A stretch of DNA of 37,760 bases from a virus. The notes beneath the pieces were generated by a model that was not told where the DNA came from, searched no databases, and saw only the letters and a program-made list of their open reading frames with translations. The DNA is taken from the IMG/VR virus record IMGVR_UViG_3300042010_000060, positions 1 through 37,760 of that record; one strand, given 5' to 3'. Position 1 is the first letter of the stretch. Each line of letters opens with the position of its first letter. Positions 1-37,760 of this stretch are shown piece by piece. The position numbers and the translations under genes are program-made.

Positions 1-7
1 CGGCAGA

Positions 8-292
8 TCAGGGCGCGTCCGGTACTTCTTCCCAGCCCTTCTTCAAATAGGCATCAGCGACAATTTTCCGGATAAAAAAGCAATATCCAATGGGCAGGCA
101 GATAACGGGTATACCCATCCAAGGTGGGCCCGCTATGACACCCAAGCCAATCGCAGTTACCCAGATCAATAGATGGAACCAGAGTTGCGCAAAAAACAGA
201 TAGATCGGGCCAAGAAAAAGGATCGCTAAAACCTGGAATGCACCGACTTCCTCTGTCTCATTACTTTCTGGATTCTTAAAATAACGTGCCAC
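8..292 (-). CDS. Small inner-membrane protein, unknown function
   Basis: A 94-residue protein with two or three hydrophobic segments, at about residues 20-40, 41-58 and 60-75, between polar ends. The N-terminus (ARYFKNP) and the GPIYLF segment resemble small Pseudomonas membrane proteins of the DUF2628 type, but I would not assign a family firmly. It lies left of the tRNA/att remnant, so it is chromosomal or part of an older element rather than this prophage. No enzyme motif is visible. The 65 bases upstream up to the gene-K fragment hold no other gene. Confidence 0.6.
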   Translation of the reverse strand: MARYFKNPESNETEEVGAFQVLAILFLGPIYLFFAQLWFHLLIWVTAIGLGVIAGPPWMGIPVICLPIGYCFFIRKIVADAYLKKGWEEVPDAP

Positions 293-357
293 GCCAATTC
301 CCTAGAGAAAATTTCTACTTCTGTTGTATCTGCACAATCCGCTCAAGCTTGAGTGCG

Positions 358-590
358 TCACACTACGTCAATCGTCGCTTGCACACCTATGGGTGTGCCT
401 GAGGATAAGGCGAGTTCGATCAAGCCAAGGCCCGCCGAACACGATGATCTGTGATGGTCTGCCGTACAGATGATGCAGCAGAAACGGCCCTGGGCCGAAA
501 GTGTCGGCGTCCTCATCAGCAACGCCGGGGCGGCACCGAGGAAAATCCCAGCGTGGTTCGAATGGACCGTCCGGCCCACCTCCACTGCCA
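358..590 (-). pseudogene. Frameshifted duplicate of the 3' end of tail gene K (NlpC/P60 part)
   Basis: Read on the minus strand, one frame gives EVGRTVHSNHAGIFLG and a second frame gives FGPGPFLLHHLYGRP followed by FGGPWLDRTRLILRH. Both match the last 75 or so residues of the intact tail protein K at 12308-13072 (EVGRTIHPNHAGIFLG, then FGPGPFLLHHLYGRP). The two frames join at a single frameshift near the GVADEDA/LMRTPT segment. The catalytic-domain Cys and the whole JAMM domain are absent. Similarity to the intact gene starts abruptly near 587. It is a dead fragment, from an earlier related prophage or from recombination between prophages. Confidence 0.85.
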
Positions 591-609
591 GCAGTCCCAG
601 GCGCCATGG

Positions 610-762
610 ATGGACAAGCCAAACGAGCGGGGCGTCAGTGAGAACTACAGCGAGAACCTCCGGGCAGCCATCGACCAAGCGATGACTGCTCCGGCCTATC
701 CGCCTGCACGCCCGGAATATCCAGAGATCGACGAAGCGCTAGAAGCCGCCGCGATCCAGTAA
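610..762 (+). CDS. Possible small ORF or C-terminal fragment, unknown
   Basis: An ATG at 610 opens 50 codons ending in TAA at 762. The product is rich in Ala, Glu and Pro (ENLRAAIDQAMTAPAYPPAR) and its composition looks protein-like. I see no Shine-Dalgarno sequence before the ATG, and the reading frame continues upstream into the K fragment. It may therefore be the tail of a gene truncated by the same rearrangement. I do not recognise a family. Low confidence. Confidence 0.25.
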   Translation: MDKPNERGVSENYSENLRAAIDQAMTAPAYPPARPEYPEIDEALEAAAIQ

Positions 763-780
763 CTCCCTCGCCTTCAAAAG

Positions 781-1059
781 TCAGACGAAGACCGAGAGGA
801 ATTTAGCATTGAAAAAAATGATGATAAGCGCCGTCAACAACCCGGGTAAGCGCATCAGACCAAACAGGATGTAGAGAAAAGGACTCAGCAGGCCGATGAT
901 GAAAAGTAACCAAGCAGGTGTTCTTAAAGGACCAGGATCAAACAGCGCCCAAGTCGTGAGCCCGAGCCAAACAGCCCAAAAGAAATACATCGTCATGCCA
1001 TCTACCCGGAAAAAAGCCCGCTTAAACGTTTGTCCGACCGTATCCGTTTCGTTGAGCAT
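781..1059 (-). CDS. Small hydrophobic membrane protein, unknown function
   Basis: A 92-residue protein with two or three predicted transmembrane segments: about 23-40 (MYFFWAVWLGLTTWALF), 47-68 (LLFIIGLLSPFLYILFGLM) and 70-88. The ATG at 1059 is chosen because the protein looks natural from there. A GTG at 1068 is an alternative, and an AAGGGAG sequence stands about 12 bases before it. The open frame extends upstream to 1407 but overlaps the integrase remnant on the other strand and reads as noise. The family is not recognised. It sits among prophage scar DNA, so it could be a leftover conversion gene. Confidence 0.55.
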   Translation of the reverse strand: MLNETDTVGQTFKRAFFRVDGMTMYFFWAVWLGLTTWALFDPGPLRTPAWLLFIIGLLSPFLYILFGLMRLPGLLTALIIIFFNAKFLSVFV

Positions 1060-1181
1060 CTGAGTCACCGCTATAACCGACTCCCTTCGAGAGTAGCCGT
1101 AGCTCCAAAAACCTCTACTCCCTCCCCCTTCAAAGTCAGCCACTGTTCCTAATACCGGCAGGATTTGGAGGAAGAAGCGCC

Positions 1182-1643
1182 AGGTCTGGCGTGAAGAACC
1201 GAGACGAACGTCTGGTCGTGATGAATGACGTTGCCAAGTCAGTGATCGAGAAGCAGCGCGGCAAGCATCCGCTCTATGTGTTCCCGTTTGGCAAGCCAGA
1301 TGGCGAGGGGAATGAAACGACCGTTCACCGCATGAATGACTCGGCCTGGAAGAAAGCGCGGATCCGAGCGGCGAAGAAGTAGCAGGAGAAATTCTTGCGG
1401 CCGGCACATGACGGCTTTGCCAGAATCCGAATTCACGACTTGAAGCACACCTTTGGGAGAAGGCTGCGTGCTGCAGGTGTGACTGAAGAGGATCGCAAAG
1501 CGCTGCTCGGCCACAAGAACGAGAGCATCACCAGCCACTACCCGGCGGCGGAACTGGATCAGCTCATTGCGGCGGCAAACAAGGTATCAGCAACCGATTC
1601 GCGTGGACCGGTGCTGACAATCTTGAAGAGGAAGCATGCGTGA
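1182..1643 (+). pseudogene. Tyrosine integrase, C-terminal fragment with in-frame amber stop
   Basis: Codons 1191-1379 encode a KNRDERLVVMN...SVIEKQRGKHPLYVF segment typical of Pseudomonas phage integrases. A TAG at 1380-1382 interrupts the frame. The same frame then resumes with the catalytic region: HDLKHTFGRRLR (the HxxR box, with K for the more common R after the Leu), ALLGHK, and SITSHYPAAEL carrying the nucleophilic Tyr. The first catalytic Arg and the whole core-binding domain are missing. Homology begins near 1182 without a start. The gene is dead and belongs to an element other than the intact prophage, because it lies on the chromosomal side of the tRNA remnant. Confidence 0.85.
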
Positions 1644-1677
1644 AAAATCGAGAAGTCCCACAAAACTCCCGCCCATG

Positions 1678-1705
1678 AAAAAGCCCAACTGGTTAAAGTT
1701 GGGCT
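1678..1705 (-). terminator. Rho-independent terminator downstream of the tRNA-Pro remnant
   Basis: AGCCCAACT (1682-1690) pairs perfectly with AGTTGGGCT (1697-1705) around a 6-base loop. On the minus strand the stem is followed by a T-run. Its place 17 bases after the tRNA CCA end fits the native terminator of the host tRNA gene. Confidence 0.85.
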
Positions 1706-1721
1706 AAGTCATTGAAAAATA

Positions 1722-1792
1722 TGGTCGGGACGGAGTGATTCGAACACTCGACCCCTAGCACCCCATGCAAGCGGACTGAACTACAGCCCGCC
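1722..1792 (-). pseudogene. Degenerate tRNA-Pro(GGG): 3' half kept, 5' half replaced (probable att site)
   Basis: On the minus strand the 3' half matches tRNA-Pro(GGG): anticodon-loop ATGGGGT, T-arm GTCGAGTGTTCGAATCACTC, acceptor GTCCCGA and encoded CCA (1722-1724). The 5' half keeps CGGGC, but the D-arm is shortened and altered, so the full cloverleaf does not form. The 3' anticodon stem reads GCTAG against CTTGC, another defect. A tRNA 3' half with foreign DNA on its 5' side is what is expected at the distal att site of an element integrated in a tRNA. The intact tRNA should lie at the other end, right of this window. The att core is about 1722-1771. Confidence 0.75.
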
Positions 1793-1967
1793 AAACCAGA
1801 GGCTTCGCGCCGGGCGCTCGCTGCAACGATGCCCAACGGTGCGCAACCGCGTTTTACAAAGTCACTCGGAAAGTCACTAAGCCTTTTTTGGCACTCCCTC
1901 CGGCGTCCTGCCGACCGAACGAAAATCTCCCAACTGCTACCCTGTCCTCATCACTGGAGGACATCAA

Positions 1968-2177
1968 TTGGCCAACTCAGACCTGCTCTCTTCCCTTCTG
2001 TACAAAATCAACGAAAACCAGCTGGCGCTCGAAGCGGCCATCCTGGAACTGTCCAACTGGGTCGAGCAGCATGGCTCGCCCGAAGTCGCCGACAACGTGC
2101 GCGGCGCCCTGGACACCATTGACCAGAACGAGGAGTTCATCAAGCTGACGCTCGCTGTGCTGATGGCGCCAGAGTGA
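1968..2177 (+). CDS. Small conserved prophage protein, unknown function
   Basis: A 69-residue acidic, mostly helical protein (LLYKINENQLALEAAILELS). The start is TTG at 1968, supported by a GGAGGA sequence about seven bases upstream. It is the first gene inside the att site. I recall similar short proteins at the ends of Pseudomonas prophages without a known role. No motif, membrane segment or Cys cluster is visible. It is followed by 89 bases holding a LexA box and then the SOS operon. Confidence 0.6.
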   Translation: MANSDLLSSLLYKINENQLALEAAILELSNWVEQHGSPEVADNVRGALDTIDQNEEFIKLTLAVLMAPE

Positions 2178-2225
2178 AATAGCGCTGCTCGTCGGCTCAA
2201 CCTCGCCTGAGCCGATCGCCTCGAT

Positions 2226-2245
2226 TACTGTATATCCAAACAGTA
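2226..2245 (+). promoter_or_regulatory. LexA (SOS) box upstream of the 2267-3494 operon
   Basis: TACTGTATATCCAAACAGTA matches the gammaproteobacterial LexA consensus CTG-N10-CAG with the flanking TA. It ends 21 bases before the ATG at 2267, the usual position for repression. Confidence 0.88.
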
Positions 2246-2266
2246 TCCAGCAAGCGAACCCCAATC

Positions 2267-3058
2267 ATGAACTTTGAACAGGCCAAGGCGCTGAGGATCC
2301 AGCGATGGCGGGACACCCTTGATGACCACGACTTCAGAATGCGCAACCCAGAGGCGCACCGATCCTGCCTGCTTGAAACAAGTTCACGGTTAGCCGAGGA
2401 ACGGCTGATTGATCGAATGGAACAGTTCGAGATGGATGAAATGGCGAACGCTGCGTACTGGCTCGCTGTCGAGGATCTGCACGCGCAGCACGTTATCTTC
2501 AGGCCTTCATATGGATATGACGTGGTCCCGACGGGGGGCGGCCCGAGGCTTGGGACAATCTTTCATTCGATATTGACGCTCGATGCCAGCCGAGACGACC
2601 CGCGTCGGCCCTACGACGGTCAAGTGTACCGGGACGAGGAAGGGCTCGCGTTGCGATACAGCTACGCCAGCACCACGGGCCGTATCGAAGGGCTGACCCT
2701 CACGCTGGATGACGGCCGGCAATTTGACCTGATCGAAACTGAGCGGATGGTTTCGGGAGTGGTATATCAGCCTATAGAAGATCCGGACGTGTACCGCTGG
2801 ATGCTGGACGTCCTGCAGGTGGCCAAGGAGAACAAGCAGCTCGATATCATGCAGAAAATACGTCCCTTCTTCGAGCTGGCAAGGTTTGCCGCATGCTCGT
2901 CATGTAACGACCGGTTCGGCCGGCGGGAGGACTGCGAGCCTTGCGGCGGCTTAGGCTTCGTCGAGAAACCCGTCCATCTGGGAAAACTTCCAATGCAAAG
3001 CCAAGGTCAACCGGGCATGGCCAGCGAACCAGGTGAAGATCATGTGCGGCGGAGTTGA
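2267..3058 (+). CDS. SOS-controlled prophage protein with C-terminal zinc ribbon
   Basis: A 263-residue soluble protein. The N-terminal 70 residues are charged and helical, with several Glu/Arg pairs (AEERLIDRMEQFEMDEMANA). The middle looks like a beta-rich domain. Near residues 210-233 there is a CSSC...CEPCGG pair (CxxC, 12 residues, CxxCGGxG) similar to DnaJ-type zinc ribbons. The family is not recognised. A LexA box stands just upstream, and the last 17 bases overlap the SRAP gene start, so the two are translationally coupled. Joint SOS induction with an abasic-site crosslinking protein suggests a DNA-damage or nucleic-acid role, by inference only. Confidence 0.75.
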   Translation: MNFEQAKALRIQRWRDTLDDHDFRMRNPEAHRSCLLETSSRLAEERLIDRMEQFEMDEMANAAYWLAVEDLHAQHVIFRPSYGYDVVPTGGGPRLGTIFHSILTLDASRDDPRRPYDGQVYRDEEGLALRYSYASTTGRIEGLTLTLDDGRQFDLIETERMVSGVVYQPIEDPDVYRWMLDVLQVAKENKQLDIMQKIRPFFELARFAACSSCNDRFGRREDCEPCGGLGFVEKPVHLGKLPMQSQGQPGMASEPGEDHVRRS

Positions 3059-3494
3059 AGCAGCGGACAAGAATCGGGCGTATGAACGGGTCAAGGTGTA
3101 TTTCCCGAACCCCAGGGCCGCGTTTCCCGTGGTGCTTGAAAACGGAACAGATCTTGGGTGGGTGCGATGGGGCCGGCGCCGTGAGGAGAAAGGCACAGGT
3201 CCATCAGGGGGATGGGCAAAACTGGAGACAGTCGAGCGCGGCGGATGGGAGAAGTATCACCCACAACGGGCCCTGGGCCTGGTGCAGCGATACATGGAGA
3301 AGGATGGCGAGCGTGTATCCCACTGGTTCGATATGAACGAAGGCTACGGGCTGGAGTGCCTGGTGCTGGGCGAGGAGGAAAACCGGCGCGTGTATGTGGT
3401 CACCACCTCCCCTCCCACTGAGTTCGTCTGGATACATGACCGGTGGCCGATGATAGGACGGCTCCCCGGCCCTATCACTGACCCAACGCCTTGA
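3042..3494 (+). CDS. Compact SRAP-domain protein (YedK/HMCES-like), abasic-site crosslinking
   Basis: The start is the ATG at 3042 (AGGTGA upstream), giving Met-Cys-Gly at the N-terminus. SRAP proteins need Cys2 exposed after Met removal, so this is preferred over the GTG at 3033. Family residues of YedK can be aligned: Cys2, Asn23 (YFPNP, for Asn37), Glu86 (RYMEKDG, for the active Glu of WFEW) and His132 (IHDRWP, for His160). Position 4 is Gly instead of Arg, and WAKLETV has Lys where YedK has Arg (ARVET). At 150 residues it is shorter than YedK (about 220) and ends just after the HDRxP box. SRAP proteins form a thiazolidine link to abasic sites in single-stranded DNA. It is second in the LexA-box operon and overlaps the convergent Rz gene by 20 bases. 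Confidence 0.8.
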   Translation: MCGGVEAADKNRAYERVKVYFPNPRAAFPVVLENGTDLGWVRWGRRREEKGTGPSGGWAKLETVERGGWEKYHPQRALGLVQRYMEKDGERVSHWFDMNEGYGLECLVLGEEENRRVYVVTTSPPTEFVWIHDRWPMIGRLPGPITDPTP

Positions 3495-3984
3495 CATACG
3501 CCTGGCACGTCTTCAACGCTATCAGCCCCCGGTCGCCGGCGTCGGTGATGGCGATAATTCTTTGAGCATGCGCTGGGTCAAGTTGGGCTCTTGTTCTTCC
3601 ATGAACCACGCCGCCGGCGCCGGTGGTGGAAGGCACTGTGCTGCAACTGGCTGAATCCTCGAGGAGGACTGACAGCCGGACATCAGCAGTAGCAAGGCGA
3701 TCGCGCAGGCGATCCTGGTTACGTTGGGCATCGGTGAGTTCTCGGTGGTGGGTTTGGTCACTGGTGGTCAGTTGCTGTTCCAAGGCCAGCCGCTTGCCCT
3801 GCTCTGCCTGAACCTGGTCCGCGGCAGCGCTGCCGATCTTGGCGAGGTCGGATAGATGGGCGTTGGCCTGCTCTGCCAGTCGACCGCTGTACCGCCAGTC
3901 CTGCACCTTCCATGTCGCGCTGATCGCCAGGATCAGCGCCACGGCCACGCCAGCGATCAGAAGCTTCAGGCTCCCCGGACTCAT
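3475..3984 (-). CDS. Rz: Rz-like inner-membrane spanin
   Basis: A 169-residue protein with one N-terminal membrane segment (about 7-24, LKLLIAGVAVALILAISA) and then a long periplasmic coiled-coil (about 35-105) rich in Gln, Ala and Arg. This is the lambda Rz plan: an i-spanin that joins Rz1 to fuse inner and outer membranes after endolysin action. It overlaps the endolysin stop by four bases. A lipoprotein reading frame is nested inside it. The C-terminal 30 residues, beyond the coiled-coil, are longer than in lambda Rz. Confidence 0.85.
   Translation of the reverse strand: MSPGSLKLLIAGVAVALILAISATWKVQDWRYSGRLAEQANAHLSDLAKIGSAAADQVQAEQGKRLALEQQLTTSDQTHHRELTDAQRNQDRLRDRLATADVRLSVLLEDSASCSTVPSTTGAGGVVHGRTRAQLDPAHAQRIIAITDAGDRGLIALKTCQAYVKALGQ
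3522..3731 (-). CDS. Rz1: Rz1-like outer-membrane spanin lipoprotein nested in Rz
   Basis: This gene lies wholly inside Rz in another frame, as in lambda. From the ATG at 3731 the 69-residue product begins with Arg6 and a hydrophobic stretch ending in the lipobox LMSGC (Cys20). The mature part is proline-rich (CLPPPAPAA, then SPSPTP), typical of Rz1. An upstream start (ATG at 3761) would lengthen the n-region by ten residues. It is the o-spanin partner of Rz. Nested coding plus the lipobox make the call firm. Confidence 0.85.
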   Translation of the reverse strand: MPNVTRIACAIALLLLMSGCQSSSRIQPVAAQCLPPPAPAAWFMEEQEPNLTQRMLKELSPSPTPATGG

Positions 3985-4406
3985 GGCACGTCCTTGAAGA
4001 AAATGTGGTTGCCCAGGCGGAAGGTCTGGGTCGCCTCCTTAGCCCAGGCTGGCGGCTTCGGCATCGTCGTCGCGTAGTAGTGGGTCGCGCCCTTGGTAAT
4101 GTCAGGCTCGGCGCCGGAGATCACCAGATCGGCTGCCCGTTGCGCCTGGGCGAACTGCTTCGGCGGAATCTCCTTCGCGCCGCTCAGGTACGGATAGTTC
4201 GGGTCGTTCTGGTTCCAGCAGCTGAACTGATACGGCTTCAGGCACACGCCGGCGTAACCCTCCCCCCACCAGGACTTATCCTTTCCATCGTTCACGCGGT
4301 TGCGGATCACGCAGGCCACGGCCACCTGGCCGGCGAAGCCTTCGCCCCTGGCCTCTCCGTACAGCGTGCGCGCGAGGATGTCGCGATCCTTCTCGGTTAC
4401 GGTCAT
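3981..4406 (-). CDS. Endolysin, SleB-type cell-wall hydrolase
   Basis: A 141-residue protein of the Hydrolase_2/SleB family. The LARTLYGEARGEG motif (residues 11-23) carries the expected catalytic Glu18, followed by VACVIRNRV and later THYYAT, all family hallmarks. These enzymes cleave the glycan strand of peptidoglycan. There is no signal peptide, so release relies on the holins at 28433-29088. A GGAG sits seven bases before the ATG. It is followed by Rz with a four-base overlap, making an endolysin-Rz-Rz1 cassette at the end of the late operon. The holins are far upstream, unlike lambda where all lysis genes are adjacent. Confidence 0.87.
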   Translation of the reverse strand: MTVTEKDRDILARTLYGEARGEGFAGQVAVACVIRNRVNDGKDKSWWGEGYAGVCLKPYQFSCWNQNDPNYPYLSGAKEIPPKQFAQAQRAADLVISGAEPDITKGATHYYATTMPKPPAWAKEATQTFRLGNHIFFKDVP

Positions 4407-4421
4407 AACTTTTCTCCAGGC

Positions 4422-4448
4422 AAAAAAAATCCCGCTCGATGGCGGGTT
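4422..4448 (-). terminator. Rho-independent terminator between tail-fibre chaperone and endolysin
   Basis: On the minus strand CCCGC-CATCGA-GCGGG is followed by A and eight T. It is 15 bases upstream of the endolysin ATG and is followed by GCCTGGAGAAAA, which supplies the endolysin ribosome-binding site. Confidence 0.8.
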
Positions 4449-4465
4449 GCGGTAGCAGATTCGAG

Positions 4466-4831
4466 TCAGATGGTCGCAGCGGAACCCAGCATAGGCGCGG
4501 CGATGATTTCAGGGATTGGCGGCTCAACCGGCCACACAGGCGCCTGGTACCAGGTCGGCTGAACCGTGACCTTGCCCAAGGCGTACTTGTAGGTTTTCCA
4601 GGCCTTGAGGTTGAGCAGCAATGCGGCCTGCTCCGCCTCTTCTTCTGGCGTGGCCTCGCCGATCTCGATGCCGAAACCGATCGTCTCGATCCGGTCCTGG
4701 ATGCGCGCTATCTGCGCGTTCGCCTTGTTGTTCCTGGCTGACAGGTCCAGTTTCGCAGCGGCCAGCTGTGCGGCAGCAGCGGCTGCGTCCTTCATGGCCT
4801 TGGTGATGAGTTGCGACCAGTCAATATTCAT
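4466..4831 (-). CDS. Putative tail-fibre assembly chaperone
   Basis: The start is ATG at 4831, overlapping the previous stop as TGATG. The 121-residue product has an N-terminal amphipathic, Ala-rich helix, a long helical middle with Glu-rich TPEEEAEQAALL, and a C-terminal KAWKTYKYALGKV region. Helical proteins ending in a WKxYRxxL motif right after the fibre gene are usually fibre-assembly (Tfa-like) chaperones. Similarity is to that general pattern, not to a specific member. A terminator follows. Confidence 0.6.
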   Translation of the reverse strand: MNIDWSQLITKAMKDAAAAAAQLAAAKLDLSARNNKANAQIARIQDRIETIGFGIEIGEATPEEEAEQAALLLNLKAWKTYKYALGKVTVQPTWYQAPVWPVEPPIPEIIAAPMLGSAATI

Positions 4832-5154
4832 CAAGCCACCTCCGTGTTTGCTGGCTCTGGCAACGGGCCTGGGAAAATCACCGGCCCATCCGGGACGTTT
4901 TCCAGCGGCACAGGGAAAGCTTGCGCTGGGCTGTAGTTCCATGGGTTGGGTAGCAGAAGGGTTAGTACGAGCTCCCCGTTTACCCTGTCGACATCGCCAA
5001 CGAACCACTCGGACTGTATCGCCGCCCCCGGCAACGTATCGCCGTCGCCCATTCTGGAGAAATCGAATGGCTCGCCATTGAGCGTCAGCACATCACCAGC
5101 CTTGACGACTTCGAGCGCGTCATCACGCCGCTGCGGTGAAAGATTTATCCGCAT
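4831..5154 (-). CDS. Small tail-fibre-associated protein
   Basis: The ATG at 5154 overlaps the stop of the fibre gene. The 107-residue protein is predicted all-beta, with a segment (AGDVLTLNGEPFDFSRMGDGDTLP) that I have seen in hypothetical proteins after Pseudomonas phage tail fibres. The C-terminus is Pro-rich. It is co-translated with the fibre and the following chaperone. Function is unknown; a fibre adaptor or chaperone is the contextual guess. Confidence 0.6.
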   Translation of the reverse strand: MRINLSPQRRDDALEVVKAGDVLTLNGEPFDFSRMGDGDTLPGAAIQSEWFVGDVDRVNGELVLTLLLPNPWNYSPAQAFPVPLENVPDGPVIFPGPLPEPANTEVA

Positions 5155-5753
5155 CAGAACCACCTCCCCACGTAGATAAATTGAATGGCGATAAGCTGGG
5201 TGACGGTGACCGTCGTCGACAAATTGCTCACCTGAAACTTCCAGCCGAGGCCCCCAAAAAAATCAATCCATGAGCTGCCCACCAGGTTCGTACCGGCATC
5301 AGTGGCGTACCCTGTGTAGGACTTCACTCCAGTGCCGACAGCTGGTACAGGCAGAGCAAAAGCGCCGCTCTGCGCTGTGGTTCCTGGCGGGATGGTGAAT
5401 GCAATCGGAGAGCTGAAGTACCTGGAGCAGATCAACAGGCCGTTAGCGAATTTCCAGGCCTCACCATTCCCATTGGTGACGTATTCCTGCAGGGCGCCAG
5501 TGGGAAGACCGCCTGACTGACTGACTGTCCCCACCATTGCTGCGGCGGCAAGCTTTGTCGCGGTGCCGGTTGCATTACCGGTTCCTCCCTTCGCGATGGG
5601 GAGCGCTGGGGGAAGTGCCGCCGGGGAGCCTGACGCACCGAGAGCGGTATAAAGTTCATCAAAGTTGCTTTGTGCCTTTGTGAAGGCACTACGAGGCGTA
5701 TCACCGCCCACGCCTGTGGGAGCAGTGCCAAGGTTAATTGTCTGCTTTGACAT
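5154..5753 (-). CDS. Short tail fibre / tail-tip protein
   Basis: A 199-residue protein. The N-terminus (NLGTAPTGVGGDTPRSAFTKAQSNFDELY) is the common fibre-attachment motif of Pseudomonas phage tail fibres. LPIAKGGTGNATG at about residues 50-62 is the classic GGTG linker repeat found in collar and fibre proteins. The C-terminal half is Gly/Thr/Ser-rich and beta-stranded, ending IQFIYVGRWF, as in receptor-binding tips. It is short for a fibre, lacking a long shaft, so host specificity may be shared with J and the two preceding proteins. The 17-base gap upstream holds no separate promoter that I can see. Confidence 0.8.
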   Translation of the reverse strand: MSKQTINLGTAPTGVGGDTPRSAFTKAQSNFDELYTALGASGSPAALPPALPIAKGGTGNATGTATKLAAAAMVGTVSQSGGLPTGALQEYVTNGNGEAWKFANGLLICSRYFSSPIAFTIPPGTTAQSGAFALPVPAVGTGVKSYTGYATDAGTNLVGSSWIDFFGGLGWKFQVSNLSTTVTVTQLIAIQFIYVGRWF

Positions 5754-5770
5754 ATGAAAGACCTATTAAA

Positions 5771-6448
5771 TTAAACGACAAGTTTCGCGAATATTGCTGG
5801 CATGAAAAAAGCGAACGGATTGGCGGTACCGGTAGCTACGGCATATAGCGTTCCGTTTTGGAAATCCCACAGCGTATAAACCAATCGGCCTTGTGGCGCC
5901 CCTGAAACCATGAGCATGCTGAAAGTATTTATCAGCAGGTATTCGTTCTCAGGAAAGGCGAACGGAACCGTGTAATAATTTCTTGTAGCGCCAGTACCGC
6001 CGTTCTCGAATCGCTGATATGTCCAATTTTGAAATGCCCTTACAAAAAGAGCACTAGGTGTTCCGGAGTCGAACAGCAGTTTCGTTGACCCATTCCATAG
6101 CCTCAATCCGAAGGACGCGACTGGCTGTGAACCAAACGCAGCCGCAAAATAGCGTCCATTCGGCTGTGCCGTAGAGTCGTTGTAGGCTCTTACATAAAAT
6201 CCGGTCCAGTTTCCGGGGCTTCCAATTACTTGCATTTGCCCAAGGCCAGCAATGGCACCAGTATCTGGTCGGCAAAATATAAGTGGAGGCTCCGCACTGG
6301 TGATAGCGATCGGAAAAAATGTGGTCGAACCTAGATTAAACTCCTCAGTTGGAGCATAGCGACCACTACAAATAACATTAAGCCGTCCAAACTCAGAATC
6401 AATGACGACTTCGTTATTATTGTTCGTAAAAGTCAGTCCATATGTCAT
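5771..6448 (-). CDS. Tail-tip structural protein
   Basis: A 225-residue beta-rich protein starting MTYGLTFTNNNNEVVIDSEF, an N-terminus I associate with tail-tip proteins encoded after J in Pseudomonas lambda-like phages. Its codons are visibly more AT-rich than those of the neighbouring J gene, for example runs like ATTATTATTG near 6415. It starts inside the stop of the preceding gene (four-base overlap). It is probably a receptor-contact or J-associated protein. There is no enzymatic motif. Confidence 0.6.
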   Translation of the reverse strand: MTYGLTFTNNNNEVVIDSEFGRLNVICSGRYAPTEEFNLGSTTFFPIAITSAEPPLIFCRPDTGAIAGLGQMQVIGSPGNWTGFYVRAYNDSTAQPNGRYFAAAFGSQPVASFGLRLWNGSTKLLFDSGTPSALFVRAFQNWTYQRFENGGTGATRNYYTVPFAFPENEYLLINTFSMLMVSGAPQGRLVYTLWDFQNGTLYAVATGTANPFAFFMPAIFAKLVV

Positions 6449-6771
6449 GTGGCGAACCTTATAACTAGGAGTCGCATGGTGCCCGAGGTGGAAAGGCTTG
6501 CTGCATGGGTGCGTATATAGTTGTAAACTCGCGCCTCTCCAGAGACCATTTCCGTTTCAAACTGCTTGTTCACCGACTGGTTGTAAGGACCGTTCGGTAT
6601 AACCACGGCAATAGAGTTGGATGCCGTACATCCCGGGACAGAAAAGCTTTGCATACCTTTCGTTTCATCAGGAAAGGTGACCAGAGCCGAAAGTACCACC
6701 CGCATAGTGAACGAGGTTTCGTCGAGCCGCAGGACCCCGTCGGGGCCCCACACCCTTATTCCATGACTCAT
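6445..6771 (-). CDS. Tail-tip protein after J
   Basis: A 108-residue protein (SHGIRVWGPDGVLRLDE, then MRLLVIRF at the end). It shares with the next protein the opening 'GxxVxxxDGxxxxD' pattern, and both occur as a pair downstream of J in Pseudomonas phages. It overlaps the J stop by four bases. It is predicted all-beta. It is probably structural and decorates the tail tip. No biochemical function is known to me. Confidence 0.6.
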   Translation of the reverse strand: MSHGIRVWGPDGVLRLDETSFTMRVVLSALVTFPDETKGMQSFSVPGCTASNSIAVVIPNGPYNQSVNKQFETEMVSGEARVYNYIRTHAASLSTSGTMRLLVIRFAT

Positions 6772-9700
6772 GCGTCGAGATCTCCAAGCTGCACCCGCTT
6801 GACGCCGTTCTGGTCAAAGACCTTGATGGCCCGGTTTGTCATGGTCAGGCGTCCACCACCAGGTGCCGGCCCGTTGAACTCCAAGTTCCCGGCCTTATCC
6901 AGGCGCCAGCCCTGCACACCGGCGACGTAGTTGTCGGATTGCAGGTACTGACCGATCTTCAGCATGGTGATGCTGCCGTCTTGGATAAAGGCCGAGTTCA
7001 TGAAAACCTGGCCGCCCTGCACCGCGAACGGAACCGATATGGCGCCGCCGGCAATGGTGTTGACGATGGCGAACCGGTCCGCGCTGACCAGGAACTGGCT
7101 TTGCAGGCCTGCTGCGGTGTTCTCGATGCCCAGCCCGATGCCGGCGGCAACATACTTGCCGTCGGCCGTGAGCTGCATCTTGACCGACCACATCGTCGAG
7201 GCCTTGCCGTCCAGTGTTGCAACGGCCTGGCTGACCGTCTGAACGGTTGCGTTCGTCTGATTGATTTCGGCCTGGACGGTCTCCACGCTCCTGGCCGTCG
7301 CAATACCATCTTCAAGACGGGCGGATTGCTCGGACCAGACGCCGATGTACACCTGGTCTGAACCCGCGAAGCCTGCCGTGTCGCCTGCCAAGGCCGGGTT
7401 AACCTGGACATACACGCCGTCCAGCCTTGAGGCCTGCGCCGTGAGCTCGTCGCCCTGCTGGTCAATCTTCAGGGTGTTCTCGGAGACCTGCGCCGCAAGT
7501 GCGTTGGCCTCCAGCAGGATCTGCCCGATGTCCTCCCAGTAGGTGGTGTTCGGCGGAGCGTTTGCCCCGCCTGGCTCGGCAGGAACGTCCAGCTTGGCCC
7601 GATACAGGCGATCGCCCTGGTACACCACCGCACCGGTGAGGTACGAGTCTGTCGCCTCATAGAGCATCGGGTTGGAGAGCTCGTCGATCTGCTCCTGAAG
7701 ACCAGGAATCTTGTTGATCTCGTCCAGCAACTCCTGGCCCAGCTCGGTTTCGGTGATCTGCCCCTCGATCATGTCCAGAATCGGACCCGCATCCGAACTC
7801 GCCTGCCCCATCACGCCGTTGCCCACCGGGTACCAAGGCCCGATGTTCCCGGTCCGGTCGACCAGACGCGCCCAGAAAAAGAACGTGGCGCCGGCCAGCA
7901 GGCTTTGCATGCTGTAGTCGCTCTGTGGATAAGCCAGGTCGGCCAGCTTGGTGGCGTTCTCCAGCACGTTGGTTGGCCCGTACCAAATCTCGGTCCGCTG
8001 CGTGTCCTCTGCGCCAGCAGGGAAGCCCCACTTCAGGCCGATGCCGAACAGCAGCGACGTTGCCGTCAGGCTGGTGACCGCTGGCGGCAGGCCTTCTTTA
8101 CCCTTGAGCTCAGTCAGTACTGAGCTGCGCCAGATCGACGAGATGTCGAAAGCGCTCACGGCGCGGACGCGCGCCACGTAGGAGCCGGCATAAATGCCGA
8201 CCACGTCTACGTTGGTCGAGCCGGTGCGCTGGACTTTGATCCAGTTGCCGCTGTCCTTGCGCCATTCGATGTCATACGCCACCGCGCCTTCTACGGCGGG
8301 CCAACTGATCGTCATCGTGGCGACGGCCAATCCTTGAACAACCGAAGAGGTGGAAGTCAGCGTGACGCTCGCGGGCGCCGGAACCACGGTGATCGGAATC
8401 GCGCTGATCGGCCGGTCCTCCAGGCGGGCACCGGTGTCGATGTAGGCGAACTTGCTCGGCTCGTACTGCAGGGCGCTGAACTCAAAATCGCCCTCAGTTG
8501 TGCGGCGACGGCGCAGCACGCGGTATAGCGGGATCGCCAGGTCGTCGGCATCCAGAGCCCATTGGAGCTGCGCCCGTGGCGACTCGCTATATGCGACGGT
8601 CACGGTAACGGCGCGGCCTGCCACACTTTCCACGGTACGCCCTTCGGCTTGACCGCCGGGCAGGTTGATGATCAGCCGATCGCCCGGCTTCGCCAGTGTG
8701 TCGCGGTCCAGGGTAACGACCCGGCCGGCAGCAGCCGATATCCGCCCGCCAATCTCCCTGCCGGCCAGAAGCGAGTCTGCAATCGGGATGATGTAACCAG
8801 GCAGAGCAATCGCGCCCTCCATCCCGGTCTTGAACGTGACGGTCCGGTCCAGGTTGTTGCTGAGGATCGCCCACTTACCGCGGCGCTGGGCCTCGGAGGC
8901 ACGGGTGCAGCCAATGGCGCTCAGTTCGGTTGGCCGGTCGCCATAGCGGCGCTGAAGGTCGAGGTCCGAGAACGGAATGACGTCGGTATCGAAGTTGTTG
9001 GCCGGGTTGTCGTAGCTGACCAGGGCCCGGGTGTACCGGGTCTTGGCCGAGGCGCTGCCGTACGAGAACTTCCCGTCGATGACGTTCGCCCGGGTGAAGA
9101 CGTAGTCGATGTCCTGGGCGCGCGGCATATCGGCCTGCATGATCAGCTGGCCCTGGGCCCAGTAGGTCATGCCTCGGTAGATGCCAGAGATATCCCGCAG
9201 CAGCGTCCAGGCGTCGGCTTTGCCCTGCAGGTTCATGTCGCAAAGGAAGCGCGGCTCGGTGCCGCCCAGGCCATTCGGAACAAGCTGGTCGCAATACTGA
9301 GCGATCCGGTACAGCTCCCACTTGTCGACCATGAACGTCTTGATGCGCTTGCCCAGGCCGAAACGGTCCTCGGTGCAAATGCCGTACGTGATCCAGGCTG
9401 GGTTGTTGGTCCAGGCCAGCTTCATACTGCCGTCCCAAGTCCCGGTGTAGGTGCGCGCGATTGGGTCGTAGTTGCTCGGGACCTGCCATTTCCTGGCCTT
9501 GCACTTCACGGTGACGGCTGGGATGTTGGTGAACTGCTCCGCGTCGAACTCGATGTAGAGGAGCGCGGTATTCGGATAGCGCAGCTTGGCGTCGATCACC
9601 TCTGTGAAGCCGGCGATCAGCATGGTGTCCGCGGTCTTGTTGCTGTTCTGGTTGACCGTCAGGCGGCGTACGCGGATCTGCCAGCCGATGGTGGCCTCGG

Positions 9701-10247
9701 GCAGGTCGACACGGTTCGAGCGCTCATAACGGGTGGTGGTCTTGCCATCAACGGCATCGGTCAGCACTTGCTGATAGGAACCGCCGTCGGTAGCCACGTC
9801 AATGGCGTACTCAATCCGGTAGCCGCCGATGTTGCCCTCATTGTCCTGGTGCTGGAGCGCGGGCCAGGCGAACCGCAGGCGCGCGGCTGAAAGCTGGGTA
9901 TTGGTGACCGAGCGAACCCATGCAGCATCGCTGCGCAGCTCGATATTCAGGGAGGTCTCGTTCTCGACCGAAGGAATCCCGGGGATGTATGTCTGATCGA
10001 CCGAGCCCGAGCGCCAGTCCCACTTCACGTTCGGGAAGTTGACGTTGCCGCTGGCATCGTTGATCGGCGTGTTGTCCAGGTAGATGTCGGCTGCCGTCGG
10101 CACGCCTTCGAACTCACCCTCTCCCACCGCGATCAGCAGCTTCGCCAGGTTCGTCGAGCGCAGGCTGTCGCTGGCTTCCCTCGGCGCTTTCGGTTTGCTG
10201 CTACCGCCCTTCTCGCCGTGGATATCGATCTTGCGTGCTGCGCCCAT
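6768..10247 (-). CDS. J: Central tail-tip / host specificity protein J
   Basis: A 1159-residue protein, close to lambda J in length and layout. The N-terminus (SLRSTNLAKLLIAVGEGEFEG, then IYLDNTPI) is the hub domain that forms the ring closing the tail tube. The middle holds fibronectin-III-like segments (about residues 625-800). The C-terminal third has coiled-coil and the J-type stretch ending NRAIKVFDQNGVKRVQLGDLDA. J-family proteins bind the outer-membrane receptor. The start is the ATG at 10247 with TGGAGGAAA eight bases upstream. A strong terminator lies directly in front of the gene. Confidence 0.92.
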   Translation of the reverse strand: MGAARKIDIHGEKGGSSKPKAPREASDSLRSTNLAKLLIAVGEGEFEGVPTAADIYLDNTPINDASGNVNFPNVKWDWRSGSVDQTYIPGIPSVENETSLNIELRSDAAWVRSVTNTQLSAARLRFAWPALQHQDNEGNIGGYRIEYAIDVATDGGSYQQVLTDAVDGKTTTRYERSNRVDLPEATIGWQIRVRRLTVNQNSNKTADTMLIAGFTEVIDAKLRYPNTALLYIEFDAEQFTNIPAVTVKCKARKWQVPSNYDPIARTYTGTWDGSMKLAWTNNPAWITYGICTEDRFGLGKRIKTFMVDKWELYRIAQYCDQLVPNGLGGTEPRFLCDMNLQGKADAWTLLRDISGIYRGMTYWAQGQLIMQADMPRAQDIDYVFTRANVIDGKFSYGSASAKTRYTRALVSYDNPANNFDTDVIPFSDLDLQRRYGDRPTELSAIGCTRASEAQRRGKWAILSNNLDRTVTFKTGMEGAIALPGYIIPIADSLLAGREIGGRISAAAGRVVTLDRDTLAKPGDRLIINLPGGQAEGRTVESVAGRAVTVTVAYSESPRAQLQWALDADDLAIPLYRVLRRRRTTEGDFEFSALQYEPSKFAYIDTGARLEDRPISAIPITVVPAPASVTLTSTSSVVQGLAVATMTISWPAVEGAVAYDIEWRKDSGNWIKVQRTGSTNVDVVGIYAGSYVARVRAVSAFDISSIWRSSVLTELKGKEGLPPAVTSLTATSLLFGIGLKWGFPAGAEDTQRTEIWYGPTNVLENATKLADLAYPQSDYSMQSLLAGATFFFWARLVDRTGNIGPWYPVGNGVMGQASSDAGPILDMIEGQITETELGQELLDEINKIPGLQEQIDELSNPMLYEATDSYLTGAVVYQGDRLYRAKLDVPAEPGGANAPPNTTYWEDIGQILLEANALAAQVSENTLKIDQQGDELTAQASRLDGVYVQVNPALAGDTAGFAGSDQVYIGVWSEQSARLEDGIATARSVETVQAEINQTNATVQTVSQAVATLDGKASTMWSVKMQLTADGKYVAAGIGLGIENTAAGLQSQFLVSADRFAIVNTIAGGAISVPFAVQGGQVFMNSAFIQDGSITMLKIGQYLQSDNYVAGVQGWRLDKAGNLEFNGPAPGGGRLTMTNRAIKVFDQNGVKRVQLGDLDA

Positions 10248-10262
10248 GCTTTCCTCCAGGCG

Positions 10263-10285
10263 AAAAAAAACCGCCTCATGGGCGG
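10263..10285 (-). terminator. Rho-independent terminator between I and J
   Basis: On the minus strand CCGCC-CATGA-GGCGG is followed by eight T, then CGCCTGGAGGAAA and the J start codon. The hairpin ends 16 bases before the J ATG. Confidence 0.8.
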
Positions 10286-10304
10286 CCTGCTTGATGCTGT
10301 GTGG

Positions 10305-10895
10305 TTACGCTTTGTCTTCGGCGTAGATCGATGCGGAAATGATCATCCCGCCCCACCGGCGTTCGCCGATGCAGATCGGGACGGGGTTACCGCTGGCCGT
10401 GGTGTTCTTGGCGCTGCCGAAGGCGTAGGAAGGTGCGTTCTCAGGCCCGGCGCTCTGCTTGAGGCCGGATGCTTGGGGGCTGAGCATCTGAATGACGCCG
10501 CCGGCGACAAGAGCAATGCCCACCGGTGCCAGGGCCTGGAACCCCGGAATGAACGAGGCAGCAATGAGCACCGCCCCGACAATTGTCTGAAGCAACCCGG
10601 CGCGCTTACTGCCCGAGATCACCGGCACAATCCGAATTTCCTCGGCGCCACCCAGCGCGAACTCCTTTTCCGCGACATTCTTCCGGTTCCGAAAAATCGC
10701 GAACCGCATGCCTCGGCGCTCCAAATCCTTGATTGCCAAGTCGAAGCCATCAAGCGTGCATTTCAGCGCTTTGAACGCCTCGCCTACCGACCTGCTTCCA
10801 AGTTCTCGGCGGTGGACCCGGCCAAACAATTTGATGAGCGGGCCCGAGAGCAGGATGGTGGTCATTGTTGGATGGCTGCAATTGATCGCTGACAC
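10305..10895 (-). CDS. I: Tail assembly protein I
   Basis: A 196-residue homologue of lambda I. The N-terminus (TTILLSGPLIKLFGRVHRREL) is the typical beta-grasp start. A hydrophobic Ala/Gly-rich helix pair follows at about 110-147 (LLQTIVGAVLIAASFIPGF, then ALVAGGVIQML), and the ending NPVPICIGERRWGG with a C-terminal SASIYAED is conserved. The start is GTG at 10895, with GGAG six bases upstream. An ATG at 10865 would give 186 residues. It acts with J, L and K in initiating the tail tip. Terminators stand on both sides. Confidence 0.85.
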   Translation of the reverse strand: MSAINCSHPTMTTILLSGPLIKLFGRVHRRELGSRSVGEAFKALKCTLDGFDLAIKDLERRGMRFAIFRNRKNVAEKEFALGGAEEIRIVPVISGSKRAGLLQTIVGAVLIAASFIPGFQALAPVGIALVAGGVIQMLSPQASGLKQSAGPENAPSYAFGSAKNTTASGNPVPICIGERRWGGMIISASIYAEDKA

Positions 10896-10912
10896 GGTTT
10901 TCTCCGGGCATG

Positions 10913-10935
10913 AAAAAGCCGCCCGGAGGCGGCTT
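10913..10935 (-). terminator. Rho-independent terminator upstream of I
   Basis: On the minus strand GCCGCC-TCCG-GGCGGC is followed by five T and then CATGCCCGGAGAAAA, which carries the ribosome-binding site of I. It follows the stop of the lipoprotein gene by 18 bases. Confidence 0.8.
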
Positions 10936-10952
10936 GGTGTACTTCATTTCGT

Positions 10953-11297
10953 TTACAGACAGCCTCTCACTGCCTGCTCCATATCGCCCCGCCCATATCC
11001 CGGGGCCCAGGCCATGCGCTGGTACAGCTTTACAGCACTGCCCTTGGACGTCTTGCGGATGCTCAGCAATTCGTCGGTCATGTTGTTGGTCGCTGCGATG
11101 AGCCGGTAGCCATACTCCGTCTCGGACATTGTCACGTCGCTTCGCGCATCCTGCCATCTCGGGAGGACGCAAAGCGCGTACCGCTTCGGGTCCTTTGATG
11201 TGCTGGCTGAAATGCTTGGGCCATTTGACTCAAGGTCTCCGGGAGACACGCAGCCCGCCAAGAGTGCCATGCCAAGCGCCAGAATAATGATCTTCAT
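10953..11297 (-). CDS. Small phage-encoded lipoprotein (moron candidate)
   Basis: A 114-residue protein with a lipoprotein signal: MK, hydrophobic IIILALGMALLAGC and the lipobox LAGC with Cys16. Residue +2 after Cys is Val, not Asp, so outer-membrane sorting is expected. The mature part has Cys42 and a C-terminal Cys (residue 113) that may pair, and a DELLSIRKTSKGSAVKLYQRM segment. The family is not known to me. It lies with a second lipoprotein gene between tail genes K and I, which are contiguous in lambda. This suggests a lysogenic-conversion or superinfection-exclusion role, by inference only. Confidence 0.75.
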   Translation of the reverse strand: MKIIILALGMALLAGCVSPGDLESNGPSISASTSKDPKRYALCVLPRWQDARSDVTMSETEYGYRLIAATNNMTDELLSIRKTSKGSAVKLYQRMAWAPGYGRGDMEQAVRGCL

Positions 11298-11311
11298 AGT
11301 CGTCGATACCC

Positions 11312-11893
11312 TTACTGGAGCTGCTCAAAAATGTATCGATTATTCGAAGGCTTCCTTTTCGAATAAGCTTCTTCCCAGTCGCGAGCATAGGACGGGAAAT
11401 GCTCAATTGAAGAGATTCGCCAGCCGTCAGTCGCTTTCTGCCGCTCAAGCGTATATCGGAATCTTTCGCCTGACTCCTTAGCTTTCCGGTCAGAATCATC
11501 GTACTCGGCGCCTGGCTCCGGCGGCTCTACGTTCTTGATGACTGCGCTGACTACCGCTCTAGTTTCTGACTCCACTTCTACTTTGGCGATCTTTCTTTCG
11601 TAGGCATGAGTAACCGAGCATTTTTCAAAAAAGGGAAAAGCCTCCGAAGCAAGGCCGCGTAGCTTGTCATTAACTGGCGCAGTCGACTTCTGGTACTCAG
11701 CGCAAATTTCCCGATCCAATCGAATGCCGGCATCCTTGACCGCCCACCACGATTTCACAGCTGCATCTGGTGAATTGGCCGCGATAACAATGCCCTCAAC
11801 ATCCTTTGTAGCTTTCGCCAACCCGTCAGGCTTGCTTTCATCAAGGCAGCCCGCCAGGGACATTGCCAAAACCGCGCCTACGAACAATCTCAT
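11312..11893 (-). CDS. Phage-encoded lipoprotein, second of a pair
   Basis: A 193-residue protein with signal peptide MRLFVGAVLAMSLAGC (Cys16 lipobox, Leu at +2, so outer-membrane sorting). The mature part has a helical half and then a beta segment (VESETRAVVSAVIKN, then RFRYTLERQKATDGWRISSIE) resembling the NTF2-like or DUF4878-type lipoproteins that end in a W-x-I motif. That resemblance is only in pattern. AGGAG precedes the ATG. The 120 bases upstream, before the gene at 12015, contain a CTGGGC...GCCCAG inverted repeat and no clear promoter. The codons are less GC-biased than those of the tail genes, consistent with an acquired gene. Confidence 0.75.
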   Translation of the reverse strand: MRLFVGAVLAMSLAGCLDESKPDGLAKATKDVEGIVIAANSPDAAVKSWWAVKDAGIRLDREICAEYQKSTAPVNDKLRGLASEAFPFFEKCSVTHAYERKIAKVEVESETRAVVSAVIKNVEPPEPGAEYDDSDRKAKESGERFRYTLERQKATDGWRISSIEHFPSYARDWEEAYSKRKPSNNRYIFEQLQ

Positions 11894-12014
11894 GGGGTCA
11901 CTCCTGTGGAAGATGGCGCCAAGATATCACCACCCGGGCTGTCTGGGCATCCAGCATGGACGAACGCCCAGTAACTGGATTGGATTCGATAGTAGTAGCG
12001 CTGTGCCTGCGTTA

Positions 12015-12281
12015 TCACTCCAGACCCCCATCCAAGCACAGCGCAGGAAGCTCTTTTGTCGTTGCCAGCGCCTTCGGCTGAAGAACTGCCATGATTCTGA
12101 AAACCTCCTCCAAGAGATGGGTGGACATTAACGGATCGTAGAGGCTATAGACATACTCCATGGCCGCCTCAGTCATCGCAGTAGTAACGATCACTTGCCC
12201 TAGCTCCTCTGGCGGACGACTTGCAAAGCGCGCAAGGTCGGCAAGGCTTTGCGCGTTCAACCAATCCGTTAAATCGCTCAT
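12015..12281 (-). CDS. Hypothetical helical phage protein after K
   Basis: An 88-residue acidic, helical protein. The start is ATG at 12281, with AGGAG nine bases upstream. The longer frame to 12365 runs into the K gene on the same strand and has no ribosome-binding site. No motif is visible: LNAQSLADLARFASRPPEEL is followed by a Tyr-rich AMEYVYSLYDPL. It sits between K and the lipoproteins, so it is part of the insertion that separates K from I. Function is unknown. Confidence 0.55.
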   Translation of the reverse strand: MSDLTDWLNAQSLADLARFASRPPEELGQVIVTTAMTEAAMEYVYSLYDPLMSTHLLEEVFRIMAVLQPKALATTKELPALCLDGGLE

Positions 12282-12307
12282 GCCTTTTCTCCTGCGGCTA
12301 TGCCGCG

Positions 12308-13072
12308 TCATGTGGTTGGCTGTGCATCTTTGTGTCGGAGGATAAGGCGAGTTCGATCCAGCCAAGGCCCGCCAAAAACGATGATTTCGCTCGGGCGTCC
12401 ATACAGATGGTGCAGCAGGAATGGCCCTGGGCCGAAGGTCGCGGCATCCTCGCCAGGTAGAGCCGGATCAGTACCGAGGAAGATCCCGGCATGGTTTGGA
12501 TGAATCGTCCGGCCCACTTCCATCACGACCATGTCGCCGCGCTGTGGCTGGTCGACCCGGTAGAAGCCGGCGGCCTCGTAGTTCGCCTCGTACAAGCTGA
12601 TGCTGTCCTTGCTCTCCCACCAGCCATCAGCCCGCTGGAAGGCCTCGAACTCCAGCCCCCACTCGCGCTTGTACCAGTCGGCGCACACCTGCCAGCAGTC
12701 CCATGCCCCGTGGACGAAGGGGCGCTTCAGCAATGGCGTCTCGCCAGTGGGCACAAGCGTCCGCAAGTCGCCCTCCGGCCAGCTCAAGATGTGCCAGGGC
12801 ATTCCGGTCGCCTCGCACATCGCCAAGTCACGCGGTGATGGCCTGCTGGTGGCGTCCGGGTGGGAATGAACGATGCCGATCACCTCGCCCAGGTCTTCCG
12901 CCGCAGCGTATTCCTCCGGATCGATACGGAACTCTTCATTCGGCTCGGTCGCCGTGTTCGTGCAGGGGAAGTACTGCTGCTTCCTGCCCAGGGCCAGCAG
13001 CAGCCCACAGCACTCTTTCGGGTACTCGGCCGCCGCGTGCGCCTGGATCGCGCTCAAGATGTGTTTGCGCAT
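12308..13072 (-). CDS. K: Tail assembly protein K (JAMM + NlpC/P60 peptidase)
   Basis: A 254-residue, two-domain protein as in lambda K. The N-terminal JAMM/MPN metalloprotease domain has Glu20 and a complete HxHx7Sx2D motif (His69, His71, Ser79, Asp82), predicted to bind zinc. The C-terminal NlpC/P60 cysteine peptidase has Cys126 (DCW) and His194 (PNHAGIF). The family is used in tail-tip assembly and in cell-wall opening during injection. The ATG at 13072 is two bases from the L stop and is preferred over upstream starts inside L. Part of the C-terminal sequence is duplicated as a dead fragment at 358-590. Confidence 0.9.
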   Translation of the reverse strand: MRKHILSAIQAHAAAEYPKECCGLLLALGRKQQYFPCTNTATEPNEEFRIDPEEYAAAEDLGEVIGIVHSHPDATSRPSPRDLAMCEATGMPWHILSWPEGDLRTLVPTGETPLLKRPFVHGAWDCWQVCADWYKREWGLEFEAFQRADGWWESKDSISLYEANYEAAGFYRVDQPQRGDMVVMEVGRTIHPNHAGIFLGTDPALPGEDAATFGPGPFLLHHLYGRPSEIIVFGGPWLDRTRLILRHKDAQPTT

Positions 13073-13074
13073 GG

Positions 13075-13824
13075 TCAGCTCCGGGCGATCAGGGAAACGG
13101 CGGGAAAACCACCGAATGGCAAGGCGTTGCCCTCGCCAAAGCGCGGGATGCACCCCCGGCCCAGCGTGGCATCACATTCGTCCAGCTCAGGGTTATCGGT
13201 GACCACGCCATCCTTCGTCACGTAGGGCCCGGTGTAGCCGCAGTTCGGGCCGCGGTAACCGCCAGTGAGGCACCAGTGGCAAAGCGTGGTGGCCTGGCGG
13301 CCAATAGACTCACCGCCCACGTCGCCCGGGCTGGCAAGCTCCCAGGTGACCGTCTCCCCGTCCTCGTTCGTCTTCTGGTCGATGTACCAGACCTCGATCG
13401 TTTCCTGGGTTGGGTCTGCTGTTGGGTTGCCGCCGGGGAAGTTCTGCGCGTCGAGGTACGTGCCCAGCGTGTGTCGCATGGTCAACTTGAACTCAAGCAG
13501 GTCATCGAAAGCCAGGCACAGGGCTGTAATCCGGCCATTGACGTTGCCCACCGACAGCGTGGGGCGAACCGCCGTGCCGTCGCCGTTGGATTCGATGCCG
13601 TCAATCTGCATCGGCCAGGCGCTGTACTCGTTGCCCTGCCAGTAAATCGGCTTGGCCGGCAGCTCATCGGCCGCGGCGCCGGCAGCGATCAACTCGGCAG
13701 GCGTATGCGGAATCGCGTGTCCGTGGAAGCGCAGGATGTCCGCGCCGTAGTCCGACCCGTCCAGTTCAAAGAGCAGCACTTCGCTGCCAGGCTCGAGAGC
13801 CTGGATGTCACTGATCAGCGGCAT
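13075..13824 (-). CDS. L: Minor tail protein L (Fe-S type)
   Basis: A 249-residue homologue of lambda L. The N-terminus is SDIQALEPGSEVLLFELD. The C-terminal domain holds Cys182, Cys185, Cys195, Cys217 and Cys225 (CHWC, PNCGYTG, ECDATLGRGC). Lambda-type L proteins carry an iron-sulfur cluster in this domain, and four of these cysteines fit. L joins the tail-tip complex with M, K, I and J. It starts with ATG nine bases after the M stop. Confidence 0.88.
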   Translation of the reverse strand: MPLISDIQALEPGSEVLLFELDGSDYGADILRFHGHAIPHTPAELIAAGAAADELPAKPIYWQGNEYSAWPMQIDGIESNGDGTAVRPTLSVGNVNGRITALCLAFDDLLEFKLTMRHTLGTYLDAQNFPGGNPTADPTQETIEVWYIDQKTNEDGETVTWELASPGDVGGESIGRQATTLCHWCLTGGYRGPNCGYTGPYVTKDGVVTDNPELDECDATLGRGCIPRFGEGNALPFGGFPAVSLIARS

Positions 13825-13833
13825 GGTTGCCCC

Positions 13834-14172
13834 TTATGGATGAAATGCACGTTCGAACGTGGCGGTGAGTTTGAAAGCGCCGCCGCCCGCTGGCGTTGGC
13901 ACATAGCTCTTGCAGGAGAACAGCCCGAGCTGGCCGAGCGGCGTCGTCCACAGGAAGGCCTTCGCGCCGGCGTGCCTATCGAGGAAGTCCACGATCTGCT
14001 GTACCCGCGCCTCCGGCCCCGTATGGGTGATGGGATAGGAGTCCTCCTTGTTGTTAGGCCCGTCTCCCACATCCTGCTTGTAACCATTGCCAAACCTGGC
14101 GGTACGCACCCGAAAGTTAATCTCAGGCGAATCTCCGTGCTGGGTAGCCCAGGTGAACGTTTCGATAGCCAT
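13834..14172 (-). CDS. M: Minor tail protein M
   Basis: A 112-residue homologue of lambda M (Phage_min_tail family): ETFTWATQHGDSPEINFRVRTARFGNGYKQ at the N-terminus and LTATFERAF at the C-terminus are family signatures. It forms the distal ring under the tail tube. The ATG at 14172 overlaps the tape-measure stop as TGATG, and GGGAGGGG upstream gives the ribosome-binding site. Confidence 0.9.
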   Translation of the reverse strand: MAIETFTWATQHGDSPEINFRVRTARFGNGYKQDVGDGPNNKEDSYPITHTGPEARVQQIVDFLDRHAGAKAFLWTTPLGQLGLFSCKSYVPTPAGGGAFKLTATFERAFHP

Positions 14173-17138
14173 CAACCCCTCCCGTTGATAACGCGCCAGA
14201 TGGCGCCGCCAGGCTGCAAACCTCGGGCGATTGCCGTTTCAGCTTCAGCCTTGGCCGCTTGCTGAATGCCTTTTCCCAGCTGCGTCGTGTCTTCCGTGGT
14301 CGTGACGCCGCCGTCGCCGGTGGTCTGGACAGAGACGGCAACGGGGAAGTTGTAGACGTTGCCGCCGCCACTCCCGCCGCTGCTGATGGCCCTCACGCCC
14401 AGCTGGCCGCCGGCCGTGCGGGTCAGAGGCATGATCGCCTCCTCCCCCGCTTCGCCCATTACGCCAATCCCACCACCAGCCATGCCGAACGCTGTCGGCT
14501 TGCTCACGATGGAGTTGGCGAATGCTGCGCCGTTGGCAAACATCTGCACGCCGCCCGACCAGGCGCCGCCCTTGGCTTGGATGCTGCCCGGGGTGAAGCC
14601 TGACAGGTCGCCGGAATACCCGGCCTGGGTCGAGCCGGCAGATGAAGCGCCGCCGCCACCAAACCATGCGCCGAGAGCGCTCCCAGCAATGCTGGACAGA
14701 AGACCTGAAGCTGCCTGTCTGGTGGCGATCCGCGCCATGTCCGCCAAGATCGACTTGGTGAAGTCCGCAAACGAGAACTTCCCAGTCATGGCGAAGTTGA
14801 CGACCGAATCCTCCATGGAGCTGAACGCGTTGGTGAACAGGTCCCGCGTCTGGCCGGCAACGTTGCGCGCGCTTTCCAGATAGTTGCTGAAGGCCGAGGT
14901 CGCACCTTTGCGCCAATCGCTTTGCGCCTCGGACATCTGCTCGTAGTTGCTGAGCACTGTTTCGCTCAGGTCCCTCTCGCTTTTGTTAATGGCGTCCAGC
15001 TTGGCCTGGTATTCCTCGGCGCTCATGTTGCGCGCCTGGTCGGCCTTGTCGCGAGCCAGGTCCAGGCGCTGCTGGTTGGCTCGGTCGGCGATGCCGTTCA
15101 ACTCTCCGTTGATGGCGTTCTCACGATCACCACGGCCCACGCCATCCGCCGCACGGCTGCCAGCGCGCCGCAGGGCGACGTTCTGCTGGTCCAGGGCATC
15201 GGTGTAGCTCTTGATGGCCTGGGCCTGCTTGGCGAGCCTGCCCTGCTCGTTGGTCGCGATGACTTCAAGCTCGCTGTCGGCCTCCTTCTGCGCCTTGACC
15301 ATATTGGCCCGGGCGTCGGCGATCTTCTGGTCTAGCTGAATGCGCTGGGCCGCCGAAGTGCTGGCCTTGCCTTTCGTCGATTCGAGCGCGGCGATCTCGG
15401 CCTGATAAGCAGCCGTGACTTCGTCCCGCTCGTTGCCGATCAAGGACCGGCGCTTGAGCAGGTAGTCTTCTTGGCTGACCAGGCCAGCCTTCTGCGCCGC
15501 CTCCAGCTCCTTCTGCGCGTTTTTGTACTCACTGAGGATCAGCGAAAGCTGGTTTTTCGAGTCGTTGAACTCGGTCAGGTTGACGGCAGTCGTCGCTGCC
15601 TTTGGGTCCTTGTTCTTGTCCTGGATGTTCTGGATCGTCTTCGTGACGACCGCATCCTGGACCATCGGGTCGTTCGGGTTGGCCTTGCGCAGCGCCTCGA
15701 CGTCCCGCTTGTACTCCTTGATCAGCTTGTTGCGCTTCTCCTCGTTGGTGAGGTTGGAGTCGCTGATCGCCTTCAGGCGAGTACTCGCGTCGATGCCTTC
15801 GCGCTGGATCTGTGCGTTCAGGCCTTGAGCCTTCGCTATGGCGTCTTGGGTGTTCTTCTGCTGAGTCAGGAACTCCAGTTCCAAGCGGGAGTTCTTCAGC
15901 TTTTCTTGGGCGTCAGTATCGCTTGGGTCGCCGTTGACCATGCTCTGGGCAGCGGCTACGCGACGTTGAGCATCGGTAATCTGGCTCGCCAGGGCCTGCT
16001 CGCGGCCAATGTCCTTAACTGCGTCAGCAGTTGCCGAGATCTCACCCTTCAGGCTTTTCCAGCCACGCTCCCAGATGGACAGGTTCTCGGTTACCTCGCT
16101 GCTGCGGGTCTTGATCGTGTCGACGTAGGTGTCGGTGAGCAGCTTGGCCGCGCCGATGGCGTCGCCTTGGGACTTAAGCGCGACTATCTGGGCATAGGTG
16201 CTGACCGTCAGGAAGTTGTACTGGTCGTTCAGCTCCTTGGCAGCTGCAACCGGGTCCTTGCCGATCTTCACGAACTCAGCAATCGTTTCCTCGACTGCCC
16301 GACCGGTTGCTTTTTCCCACTCCAGAGCGGCGACGGTGATGCCTTCAAAGCTGCTGCTGACGATCTTTCCAGTTCCTGCCAGCTTCGTCAGGACCTCTGC
16401 GGCGGCACCAGTGGTGCCCACAGTTGCGCTGACTTGGCGGGCCATTTGAGTCAACGCGTCCGCGGAGATACCAGCAGCATTCCCGGTCTTTATCAGCTCT
16501 TCCCGGTATCCAACGGCCTCCTCACTACCGGAATAGTAGGCATACGTCAGGCCGGCAATAGCCGCAGCAGCCACGGTGAAGGGGTTCACCAGGCCGAGCA
16601 CATAACCGCCCAGAGCACGGACCGCCGGGCCAATGCCGCCGAACATGTCCTTCAGTTGGCCGCCCTGCTGGAGCAGAACAGTCAGCGGGTTCTGGCCGCC
16701 TTGCAGCGACACAGCGATGTCCGTGAACTGTGCGGGCACGCCACGCAGTGCGGCGGCAGTCTGCTTGGCGGTGTTGCCGGTGCGGGTCAGCGAATCATCG
16801 AACCGTCCCAGGTTTGCCCGAGACTGATCGATCTTGGCCTGGTATTCGCTGAAGGTCGACGCGTCGAGCGCGCCGAGCTTCTTCTGCTTCGCCAGTTTGG
16901 TTTCGAGTTCGTCCAGTCGGCCCAGTGCCTTGACGGTCGGGTCAATCTCGCCCAGCAGATCGCCCAGCTCGTCCTTCTGCTTCTTGATCGAGGCCGTGGC
17001 CTTGTCAGCGCCACGGGCAACGCCTTCGGCAGCCTTCTCCGCCCGGCCACCCGCCGCGGTGAGTTTGTCGAGGTCGGAGCTCGCCTGCGCAGCATCGGTC
17101 GAATCGACCTTGATGCCGAGTTCAGCAATAGAAGTCAT
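14172..17138 (-). CDS. H: Tail length tape measure protein
   Basis: A 988-residue protein of the lambda H family. The N-terminus (SIAELGIKVDSTDAAQASSDLDKL) is the family start. Then come a GVPAQFTDIAVSLQGGQNPLTVLLQQGGQLKDMFG block typical of this family (residues about 130-170), a hydrophobic segment (about 180-205, LGGYVLGLVNPFTVAAAAIAGLTYAYY), long coiled-coils (about 370-720), and a C-terminal lambda-type tape-measure domain near 750-830. By the usual rule of about 1.5 angstrom per residue the tail would be near 150 nm, similar to lambda (inference). It is preceded by the frameshifted chaperone genes, as in lambda. Confidence 0.93.
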   Translation of the reverse strand: MTSIAELGIKVDSTDAAQASSDLDKLTAAGGRAEKAAEGVARGADKATASIKKQKDELGDLLGEIDPTVKALGRLDELETKLAKQKKLGALDASTFSEYQAKIDQSRANLGRFDDSLTRTGNTAKQTAAALRGVPAQFTDIAVSLQGGQNPLTVLLQQGGQLKDMFGGIGPAVRALGGYVLGLVNPFTVAAAAIAGLTYAYYSGSEEAVGYREELIKTGNAAGISADALTQMARQVSATVGTTGAAAEVLTKLAGTGKIVSSSFEGITVAALEWEKATGRAVEETIAEFVKIGKDPVAAAKELNDQYNFLTVSTYAQIVALKSQGDAIGAAKLLTDTYVDTIKTRSSEVTENLSIWERGWKSLKGEISATADAVKDIGREQALASQITDAQRRVAAAQSMVNGDPSDTDAQEKLKNSRLELEFLTQQKNTQDAIAKAQGLNAQIQREGIDASTRLKAISDSNLTNEEKRNKLIKEYKRDVEALRKANPNDPMVQDAVVTKTIQNIQDKNKDPKAATTAVNLTEFNDSKNQLSLILSEYKNAQKELEAAQKAGLVSQEDYLLKRRSLIGNERDEVTAAYQAEIAALESTKGKASTSAAQRIQLDQKIADARANMVKAQKEADSELEVIATNEQGRLAKQAQAIKSYTDALDQQNVALRRAGSRAADGVGRGDRENAINGELNGIADRANQQRLDLARDKADQARNMSAEEYQAKLDAINKSERDLSETVLSNYEQMSEAQSDWRKGATSAFSNYLESARNVAGQTRDLFTNAFSSMEDSVVNFAMTGKFSFADFTKSILADMARIATRQAASGLLSSIAGSALGAWFGGGGASSAGSTQAGYSGDLSGFTPGSIQAKGGAWSGGVQMFANGAAFANSIVSKPTAFGMAGGGIGVMGEAGEEAIMPLTRTAGGQLGVRAISSGGSGGGNVYNFPVAVSVQTTGDGGVTTTEDTTQLGKGIQQAAKAEAETAIARGLQPGGAIWRVINGRG

Positions 17139-17148
17139 GCGGGCTCCG

Positions 17149-17442
17149 TTATTTCGATTCGCTCATCACGAGCATGGCTTCTGCTTCCATGACGCGGACG
17201 TCGTGAAAGGCTTCTGAGAGTTCGCGCCGCTTGATGCCCAGCATGCTGGCGACCGGTGGGAGTGCGTTGTAATCCAGGCCAGAGGCCCCACCCATGCCGG
17301 TGCGCCACTGAGTCGACATCGCCTCGAAGAGGCGGAAGGCTGACCAGTTATCCGGCCAGACCTCGTACTCTTCATCCGGGATGTCAGCGAGCGTCATGCC
17401 GAAGGCCGCAAGGTCCGCTTCGGACGGCCCCGGTTCGTACAT
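17149..17442 (-). CDS. Tail assembly chaperone T part (reached by -1 frameshift from G)
   Basis: The T-domain reading frame (DUF1799-like) runs to 17149, 11 bases before the tape measure start. It is open upstream across the end of the G gene. If it were translated alone the first ATG is at 17442 (97 residues, MYEPGPSEADLAAFGM). The usual product in this family is the G-T fusion made by frameshifting at 17463-17469, spanning 17843 to 17149. The T part binds tail tube subunits and, with G, coats the tape measure. MTLADIPDEEYEVWPDNW is a typical acidic start of such T domains. Confidence 0.8.
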   Translation of the reverse strand: MYEPGPSEADLAAFGMTLADIPDEEYEVWPDNWSAFRLFEAMSTQWRTGMGGASGLDYNALPPVASMLGIKRRELSEAFHDVRVMEAEAMLVMSESK

Positions 17443-17459
17443 GACGCGGGCGGCGCCGC

Positions 17460-17843
17460 TCAGTTTCCCAGGCGGGCCGGGTTGTAGGCGCTCTGGTAGG
17501 CATCCAGAACGGCTTGAGGCGCGCCGATGCAAGTGGTGACCAGTGCCGTCAGGGATTCATCCGACAGCTTCTCGTCGAAGGCCCAGCCGGAAACGATGTC
17601 CCGGAGCTGGGCGACCTGGATGCCGATCTCCGAGGCTGTGGCCTCCTGCCAGCTCAAGCCATCCTCCTTGACCTTGGTGGCGTGCTCGTCGCGTGCGCTG
17701 CTCCATTTGTCGAAGAGCGCAGAAAGAGCCAGGCGATCCATGTACTTGAACTCGAACTCCACCTCTTCAGGTTTTCCGCCAACGCGGGGAATGGCGACCT
17801 TCGCCTTGAAAGTCGGGTTCTGGGAGATTCTGATCTTCGCCAT
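17460..17843 (-). CDS. Tail assembly chaperone G
   Basis: A 127-residue protein similar to phage tail assembly chaperones (TAC family): AKIRISQNPTFKAKVAIPRVGGKPEEVEFEFKYMDR at the start is characteristic. It binds the tape measure and recruits tube protein. The gene ends in GGGAAAC directly followed by TGA, so a -1 slip on the last two codons leads into the T frame. The start is ATG at 17843, three bases after the tail tube gene stop. Confidence 0.85.
   Translation of the reverse strand: MAKIRISQNPTFKAKVAIPRVGGKPEEVEFEFKYMDRLALSALFDKWSSARDEHATKVKEDGLSWQEATASEIGIQVAQLRDIVSGWAFDEKLSDESLTALVTTCIGAPQAVLDAYQSAYNPARLGN
17463..17469 (-). promoter_or_regulatory. Programmed -1 frameshift site GGGAAAC
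   Basis: In the G frame the last codons read G-GGA-AAC-TGA. This is a perfect X XXY YYZ slippery heptamer (GGGAAAC; lambda uses GGGAAAG at its G/GT junction). Slipping one base back reads GGG-AAA-CTG and continues in the T frame to 17149. Confidence 0.88.
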
Positions 17844-17846
17844 GGG

Positions 17847-18500
17847 TTACACCACTGCCGAGTAACGGGTTGGGCGGCCGGCCAGCGACAGGCTGATAAC
17901 GCGGGTCATCAGGTTGTTACGGGACAAGGCCGGGGTCGACGTGATGGTCACGTAGGCGTTGTAGAGGATGCTGTCGCCGTTTGGCAGGTTCAGGCGCAGA
18001 ACGCGAGTCACCTTGTCTTCGTCTGCGGCCTCTACCACGGGCACGTACGGCAGAGCCGGGTCATCGGCCACGGTGACCGACATGCTGATCGGGTTCTTGG
18101 TGGTCGGGATCTGGCGATCATCATCGTCAGCCAGGAAGCCGAAGGTCAGGAACTGCTGGTCGCCGCCGCTGGTGGTAACGTCCGTGATTTGCGAGATCTC
18201 GACGAAGCTGGTCACTTCACGCACCGAGCCGATGCCGGAGCCGGCCGGGTATGGCTGCAGGTTGGTGGTGTTGATGTTCTCCAGCGCGAAACTACCGGTC
18301 AGGCTGTCCGAGACGCGCGCGGCGCGATCGTTGAGGCGAGTCCAGCCAGAGGTTACGGCCAGGATGTCGCCATCGCTCAGGCCATGCGCCGCGGCCGTCG
18401 CTACGGCAGGATTGGCATTGCTCAGTGCGGTAACCGGAATGGCAGCGCCATACGCCGAAGCAATTTGAAGGGTGGCGCCGTTGGGGAGTCGAAAGCCCAT
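17847..18500 (-). CDS. Tail tube protein
   Basis: A 217-residue protein. The start is ATG at 18500, with AGAGGA nine bases upstream. The alternative at 18530 falls in a terminator stem. The sequence contains ALSNANPAVATAAAHGLSDGDILAVTSGW, the 'ubiquitin-activating-like' loop of Pseudomonas siphophage tube proteins, and is otherwise all-beta. Its place just before the G/GT chaperones identifies it as the major tail (tube) protein, equivalent to lambda V. A terminator stands upstream of it. Confidence 0.85.
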   Translation of the reverse strand: MGFRLPNGATLQIASAYGAAIPVTALSNANPAVATAAAHGLSDGDILAVTSGWTRLNDRAARVSDSLTGSFALENINTTNLQPYPAGSGIGSVREVTSFVEISQITDVTTSGGDQQFLTFGFLADDDDRQIPTTKNPISMSVTVADDPALPYVPVVEAADEDKVTRVLRLNLPNGDSILYNAYVTITSTPALSRNNLMTRVISLSLAGRPTRYSAVV

Positions 18501-18528
18501 GGTTGTGTTTCCTCTGTGCAGAAATGAC

Positions 18529-18550
18529 AAAACCCGCTCAGTGGCGGGTT
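18529..18550 (-). terminator. Rho-independent terminator before the tail tube gene
   Basis: On the minus strand AACCCGC-CACTGA-GCGGGTT is followed by TT and a short T-rich stretch. It is 23 bases after the stop of the tail terminator gene and 29 before the tube ATG. Such partial terminators can adjust late-gene levels. Confidence 0.65.
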
Positions 18551-18572
18551 CAGGGGTTGCCCAACGGGCGAA

Positions 18573-18989
18573 TTAGTTGGTGTCGGATCGATACCGGAAC
18601 GATGCCGGTACCGTGAAGGTGTTGCCGTCTGGTATCCCAGGGCCTGGCGCTACCGGCGTCATCACCAGTGCAACAAGCCCGCCGCGGGGAATGCGCAGAT
18701 TCAGCGGGAACAGCGCGGCCAGCTCATCCACGATGCCGCTCGCCTCGGTCCGGTACTTGCCGGACGGGGCCACAATGTTGACCTGGAACGCGCCGGTATA
18801 CAGCCGATGGTCGCCGCCCAGCGTGTTGCTGGCAGTGTCCGCGGGAAGCGTGAATGCCCGCAGATACGTCTCTTCGGCGCCGGGTGTGTAGGTCTCGTTC
18901 TCCGCCACCACCTTTAGCGGCTTGGTGCGAACCTTTGCCCAGGCCAGCAGGCGCGACTCGAAGGCCGCGGCGATGATGTTGTGTGACAT
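18573..18989 (-). CDS. Tail terminator protein (DUF4128-like)
   Basis: A 138-residue protein. The ATG at 18989 overlaps the preceding stop as TGATG. It has AAFESRLLAWAK near the N-terminus, and a PSGKYRTEASGIVDELAALFP helix with RIPRGG, the pattern of lambda U-like terminators of Pseudomonas phages. It caps the tail tube and joins it to the head. It follows the connector genes and precedes the tube gene, the standard order. Confidence 0.8.
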   Translation of the reverse strand: MSHNIIAAAFESRLLAWAKVRTKPLKVVAENETYTPGAEETYLRAFTLPADTASNTLGGDHRLYTGAFQVNIVAPSGKYRTEASGIVDELAALFPLNLRIPRGGLVALVMTPVAPGPGIPDGNTFTVPASFRYRSDTN

Positions 18990-19183
18990 CAATCCACCTC
19001 ATAGGCGAGCGCCGGCGACACTCCATGCAAGCTCTGGGATCGATGGCAGGAGGCGCACTCATGAAGATATTGCGCGGGAAATGAGAGCAGCACGGGTGAG
19101 TTTTCCACCTGCACCAGCCGTCCACCGCACTCGCAAAGCGCGTATCGCATTACCGGTCGAACCGGCACGTCTTCGTATTTCAT
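18989..19183 (-). CDS. Small zinc-ribbon protein in the neck module
   Basis: A 64-residue protein with a CECGG pair and a CASC pair (CxC...CxxC; Cys18, Cys20, Cys43, Cys46), predicted to bind one zinc. It overlaps the genes on both sides by a few bases, so it is translated with them. I have seen such mini zinc ribbons between the HK97-gp10-like and tail-terminator genes in Pseudomonas phages, but no function is known to me. It is too small to be a structural ring protein on its own. Confidence 0.65.
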   Translation of the reverse strand: MKYEDVPVRPVMRYALCECGGRLVQVENSPVLLSFPAQYLHECASCHRSQSLHGVSPALAYEVD

Positions 19184-19617
19184 ACCTGGTTGTTCCTGAT
19201 GGCTTCTTCGACGATCTGCTGAAAGCGGGCCAGTGTTATCTGCACCATGCCGGCCGGGGCCTTGGCTGAGTGTCCATATTCCAGAGGAATCGCATACGGC
19301 AGATTGTTCAGGATGTAAGCTGTCTGCCCTGCCGTCAGGTCACTGGCAGAAGCGATCAGCGAGGAGATCGCGTCCTGACCGGTCGGATCAACCTCGTCGA
19401 ATGTGACGCTTTCGATGTTGTCGATCGAGAGATGCCAGTTGCCTTTGAATCGGCCTGTGTCGACAGGTGAGAGGCGTATTACAGACGTGCCAAGCTCAAT
19501 AACGACCTCGCGAAACACCTCGTCGATTGCGCCCTTCGCCTGCTCGGCAAACTGCGCCAGGCTTTCAGCGAAGCTCCCCTGCTGTCCGCCGTAACGGCTG
19601 GTCATGTGATTCGCCAT
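19180..19617 (-). CDS. HK97 gp10-like neck/tail-completion protein
   Basis: A 145-residue protein. The ATG at 19617 overlaps the previous stop as TAATG. It contains VIRLSPVDTGRFKGNWHLS, the family signature (SPVDTGxxRxxW), and ends with NNLPYAIPLEYGHSAKAPAGM, again typical of the HK97 gp10/Mu G-type family. It forms part of the head-tail joining complex. Confidence 0.88.
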   Translation of the reverse strand: MANHMTSRYGGQQGSFAESLAQFAEQAKGAIDEVFREVVIELGTSVIRLSPVDTGRFKGNWHLSIDNIESVTFDEVDPTGQDAISSLIASASDLTAGQTAYILNNLPYAIPLEYGHSAKAPAGMVQITLARFQQIVEEAIRNNQV

Positions 19618-20003
19618 TATTTGCGCACCTGCAGTTCGAAGCCAACCGGCAGACCGGCGAAGTTCCACGGAGCAACGGCTATCACCGTGTAGGCCGTGCC
19701 GTCGAATGTGATTTTGTCATTGCTCTGCGGCGCTAGCATGTCCTCGCCGGTCAATTGAACCGGCGACACCAACAGCTTCACGTCGCCGCGCACGATCAGC
19801 GTTCCGTCGATGTATTGATTGTCGTACTCCTCGCGAAAGCCGGAGCCGTTGATTACCAGCTCGCTTGGCACCGACGGCGCGTCTGGGTCGTATTCACCGA
19901 CGATCTCGCGGCGAAGGACCAGTTCGAGCCCTTTCCCGCCCTTGCTGCGGGGCGCGAGCATGCGCGTGGCCGTAGCCTTGGCGCGGTCATAAATGTCTGG
20001 CAT
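19617..20003 (-). CDS. Head-tail connector protein
   Basis: A 128-residue protein. The start is ATG at 20003 (TGATG overlap; AAGGCG upstream) and not the earlier in-frame codon inside the previous gene. MPDIYDRAKATATRML is a recognisable start of Pseudomonas phage connector (stopper-like) proteins. The rest is predicted beta: VRGDVKLLVSPVQL, then DKITFDGTAYTVIAVAPWNFAG. It joins the connector to the tail. Confidence 0.75.
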   Translation of the reverse strand: MPDIYDRAKATATRMLAPRSKGGKGLELVLRREIVGEYDPDAPSVPSELVINGSGFREEYDNQYIDGTLIVRGDVKLLVSPVQLTGEDMLAPQSNDKITFDGTAYTVIAVAPWNFAGLPVGFELQVRK

Positions 20004-21043
20004 CACTTTCGCCTTATCTTGTAGATCGCCGTGCACCGGCAGCCGGCGCGCTCACTCCATCCAGCTCCCAGGCTTGAATCACCCGGGTAGCGCAACAGGG
20101 CACCGTTAGGGCTCTGGAATGGCTGATCCTTCTGCACTTCTTGGCCGCCCATCACGGAATGGGTGTGGCGGACCTTCTTGTCCCTACGGTCGCGCCAGGT
20201 CTTGGTGACCAAGTCACGATCAAGGCCCTGGGCGATCAGTTGCTCGTAAACCTGATCGCGGCCGGCGCCGAACGCTTCAAGCGCTTCAGCCTTCGAAAGC
20301 ATCTCGGCATAGGTCTTCATCAAGCGCTCGGCATACCTGCCGGCGATCTTATCCACGTCCGCCTGGGCGACAGGCTTGCCGGCTGCGATAGCGCGATTCA
20401 CGATGCCGTCGAATCGACGATCGCGACGGGTGCGCTGGAGGTACTTGCGCATCTCGTCTGGATTGCCGCCCAGCAACTGCTCGCGGGCATTGATCACGAA
20501 TTGGGCGTAGTTGCCAGGCAATCCGACAACCCCGCCAGATCGCGCGCCGGTCTGCGCGCTGACCCTACCCAGTAGATCCAGGGCGGCTTGCCGAGGACTT
20601 CTGGTAAGCGGGGTTGCTCCGACCTCAACCTGCACCGCTGGAGTGCCGACCACCTGCCGACGCGACCCCATCACCGCACGTATCGCCTCGCGGACATTCA
20701 GGTCGGCGTCTCGGCGAATCGCCTCGGTCTTGGCTGCCAGCCACTGCTCCGGCTCGGGCTTGCGGGCGTCGAACTCAAACCGGCCCCGGTCTTTGGGAAT
20801 TGCGATGGCCTTGATTTCGAACTTGGCCCCAGCCAGGTAGGCGCTGCGGATCAATTCCAAGGATGCAGCCATCGCGCCCATAGCGAGCAGCGCGGCCAGG
20901 CCGTTTTCGTCTTCCTCCGCAATGAGGCGTTCTACTTCGGCAACCGTTGCTGCGCTAACCACCAGCTTTACCTGAGCCAGGTACGCCTGCTGCATCGCAG
21001 GCTCCATTCCTTCTATGGCCTGGATGATCTGCGCCGGGGTCAT
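20003..21043 (-). CDS. Head morphogenesis protein (Mu F-like minor head protein)
   Basis: A 346-residue protein with an N-terminal helical part (TPAQIIQAIEGMEPAMQQAY) and a C-terminal minor-head domain: DKKVRHTHSVMGGQEV, then YPGDSSLGAGWSERAGCRCTAIYKI. This R-x-x-H-x-x-M...NCRC-type ending is characteristic of the phage Mu F/SPP1 gp7 superfamily. These proteins bind the portal and travel with it into the prohead. Unlike SPP1, the gene lies downstream of the capsid gene, not next to the portal gene. Confidence 0.82.
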   Translation of the reverse strand: MTPAQIIQAIEGMEPAMQQAYLAQVKLVVSAATVAEVERLIAEEDENGLAALLAMGAMAASLELIRSAYLAGAKFEIKAIAIPKDRGRFEFDARKPEPEQWLAAKTEAIRRDADLNVREAIRAVMGSRRQVVGTPAVQVEVGATPLTRSPRQAALDLLGRVSAQTGARSGGVVGLPGNYAQFVINAREQLLGGNPDEMRKYLQRTRRDRRFDGIVNRAIAAGKPVAQADVDKIAGRYAERLMKTYAEMLSKAEALEAFGAGRDQVYEQLIAQGLDRDLVTKTWRDRRDKKVRHTHSVMGGQEVQKDQPFQSPNGALLRYPGDSSLGAGWSERAGCRCTAIYKIRRK

Positions 21044-21561
21044 ACCACGAACACCGCAGGCAACGTGTAGCGGGCCACCAGCAGAGGGGCGATCATCTCG
21101 TCGATGATGCTGATGACCGGGCGGACAGCCGAGGCGCCATCTACGCCAACCGAAACCGCGAACTCCTCCTCAATCGGGCCAACCTTTTGCCGCTTGACCG
21201 TCGAGGACGCCACGTAATCAGGGCTCAGGCTTCCGGGCTCAACCAATTCACGCAGGGCGGCTTCATAGGTGGCCTGCTCTACCTCGATGGGCACCTGGTC
21301 CGCTGGGATGGAATTGCCTTCGTAGTCAAACGCACCTGTGCGCGGCCATTCCCTGGCTTGCCCTCTGCCCTCGGTCTTCACCCCGGGGAACAATGACTGC
21401 CACACACCAGAAGCGAGTAGCTTCCGGTAGCGGCCGTCGATGTAGACCGATGCCCGGATCAGCGCAGCCTGCTTCGCCACGTCATCGCCAGCCCAGGCGG
21501 TATTCGCGCGCGCAGCGTGATAGGCGTCGGCTGCTGCGACGGTTCCGTAAAAGTCAGGCAT
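21040..21561 (-). CDS. Neck adaptor protein (DnaT-like annotated family)
   Basis: A 173-residue protein. MPDFYGTVAAADAYHAARANTAWAG plus AALIRASVYIDGRY is the pattern of the 'DnaT-like ssDNA-binding' family, which in phages is a head-tail adaptor and not a replication protein. It overlaps the next gene by four bases. The C-terminus ends in a hydrophobic strand (VARYTLPAVFVV). Confidence 0.75.
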   Translation of the reverse strand: MPDFYGTVAAADAYHAARANTAWAGDDVAKQAALIRASVYIDGRYRKLLASGVWQSLFPGVKTEGRGQAREWPRTGAFDYEGNSIPADQVPIEVEQATYEAALRELVEPGSLSPDYVASSTVKRQKVGPIEEEFAVSVGVDGASAVRPVISIIDEMIAPLLVARYTLPAVFVV

Positions 21562-21612
21562 CGGGATATCTCGAATAGGTGGAGCGACCAGCGCTCCGGG
21601 TTTTGCGGGGGA

Positions 21613-21996
21613 TTACTGAGCAGCGGCCAGCTTGGCTTTCAGCTCTTCCAGGCTGTCCTTCTCGTCGAATTCGACACCCTTCGCGGTCACCTGGTCGATT
21701 ACGTCGGCGCGCTCTTTGGCTGCCAACGCTTCGTCCAGTTTCTTCTGAAGGGTTTCGGTCCTGCTGTTGCCGGCGGCATCAATGCCCAGCTCTTTCAGCT
21801 TGGCGAATAGATCGGCGCGCTCGTCGCCATCGCCAGCAGGCGCTTTGCCTTCCACGCTCAGGAAGGAGAGGCGCGAAGCCCCTTTGTGCCCTTCCGGAGT
21901 GAGCTCTACGTCCTTGGTCTCGCCCGGCTGGATGAACACGACGCCTAGAGAGGTGTGAACGCCTTGCAGCGCCTTGGAGTTGTTGGTCACTTTCAT
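21613..21996 (-). CDS. Hypothetical head protein with HeH/SAP-like motif
   Basis: A 127-residue protein. The N-terminal 50 residues are beta-rich (VFIQPGETKDVELT). The C-terminal half has two similar helix-extended loop-helix units, LFAKLKELGIDAAGNSRTET and VDEL-type segments, resembling HeH/SAP-like motifs seen in phage head proteins. GGAGG precedes the ATG. It follows the major capsid gene directly. It is probably a capsid-associated or completion protein. Not firmly assigned. Confidence 0.65.
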   Translation of the reverse strand: MKVTNNSKALQGVHTSLGVVFIQPGETKDVELTPEGHKGASRLSFLSVEGKAPAGDGDERADLFAKLKELGIDAAGNSRTETLQKKLDEALAAKERADVIDQVTAKGVEFDEKDSLEELKAKLAAAQ

Positions 21997-22008
21997 GTCG
22001 ACCTCCTA

Positions 22009-22968
22009 TCAGGCTACTGGCGGGGTGATTTCGTCGAGGTACGCAACGGCACCCGGCAGACGAATCTCGGTACCGCCGGTACGGGCGATGATCCCGGTTT
22101 CGAAGCCCATGATGGACTTCTGGCGCGGGGCCAGGACGCGGCGCGGCATTGGGAGGTGGAACCGCAGTACTTCGACATCCTTGCGGTATGCCACTGCACG
22201 ACCACCACCATCCTGCGAAGCGTTGCGGGCCTCACGAATAGGCATGATGTCCAGCGCCTGACCGGTTTCCGCGGTGTAGATATTGTTTTTGCGCAGGTAC
22301 TCCAGCAAGGTGATCATGCCGTCGCCCGAGCCCAGGCGCTTGGTAGCGGCGAGGCGGAAAGCATTGGGTGGCAGGCGCAGCGTGTCGGCCCACTCGACTT
22401 CCTCAGTGTTGGTGCGAACACTGGAAAGCAGACCGTTCACATCTTCAAGGATCGCGTCGGCGTCTTTCGTGGACCAGAAGGTCGAGCTTCCGGTGCCGGT
22501 GGCAGCAGCATCGACGCGGGAAACGCTGGTGTTGTTGAGCAGGCCCTGCCAGTTCTTCTCCGTCGAGCCGACCATAGCGATGCTGTTCAGCAGCCGCTCA
22601 ACCTTGTCCGCGGCGCTCATGGCCTTGGTGTCGTTGAGGTTGATTCCATACATGGCGGCCTGGTTCACTTCTTCCAGGTTCCATTCCCAGCCAGAGCCGA
22701 TCATGGCGAAGTCGTGCGAGGCTTGATCGCGGGTAGCCTGGTTGAACGGCATGTCGGTACCAGCGCCGCTGAGGAACTTGGCCTCGCCGGCGGTATCGAC
22801 GGTAAAGAAGGTGGTGCCGATTGCCCAAGGGGCGCCTTCAGTGACCACAGGCACATGCGCACCGTAGTTGAAGGTTGGGTAGCGGCGCTGGTAGACGCGA
22901 GTCTCGATGTTCCGGCCTTGGGCCAGGACAAACGGGAACGCGGCCTGTGCGTCTGCGAATTGAGTCAT
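22009..22968 (-). CDS. Major capsid protein (DUF2184-type)
   Basis: A 319-residue protein matching the DUF2184 capsid family: FPFVLAQGRNIETRVYQRRYP, then VTEGAPWAIGTTFFTVD, and later RVLAPRQKSIMGFETGIIARTGGTE. It has the HK97 fold by family. No long N-terminal delta domain is present, which agrees with the separate scaffold made from 23487-24041. A GAGGA precedes the ATG. It is followed after 12 bases by the HeH-like protein gene. Confidence 0.88.
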   Translation of the reverse strand: MTQFADAQAAFPFVLAQGRNIETRVYQRRYPTFNYGAHVPVVTEGAPWAIGTTFFTVDTAGEAKFLSGAGTDMPFNQATRDQASHDFAMIGSGWEWNLEEVNQAAMYGINLNDTKAMSAADKVERLLNSIAMVGSTEKNWQGLLNNTSVSRVDAAATGTGSSTFWSTKDADAILEDVNGLLSSVRTNTEEVEWADTLRLPPNAFRLAATKRLGSGDGMITLLEYLRKNNIYTAETGQALDIMPIREARNASQDGGGRAVAYRKDVEVLRFHLPMPRRVLAPRQKSIMGFETGIIARTGGTEIRLPGAVAYLDEITPPVA

Positions 22969-22986
22969 TTTGTCGAGTCCTCAGCC

Positions 22987-23475
22987 TTAAACGGCATCAA
23001 CGATCGGGCGAAGGCCCATGGAAATTTCGACGATGTCGCCATCCACGCCGCTGGTGTCGAACACCACTTCAGGCAGAGGGCCAACCACGCCAGCGCCGGC
23101 GGCACCGACATAGCGATTGGTCGTCGGGTTGTAATACACGGCGCCACCGTCAGTGACTGCGCCGCCAGCCTGGACCTTCATCGGGCCCATGGTCATGAAG
23201 GCGCCGGTGAAATACTGCGGATACCCGTCCACCAGGGTGGAGCCGACCGCAACAGGAGGAACAGCAGGGTTCAACACTGCGAAGCCGATGAAGACGCCAG
23301 CCGAGTACGGGACAACCCCGTGATCCCCGGTGCCGCGCTGGGCTGGGGCGCCGAAGCGAATGCCGGCGGCGTTCTCGACCGTGCGCGAGATCTTGTTGCA
23401 CTTCTCCTCGCTGGCGATCTGACCGACCAGGCCCTTGGCGGGAGCATTGGTATACGTGGTTTGGTAAGTAGCCAT
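22987..23475 (-). CDS. Structural cement/decoration protein (Gp24-like)
   Basis: A 162-residue protein. YTNAPAKGLVGQIASEEKCNKISRTV followed by IRFGAPAQRGTGDHGV is the pattern of siphophage cement proteins that sit on the capsid surface. It is Gly/Val-rich and all-beta. It lies between the scaffold and capsid genes, the usual place of decoration genes in DUF2184-capsid phages. Confidence 0.82.
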   Translation of the reverse strand: MATYQTTYTNAPAKGLVGQIASEEKCNKISRTVENAAGIRFGAPAQRGTGDHGVVPYSAGVFIGFAVLNPAVPPVAVGSTLVDGYPQYFTGAFMTMGPMKVQAGGAVTDGGAVYYNPTTNRYVGAAGAGVVGPLPEVVFDTSGVDGDIVEISMGLRPIVDAV

Positions 23476-23486
23476 TGCTGTGCTCC

Positions 23487-24041
23487 TTATGCCTTCGGCA
23501 GGTGGGCGGTTTGCATGTCGGCAATCATCTGCAGACGCGCTTTTTCCGATTCGTCGCCGACGGTCTTGCCGTCCTGCTGAATCATGTGTTTGCGGAACGG
23601 ATCGGCGGCCGGATCCTTCGCGGCGTCCTCGACAAGGATCTCGAAGCGCGCGTCGATGTAGGCATCAGCCTTGCATGCCACAGCTGCGTCACCAAGCTTG
23701 GCGGTGACCACGGCCTTCCGGATCTCGGCATCGGTCTTGCCGGTGTAGTCGGCATCGGCGATGGTCTTGGCCTTGGTGAGCAGGTCGGCGCGGGCGGTGA
23801 CGCGCTTGTCGATGTCTGCATCGCTGAGCTGCTTGGCCTTGAGGGCGTCGATCTCGGCGTCTTTCTTCGCCAGCTCGCCATCCTTCAGCGCCAACGCGGC
23901 GGTGTGCGCGTCGGTCAGGGATTTGATGTTTACCCCGGCATCGGCCAGCTGCTTGGTCAGCTTGTCGATCGCCTGGGCGCCTTGGTCGGTCGTCTGGACG
24001 GACAGGCCATCAACGATGACCGTACGCAGTGTGTCAGCCAT
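23487..24041 (-). CDS. Scaffold protein from an internal start (lambda Nu3-like)
   Basis: Within the DUF2213 gene, codon 193 is an ATG (24041) preceded by the perfect Shine-Dalgarno sequence AAAGGAGG at 24049-24056, seven bases away. Translation gives a 184-residue, in-frame helical product (MADTLRTVIVDGLSV...) equal to the scaffold half. Lambda makes its scaffold Nu3 in the same way from inside the protease gene C. Presence of the signal is seen directly; expression is inferred. Confidence 0.78.
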   Translation of the reverse strand: MADTLRTVIVDGLSVQTTDQGAQAIDKLTKQLADAGVNIKSLTDAHTAALALKDGELAKKDAEIDALKAKQLSDADIDKRVTARADLLTKAKTIADADYTGKTDAEIRKAVVTAKLGDAAVACKADAYIDARFEILVEDAAKDPAADPFRKHMIQQDGKTVGDESEKARLQMIADMQTAHLPKA

Positions 24042-24617
24042 GTCATGGCCTCCTTTGGGGGTGTTTGGTTTGTGGTCACCGATGCGAAACTCTTCGCCAG
24101 CCCGTGCGCTGTGCACCAGACTGAGGTGATTCATTTTCATTGGGCCAAGGCTGACGTGATAAGCGTCACCCTCCGGCGTTACGCCATCCTGGAAGATGAT
24201 TTCAGCGCCATAACCCATGGAAAGCTGTCGTTTTCCGGCTTCGAAGTCGGAGATGGCCTTCGCATCCATGAGGACCAGCGGAACCTTCACCCGCTGCCCA
24301 TCACGGATGACCTCGCCGCCCGTATTGCCGACAGCCACGTCCTTCCAGTTCTGGGAGTTGACGCCGTCGCCACCGGGGTGATCGTTGGTCATAGGACGGT
24401 AGGCGTACGAGTTCATCGCGTCTTTGTGGAACACCGAGCTCTCAGGCCGGTACACCTTGACGATTGGAAGGTCCCGCAGCCCGTGTTCGTTGTTCGGGTC
24501 AATCTCGGAGCCGAGGTAATCCTGAATGCCGGTGCGAGCCACAAATGCCTCGGCCACCAAGTAACCGTCTGCCGTGCGTCGAACGCCCGAGACAGGAACA
24601 GAGTCGGTGAAAATCAT
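23487..24617 (-). CDS. DUF2213 prohead protease fused to scaffold
   Basis: A 376-residue protein. The N-terminal half (about 1-190) is a DUF2213 maturation protease: GYLVAEAFVARTGIQDYLG, then MTNDHPGG near residue 77 with a likely active-site His, and later SLGPMKMNHLSLVHSARAGEE. The C-terminal half is helical with charged repeats (LKDGELAKKDAEIDALKAKQ) typical of a scaffold, and ends in QTAHLPKA. An internal start at 24041 makes the scaffold part alone. It overlaps the portal gene by four bases. Confidence 0.87.
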   Translation of the reverse strand: MIFTDSVPVSGVRRTADGYLVAEAFVARTGIQDYLGSEIDPNNEHGLRDLPIVKVYRPESSVFHKDAMNSYAYRPMTNDHPGGDGVNSQNWKDVAVGNTGGEVIRDGQRVKVPLVLMDAKAISDFEAGKRQLSMGYGAEIIFQDGVTPEGDAYHVSLGPMKMNHLSLVHSARAGEEFRIGDHKPNTPKGGHDMADTLRTVIVDGLSVQTTDQGAQAIDKLTKQLADAGVNIKSLTDAHTAALALKDGELAKKDAEIDALKAKQLSDADIDKRVTARADLLTKAKTIADADYTGKTDAEIRKAVVTAKLGDAAVACKADAYIDARFEILVEDAAKDPAADPFRKHMIQQDGKTVGDESEKARLQMIADMQTAHLPKA

Positions 24618-25966
24618 GGGGTTACCTCTGCGTCGGTTTTAGGGTCGTCGGCGGCAGCTGCTAGGTCATCACCCTCCTCATCCTCTGTCCGCTCGTTACC
24701 GAACTTCTCGATAGCAGCCTCCAGGCCAGGCATGACGCTGAGCTCCACCAGCAGGTTCACTGCGGAGGCGGACAAGGCGTCCTCGGGGAACAGGCCTGAT
24801 TCCTTCAGCGCCTTGATGGTTTCCGCCGTGGTCTTGCCTATGTCTGCCCGCTCCTTGGCCGTGGCCTGCCACAGTGGCGCCCAGACGTAGTGGATTTCCT
24901 TCGGCCGGCTGCCCAGGGCAGATCTGATCAGGCACTCGTCCAGCACGCTCATGGCTGGCTTGATCTCCAGCTTCTGGCGCGACGCGACGTTGTCGTAGTA
25001 GTTGCGGGTGTTCTCCTCGCCGTTGGCGCCCAGGCCAGTGGAGGACTGGCCGAACATGCGCGTGCCAGGGATATCGAAGGCACCCGCCACGCCCTGCTCG
25101 GTCTTGGCGATCACATCGGGCAGCGTGCTGAAGCTGGCCGACTTGGAGCTGTGCGTCTCCAGACCGTCGAGGATAAGCGTCCCGTTGATGCCCTTCGCGG
25201 TTGCAGCCAGGCGCAGACGCTCCAGCAGCTGCCGCTCGTAGTTCTTGTCCTGCATGCTGGACATGAGGTTCGGAATGTTGATGACGTCGATCTTGGCCTC
25301 GTAGACCAGGCTGACCACGTTGGCGACCGTCTCGTCGTAGTGACGCACGGCGGGCATTGCGGCCAGCAGAACCGAGTCACCCCAACCGAATCCGCATCCC
25401 ACCGCGAGCTCTGGGTCTGGATGCGGCGAACCGATGAAGATAACCAGGCGGGACGGGTGAATTTCGACCTCGCTGCCAGGGAGACGGTAGGCCTTTGGCT
25501 TTCCGAATCGCGGGCTTTGCGGATCCTGCTCAATCTCGGTCGCGCTCAGCTGGCGACGGGTCATGACAGTGAGGTACTTGATTCCGCCCTGCTGCACGCG
25601 CTCAGGATTCAGCTCGGATGCCGTGTCACGCTCGCCGGTGCCGATGAATACCGCAGCACCACCGAACAGGCGGGCCTTCAATAGCGCCTCCAGAGTCTTG
25701 CCCTTGACGTTCAGGCGCTCCTCTTCGGCCTCGATCAGCTCGATCTGAGCTTTGTCGGCCTGCCAGTTGCGCCAGTTGCGGCAGGCATCTACCGCAGGGA
25801 TGGTTACGCCCTTCTGTGCGGTCCAGGAGCCACGGAAGGCGTTCAGCAGCTGCTGGTCGTCCATTTCCGGGAGGACATAGTGCGAGTGTGATGCCTTGTC
25901 GCGCGCAGTACCCAGTCCTGCGACCAGGTTCTGCAGGCTGTCTTTCAGGTAGGTGAGTGCGCTCAT
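24614..25966 (-). CDS. Portal protein (DUF1073 family)
   Basis: A 450-residue protein of the DUF1073 portal family: SLQNLVAGLGTARDKASHSHY, LRNAFRGSW-type NAFRGSWTAQKGV, WRNWQADKAQI, ARLFGGAAVFIG and GVAGAFDIPGTRMFGQSS are family blocks. It forms the dodecameric ring for DNA packaging. The C-terminal 20 residues are acidic. The ATG at 25966 overlaps the terminase stop (ATGA). It is followed directly by the protease gene, as in other phages with this portal type. Confidence 0.9.
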   Translation of the reverse strand: MSALTYLKDSLQNLVAGLGTARDKASHSHYVLPEMDDQQLLNAFRGSWTAQKGVTIPAVDACRNWRNWQADKAQIELIEAEEERLNVKGKTLEALLKARLFGGAAVFIGTGERDTASELNPERVQQGGIKYLTVMTRRQLSATEIEQDPQSPRFGKPKAYRLPGSEVEIHPSRLVIFIGSPHPDPELAVGCGFGWGDSVLLAAMPAVRHYDETVANVVSLVYEAKIDVINIPNLMSSMQDKNYERQLLERLRLAATAKGINGTLILDGLETHSSKSASFSTLPDVIAKTEQGVAGAFDIPGTRMFGQSSTGLGANGEENTRNYYDNVASRQKLEIKPAMSVLDECLIRSALGSRPKEIHYVWAPLWQATAKERADIGKTTAETIKALKESGLFPEDALSASAVNLLVELSVMPGLEAAIEKFGNERTEDEEGDDLAAAADDPKTDAEVTP

Positions 25967-27282
25967 TTTTCGCTCACGTTCGCGAGTGTGTAGGAGTTTG
26001 CGAGGCCGTACCGCTGGGCGATCATGTAGCCCATCGCATCCACCATGTGATCGAACCCGCCTTTCTTGTCTGGATCGCCCTTCTTGTCGTAAACCTGGCG
26101 CTCAAGGCACTGGGTCAGCTTCGGGCACTGGTCAACGTTGACCTTGTAGCGGCGCTCGCCGTAGGCGTTGAGGAACATGGCGTTAACCGCGTTCACACGG
26201 TCTTTCACGCCCGGGTTCGTCGAATCTACGTACACGGCAAAGCCTGCTGTGCGAAGCAGCGACAGATCGGACTCGCTCGCGTCTTTGCTACTGGTGTTCT
26301 GGCCGCTGGCATCGGGATACACCGCGATGCTGTGCCCGTGGAACCGCGCCTTGATCTTCTCGATCATCTCGGGCGTGTCACGCACCGTATGGAACTCATC
26401 GAGAGCCAGAGGCAGGCCGTTACGGACCACGTTGACGACCGCCGACATTTTCATAACGTTGAAGTCGATGCCGATGTGCAGTGCTTCACCGGGCTTGATG
26501 CGCTCGGTGGTGCGGCACTCGTCTCGGTTGAAGGTGTAGTAAACGACGCCTTGATAGTTCTCAAAGCTCGCCTCGTATTCCTGGCGGAACGTGCGCGGGT
26601 CCATCTTACGGCGTGCCGCTTCGATCTCTTCCGGCGGAACGTTACCCCCGTCTACCGAGGTGTAGAGCCAGCTTTTGTGGTCGGGCTCGTTACCCGGCCG
26701 GCCATCTTGAAAGGTGTCGTAGCAGTGGTTGAAGCCTTTCGGAGTGCCGATACGCAGGGCGTGGCCGCCCTTCCGCAGGCCAATGCCCGGTATCGAGTAT
26801 TGGCAGGTCGAGAGCATCGGCCTCAGGACTTCTTCCCAGGCCTCCCACGGGCAGTCCGCCCATTCATCCACCAGGACGAAGAACAAACCGGAGCCCCGCA
26901 GGTTGTCGTAATTGTCGAGCCCCACCACGCGCATTACGTGGCCAGACTTGAGCGTGATCGAGCATTCCGTCTCATTCGGGCGATGTGCACGCCAAGCCTC
27001 TGGGATCGCTTGCTTCAGCCGTCGCCAGAACACACGTTTGGCCTGCTTGAAGGTCGGCGCGCCGTACCAGATTTCATCCTCGACGCTCACGCCCCACTCA
27101 GCAGCCAGCCGAGCAGCGCGTCGCATCTCAGCCTTACCCAAGAACGTCTTGCCGAACCGTCGACCACACACCGCATCGCGGAAGCGCGCCTGAGGCTGGA
27201 AGCCCCAGCAGTAAATGTTCGCCTGCTTCGGCGTCAGCTTTACCGGCGGGTCATAGGTACGGGGTAGCGGGGACATTCTCAT
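25963..27282 (-). CDS. terL: Terminase large subunit
   Basis: A 439-residue protein when started at the ATG 27282 (GGAG upstream; 27276 is also possible). The N-terminal ATPase has a Walker A CGRRFGKT (residues 39-46) and a Walker B FVLVDE (135-140). The C-terminal RNase H-like nuclease has HIGIDFNV near residue 275 and DHMVDAMGY near 415, giving the acidic metal ligands. It packages DNA through the portal. The first 30 codons overlap the end of terS in another frame. Confidence 0.93.
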   Translation of the reverse strand: MRMSPLPRTYDPPVKLTPKQANIYCWGFQPQARFRDAVCGRRFGKTFLGKAEMRRAARLAAEWGVSVEDEIWYGAPTFKQAKRVFWRRLKQAIPEAWRAHRPNETECSITLKSGHVMRVVGLDNYDNLRGSGLFFVLVDEWADCPWEAWEEVLRPMLSTCQYSIPGIGLRKGGHALRIGTPKGFNHCYDTFQDGRPGNEPDHKSWLYTSVDGGNVPPEEIEAARRKMDPRTFRQEYEASFENYQGVVYYTFNRDECRTTERIKPGEALHIGIDFNVMKMSAVVNVVRNGLPLALDEFHTVRDTPEMIEKIKARFHGHSIAVYPDASGQNTSSKDASESDLSLLRTAGFAVYVDSTNPGVKDRVNAVNAMFLNAYGERRYKVNVDQCPKLTQCLERQVYDKKGDPDKKGGFDHMVDAMGYMIAQRYGLANSYTLANVSEK

Positions 27283-27727
27283 CAGGCTCCAGGGTGTACT
27301 CAGCAACGGCGTGCTGCTGGTCCGCTTGGGAGCCCAGAGGTTTTTCAGGTTCAAGGCGGCGATTCACGTAAACGTCGCCCACTTCTTTGGCTGCCTGCTC
27401 CAACAACTGGGCAGTCAGCGCCATGTTCTTCATGTTCTCGGCCTTCTCGGCCATGCGCCCCAAGGTGCGAAGGCGATACGCTCGGTTGGCGATCGGGATC
27501 TCTGCCGTCTCTTCGCGGAACCTCTTTCGGGTGTCGTTGAACAGCGTCTGCCACTTCACGTGCAGGTTGCGTCCAACGTACTTGGTTGGGTCGTATGCCT
27601 CGCACTGCTGGCGGGTAACTTCGAGCCCGAATCTTTCTTTGACGGACGCCACCACTTGCGATGGCGTGTCAAAGCAGGCGAGAGCCTGTACGACAAAGGC
27701 TTTCACCTCGTCTCTGAGTGCGGCCAT
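27251..27727 (-). CDS. terS: Terminase small subunit (DUF2280)
   Basis: A 158-residue protein matching the DUF2280 family of small terminases: ALRDEVKAFVVQALACFDTPSQV is a helix-turn-helix-like start, then YDPTKYVGRNL and ANRAYRLRTLGRMAEKAE. It recognises the packaging site and activates TerL. It is located directly before terL, and its end overlaps the terL start. The recognition site (cos or pac) cannot be told from this sequence. Confidence 0.87.
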   Translation of the reverse strand: MAALRDEVKAFVVQALACFDTPSQVVASVKERFGLEVTRQQCEAYDPTKYVGRNLHVKWQTLFNDTRKRFREETAEIPIANRAYRLRTLGRMAEKAENMKNMALTAQLLEQAAKEVGDVYVNRRLEPEKPLGSQADQQHAVAEYTLEPDENVPATPYL

Positions 27728-27757
27728 AAGTGGGCATCCGTCAAAGTACTGTCAAAG

Positions 27758-28381
27758 TCAGGCCGACTTGAGCAGACAGGTTCCGCAGGCCCTCGCAATG
27801 TTCAATTTCCCCACCTCAGCAGGACTGTTTGCAGCATCCACCAGCTCTTGCACCTGAGCGCTTGCCCCATAGCGACGCACCACACCGACGAACTCTTCCA
27901 CATCATGGCCCTGGAGCTTGATCTTCGGCGCACCGTCTTGGGTGAAGGCTGGTTGACCGTACTTGTCGGTCGCGTGAGCCAGGTGATACAGCTCATGCTC
28001 AATCAACGCGCAGAAGTCGAGGTCACTGCAGTTGGCGCAGTAGTCAGCAGCCAGGGTGATGATGAAGCTCGGCACATCGCCGAACCAATCACGCATCTGC
28101 TGCTCCATCCGGGCCTTCTGCCAGCCACCGGCACGGAACGCCACCTGCTCGGCCTGGCCCAGGACTGTGCGACTCTGCTTGTTGAAGCTTGAAGACGCCC
28201 ACATCACTCGGATGTCTGCATCCAGTAGATGGGCATGATCTTCGTTGTGAATGCTGCCGGTGTCGGCAAGGATCTCGGCTTGGAGCCATTCCCACACTTC
28301 AGGTGCAGGGGTCAGGCGGATACCGAAGTCGGAGAGCTCAGACAGTTCGAGCAGCGATGCGGGCGGCATTGGCCTATCCAT
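27758..28381 (-). CDS. Putative phage zinc metallopeptidase (HExxH)
   Basis: A 207-residue protein with a clear zincin motif HELYH (129-133) within ALIEHELYHLAHATD, plus a CANC pair (Cys115, Cys118) and C-terminal CGTC. This fits the phage metallopeptidase family found near terminase genes of Pseudomonas phages, related in motif to SprT-like proteins. The substrate is unknown. GGAGGG precedes the ATG. It lies between the holins and terS, so it is made late; capsid processing or host-target cleavage are the contextual options. Confidence 0.75.
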   Translation of the reverse strand: MDRPMPPASLLELSELSDFGIRLTPAPEVWEWLQAEILADTGSIHNEDHAHLLDADIRVMWASSSFNKQSRTVLGQAEQVAFRAGGWQKARMEQQMRDWFGDVPSFIITLAADYCANCSDLDFCALIEHELYHLAHATDKYGQPAFTQDGAPKIKLQGHDVEEFVGVVRRYGASAQVQELVDAANSPAEVGKLNIARACGTCLLKSA

Positions 28382-28392
28382 GCATCCCTCCA

Positions 28393-28436
28393 GTGTCGCG
28401 ACACAATTTGCTGATGCGCGAAATGTGTCGCGCTAC
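28393..28436 (+). repeat. Two-palindrome element, copy 1 (between metallopeptidase and holin genes)
   Basis: GTGTCGCGACAC (28393-28404, perfect palindrome), 20 bases, then GTGTCGCGCTAC (28425-28436). Centre spacing is 32 bases. The same arrangement, inverted in the window, occurs at 34428-34471 inside rha. The plus-strand translation here (VATQF-ADARNVSR) even resembles the Rha N-terminus (VATRFQDSSNVSR), so the two are related by descent. Confidence 0.8.
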
Positions 28437-28753
28437 GGTTTCTTCTCACAGTCCATGCAGTGTTCGCAGTTCATGGTCCGGCAGAGCCAGGCCTTCACGC
28501 GCAACCACCAGATGACCATGAAGATGTGGCGCAGACCTGCCAGGGCCAGCGACATGTGCAGCGTTAGGCCGGCTGTGGTGGGGCCAAAGAAGATGTTCTG
28601 GCTACGCGTCATCACGACAAAGCCGCTGATGGCGATGGCCGAATAAATCAGTTTGCCCAGGATGCCGTCTTTCACATTCCCACTCAGCACGCACCATGTG
28701 GCCCACAGCGCAATAAGGCCGCAGGCGATGGAGTTGATCAGTTCAAGACTCAT
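28433..28753 (-). CDS. Holin-like membrane protein 2
   Basis: A 106-residue protein with three predicted membrane segments (about 7-27, 36-53 and 65-88) and a Cys-rich tail (CRTMNCEHCMDCEKK). It overlaps the preceding holin-like gene by four bases. Size and topology fit class I holins or antiholins. Pairs of such proteins upstream of terminase are common in Pseudomonas phages. Which of the two forms the lytic hole cannot be told. Confidence 0.7.
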   Translation of the reverse strand: MSLELINSIACGLIALWATWCVLSGNVKDGILGKLIYSAIAISGFVVMTRSQNIFFGPTTAGLTLHMSLALAGLRHIFMVIWWLRVKAWLCRTMNCEHCMDCEKKP

Positions 28754-29088
28754 GGTGGATTGCCTCCCCCAAACCTCTGGCGAATCAGCGCCCAGAGGTC
28801 AGCGGCTTTTATCGCTCGGTTTATGGCAGCAAGAAGAGAGCCGCCGAAGGTGCCAAGCAGGAAGCCGATACCGGCAACAATCTTTGGCTCGGTGACGTTC
28901 AGGTAGGCGCTCACCATGCTCGTCAGATACAGAGAGCAGGCGACACCGGTGATCAGGAACACCATCCATGCACGCCAGTCGGACAGGTCGTCCTTGTGCC
29001 ACCAACTCGCCACAACGGCACCAATCAGTCCCGCAATCAACAATTCGAACCTGTCGATCTTGTCGAGCAGGCGCTGTAGATACTCCAT
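28750..29088 (-). CDS. Holin-like membrane protein 1 (first late gene)
   Basis: A 112-residue protein. The ATG at 29088 is chosen because GGAG lies eight bases upstream; the longer frame to 29142 has none. It has three hydrophobic segments (about 16-28, 38-60 and 70-90) after a charged N-terminus (LQRLLDKIDRFE). This is a class I holin-like plan. It is the first gene of the late operon, behind the 690-base leader. Confidence 0.72.
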   Translation of the reverse strand: MEYLQRLLDKIDRFELLIAGLIGAVVASWWHKDDLSDWRAWMVFLITGVACSLYLTSMVSAYLNVTEPKIVAGIGFLLGTFGGSLLAAINRAIKAADLWALIRQRFGGGNPP

Positions 29089-29224
29089 GCGCTCGACTCC
29101 GGCTGTGCATGATTGAATAAAAGGGCCGGTGTGATCGGCCAAACGCTGGGGAGCAGCGGTGAAGTTGAATCAGCTCCAGCAACACTCCCAGCTCAGAGCG
29201 ATGGGTGTGGTGGAGCTGAAAACG

Positions 29225-29250
29225 GAAAGGCCCCTGCGTATGCAGAGGCC
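29225..29250 (-). terminator. Terminator-like hairpin ahead of the first late gene
   Basis: On the minus strand GGCCTCTGC-ATAC-GCAGGGGCC (one mismatch) is followed by TTT. It stands about 135 bases upstream of the holin ATG in the leader, like the lambda tR' position. Confidence 0.6.
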
Positions 29251-29664
29251 CTGAATAGGTGCGGACGGCCGGCGCTGATCTCCGGCTTGATGACGATAGG
29301 CGTGGACGGGACGCCTCGTTTTATAGCTGCGGGTGTGCGTACTGCAATCCACCTACTCTCCGCACCTGTTCGGCCAATGGATACTAATACCCGCCCCGAA
29401 CAGCTCTCGCTCACCTGATTAGCGCATCAGCCTACGCATTCATCCGCATAATGTGAGGGTCTTTCCCCTCCTGTCCGCCAAAGGCTATCACGGCGTCGAC
29501 GCCCTATTGCATCGATCTCGCCGCTCAAGTCTCGCGCCACCCGGAAAGCATGTGAGGTCAAGGTGCGCGGGCTGCCGGTGTTATTTCCGTACGCCGTACT
29601 GTCCGGCTAATCGGCGTCCAGGTCGTCCCAAGGGCTGTCCTGGCTACAGGTGAATCTCGGCCAA

Positions 29665-29690
29665 TAAAAAACCCGGCGCTTGGCCGGGTT
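29665..29690 (-). terminator. Strong terminator downstream of the candidate late regulator
   Basis: ACCCGGC (29671-29677) pairs with GCCGGGT (29683-29689). On the minus strand the stem is followed by six T, and on the plus strand by TTTCTTT, so it may work both ways. It ends the early operon after the gene at 29778. Confidence 0.8.
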
Positions 29691-29777
29691 TCTTTAGGGA
29701 TTTGAGTAAGTTGCCGAAGGCAAAACTCTAACAATGGCGATACGGTATCACCAGCCGCACGGGAACGCAATAGGCCC

Positions 29778-30359
29778 TCAAGCGGCCTCGCGCATTTCGT
29801 AAATTACTGCTGCAATTGGGCTCAATGCTCGCCGATCCAGATCCTCGCAGCACTCGAAGATCAACTGCAGCACTCCGCCCCAATCCCGCTCCCAGTTGCA
29901 TGACTCCAAACGAACTTCGTAGACCTGCCACATCCAGGCCCGGAACTTCTCGGCATTGGCGAGCGGGTCTTCGTTGGCCGACTGGCCGCCCTGGTGCATG
30001 TGGCGGTAGCGGCGCAGCACACCTTTCACCACGTACTCCAGCTTCTCGCGCTTGGCCGCGGTCATCCGTGGTGACCGGTTCTGCACCAGCAGGAACACCA
30101 CCTCCTCCGCCGCTTCCCGGATGTCGTCGCACTGGGCGGCGGCGTACATGTAATCCCCGAACACGCGGATCTGCGGGTGAAGCCTGGCGATTGCCGACTG
30201 GATGTGACCGGCCAGGGCGCCATGGACGGCATGGTTTGCCGTTGGTCCGCGCTCCGTGTTCTGCACCACCACGCCGAGCTGGACGACGTCGGAGCTCTGG
30301 CCCGGGGCCGGGTTGTAATTGCAGTCATGCCAAGCCTGGCGCGCTGAGTTGATTTTCAT
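29778..30359 (-). CDS. Candidate late-gene regulator (Q position), unknown family
   Basis: A 193-residue, mainly helical protein. It has a basic segment (PRMTAAKREKLEYVVKGVLRRYRHMH, about 96-121) that could bind nucleic acid, and Trp-rich WMWQVYEVRLESCNWERDWG. I do not recognise a family. It is the last gene of the early operon, after NinG, and is followed by a terminator and the late leader. That is exactly where lambdoid phages carry Q or a late activator. The assignment rests only on position and general character. The four-base overlap with ninG shows co-translation. Confidence 0.5.
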   Translation of the reverse strand: MKINSARQAWHDCNYNPAPGQSSDVVQLGVVVQNTERGPTANHAVHGALAGHIQSAIARLHPQIRVFGDYMYAAAQCDDIREAAEEVVFLLVQNRSPRMTAAKREKLEYVVKGVLRRYRHMHQGGQSANEDPLANAEKFRAWMWQVYEVRLESCNWERDWGGVLQLIFECCEDLDRRALSPIAAVIYEMREAA

Positions 30360-30949
30360 GCTGCATGCCCCTTCTTCAGTTCGCGGGTCTTGGCCCGGTA
30401 TTCGGCGGTCATCGCCTTCAGCTGTTCGACGGTGTACTTCTTGGCCTCATGAGGGCCTTCAAGCCACTCGACTGCCTCGGCGCCGATGCGCTTCACCAGC
30501 TCGATGCGGTAGTTCACGATGTCGCCGGATTTGTGGTTGTTGCACGGGGCACATTGGCGCCATACGTTGAGCGGTTCGAACCTGAGCTCAGGGTTTCCGC
30601 CGACGGTCCGGTAGTGCCCGGCGTGCCATTGGCCGTTGTGATGCCTGCCGCAGCTCACACACGGCAGCCCGACGTCCCTCTCGCGGATCCAGGCGTTGAA
30701 AGCGGTCTGGGCGTCCTTCAGATGCTGGGCGCGCGACTTGATGTTCTCCTTACGCACCTTGATCTCCCGGCGCTCGACCTGGGCCAGGGACTTGCGGGCC
30801 TTCTCCTGGTTCGCCTGGTTGGTGGCAGCATCGGCAATTGCGCAGGTTGGGCTGCATACGGCCTGGCCCAGGCGTTGAGGGACAAAGGAGGCCTTGCACT
30901 CAGCAACACGACACTTTTTGGCACGGGGCTGTTTGGCGGCGAGGCTCAT
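30356..30949 (-). CDS. ninG: NinG (Rap) recombination-associated endonuclease
   Basis: A 197-residue homologue of lambda NinG/Rap. The N-terminal zinc region has Cys13, Cys18, Cys32 and Cys36 (KKCRVAECKASF, then VCSPTCA). A long charged helix follows. The C-terminal HNH-like region reads LPCVSCGRHHNGQWHAGHY and RQCAPCNNHKSGD. Rap is a structure-specific nuclease that resolves D-loops and Holliday-type junctions. It overlaps the next genes by four bases on each side. Confidence 0.87.
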   Translation of the reverse strand: MSLAAKQPRAKKCRVAECKASFVPQRLGQAVCSPTCAIADAATNQANQEKARKSLAQVERREIKVRKENIKSRAQHLKDAQTAFNAWIRERDVGLPCVSCGRHHNGQWHAGHYRTVGGNPELRFEPLNVWRQCAPCNNHKSGDIVNYRIELVKRIGAEAVEWLEGPHEAKKYTVEQLKAMTAEYRAKTRELKKGHAA

Positions 30950-31152
30950 TGGTAAACGCTCCCAGGCTGGCCGGCGTCATTGCTGCCAGTGCAAGCCAGA
31001 TCGTGATCGCTTGCCTTCGGGCAGCGCTTACATCCACAGACTGAGCACAGAATCATTTTCGTCGAGGACAGCGGCACCCATCCGAAAGGACCTTTCATCC
31101 CAAGCTTGTGCTCCTCGATACAACGATGGCATTCGCAGTGAAGGAGATTCAT
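30946..31152 (-). CDS. Small Cys-rich (zinc) protein between ninB and ninG
   Basis: A 68-residue protein with C-x-C-x2-C at the start (HCECHRC) and C-x2-C-x-C-x2-C later (CSVCGCKRC), eight or more potential zinc ligands. It resembles the short zinc-finger proteins found among the nin genes of lambdoid phages. It overlaps both neighbours by four bases, so it is almost certainly translated. Role unknown. Confidence 0.7.
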   Translation of the reverse strand: MNLLHCECHRCIEEHKLGMKGPFGWVPLSSTKMILCSVCGCKRCPKASDHDLACTGSNDAGQPGSVYQ

Positions 31153-31619
31153 GCCGCCACCTCGCTCAGCAGATCGGCGAACACCACGCCCTGGCCGGTG
31201 AAGTACGCAGCCATGCGATCGGTGTACTGGATGCCCTGAGCCCGATTGAACAGGCTGGTCACCGGCATGCCGTCAGGGCCGAACAGATTGCAGCCGCCCA
31301 TCAGTGAAAGCTTCCGCTCGTAGGACAGGTGCCGCATGACCTGGTACCAATCCGCCTGGAACCCGGAATCCTCGTTCAGCAGGATCTGCACCCCGAAGTG
31401 GAGCTTGCAGTAACGCCGGGCGTCGTCCGGGTCGCCGATCTGGGTCATTTCGGAGATCCGCTTGTACATTGCGAACCACAAGGCGTTCTGGTCGAGTGTG
31501 CGATCCTTGCCCGGGCGCAGGGAAACCACCACGAACTTCTTGTCGCGGAACATGGCGCTGAGCCGGGTGATGGCTTCGGAGAGCTTGGCCTGGCAGTTGA
31601 CGCTGATCTTGTCGGTCAT
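31149..31619 (-). CDS. ninB: NinB recombination protein
   Basis: A 156-residue protein of the NinB family (Orf in lambda): KKFVVVSLRPGKDRTLDQNALWFAMYKRISEM is the family core (DQNALxWxxY). NinB binds single-stranded DNA and takes part in RecA/Red recombination as a mediator. The start is ATG at 31619, within the end of the preceding gene (ATGA-type overlap). The longer frame upstream is noise over the coiled-coil gene. Confidence 0.88.
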   Translation of the reverse strand: MTDKISVNCQAKLSEAITRLSAMFRDKKFVVVSLRPGKDRTLDQNALWFAMYKRISEMTQIGDPDDARRYCKLHFGVQILLNEDSGFQADWYQVMRHLSYERKLSLMGGCNLFGPDGMPVTSLFNRAQGIQYTDRMAAYFTGQGVVFADLLSEVAA

Positions 31620-31852
31620 AGGCACCCCGCGAAGTCTTCCAGCAGCCCCTGATTGTCCTCGGCCAGCTTGTCGCGCTCTTTTCGCAGCGACTCGTTCTCG
31701 GCCAGCAGCTCCAGCGCCACCTCCTCCAGCGTCTTCTCGCCCAGGAACTCTTGCAACGCCTCGGTGTTGCGCTTCCAGTCGGCGCAGTCGGCACGGTAGG
31801 ACGCTGCCTCGGCCCACAGCAGCTTCTGGAGTTTTTGTTTGTCGATGGTCAT
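31616..31852 (-). CDS. Small coiled-coil protein, unknown
   Basis: A 78-residue protein, mostly one coiled-coil (TLEEVALELLAENESLRKERDKLAEDNQGLLEDF). AAGGTGAAG precedes the ATG. It overlaps NinB and the gene before it, so it belongs to the early operon. Similar Ead-like coiled-coil proteins are common in this place. Function unknown. Confidence 0.65.
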   Translation of the reverse strand: MTIDKQKLQKLLWAEAASYRADCADWKRNTEALQEFLGEKTLEEVALELLAENESLRKERDKLAEDNQGLLEDFAGCL

Positions 31853-32118
31853 GGCTTCACCTTCAGGCCAGCGGCTTCGAGGACATCGCGAATTGCGTAG
31901 TCGCGCACGCAGTTGCCGCCAGCTACGGCAGGGGCAGGCAGCTCAATCACAAGCTCCCGACGGGAGGCCTGCCAGGCCGTCCAAGCCGTGCTTATCACCG
32001 GGAAGTGATATGCATCCGCCTCTTCACTGCTGCGCTGCAAAGGATTCATAGTTTTGGAATTGATGAAGTGGGTTAACGCCCAGGCTTCAAAATCTTCACG
32101 CATCTTGTCGTTGCTCAT
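31849..32118 (-). CDS. Small early protein with W-x-A-W motif, unknown
   Basis: An 89-residue protein. The ATG at 32118 overlaps the stop of the helicase loader as TGATG, with GGAGGG upstream. DFEAWALTHF at the start and STAWTAWQASRREL later are the pattern of short accessory phage proteins (FExW...WxAWxxR) that are widespread and uncharacterised. It lies among replication and nin genes. Confidence 0.65.
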   Translation of the reverse strand: MSNDKMREDFEAWALTHFINSKTMNPLQRSSEEADAYHFPVISTAWTAWQASRRELVIELPAPAVAGGNCVRDYAIRDVLEAAGLKVKP

Positions 32119-32930
32119 CAAAAACCCTCCTTGCCGCGCTGTGATTCCCACTCGAACGGGATCACGATCACGCCGCCCTCTCTGAGGCGATCTGCGCAAC
32201 GATCACCGATCGCGGTAGCCAAGGCCTTCGCGTCCAGGTTGGAAACGATGACGGTGGGCCGCAGCTCCTCGTACCGGCCGTTGATGATGGCGAACAGGGT
32301 CGTCAGCTCGAAGTCGCTGGGCTTCTCCTTGCTCACCCCGATCTCGTCCAGGATCAGAAGCGATGGACTGATCAGGCTCGACAGGATCTGGCTCTCGCTT
32401 TTCTCGCTGGCGTTGTCGTAGGTGGCGCGGATGGCCTGGAGCACGGAGCCGACGGTGCGGTACACGGCTGTCGCGGTGGTGGTCGCCATGATTTCGTTGG
32501 CGATCGCCACGGCCAGGTGCGTCTTACCGGTACCAGGCTTGCCCAACAGCAACAGGCACCGGCCGCTCTCGGCGATGTCCACGAACTCGGCGGCGTACCG
32601 GCGGCAAGTGTTCAGGGCCTTGCGCTGTTCGGCGGTCTTGGCGACGTACTGGTCAAAGGTCTTGCCGGCGAAACGTTTGGGGATCAGGGCCGAACCAAGC
32701 TTCTCGGCCATGCGGATACGCAGCGCGGTCGCTTCCTGGATCTGGCGGCGAGCCTCTTCCTCCTCGGCGCGGATGCGGCTGCATTCCGGGCAACCAGAGC
32801 GCAGGTCACGGCCCAGGACCGAATAGACCTTCTGCTCGTACTCCCCATGGGTTTCGCAGGTGGCTGGCTGGATTCGAGTGCCTGGCGGGTAGGCCGGCGC
32901 CGGGATGGCGACAACGTTTTCAGAAGGCAT
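32118..32930 (-). CDS. DnaC-like helicase loader ATPase
   Basis: A 270-residue AAA+ protein. The N-terminal zinc motif has Cys25, His28, Cys47 and Cys50. The Walker A motif is GKPGTGKT (130-137) and the Walker B LLILDE (191-196). The sensor segment PTVIVSNLD and an Arg finger region follow, as in DnaC/IstB proteins. It loads the host replicative helicase at the phage origin, as lambda P does by another fold. The ATG at 32930 is preferred over 32939 because GGAGG stands nine bases upstream of it. It overlaps the initiator gene by 11 bases. Confidence 0.88.
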   Translation of the reverse strand: MPSENVVAIPAPAYPPGTRIQPATCETHGEYEQKVYSVLGRDLRSGCPECSRIRAEEEEARRQIQEATALRIRMAEKLGSALIPKRFAGKTFDQYVAKTAEQRKALNTCRRYAAEFVDIAESGRCLLLLGKPGTGKTHLAVAIANEIMATTTATAVYRTVGSVLQAIRATYDNASEKSESQILSSLISPSLLILDEIGVSKEKPSDFELTTLFAIINGRYEELRPTVIVSNLDAKALATAIGDRCADRLREGGVIVIPFEWESQRGKEGF

Positions 32931-33699
32931 AGGTGCCATCCTCCCGACGAATCAGGCCGGCGGTGTAGTCCCGGTCAGCGAAACCGGTGTGACGGGATGC
33001 CGGGAACGGGTGGACGTTGCCGATGGCCTTGTCCGGGAATATCCCGGTCCAGCCGTTGGCGATCGAGATTGCGAGCACCTGGTCCGGGGATGCATGACCC
33101 ACCAGTGACTTGGCCTGTTGCTCACAGCTCTTGGCGGTCAGTGGCTTGCGGATTTCCTTACGGTGCTGGCACCAGTCGGCCCAGGCCTTTTCGGAAACGT
33201 TGTCGGGCTTGGCAGTCATCGGATCGAACTTGCCAGACTTCGCCGGTGCGCCAGCACCTTGCTTTTGATCTTGCTCTTTCTTCTCTTCTCTTCTCTTCTC
33301 TTCTCTGGTCCGCAAACTGTCCGCATCCGAAGCGGACAAATTGCGGACAGGGTTTTTCCGCTCATTGCGCTTGCGTTCCGAGTCGTTGGCGCGGCGCTTG
33401 GCGCTGGCCCCGTTGTGCTCGTCAAAGCGCGGCATTACGAGGCTTCCATCGTCCTCAAGGGCCGCCCACTCAACGTCGATCATGGCCTGGGTGAAGCCAG
33501 GCCAGCCCACCACTGCATCCATCGCATCCACGGTGTATCCCACCAGCACACCATCGTGCGAGTGGGTGTCGAAGATGCTCCAGGCGACATGCAGTCCGCC
33601 GATAATCCTCAATCTGTCCGCTTGCAATGCGGACACCATGCGGAACACTTTCGGATGCGTCTGAAGGTCGATTCGCATTTTTATCCAGTCTCCGGCCAT
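32920..33699 (-). CDS. Replication initiator protein (lambda O-like position)
   Basis: A 259-residue protein. The N-terminal 100 residues (DWIKMRIDLQTHPKVFRMV, then RLRIIGGLHVAWSIFD) form the winged-helix domain seen in phage and plasmid initiators. A charged linker with repeated REEKRREEKKE at about residues 130-140 joins a C-terminal helical domain (KAWADWCQHRKEIRKPLTAKSC). Such proteins bind the origin, often inside their own gene, and recruit the helicase loader encoded next. The linker is encoded by five tandem GAGAA units. The ATG overlaps the rha stop (TAATG). Confidence 0.82.
   Translation of the reverse strand: MAGDWIKMRIDLQTHPKVFRMVSALQADRLRIIGGLHVAWSIFDTHSHDGVLVGYTVDAMDAVVGWPGFTQAMIDVEWAALEDDGSLVMPRFDEHNGASAKRRANDSERKRNERKNPVRNLSASDADSLRTREEKRREEKKEQDQKQGAGAPAKSGKFDPMTAKPDNVSEKAWADWCQHRKEIRKPLTAKSCEQQAKSLVGHASPDQVLAISIANGWTGIFPDKAIGNVHPFPASRHTGFADRDYTAGLIRREDGTYAF
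33281..33305. repeat. Pentanucleotide microsatellite (TTCTC)5 in the initiator gene
   Basis: Five perfect TTCTC units (plus strand) within the linker of the replication initiator. The unit is not a multiple of three, so gain or loss of one copy would shift the frame. Confidence 0.9.
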
Positions 33700-34505
33700 T
33701 ACTTACTGCCTTTGCCGACGATGCCGGCAAGCTCGAGGAAGCGATCGACGTACCAGTGGGGTTGCGTCTCGCGTGGGGATTGGGGGCTGGTGAGGTTCTT
33801 GCCGTACTGGAGACCCTTTTCAGTCACCGACCAGAACGGAACCATTTCGCCCTTGGAGTTCTTGCGCTGGAGCTGCTTGAGGAAGCCATGGGCAGCCAGG
33901 GCAGTGTTGAAGGCCGCAGGCGCGCAGCGGATGCCGCTGTCCTTGAGTAAGGCTGTGGCGGACTTCGTAGGCATCGATGAGCCGCCGATGGAATCGGGCG
34001 CGGCGTCGATTGCGTAGCCTGGGAGGAATTTAGGGTCGAGGCCATTGTTCTGCGCGATCTTGGTCAGCATCATCATTTGGCTTGATGGCGCCGGCTTCAG
34101 CAGTCTGGTGAAGCACTCCATGATCGCCAGCTCACCGACGACCTTCACACTGGCGGGCAGCTCGGGCTTTTGAGCCTGCTTTTCAAGGTACTGCCAGCGA
34201 TCAACCAGCTTGCCGGTGAATTCTGGTGAGAGTTGAGCGACGATAACGTAGCTGTCACGCTCACCCACGTTGTAGACCCTGGTGGCGCGAGGCCGGCCAA
34301 GTTTGTCTATTGCCCATTCATCCTCAGATTGAGGATGGACCAATCCGCCCTCGGCCAAGTCTTCGATGAGCCGCTTCACGTTGTCGTGACGCTTCTTGGT
34401 CAGCTTTGATATTTCCACCGATGACATAGTGCGCGACACGTTTGAGGAATCTTGGAATCGTGTCGCGACATTGGCCGGGGGCTTGATGTTTGTGGTGGTT
34501 TGCAT
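33699..34505 (-). CDS. Rha-family phage regulatory protein
   Basis: A 268-residue protein. TMSSVEISKLTKKRHDNVKRLIED (about 27-49) is the Rha signature (xSxEIAxLTxKxHxNVxRxI), and RVYNVGERDSYVIVAQLSPEFTGKLVDRWQYLE completes the domain. A second, KilA-C-like domain fills the C-terminal half (VTEKGLQYG near residue 220). Rha proteins of lambdoid phages interfere with growth in certain hosts and are thought to be regulators. The first codons contain a two-palindrome operator-like element. The start lies shortly after a plus-strand terminator. Confidence 0.82.
   Translation of the reverse strand: MQTTTNIKPPANVATRFQDSSNVSRTMSSVEISKLTKKRHDNVKRLIEDLAEGGLVHPQSEDEWAIDKLGRPRATRVYNVGERDSYVIVAQLSPEFTGKLVDRWQYLEKQAQKPELPASVKVVGELAIMECFTRLLKPAPSSQMMMLTKIAQNNGLDPKFLPGYAIDAAPDSIGGSSMPTKSATALLKDSGIRCAPAAFNTALAAHGFLKQLQRKNSKGEMVPFWSVTEKGLQYGKNLTSPQSPRETQPHWYVDRFLELAGIVGKGSK
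34428..34471 (-). repeat. Two-palindrome element, copy 2 (inside the rha 5' end)
   Basis: On the minus strand ATGTCGCGACAC, 20 bases, then GTGTCGCGCACT; centre spacing is 32 bases as in copy 1 at 28393-28436. It encodes the VATRF...NVSRT segment of Rha. Confidence 0.8.
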
Positions 34506-34534
34506 ATAATTCGTCCCACACAGATGTTTAAGAG

Positions 34535-34561
34535 AGCCGGGTCACTACCCCGGCTTTTTTT
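34535..34561 (+). terminator. Plus-strand rho-independent terminator upstream of rha
   Basis: AGCCGGG (34535-34541), loop TCACTAC, CCCGGCT (34549-34555), then seven T in all. No gene on the plus strand ends here. On the minus strand there is no T-run, so it does not stop the early operon. Confidence 0.8.
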
Positions 34562-34590
34562 CGTCCTGAATTTGGCAGAGGCCCTGCGGA

Positions 34591-34803
34591 TTACCCCGAA
34601 GAGTCCCTGCCCGAGGCCCTCATTGGGGGCACCAGCTGAAGGATCTTGGCCTTCTTCCTTCCCACTTCGGAAAGCGCGCCACAGGCAATGGCGGTTTCCG
34701 TCATTTCGTTGATCGCACGGCTGAAGCTCCAGCCGTTTGCGCGCATCAGTTCCTCCACTCGCTGTCGAGTCCGCGGAGGCAGCCTTTCAAGCTCTACGGT
34801 CAT
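34591..34803 (-). CDS. Small DNA-binding-like protein (ribbon-helix-helix type)
   Basis: A 70-residue protein. The ATG at 34803 follows GGAGGG. VELERLPPRTRQRVEELMRANGWSFSRAINEMTETAI has the strand-helix-helix plan of Arc/MetJ-like regulators. The first half is basic. It lies between Rha and another similar small protein in the early operon. The target is unknown. Confidence 0.65.
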   Translation of the reverse strand: MTVELERLPPRTRQRVEELMRANGWSFSRAINEMTETAIACGALSEVGRKKAKILQLVPPMRASGRDSSG

Positions 34804-34822
34804 TTGGCCCTCCAAAGGGGCT

Positions 34823-35023
34823 TCAGCCCGCGATATCTTCTTGTTTGTCCTGCATCAGTTCCTCGATCACGCCGTTGGCTACGGCCCACTCGATGATTTC
34901 GTACAGGTAGGTCGCGTGCTGCATACGGGTCTTGGTTGCGGCTTTACGCAGAATCCGATCAAGCACCGGTTCGAATCGAACCTTCACCGGGATGGCGCGC
35001 TTTTGATTGGGGTCCATGTACAT
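34823..35023 (-). CDS. Small ribbon-helix-helix-like regulator
   Basis: A 66-residue protein. The ATG at 35023 is preceded by AGGAG nine bases upstream; a second ATG follows at 35017. RAIPVKVRFEPVLDRILRKAATKTRMQHATYLYEIIEWAV fits a basic ribbon-helix-helix protein (strand PVKVRFEP, then two helices). It lies directly downstream of cro. Role unknown. Confidence 0.68.
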   Translation of the reverse strand: MYMDPNQKRAIPVKVRFEPVLDRILRKAATKTRMQHATYLYEIIEWAVANGVIEELMQDKQEDIAG

Positions 35024-35079
35024 GCTTCGATGCTCCTGGCTGTTGAAGAGAAAACGGTGGGTTGTGGGTGTCGGCACGT

Positions 35080-35256
35080 CTACGCAGCCTGGGATTTCTG
35101 CTCAGCTTTCAGCGCGCCCAGGGTGATTCGCTCGATCTGGTACTGGCGCAGCTCGGGCACGTCATCCCACTGGCGGACGGCCTCGTAGGTGACGCGCAAG
35201 GCTTTTGCCAGCGCCGAGACGGAGCCGAAATGCTTGATTGCTTGTGATTTGGTCAT
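35080..35256 (-). CDS. cro: Cro-like repressor
   Basis: A 58-residue helix-turn-helix protein: KSQAIKHFGSVSALAKALRVTYEAVRQWDDVPELRQYQIERIT is the Cro pattern of P22-type phages (SALAKAL...AVxxW...RxYxIxxIT). It shares the recognition-helix residues YEAVRQW with the CI protein, so both should read the same operators. AAGGAGG precedes the ATG. It is the first gene of the early minus-strand operon and diverges from cI. Confidence 0.87.
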   Translation of the reverse strand: MTKSQAIKHFGSVSALAKALRVTYEAVRQWDDVPELRQYQIERITLGALKAEQKSQAA

Positions 35257-35275
35257 GCCGACCTCCTTTTGCTTA

Positions 35276-35304
35276 TTCATATTCAAGCATGCTTGTGTTT
35301 GCAA
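35276..35304 (-). promoter_or_regulatory. Putative early promoter PR for cro and replication genes
   Basis: On the minus strand TTGCAA (35304-35299), 17 bases, then TATGAA (35281-35276). The first operator palindrome lies between the two elements, as expected for repression. Confidence 0.5.
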
Positions 35305-35331
35305 GGCAAGCATGCTTGACAAGCTCTCTTG
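35284..35331. promoter_or_regulatory. CI/Cro operator array (OR counterpart)
   Basis: Two perfect CAAGCATGCTTG palindromes at 35284-35295 and 35307-35318 (centres 23 bases apart), and a weaker CAAG-N4-CTTG at 35320-35331. They fill the 87-base cI-cro gap. Confidence 0.85.
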
Positions 35332-35343
35332 TAGATTGCTCGC

Positions 35344-36198
35344 ATGAAAATTACTGATCGAATCCAGAAGCTGGTCGTGACCCGGAAGCCAGATGTTGGC
35401 CCGCGTAGCTTCAAGCGTGATATCGCGACCACTTGTGGGGTCAGCTATGAGGCTGTTCGCCAATGGTTTGCTGGTGACACGAGCAACATCAAAAACGAAC
35501 ACCTGATTTCCATTGCGGAAGGCTATGACACCAGTGTCGATTGGCTTCTATCGGGCCGAGGCGAACCACCTCGAAGGAAAGATGCGCCGCCCTTGATGGA
35601 CGCCACCGACAGCAAGTCGGCTGCCGATATCGTCCGGCAGATGCTGGAGAAACACGGAAAGAGTCTCACTGAGGATGCTCGCAAGATGATTGCGAACGCT
35701 GTGGAGGAAACCGCCGTCCAGCTTAAATCTGGAAACGTCATCCATGTGGACTTTTCGCGCCCAGGGCAGGTTGGCGACGAGGTTTGGATTGCCCATTACG
35801 ACGTTCGGGCGGCTATGGGTGGCGGTCAGGTACCTGGCGATTATCCAGAGGTGCTCCAGGACATACGGGTAAGTCCGACGCATCTTCGGCAGATGGGAGT
35901 GGAGTTCACCGAGCACTACCACCTCAAGGTCATCACCGGCTGGGGTCAGTCAATGACTCCCACCATCAAGCATCGCGACCCACTGTTAGTCGACGTCAGC
36001 ATTCGGGAGTTCGTCGGCGACGGGATATACCTGTTCTCACATGACGACATGCTTTACATCAAGCGCTTGCAGAAAAAGGGGCGCGATCATTTCAAGATGA
36101 TCTCAGACAACACCAATCACCCTGCCGAGGATATTCGCGTGGATGACACCTTCATCCAGGCGCGGGTGCTGCTGGTCTGGAATGCGAATTTGGTTTAG
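35344..36198 (+). CDS. cI: CI-like prophage repressor with S24 autoprotease
   Basis: A 284-residue protein. The N-terminal helix-turn-helix is at about 22-42 (SFKRDIATTCGVSYEAVRQW). A linker (75-130) leads to a LexA-type S24 peptidase: Ser203 (GWGQSMTPTIK) and Lys240 (MLYIKRLQK) form the catalytic dyad. RecA-triggered self-cleavage would lift repression under SOS; the likely cleavage region is the AAMGGGQ segment near 156-161. It holds the prophage silent. It diverges from cro and shares its recognition residues. Confidence 0.92.
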   Translation: MKITDRIQKLVVTRKPDVGPRSFKRDIATTCGVSYEAVRQWFAGDTSNIKNEHLISIAEGYDTSVDWLLSGRGEPPRRKDAPPLMDATDSKSAADIVRQMLEKHGKSLTEDARKMIANAVEETAVQLKSGNVIHVDFSRPGQVGDEVWIAHYDVRAAMGGGQVPGDYPEVLQDIRVSPTHLRQMGVEFTEHYHLKVITGWGQSMTPTIKHRDPLLVDVSIREFVGDGIYLFSHDDMLYIKRLQKKGRDHFKMISDNTNHPAEDIRVDDTFIQARVLLVWNANLV

Positions 36199-36236
36199 CA
36201 GCTTTAGAGTTATCCATTCAGCAAAGGAAATTTATC

Positions 36237-37157
36237 TTGGCCAAGGAAAATGACGCGGGGAATGGCAAAGGGCTCCCAACAGCAACGCACAAAGGCGTGC
36301 TGAAAATTGCGGACATGGAGATAAATTGCTTCGTCCTTGATGATGGTCGAAGGGTTATATCTGGCAGGGGGATGACAGCGGCCATTGGTATGAAAGGGCG
36401 TGGCCAAGGTATTGCCCGAATTACCAGCTTAAAAGTCATAAAAACGTTTGAAAACAATGCTTTGATGCTGGCCATGCAAAACCCAATTCAATTCCTGGGC
36501 GGCTCACCCCGAAAAGGTGTTCCCAGTGATGGATTTGAGGCCTCAACACTGCAGGATCTCTGCGAAGCATTGCTTCAAGCACGTGATGCCGATCTGCTGA
36601 AAACAGAGCAGGAAATCCGGTACGCGCAATTCGCCGACATCTTGATCCGGTCTTTCGCGCGAGTCGGGATCATTGCTCTTGTTGACGAAGCGACTGGCTT
36701 TCAAGGCGAGCGACCTGCAGATGCTCTACAGCAATACCTTGAGCTTTTGGTCAGTAAGGAACTGGCTGCATGGGTAAAGAAATTTCCCGACGAGTTCTAC
36801 GAAAACATCTACAAACTTAAAGGCTGGGTTTGGCCTGGCATGAAGAAAAACCGCTATAGCGTGGTAGGCAAATACACAAGGGACCTTGTCTTCGAGCGCC
36901 TGGCACCAGGGCTTCTTCCTGAACTCGAAAGCAAAAGCCCAAAGAACGCCAAGGGGCAACGAAAATCAAAGCTCCACCAGTGGCTTACCCAGGATATTGG
37001 CGATCCCATGCTTGCCCAGCATATGCACACCCTTGTCATGTTCCAGCGCTTAGCTATTGCGAATGGCCATAGCTGGGAGCGATTCCTTAAAACGGTCGAC
37101 CAAGTATTGCCCAAGCGTGGGGAGACTTTGGAATTGCCGATGGATCATCTCGAATAA
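36237..37157 (+). CDS. P63C-domain protein in the rex position of the immunity region
   Basis: A 306-residue protein. The start is TTG at 36237 with AAAGGAA upstream. The N-terminal half (LKIADMEINCFVLDDGRRVISGRGMTAAIGMKG) is a domain often joined to P63C, followed by a helical middle (ILIRSFARVGIIALVDEATGF). The C-terminal half is the P63C domain: KFPDEFYENIYKLKGW, YTRDLVFERLAPGLL, QWLTQDIG and the end RGETLELP. The function of the family is not known to me. It follows cI by 38 bases on the same strand and is followed by a terminator, so it is probably expressed in the lysogen. Its DNA is more AT-rich than the structural genes. Confidence 0.83.
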   Translation: MAKENDAGNGKGLPTATHKGVLKIADMEINCFVLDDGRRVISGRGMTAAIGMKGRGQGIARITSLKVIKTFENNALMLAMQNPIQFLGGSPRKGVPSDGFEASTLQDLCEALLQARDADLLKTEQEIRYAQFADILIRSFARVGIIALVDEATGFQGERPADALQQYLELLVSKELAAWVKKFPDEFYENIYKLKGWVWPGMKKNRYSVVGKYTRDLVFERLAPGLLPELESKSPKNAKGQRKSKLHQWLTQDIGDPMLAQHMHTLVMFQRLAIANGHSWERFLKTVDQVLPKRGETLELPMDHLE

Positions 37158-37169
37158 CCAAACCCCATG

Positions 37170-37195
37170 AGCCCGGCCAAGCGCCGGGCTTTTCT
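37170..37195 (+). terminator. Terminator of the cI-P63C transcript
   Basis: AGCCCGGC (37170-37177) pairs with GCCGGGCT (37183-37190) around CAAGC, followed by TTTTCTTT. It also lies directly after the DUF1654 gene end on the other strand, though without a good T-run there. Confidence 0.85.
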
Positions 37196-37202
37196 TTGCC
37201 TG

Positions 37203-37514
37203 TCAGAAAGGCGCCCCCTCCTCTACCCTTTCTATAACCTCAACCGGCCTATCCTCCTCGGCGCACGCCTCCCACCTCAGTGTTACCGATCCATCGTCGT
37301 TGAATGTCATGTCTATGCCATCCGTTTCAGATAGCCGGCCCATCACCTCCTCCCACTCCTGATCTCCGTCGCTGTCCAGGCGATGGATCGTCACCCAGCG
37401 CTGAAGCTGCGCAACCGGGTGATTGATCATGTTCGATACCCTCAGGCCAAGCCGCTCAACCCCCGCCATCTCCCCGTCCCGCCGGGAACCTTCAGTACCT
37501 GCCAGCTGCCTCAT
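37203..37514 (-). CDS. DUF1654-family protein under LexA control
   Basis: A 103-residue protein. The ATG at 37514 is chosen because the frame upstream runs through the LexA box. RLGLRVSNMINHPVAQLQRWVTIHRLDSDGDQEWEEVM is the DUF1654 signature. I know this family only from Pseudomonas and its phages, several members being SOS-linked. Function unknown. It points towards the P63C gene and is divergent from whatever lies right of the window. A LexA box and a CI-type operator array stand directly upstream. Confidence 0.8.
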   Translation of the reverse strand: MRQLAGTEGSRRDGEMAGVERLGLRVSNMINHPVAQLQRWVTIHRLDSDGDQEWEEVMGRLSETDGIDMTFNDDGSVTLRWEACAEEDRPVEVIERVEEGAPF

Positions 37515-37531
37515 AACCCCTCCTATTTTTA

Positions 37532-37551
37532 TGCTGTATATCCATACAGTA
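37532..37551 (-). promoter_or_regulatory. LexA (SOS) box upstream of the DUF1654 gene
   Basis: TGCTGTATATCCATACAGTA contains CTG-TATATCCATA-CAG. It ends 17 bases before the ATG at 37514. The core TATATCCA is shared with the other LexA box at 2226. Confidence 0.88.
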
Positions 37552-37564
37552 CGAAAAATAAATA

Positions 37565-37640
37565 CAAGCGTGCTTGCATTCAAAACACAAGCATGCTTTT
37601 ATTAATGCAAGCCGACTTGCAAAGCGAAACACAAGCAAGC
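37565..37640. promoter_or_regulatory. Second CI/Cro-type operator array (OL counterpart)
   Basis: CAAGCGTGCTTG (37565-37576), CAAGCATGCTTT (37588-37599), CAAGCCGACTTG (37608-37619) and half-site CAAGCAAGC (37632-37640). The first two centres are 23 bases apart, exactly as in the cI-cro array. Confidence 0.78.
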
Positions 37641-37760
37641 GGCCAGGGCCTCAACAGACCCACCGCTCTTTAGCTCCACCCCTTGCCGGATCACCACCGG
37701 CCCAGATTCGAAGGCAGCGATGAACCGGCCTCAACGGTTCAGAGGGTTGGCAACTGACCC
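37641..37760. other. Right edge of the window, no gene seen
   Basis: 120 bases with no supported ORF. It is probably the leader of a rightward early transcript (PL-type) that continues beyond the window, where the integrase should be. Confidence 0.4.

Follow-up and report, generated by a model that had tools for sequence, protein, structure and literature searches.

A paired inverted repeat shared by operons of Pseudomonas temperate phages and their satellites is a candidate docking site for a phage regulator

The window examined here, which is the whole 37.8-kb stretch of a virus record whose relatives are temperate phages of Pseudomonas, has its late genes on the minus strand and carries two copies of a paired repeat (Table 1). 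The late-operon copy occupies the 51-bp gap between the stop codon of the holin gene (28433) and the start of the metallopeptidase gene (28381), and the ribosome-binding site and ATG of the latter come directly after it. Its core, CGCGACAC-N20-GTGTCGCG, spans 28397-28432, and the same gap is occupied in many phages. The right-operon copy lies within the 5' coding end of rha, where it is translated as VATRFQDSSNVSR. Judging from its position, the DUF2280 gene downstream of the late copy presumably encodes the small terminase subunit. The product of the gene at 27758-28381 is assigned by PHROG 513 to transposases, versus a putative phage metallopeptidase across the whole domain by Pfam. Because the contig ends within the left operon, beyond the CI-type gene, the third site expected there falls outside the window.

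Table 1. Copies of the element and neighbouring genes in the window.
Feature	Coordinates	Strand	Details
Late-operon copy, class T	28394-28435	+	Complete TGTCGCGACA at 28394-28403; exact N20
Right-operon copy in rha	34429-34470	-	Complete palindrome 34461-34470; core 34432-34467
Large terminase gene	25963-27276	-	PF17289/PF03237
Small-terminase candidate (DUF2280), downstream of late copy	27251-27727	-	PF10045, E 6.3e-47
Putative phage metallopeptidase gene	27758-28381	-	PF18894 PhageMetallopep, E 4.8e-41
Holin gene, stop codon abuts late copy	28433-28753	-	PHROG 2508 holin, E 3.5e-33
rha antirepressor-type gene, holds right-operon copy	33699-34505	-	PF09669 Phage_pRha, E 3e-8; phrog_63 anti-repressor Ant
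Cro-type regulator gene, right operon	35080-35280	-	PF14549 P22_Cro, E 1.4e-25
CI-type repressor gene	35344-36198	+	PF00717 and PF01381

The original prediction had described an element of two palindromes that is duplicated at these two places. Both copies are there: the pattern TGTCGCGACACN20GTGTCGCGACA, with at most 3 mismatches allowed, matches the window exactly twice (with 2 mismatches in the late copy and 3 in the right-operon copy), against 0.01 matches expected from dinucleotide shuffles. The 10-mer TGTCGCGACA by itself is not enriched in the window at up to 2 mismatches (19 observed, 21.9 expected), and it is therefore the paired arrangement that is significant. The pairing thus stood, whereas the description of each copy as two palindromes needs amendment, since one complete TGTCGCGACA is present per copy and the other half is shortened to GTGTCGCG.

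Across phages, the conserved unit is a directional inverted repeat of about 42 bp, CGCGMCAC-N20-GTGKCGCG, whose inner arms are AT-rich. Of the two main sequence classes, one has the self-palindrome, and the change from class T to class G takes two bases, one per arm (A to C and T to G). Other variants include CGACACC...GGTGTCG and, in the left operon, a TGTCGCGACC...GGTCGCG-like form. The spacer is strongly preferred at N20 (29 cases), followed by N21 (6), with any other length seen at most twice. On the sense strand, 63 of 65 rha-type copies have the complete half at the 5' side and 54 of 57 lysis-gap copies have it at the 3' side, and this one-sided palindromic extension gives the element a direction. 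The opposite orientation of the two window copies, as originally noticed, is thus real and general. The further proposal that the late copy derives from an rha start is not supported; lysis-gap copies form their own conserved lineage with the inner sequence AATTTGCTGATTCGCGAAAC, oppositely oriented and present in many phages, and the Rha-like peptide is simply the shared site read antisense to the late operon.

Where rha and lysis copies occur in one genome, they mostly belong to the same class (15 GG and 12 TT pairs, 3 mixed), and classes are confounded with host group, class G being found in P. syringae phages and class T in many fluorescens-group genomes. Mixed classes within a single genome (phiAH14a, G009, G024 and G075) mean that a single binder must tolerate both, or that two binders exist.

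Three genomic positions recur. The first is the 5' coding end of the antirepressor gene, whether Rha or others; the second is the gap between the lysis genes and the terminase region; and the third is the 3' coding end of a small ribbon-helix-helix (RHH)-like gene of the left operon, with N20 or N21. Where the left operon is of another kind, the site precedes the excisionase gene. Most sites therefore lie inside operons, in coding ends or in gaps between a stop codon and a ribosome-binding site, and not at promoters. Additional copies just downstream of cI in G004 (L379:16612, spacer 19) and Medea1 (L120:10143, spacer 20) might represent a fourth position.

Exact N20 sites whose inner arms are AT-rich number 61 in 34 phage genomes or large pieces, compared with none in two Markov-shuffled sets, and 30 of the 34 have two such sites. 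A scan of IMG/VR, whose records are possibly fragments and whose gene calls here are simple ORF calls, for TGTCGCGACACN{17,23}GTGTCGCG returned at least 119 stretches, and among the matches listed the spacer is 20 or 21 only, even though 17 to 23 was permitted. The corresponding class G scan returned at least 120 stretches, nearly all of which, among the matches listed, have the same AT-rich inner arms and fall into the same two settings. The N20 form occurs in 114 stretches from a set of 84,980 species genomes, and all but one among 80 of these come from sequences titled Pseudomonas, while reversed-pattern controls were almost empty. One contig titled Streptomyces sp. IBSBF 2953 (L156) carries the Pseudomonas phage element together with an RHH-like gene and is probably contamination. 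Contigs with an RHH-like gene and no exact site mostly have the relaxed form CGACAC-N20-GTGTCG. Phage D3, of which 36 kb were scanned, has no site there even when 2 mismatches are allowed. In the open-licence literature we found no description of the element and no paper on TGTCGCGACA in a phage context, and shorter site fragments gave only unrelated papers among the matches listed. On this basis, the element looks like an apparently undescribed docking site for a putative regulator.

Two of the three positions are in coding DNA. The arms are read as VATR...ENVSR in rha and as PRHE...ENVAR in the left-operon RHH-like gene, where the left arm is in another frame, and the lysis-gap copy is non-coding. 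The class change at the identical rha position alters the encoded peptide. When 59 placements were compared across 70 non-redundant left-operon homologues, synonymous conservation was highest at the arm codons (0.93 versus 0.47). The original prediction had held that loss of the palindromes where rha is kept would mark them as a codon coincidence. Medea1 and Aurca01 have rha as in the window and lack TGTCGCGACA, but carry CGCGCCAC-N20-GTGGCGCG at the same spot, and this replacement argues against such a coincidence. Given the two-arm class change, the other reading frame and the synonymous constraint, we reject codon coincidence, and these patterns make a DNA-level recognition site well supported. 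The proposal that such a site links early and late operons and is plausibly bound by a regulator is upheld as well.

Several host contigs carry the site but no phage genes. These site-bearing islands encode an integrase, an AlpA-type regulator, a DUF927 primase and a phage-family tail assembly protein (65-67% identity), and the site directly precedes their late-type (tail assembly protein I) module. L806, L807 and their relatives have the marks of phage satellites of the P4/PICI-like kind, namely an integrase, an AlpA-type regulator, their own primase and an incomplete capsid/terminase set. The P4/PICI-like Pseudomonas islands L804, L806, L807 and L810 share an integrase, AlpA or a similar HTH protein, and tail assembly protein I; the DUF927 primase is in L806 and L807, and a DUF2280 small-terminase homologue is in L810. 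A potential hairpin, CCTGCCCTACCGAAATGGGAGGTCAGG, is conserved directly after the satellite site in L140, L145, L149, L151, L171, L177, L222, L805 and L810.

One such element has already been described experimentally: in passages of PMC4936722, phiAH14b is a satellite of the helper phiAH14a. The helper is a relative of the window phage, the satellite has the same plan as the islands found here, and both carry the element. An exact class G site lies at 10506 of phiAH14b, in the p18-p19 gap, and phiAH14a has three sites, at 6073, 19109 and 27228 (record coordinates of the latter two are derived from the locus offset). Once the tail assembly protein I gene and a terminator-like stretch are set aside, the elements rank at the top of the sequence that the two genomes share; those same passages report the shared tail assembly protein I and do not mention the element (PMC4936722). 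A second phiAH14b site with one mismatch, at 4695 (L813:4695), lies at the 3' end of p08 and again encodes ENVAR. The presence of the site in satellites suggests that the factor is trans-acting.

The main rival to a regulatory function is packaging, since helper and satellite are both packaged by the headful mechanism. In this case the site would be the packaging start (pac) signal that the helper terminase recognizes and that satellites carry in order to be packaged. The lysis-gap copy lies between lysis and terminase genes, which is a frequent location of packaging signals. According to passages of PMC4936722, phiAH14a and phiAH14b are both headful-packaged into the same capsids, and phiAH14b lacks a terminase. 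The satellite should therefore carry the helper's packaging signal, and the element is among the few sequences common to the two. However, a single site tied to the terminase is what would be expected of cos or pac, whereas each phage has two to four copies, the additional ones in early operons. Furthermore, an identical 36-bp lysis-gap site is shared by phages with unrelated terminase modules (DUF2280/TerL family 13 versus families 58/65; for example G003 and G032 versus G006 and G030), and the late site of the helper phiAH14a is of class T whereas that of its satellite is of class G. A terminase-specific packaging site is thus not favoured, and we consider packaging an unlikely explanation.

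An equally improbable alternative is that a host protein, such as a silencer of foreign DNA, binds the site instead of a phage protein. It is consistent with this idea that site class tracks the phage population, probably reflecting the host group, and that satellites and phages have the site in common but hardly any regulator. Against it, just 1-4 sites are present in each of twelve whole host genomes, and host-genome sites with flanking sequence lie mostly within prophages or islands, so that no core target regulon is seen. A single site per operon in a set position is also unlike general silencing. Since satellites share the site and host core genes apparently do not, its reader is likely to be encoded by a phage.

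It is far less probable that the element acts as RNA, with a hairpin in each transcript serving antitermination (in the manner of nut or put) or cleavage. Transcripts of all three operons include the sites, the outer 8-bp arms always pair, and satellites have the further hairpin-like stretch after the site. However, lambda nut and HK022 put are conserved as paired RNA in the sense transcript, and the element fails this comparison: its inner pairs have no excess of G.U over A.C (46 versus 73 in rha copies, 67 versus 66 in lysis copies), and one inner pair is mismatched in 70 of 80 lysis copies. Also against RNA are the opposite orientation of rha and lysis copies, the one-sidedness of the palindromic (TGT/ACA) extension, and the distance of about 9 kb between the left-operon copy and its presumed promoter. 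Least credible of all is a module-boundary linker kept for phage recombination and not for regulation: the same leader and element do precede different antirepressor modules, and sites do coincide with the borders of operon sub-modules, but homology requires no symmetry, and a dyad that survives two-arm class changes with strict spacing must itself be recognized.

We therefore return to regulation and consider it probable, from the pattern of conservation, that the repeat is a dispersed protein-binding operator present in the left, right and late operons, read by a putative phage regulator and used by satellites. A phage DNA-binding protein, probably a dimer or a pair of dimers, would sit on two arms that are about three helical turns apart and would govern transcription wherever an operon crosses the site. 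With most sites inside operons and not at promoters, control would be exerted on the passing polymerase, perhaps as a block that is released upon induction; the presumed sign of control, be it block, activation or antitermination, is read from position. By carrying the site, satellites could make their late module follow the switch of the helper. The fuller version, in which one phage protein reads the repeat in three operons, with two of the sites in coding DNA, and satellites of the P4 and PICI kind are wired in through it, is one that we advance tentatively.

RHH-like proteins, which the original prediction named as a type of binder, are reasonable candidates, but the two it singled out in the window (34591 and 34823) are unlikely and were set aside, since just 5 and 8 of the 34 genomes, respectively, have relatives of them. 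CI and Cro were likewise rejected, as both vary among phages of one site class, and CI also varies between phages with a site in common. The most attractive binder would be the left-operon RHH-like protein, whose own gene carries the site. This family (about 100-125 aa, with some two-domain members of about 160 aa) has a strand-like segment followed by two helices and is present in most complete genomes examined. It gives no Pfam hit, and a sequence search against solved structures returned nothing useful. Residues 23-68 of an AlphaFold model weakly resemble the RHH fold, with DNA-binding domains of the RHH type (TCP domains and NikR) as the leading structure matches (Z at most 3.8, E at least 2.5). 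Relatives were gathered by single-protein searches, as the absence of a conserved stretch makes alignment-based searching unsuitable. One subtype (L402:8542-9030 and relatives L755-L801) has an apparent tandem domain duplication in one chain.

In newly gathered contigs, the RHH-like subtype corresponds closely to the class of sites 10-20 kb away, with class G for subtypes A (27/28) and D (18/19) and class T for subtypes C (13/14), Q (16/17) and H (13/15). However, in a leave-one-out control, tail genes predict site class equally well or better (18/18 and 19/20 versus 23/27), and the association thus reflects population structure and was rejected as evidence for the binder. In the ELRHR subtype, the site within the gene itself is of class G, and those elsewhere in the phage are of class T. 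The RHH-like gene is absent from G005, G024 and the satellites. In G057 (L419:9489) it is broken, with only the C-terminal half open, and the rha and lysis sites are exact. Our guess, and a doubtful one, is that the binder is this near-universal left-operon protein, or an Arc-family protein where the left operon differs.

Known systems offer partial parallels. Stoperators are bound by the immunity repressor, are short and asymmetric, lie near start and stop codons, and number about 20-30 copies. Passages of PMC9283540 describe those of mycobacteriophage L5 and Cluster A as dispersed repressor sites that act on elongation. The element resembles them in being dispersed in several copies inside operons (30 of 34 genomes have a pair of N20 sites, to which the left-operon site is added). 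It differs in being a long inverted repeat with one copy per operon and no known repressor, and, whereas stoperators keep a fixed orientation to transcription, the rha and lysis copies are opposite. With P2 Ogr and P4 delta, satellite late genes share an activator site with helper operons, and here too satellite and helper have a site in common; Ogr sites occupy a position near -55 of late promoters, whereas the element is also in early operons and inside coding ends. In P22, the RHH proteins Arc and Mnt regulate the antirepressor gene ant, and the Arc operator is in the ant promoter, whereas the element lies within a coding sequence and recurs in two other operons.

The element is present at fixed positions in hundreds of Pseudomonas phages, and also in their satellites. 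A caution that follows is that operators can be embedded in the coding ends of phage genes, 5' as well as 3'. The site could serve as bait for its regulator, and site class might offer a way of pairing helpers with satellites. If the element is regulatory, it would account for the joint switching of early, late and satellite genes.

Follow-up and report, generated by a model that had tools for sequence, protein, structure and literature searches.

A P63C-domain gene carried as exchangeable cargo behind a phage cI repressor is a candidate BstA-like exclusion gene

The window analyzed here, an entire IMG/VR virus record of 37,760 b, encodes directly behind its cI repressor a P63C-domain protein whose gene is almost certainly a discrete cargo item in an exchangeable cassette. 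By analogy to bstA, a known abortive-infection gene (PMC8585504), we propose with a probability of roughly 0.5 that it is a lysogen-expressed gene for a BstA-like, DNA-acting exclusion protein. Presumably lacking a promoter of its own, the gene would be transcribed in the lysogen from that of cI, and its product would bind DNA and, as BstA does, shut out rival phages or plasmids, acting on competitor DNA such that replication is blocked; the BstA-like action on replication is the more tentative part of the proposal. As judged from relatives only, the host presumably belongs to Pseudomonas-type bacteria. P63C has until now been a named domain without a function, none being reported for it in the open literature searched.

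The open reading frame, its TTG start, and its P63C domain had been called in an initial annotation of this DNA, and the call was reproduced exactly (Table 1). The protein of 306 residues matches Pfam family P63C (PF10546) at residues 168 to 259 with an E value of 1e-30 and 106.6 bits (cutoff, 26.1), and it matches phrog_2384, whose function is not annotated, over residues 9 to 304 (E 7e-93); the Pfam hit above gathering score and the full-length PHROG hit together place it in the P63C domain family. Apart from P63C, no Pfam domain was found at E values up to 0.1, and the PADLOC and NCBIfam models gave no match. Strong purifying selection acts on the gene, with a pN of 0.10 and saturated pS versus its nearest relatives. 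As the initial annotation also had it, the gene follows cI on the same strand, is AT-rich, and ends at a terminator ahead of a second operator array. The gap to cI measures 38 bp, and the convergent DUF1654 gene additionally lies between terminator and array. The GC content amounts to 50.5% for the P63C gene, 55.0% for cI, and 59.7% for the whole window, with 46.7% at positions 36201 to 36500. Two arrays with CAAGCNNGCTTG-type sites flank the cI-P63C region on both sides. Since no promoter-like site was found in the gap between the two genes, the P63C gene is probably read from the cI promoter. On the minus strand, two small ORFs (34591-34815 and 34823-35077) adjoin the cro-like gene and show weak matches to phrog_5333 and phrog_4113.

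Table 1. Features of the cI-P63C region of the window, followed by P63C-bearing elements of other loci (positions in the respective locus).
Feature	Positions	Strand	Basis or details
Rha-type regulator, separate antirepressor candidate in early operon	33699-34505	-	Phage_pRha E 3e-08; several anti-repressor PHROGs
First CI-type operator array (CAAGCATGCTTG x2, CAAGCTCTCTTG); CAAGCNNGCTTG-type sites	35284..35331	.	Repeat/site search
cI repressor (HTH + Peptidase_S24), upstream gene of presumed shared transcript	35344..36198	+	Pfam, PHROG
Cargo cassette without homology to phages sharing cI and downstream block	36186..37168	.	BLASTN breakpoints vs L182, L183, L186, L187, L194, L184
Probable ribosome-binding site AAAGGA, 8 nt 5' of TTG	36223..36228	+	Sequence
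P63C-domain cargo gene, 306 aa, TTG start, phrog_2384 family	36237..37157	+	ORF call, Pfam, PHROG, purifying selection
Predicted KilA-N/BRO-N/APSES-like N-terminal domain, residues ~15-115	36279..36581	+	AlphaFold model, VIA-align, BFVD matches
GIIALVDEATGFQGER motif (DEATG motif region), residues 144-159	36666..36713	+	Alignment
P63C domain, residues 168-259	36738..37013	+	Pfam
Strong intrinsic terminator, common to phages with empty or filled slot	37169..37191	+	Sequence; homology resumes there
DUF1654 gene, convergent; right slot border in sister phages	37203..37514 (end approximate)	-	Pfam PF07867 E 1e-26; synteny
Second CI-type operator array, CAAGCNNGCTTG-type sites	37565..37619	.	Repeat/site search
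Complete P63C element, L100	782-3499		Terminal repeats 22/22; GAATCTCG
Complete P63C element, L156	2707-5161		Terminal repeats 19/19; CATTCTTT
Complete P63C element, L160	545-2713		Terminal repeats 23/23; TTTTATTT
Complete P63C element, L067	5015-7724		TTCTGTTT
Complete P63C element, L165	4950-7580		CGACGGCT
Complete P63C element, L114	4899-7638		GAGATATG
Non-autonomous P63C element, L086 (viral contig)	5823-6949, 1127 bp		Perfect terminal repeats 27/27; target duplication ATATATTA

BLASTN comparison with the closest phages sharing this cI (those listed for the cassette in Table 1) gave exact borders for the insert: identity of 70 to 89% extends to positions 36182 to 36187, within the last cI codons, then breaks off, and homology restarts at 37167 to 37170, at the terminator. 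A survey of the slot in related phages, as proposed in the initial annotation, covered the best 80 viral loci encoding this cI type, with ORFs called mechanically; in this set, whose frequencies are no population estimates, the slot is empty in seven loci, with nothing between cI and DUF1654 (L186, L205, L209, L221, L223, L226, and L230), and is otherwise filled by more than 40 unrelated sequence families that vary from phage to phage. The cI of L182 is 95% identical to that of the window, yet its slot holds two different genes, and in L212, L213, and L228 the first slot gene is bstA. Ninety representative slot proteins, that of the window gene included, matched 46 PADLOC families, among them BstA, CapP/CapH-type, RmrA, PD-Lambda-2, and several PDC families, the last being candidates only, versus 10 families for a control of 90 proteins encoded in these loci upstream of cI, on the opposite strand; both figures count families, not proteins. 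Judged by these models, the slot is clearly enriched in defense families, to an extent that is imprecise. Further Pfam domains of slot proteins include RelA/SpoT, PIN, HNH, HATPase, and DUF3800. As a side observation, BstA is the third gene after this cI type in L255 and L259, so that the slot can take more than one cargo gene, and many gene families between the cI stop and DUF1654 in L182 to L261 carry neither a Pfam nor a PADLOC name.

The window gene thus presents itself as cI-slot cargo, lying directly after cI, on the same strand, before the terminator, and in a place exchanged among related phages. The exact borders, the hypervariability, and the bstA and defense-model genes of sister phages bear out the lambda rex-like slot for lysogenic cargo that the initial annotation had assumed; that the slot is hypervariable, rich in defense models, and home to bstA in sister phages argues at the same time for an exclusion function. 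Like rexAB of lambda, the gene is located between cI and its terminator and is presumably expressed in the lysogen, but it is a single gene for a protein with a predicted KilA-N-like domain and does not form a RexA/RexB pair. According to Degnan 2007, as cited in PMC8585504, the cI-to-N region is a known diversity hotspot.

The same position is occupied by P63C in other phages. In Lederbergvirus, the gene behind the repressor alternates between bstA in BTP1 (after c1) and P63C in ST104 and SI8 (after cI), and in Erwinia phage Midgardsormr38 and Gordonia phage Kuwabara P63C stands immediately behind the repressor. A FastTree phylogeny was built from 144 P63C proteins, of which 11 lie behind a repressor; these 11 require nine label changes, at least eight of which are forced by supported branches, showing that the family was placed behind the repressor repeatedly. 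This repeated placement and the alternation with bstA lend further weight to exclusion. Against it count relatives in lytic or unlinked positions, such as the nin region of a Stx phage or, in SEN34, a reversed orientation within an operon. Other phage relatives lie near integrases, beside arc/ant immunity genes, or in a satellite phage. The initial annotation had singled the gene out as a candidate for lysogen-expressed defense; judged by slot content this is a good reading, but P63C is not specific to the position, since IS1/IS1595 elements, small plasmids, satellite phages, and lytic operons harbor it as well. Overall, we put a defense or exclusion role at even odds.

The closest functional parallel is the BstA-aba system of BTP1 (PMC8585504), whose gene sits in the same slot, directly after cI and before the terminator, and encodes a protein of about 307 residues, compared with 306 here. 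BstA, like P63C, is found in prophages and on some plasmids, and it has a KilA-N-like N-terminal domain (PMC8585504); the N-terminal domain of the window protein may be comparable, its predicted fold giving matches to APSES, Dachshund, and BRO-like domains. The C-terminal domains have no similarity, and defense is known for BstA but inferred for P63C. In a comparison of profiles, the N termini align at the same place, although weakly (E 0.0012; probability, 19%), pairwise BLAST detects no more than a patch of 20 residues (E 0.013), and the PADLOC BstA model, which finds BstA at 1.9e-124, does not match the window protein at E 10. Given the missing model match and the weak profile similarity, the window protein was rejected as a BstA homologue, and BstA was retained as an analogy.

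AlphaFold was used to model the window protein from 131 sequences (mean pLDDT, 88; pTM, 0.63). The model consists of an N-terminal α/β domain (residues ~15 to 115), a helical middle part bearing the DEATG motif, in which D150, E151, and T153 are invariant among the 131 aligned relatives, and the helical P63C domain. Structure prediction and fold comparison, also suggested in the initial annotation, were productive in part: they yielded a predicted KilA-N/BRO-N-like N-terminal domain and a weak match to DdrC, but no credible Foldseek match in the PDB (best E values, 0.31 with the entire model and 0.95 with its C-terminal part). For the N-terminal region, VIA-align retrieved DdrC (Z about 6), the N-domain of CpGV Orf22, Dachshund/Ski, and the APSES domain of Mbp1; for the C-terminal part alone, DdrC was the sole broad match (Z, 5.9 over 125 residues). 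DdrC of Deinococcus radiodurans (PMC5436757) is the broadest PDB fold match overall, covering both halves with Z scores of 5.7 to 6.2, and a Z score of about 6 falls in a range where a shared arrangement may be everything. The model suggests that the window protein is probably a two-domain DNA-binding protein, with a KilA-N/BRO-N-like N terminus and a helical P63C C terminus; the KilA-N/BRO-N/APSES-like domain and the DdrC fold match are the reasons for which an action on DNA is proposed.

DdrC binds, condenses, and protects DNA (PMC5436757). The window gene might accordingly be lysogenic cargo with a benefit other than defense, encoding a nucleoid-associated, DdrC-like DNA-protecting or regulatory protein that aids persistence of the host or the element. 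With this would fit that DdrC, though only a weak match, is the broadest one and extends over both halves, and that P63C is carried by IS elements and small plasmids besides phages. DdrC is, however, a chromosomal damage-response protein, sequence-profile searches against the PDB returned nothing credible and no P63C-DdrC link, and the slot is rich in defense models in this lineage (46 versus 10 PADLOC families); we regard this explanation as somewhat unlikely. The exclusion reading, for its part, is weakened by the lack of a matching PADLOC model, the weak BstA profile match, and fold matches at a Z score of only about 6.

Another set of comparisons would fit a regulator of the lysis-lysogeny switch, acting as an antirepressor or on transcription. 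The top Foldseek matches among viral models (BFVD) are Mx8 p63, BRO, and antirepressor proteins, the C-terminal part of the window protein weakly matches phrog_2899, anti-repressor Ant (E 6e-07), and Mx8 p63, which combines BRO-N and P63C, is annotated as a potential antirepressor; many relatives also bear a putative autoregulatory site array. The window protein has in common with p63 its P63C domain and an N terminus that resembles BRO-N in fold. In contrast to p63, it has no Pfam BRO-N domain, nor an Ant domain, the two align only over window residues 153 to 260, and p63 lacks the DEATG motif. As the gene is presumed to be cotranscribed with cI, an antirepressor would destabilize its own lysogen, which makes this role quite improbable; moreover, P63C is carried by IS elements and plasmids that have no phage repressor, and the window has a separate antirepressor candidate of the Rha type in its early operon.

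P63C loci drawn from viral and cellular collections (best-80 lists) depict P63C as a mobile gene family. The domain is found on small plasmids of Deinococcus, Acinetobacter, and Caballeronia, where a LlaMI restriction enzyme adjoins one copy and an Abi-family gene lies near another, a neighborhood that supports exclusion. Two transposases recur as partners: an IS1595-type enzyme (zinc ribbon plus DDE), located upstream and overlapping (12 to 13 of 85 upstream neighbors), and a divergent IS1-type enzyme (12 of 20 selected neighbors). Complete elements of the IS1 and IS1595 types, bounded by terminal repeats and flanked by 8-bp target duplications, enclose P63C (Table 1); in the element of L086 it is the sole gene, with no transposase. 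Several IS1-type P63C elements also bear a small convergent gene with a KGG motif. We found no earlier report of P63C carriage by IS1/IS1595-type elements in the open literature, most subscription journals lying outside this scope, and both this passenger role in complete elements and the upstream site array described below appear to be undescribed. Within the genus Pseudomonas, the family is sparse, as a P63C domain match was present in 5 of 299 genomes.

The elements raise the question of whether P63C is an accessory protein of IS1/IS1595 transposition (for target choice, control, or immunity); phages would then have captured it, and in them it may do nothing today. Its enclosure in complete elements with terminal repeats and 8-bp duplications, even alone in an element of 1127 bp, agrees with such an origin. 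Yet P63C pairs with two transposase families and most often with none, the phage copy is under strong purifying selection, and placement behind cI has occurred repeatedly, so that we consider this highly improbable. That the window gene itself is an IS1/IS1595 passenger was ruled out: no IS terminal repeats surround it, the sole inverted repeat being the pair of CI operator arrays.

Alignment of the window gene with its nearest relatives revealed an inverted repeat directly before the start codons of the latter; a separate alignment spanning the full set of 14 phage relatives proved too divergent for scanning. Exact GCAAGC-N(10-22)-GCTTGC repeats were present upstream of P63C in 50 of 142 nonredundant loci versus none in shuffled sequences. 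The repeat is built of half-sites with the near-palindromic sequence TGC(AA/TT)GCA, lying in either orientation, and pairs of them 12 to 32 bp apart occur in 70 of the 142 upstream regions, compared with 1 of 1,450 random regions from the same loci. Preferred spacings are near 21 and 31 bp, corresponding to one face of the DNA. The array is associated with IS1-linked (13/19), phage, and genomic P63C copies but with none of 17 IS1595-coupled copies, and examples include L097, L098, L100, L003, L330, L331, and L332, among others. In a held-out check, all four loci assessed, i.e., the Deinococcus, Acinetobacter, and Caballeronia plasmids and Pseudomonas L334, possessed it, two more Pseudomonas loci, L335 and L336, having been left out as too divergent for the ORF filter. 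An RNA hairpin over the ribosome site was set aside as an explanation of the inverted repeat; DNA binding fits better because the half-sites appear in either orientation and at spacings near 21 and 31 bp. The array may be an autoregulatory operator or a self-immunity element.

Array-bearing genes encode an N-terminal KGG module (GGKARAxxLTPExRSEIAKKAA), recognized by pattern in 67 of 70 and by eye in the remaining three, whereas 30 of 72 P63C genes without an array have it (Fisher p 5e-13, relatedness not corrected). The idea that this module would read the array by itself is unproved; no paired sites accompany the KGG genes that stand on their own in IS1-type elements. Within the supported 14-row clade of the window, all 13 other members have the array; the window copy alone lacks both array and KGG module, and its homology to relatives starts at LPTATHKG. 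On the simple reading, the 5' end would have been lost as the gene came under the cI promoter. The CI operators (CAAGCNNGCTTG) have the same CAAGC half-site as the P63C array, which may be coincidence. These operators were ruled out as P63C targets in the window; they belong to CI, since they are also present in P63C-less phages with this cI. The aba element of BstA is likewise a cis DNA element near the gene start, at a position comparable to that of the array, but its sequence is different, it spans the start codon, and the window copy has no array.

A bolder, unlikely extension would be to see in P63C and its TGC(AA/TT)GCA arrays a mobile module for exclusion that recognizes itself through a cis element, i.e., a BstA-aba-like principle in an unrelated protein, carried among IS1, IS1595, plasmids, satellites, and prophages across several bacterial phyla, of which the window would hold a rewired form under the cI promoter without array and KGG module. 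Three handles on P63C are now available: a cargo cassette with defined borders, for which naturally empty slots offer a comparison, phased TGC(AA/TT)GCA sites as a candidate DNA target, and a BstA parallel that predicts inhibition of phage DNA replication. Phages with this cI offer, in their slot, a compact source from which candidate defense genes can be drawn. If the proposal is true, one exclusion gene family would be common to prophages, IS elements, and plasmids, and BstA would cease to be the only case of self-immunity through a cis DNA element.
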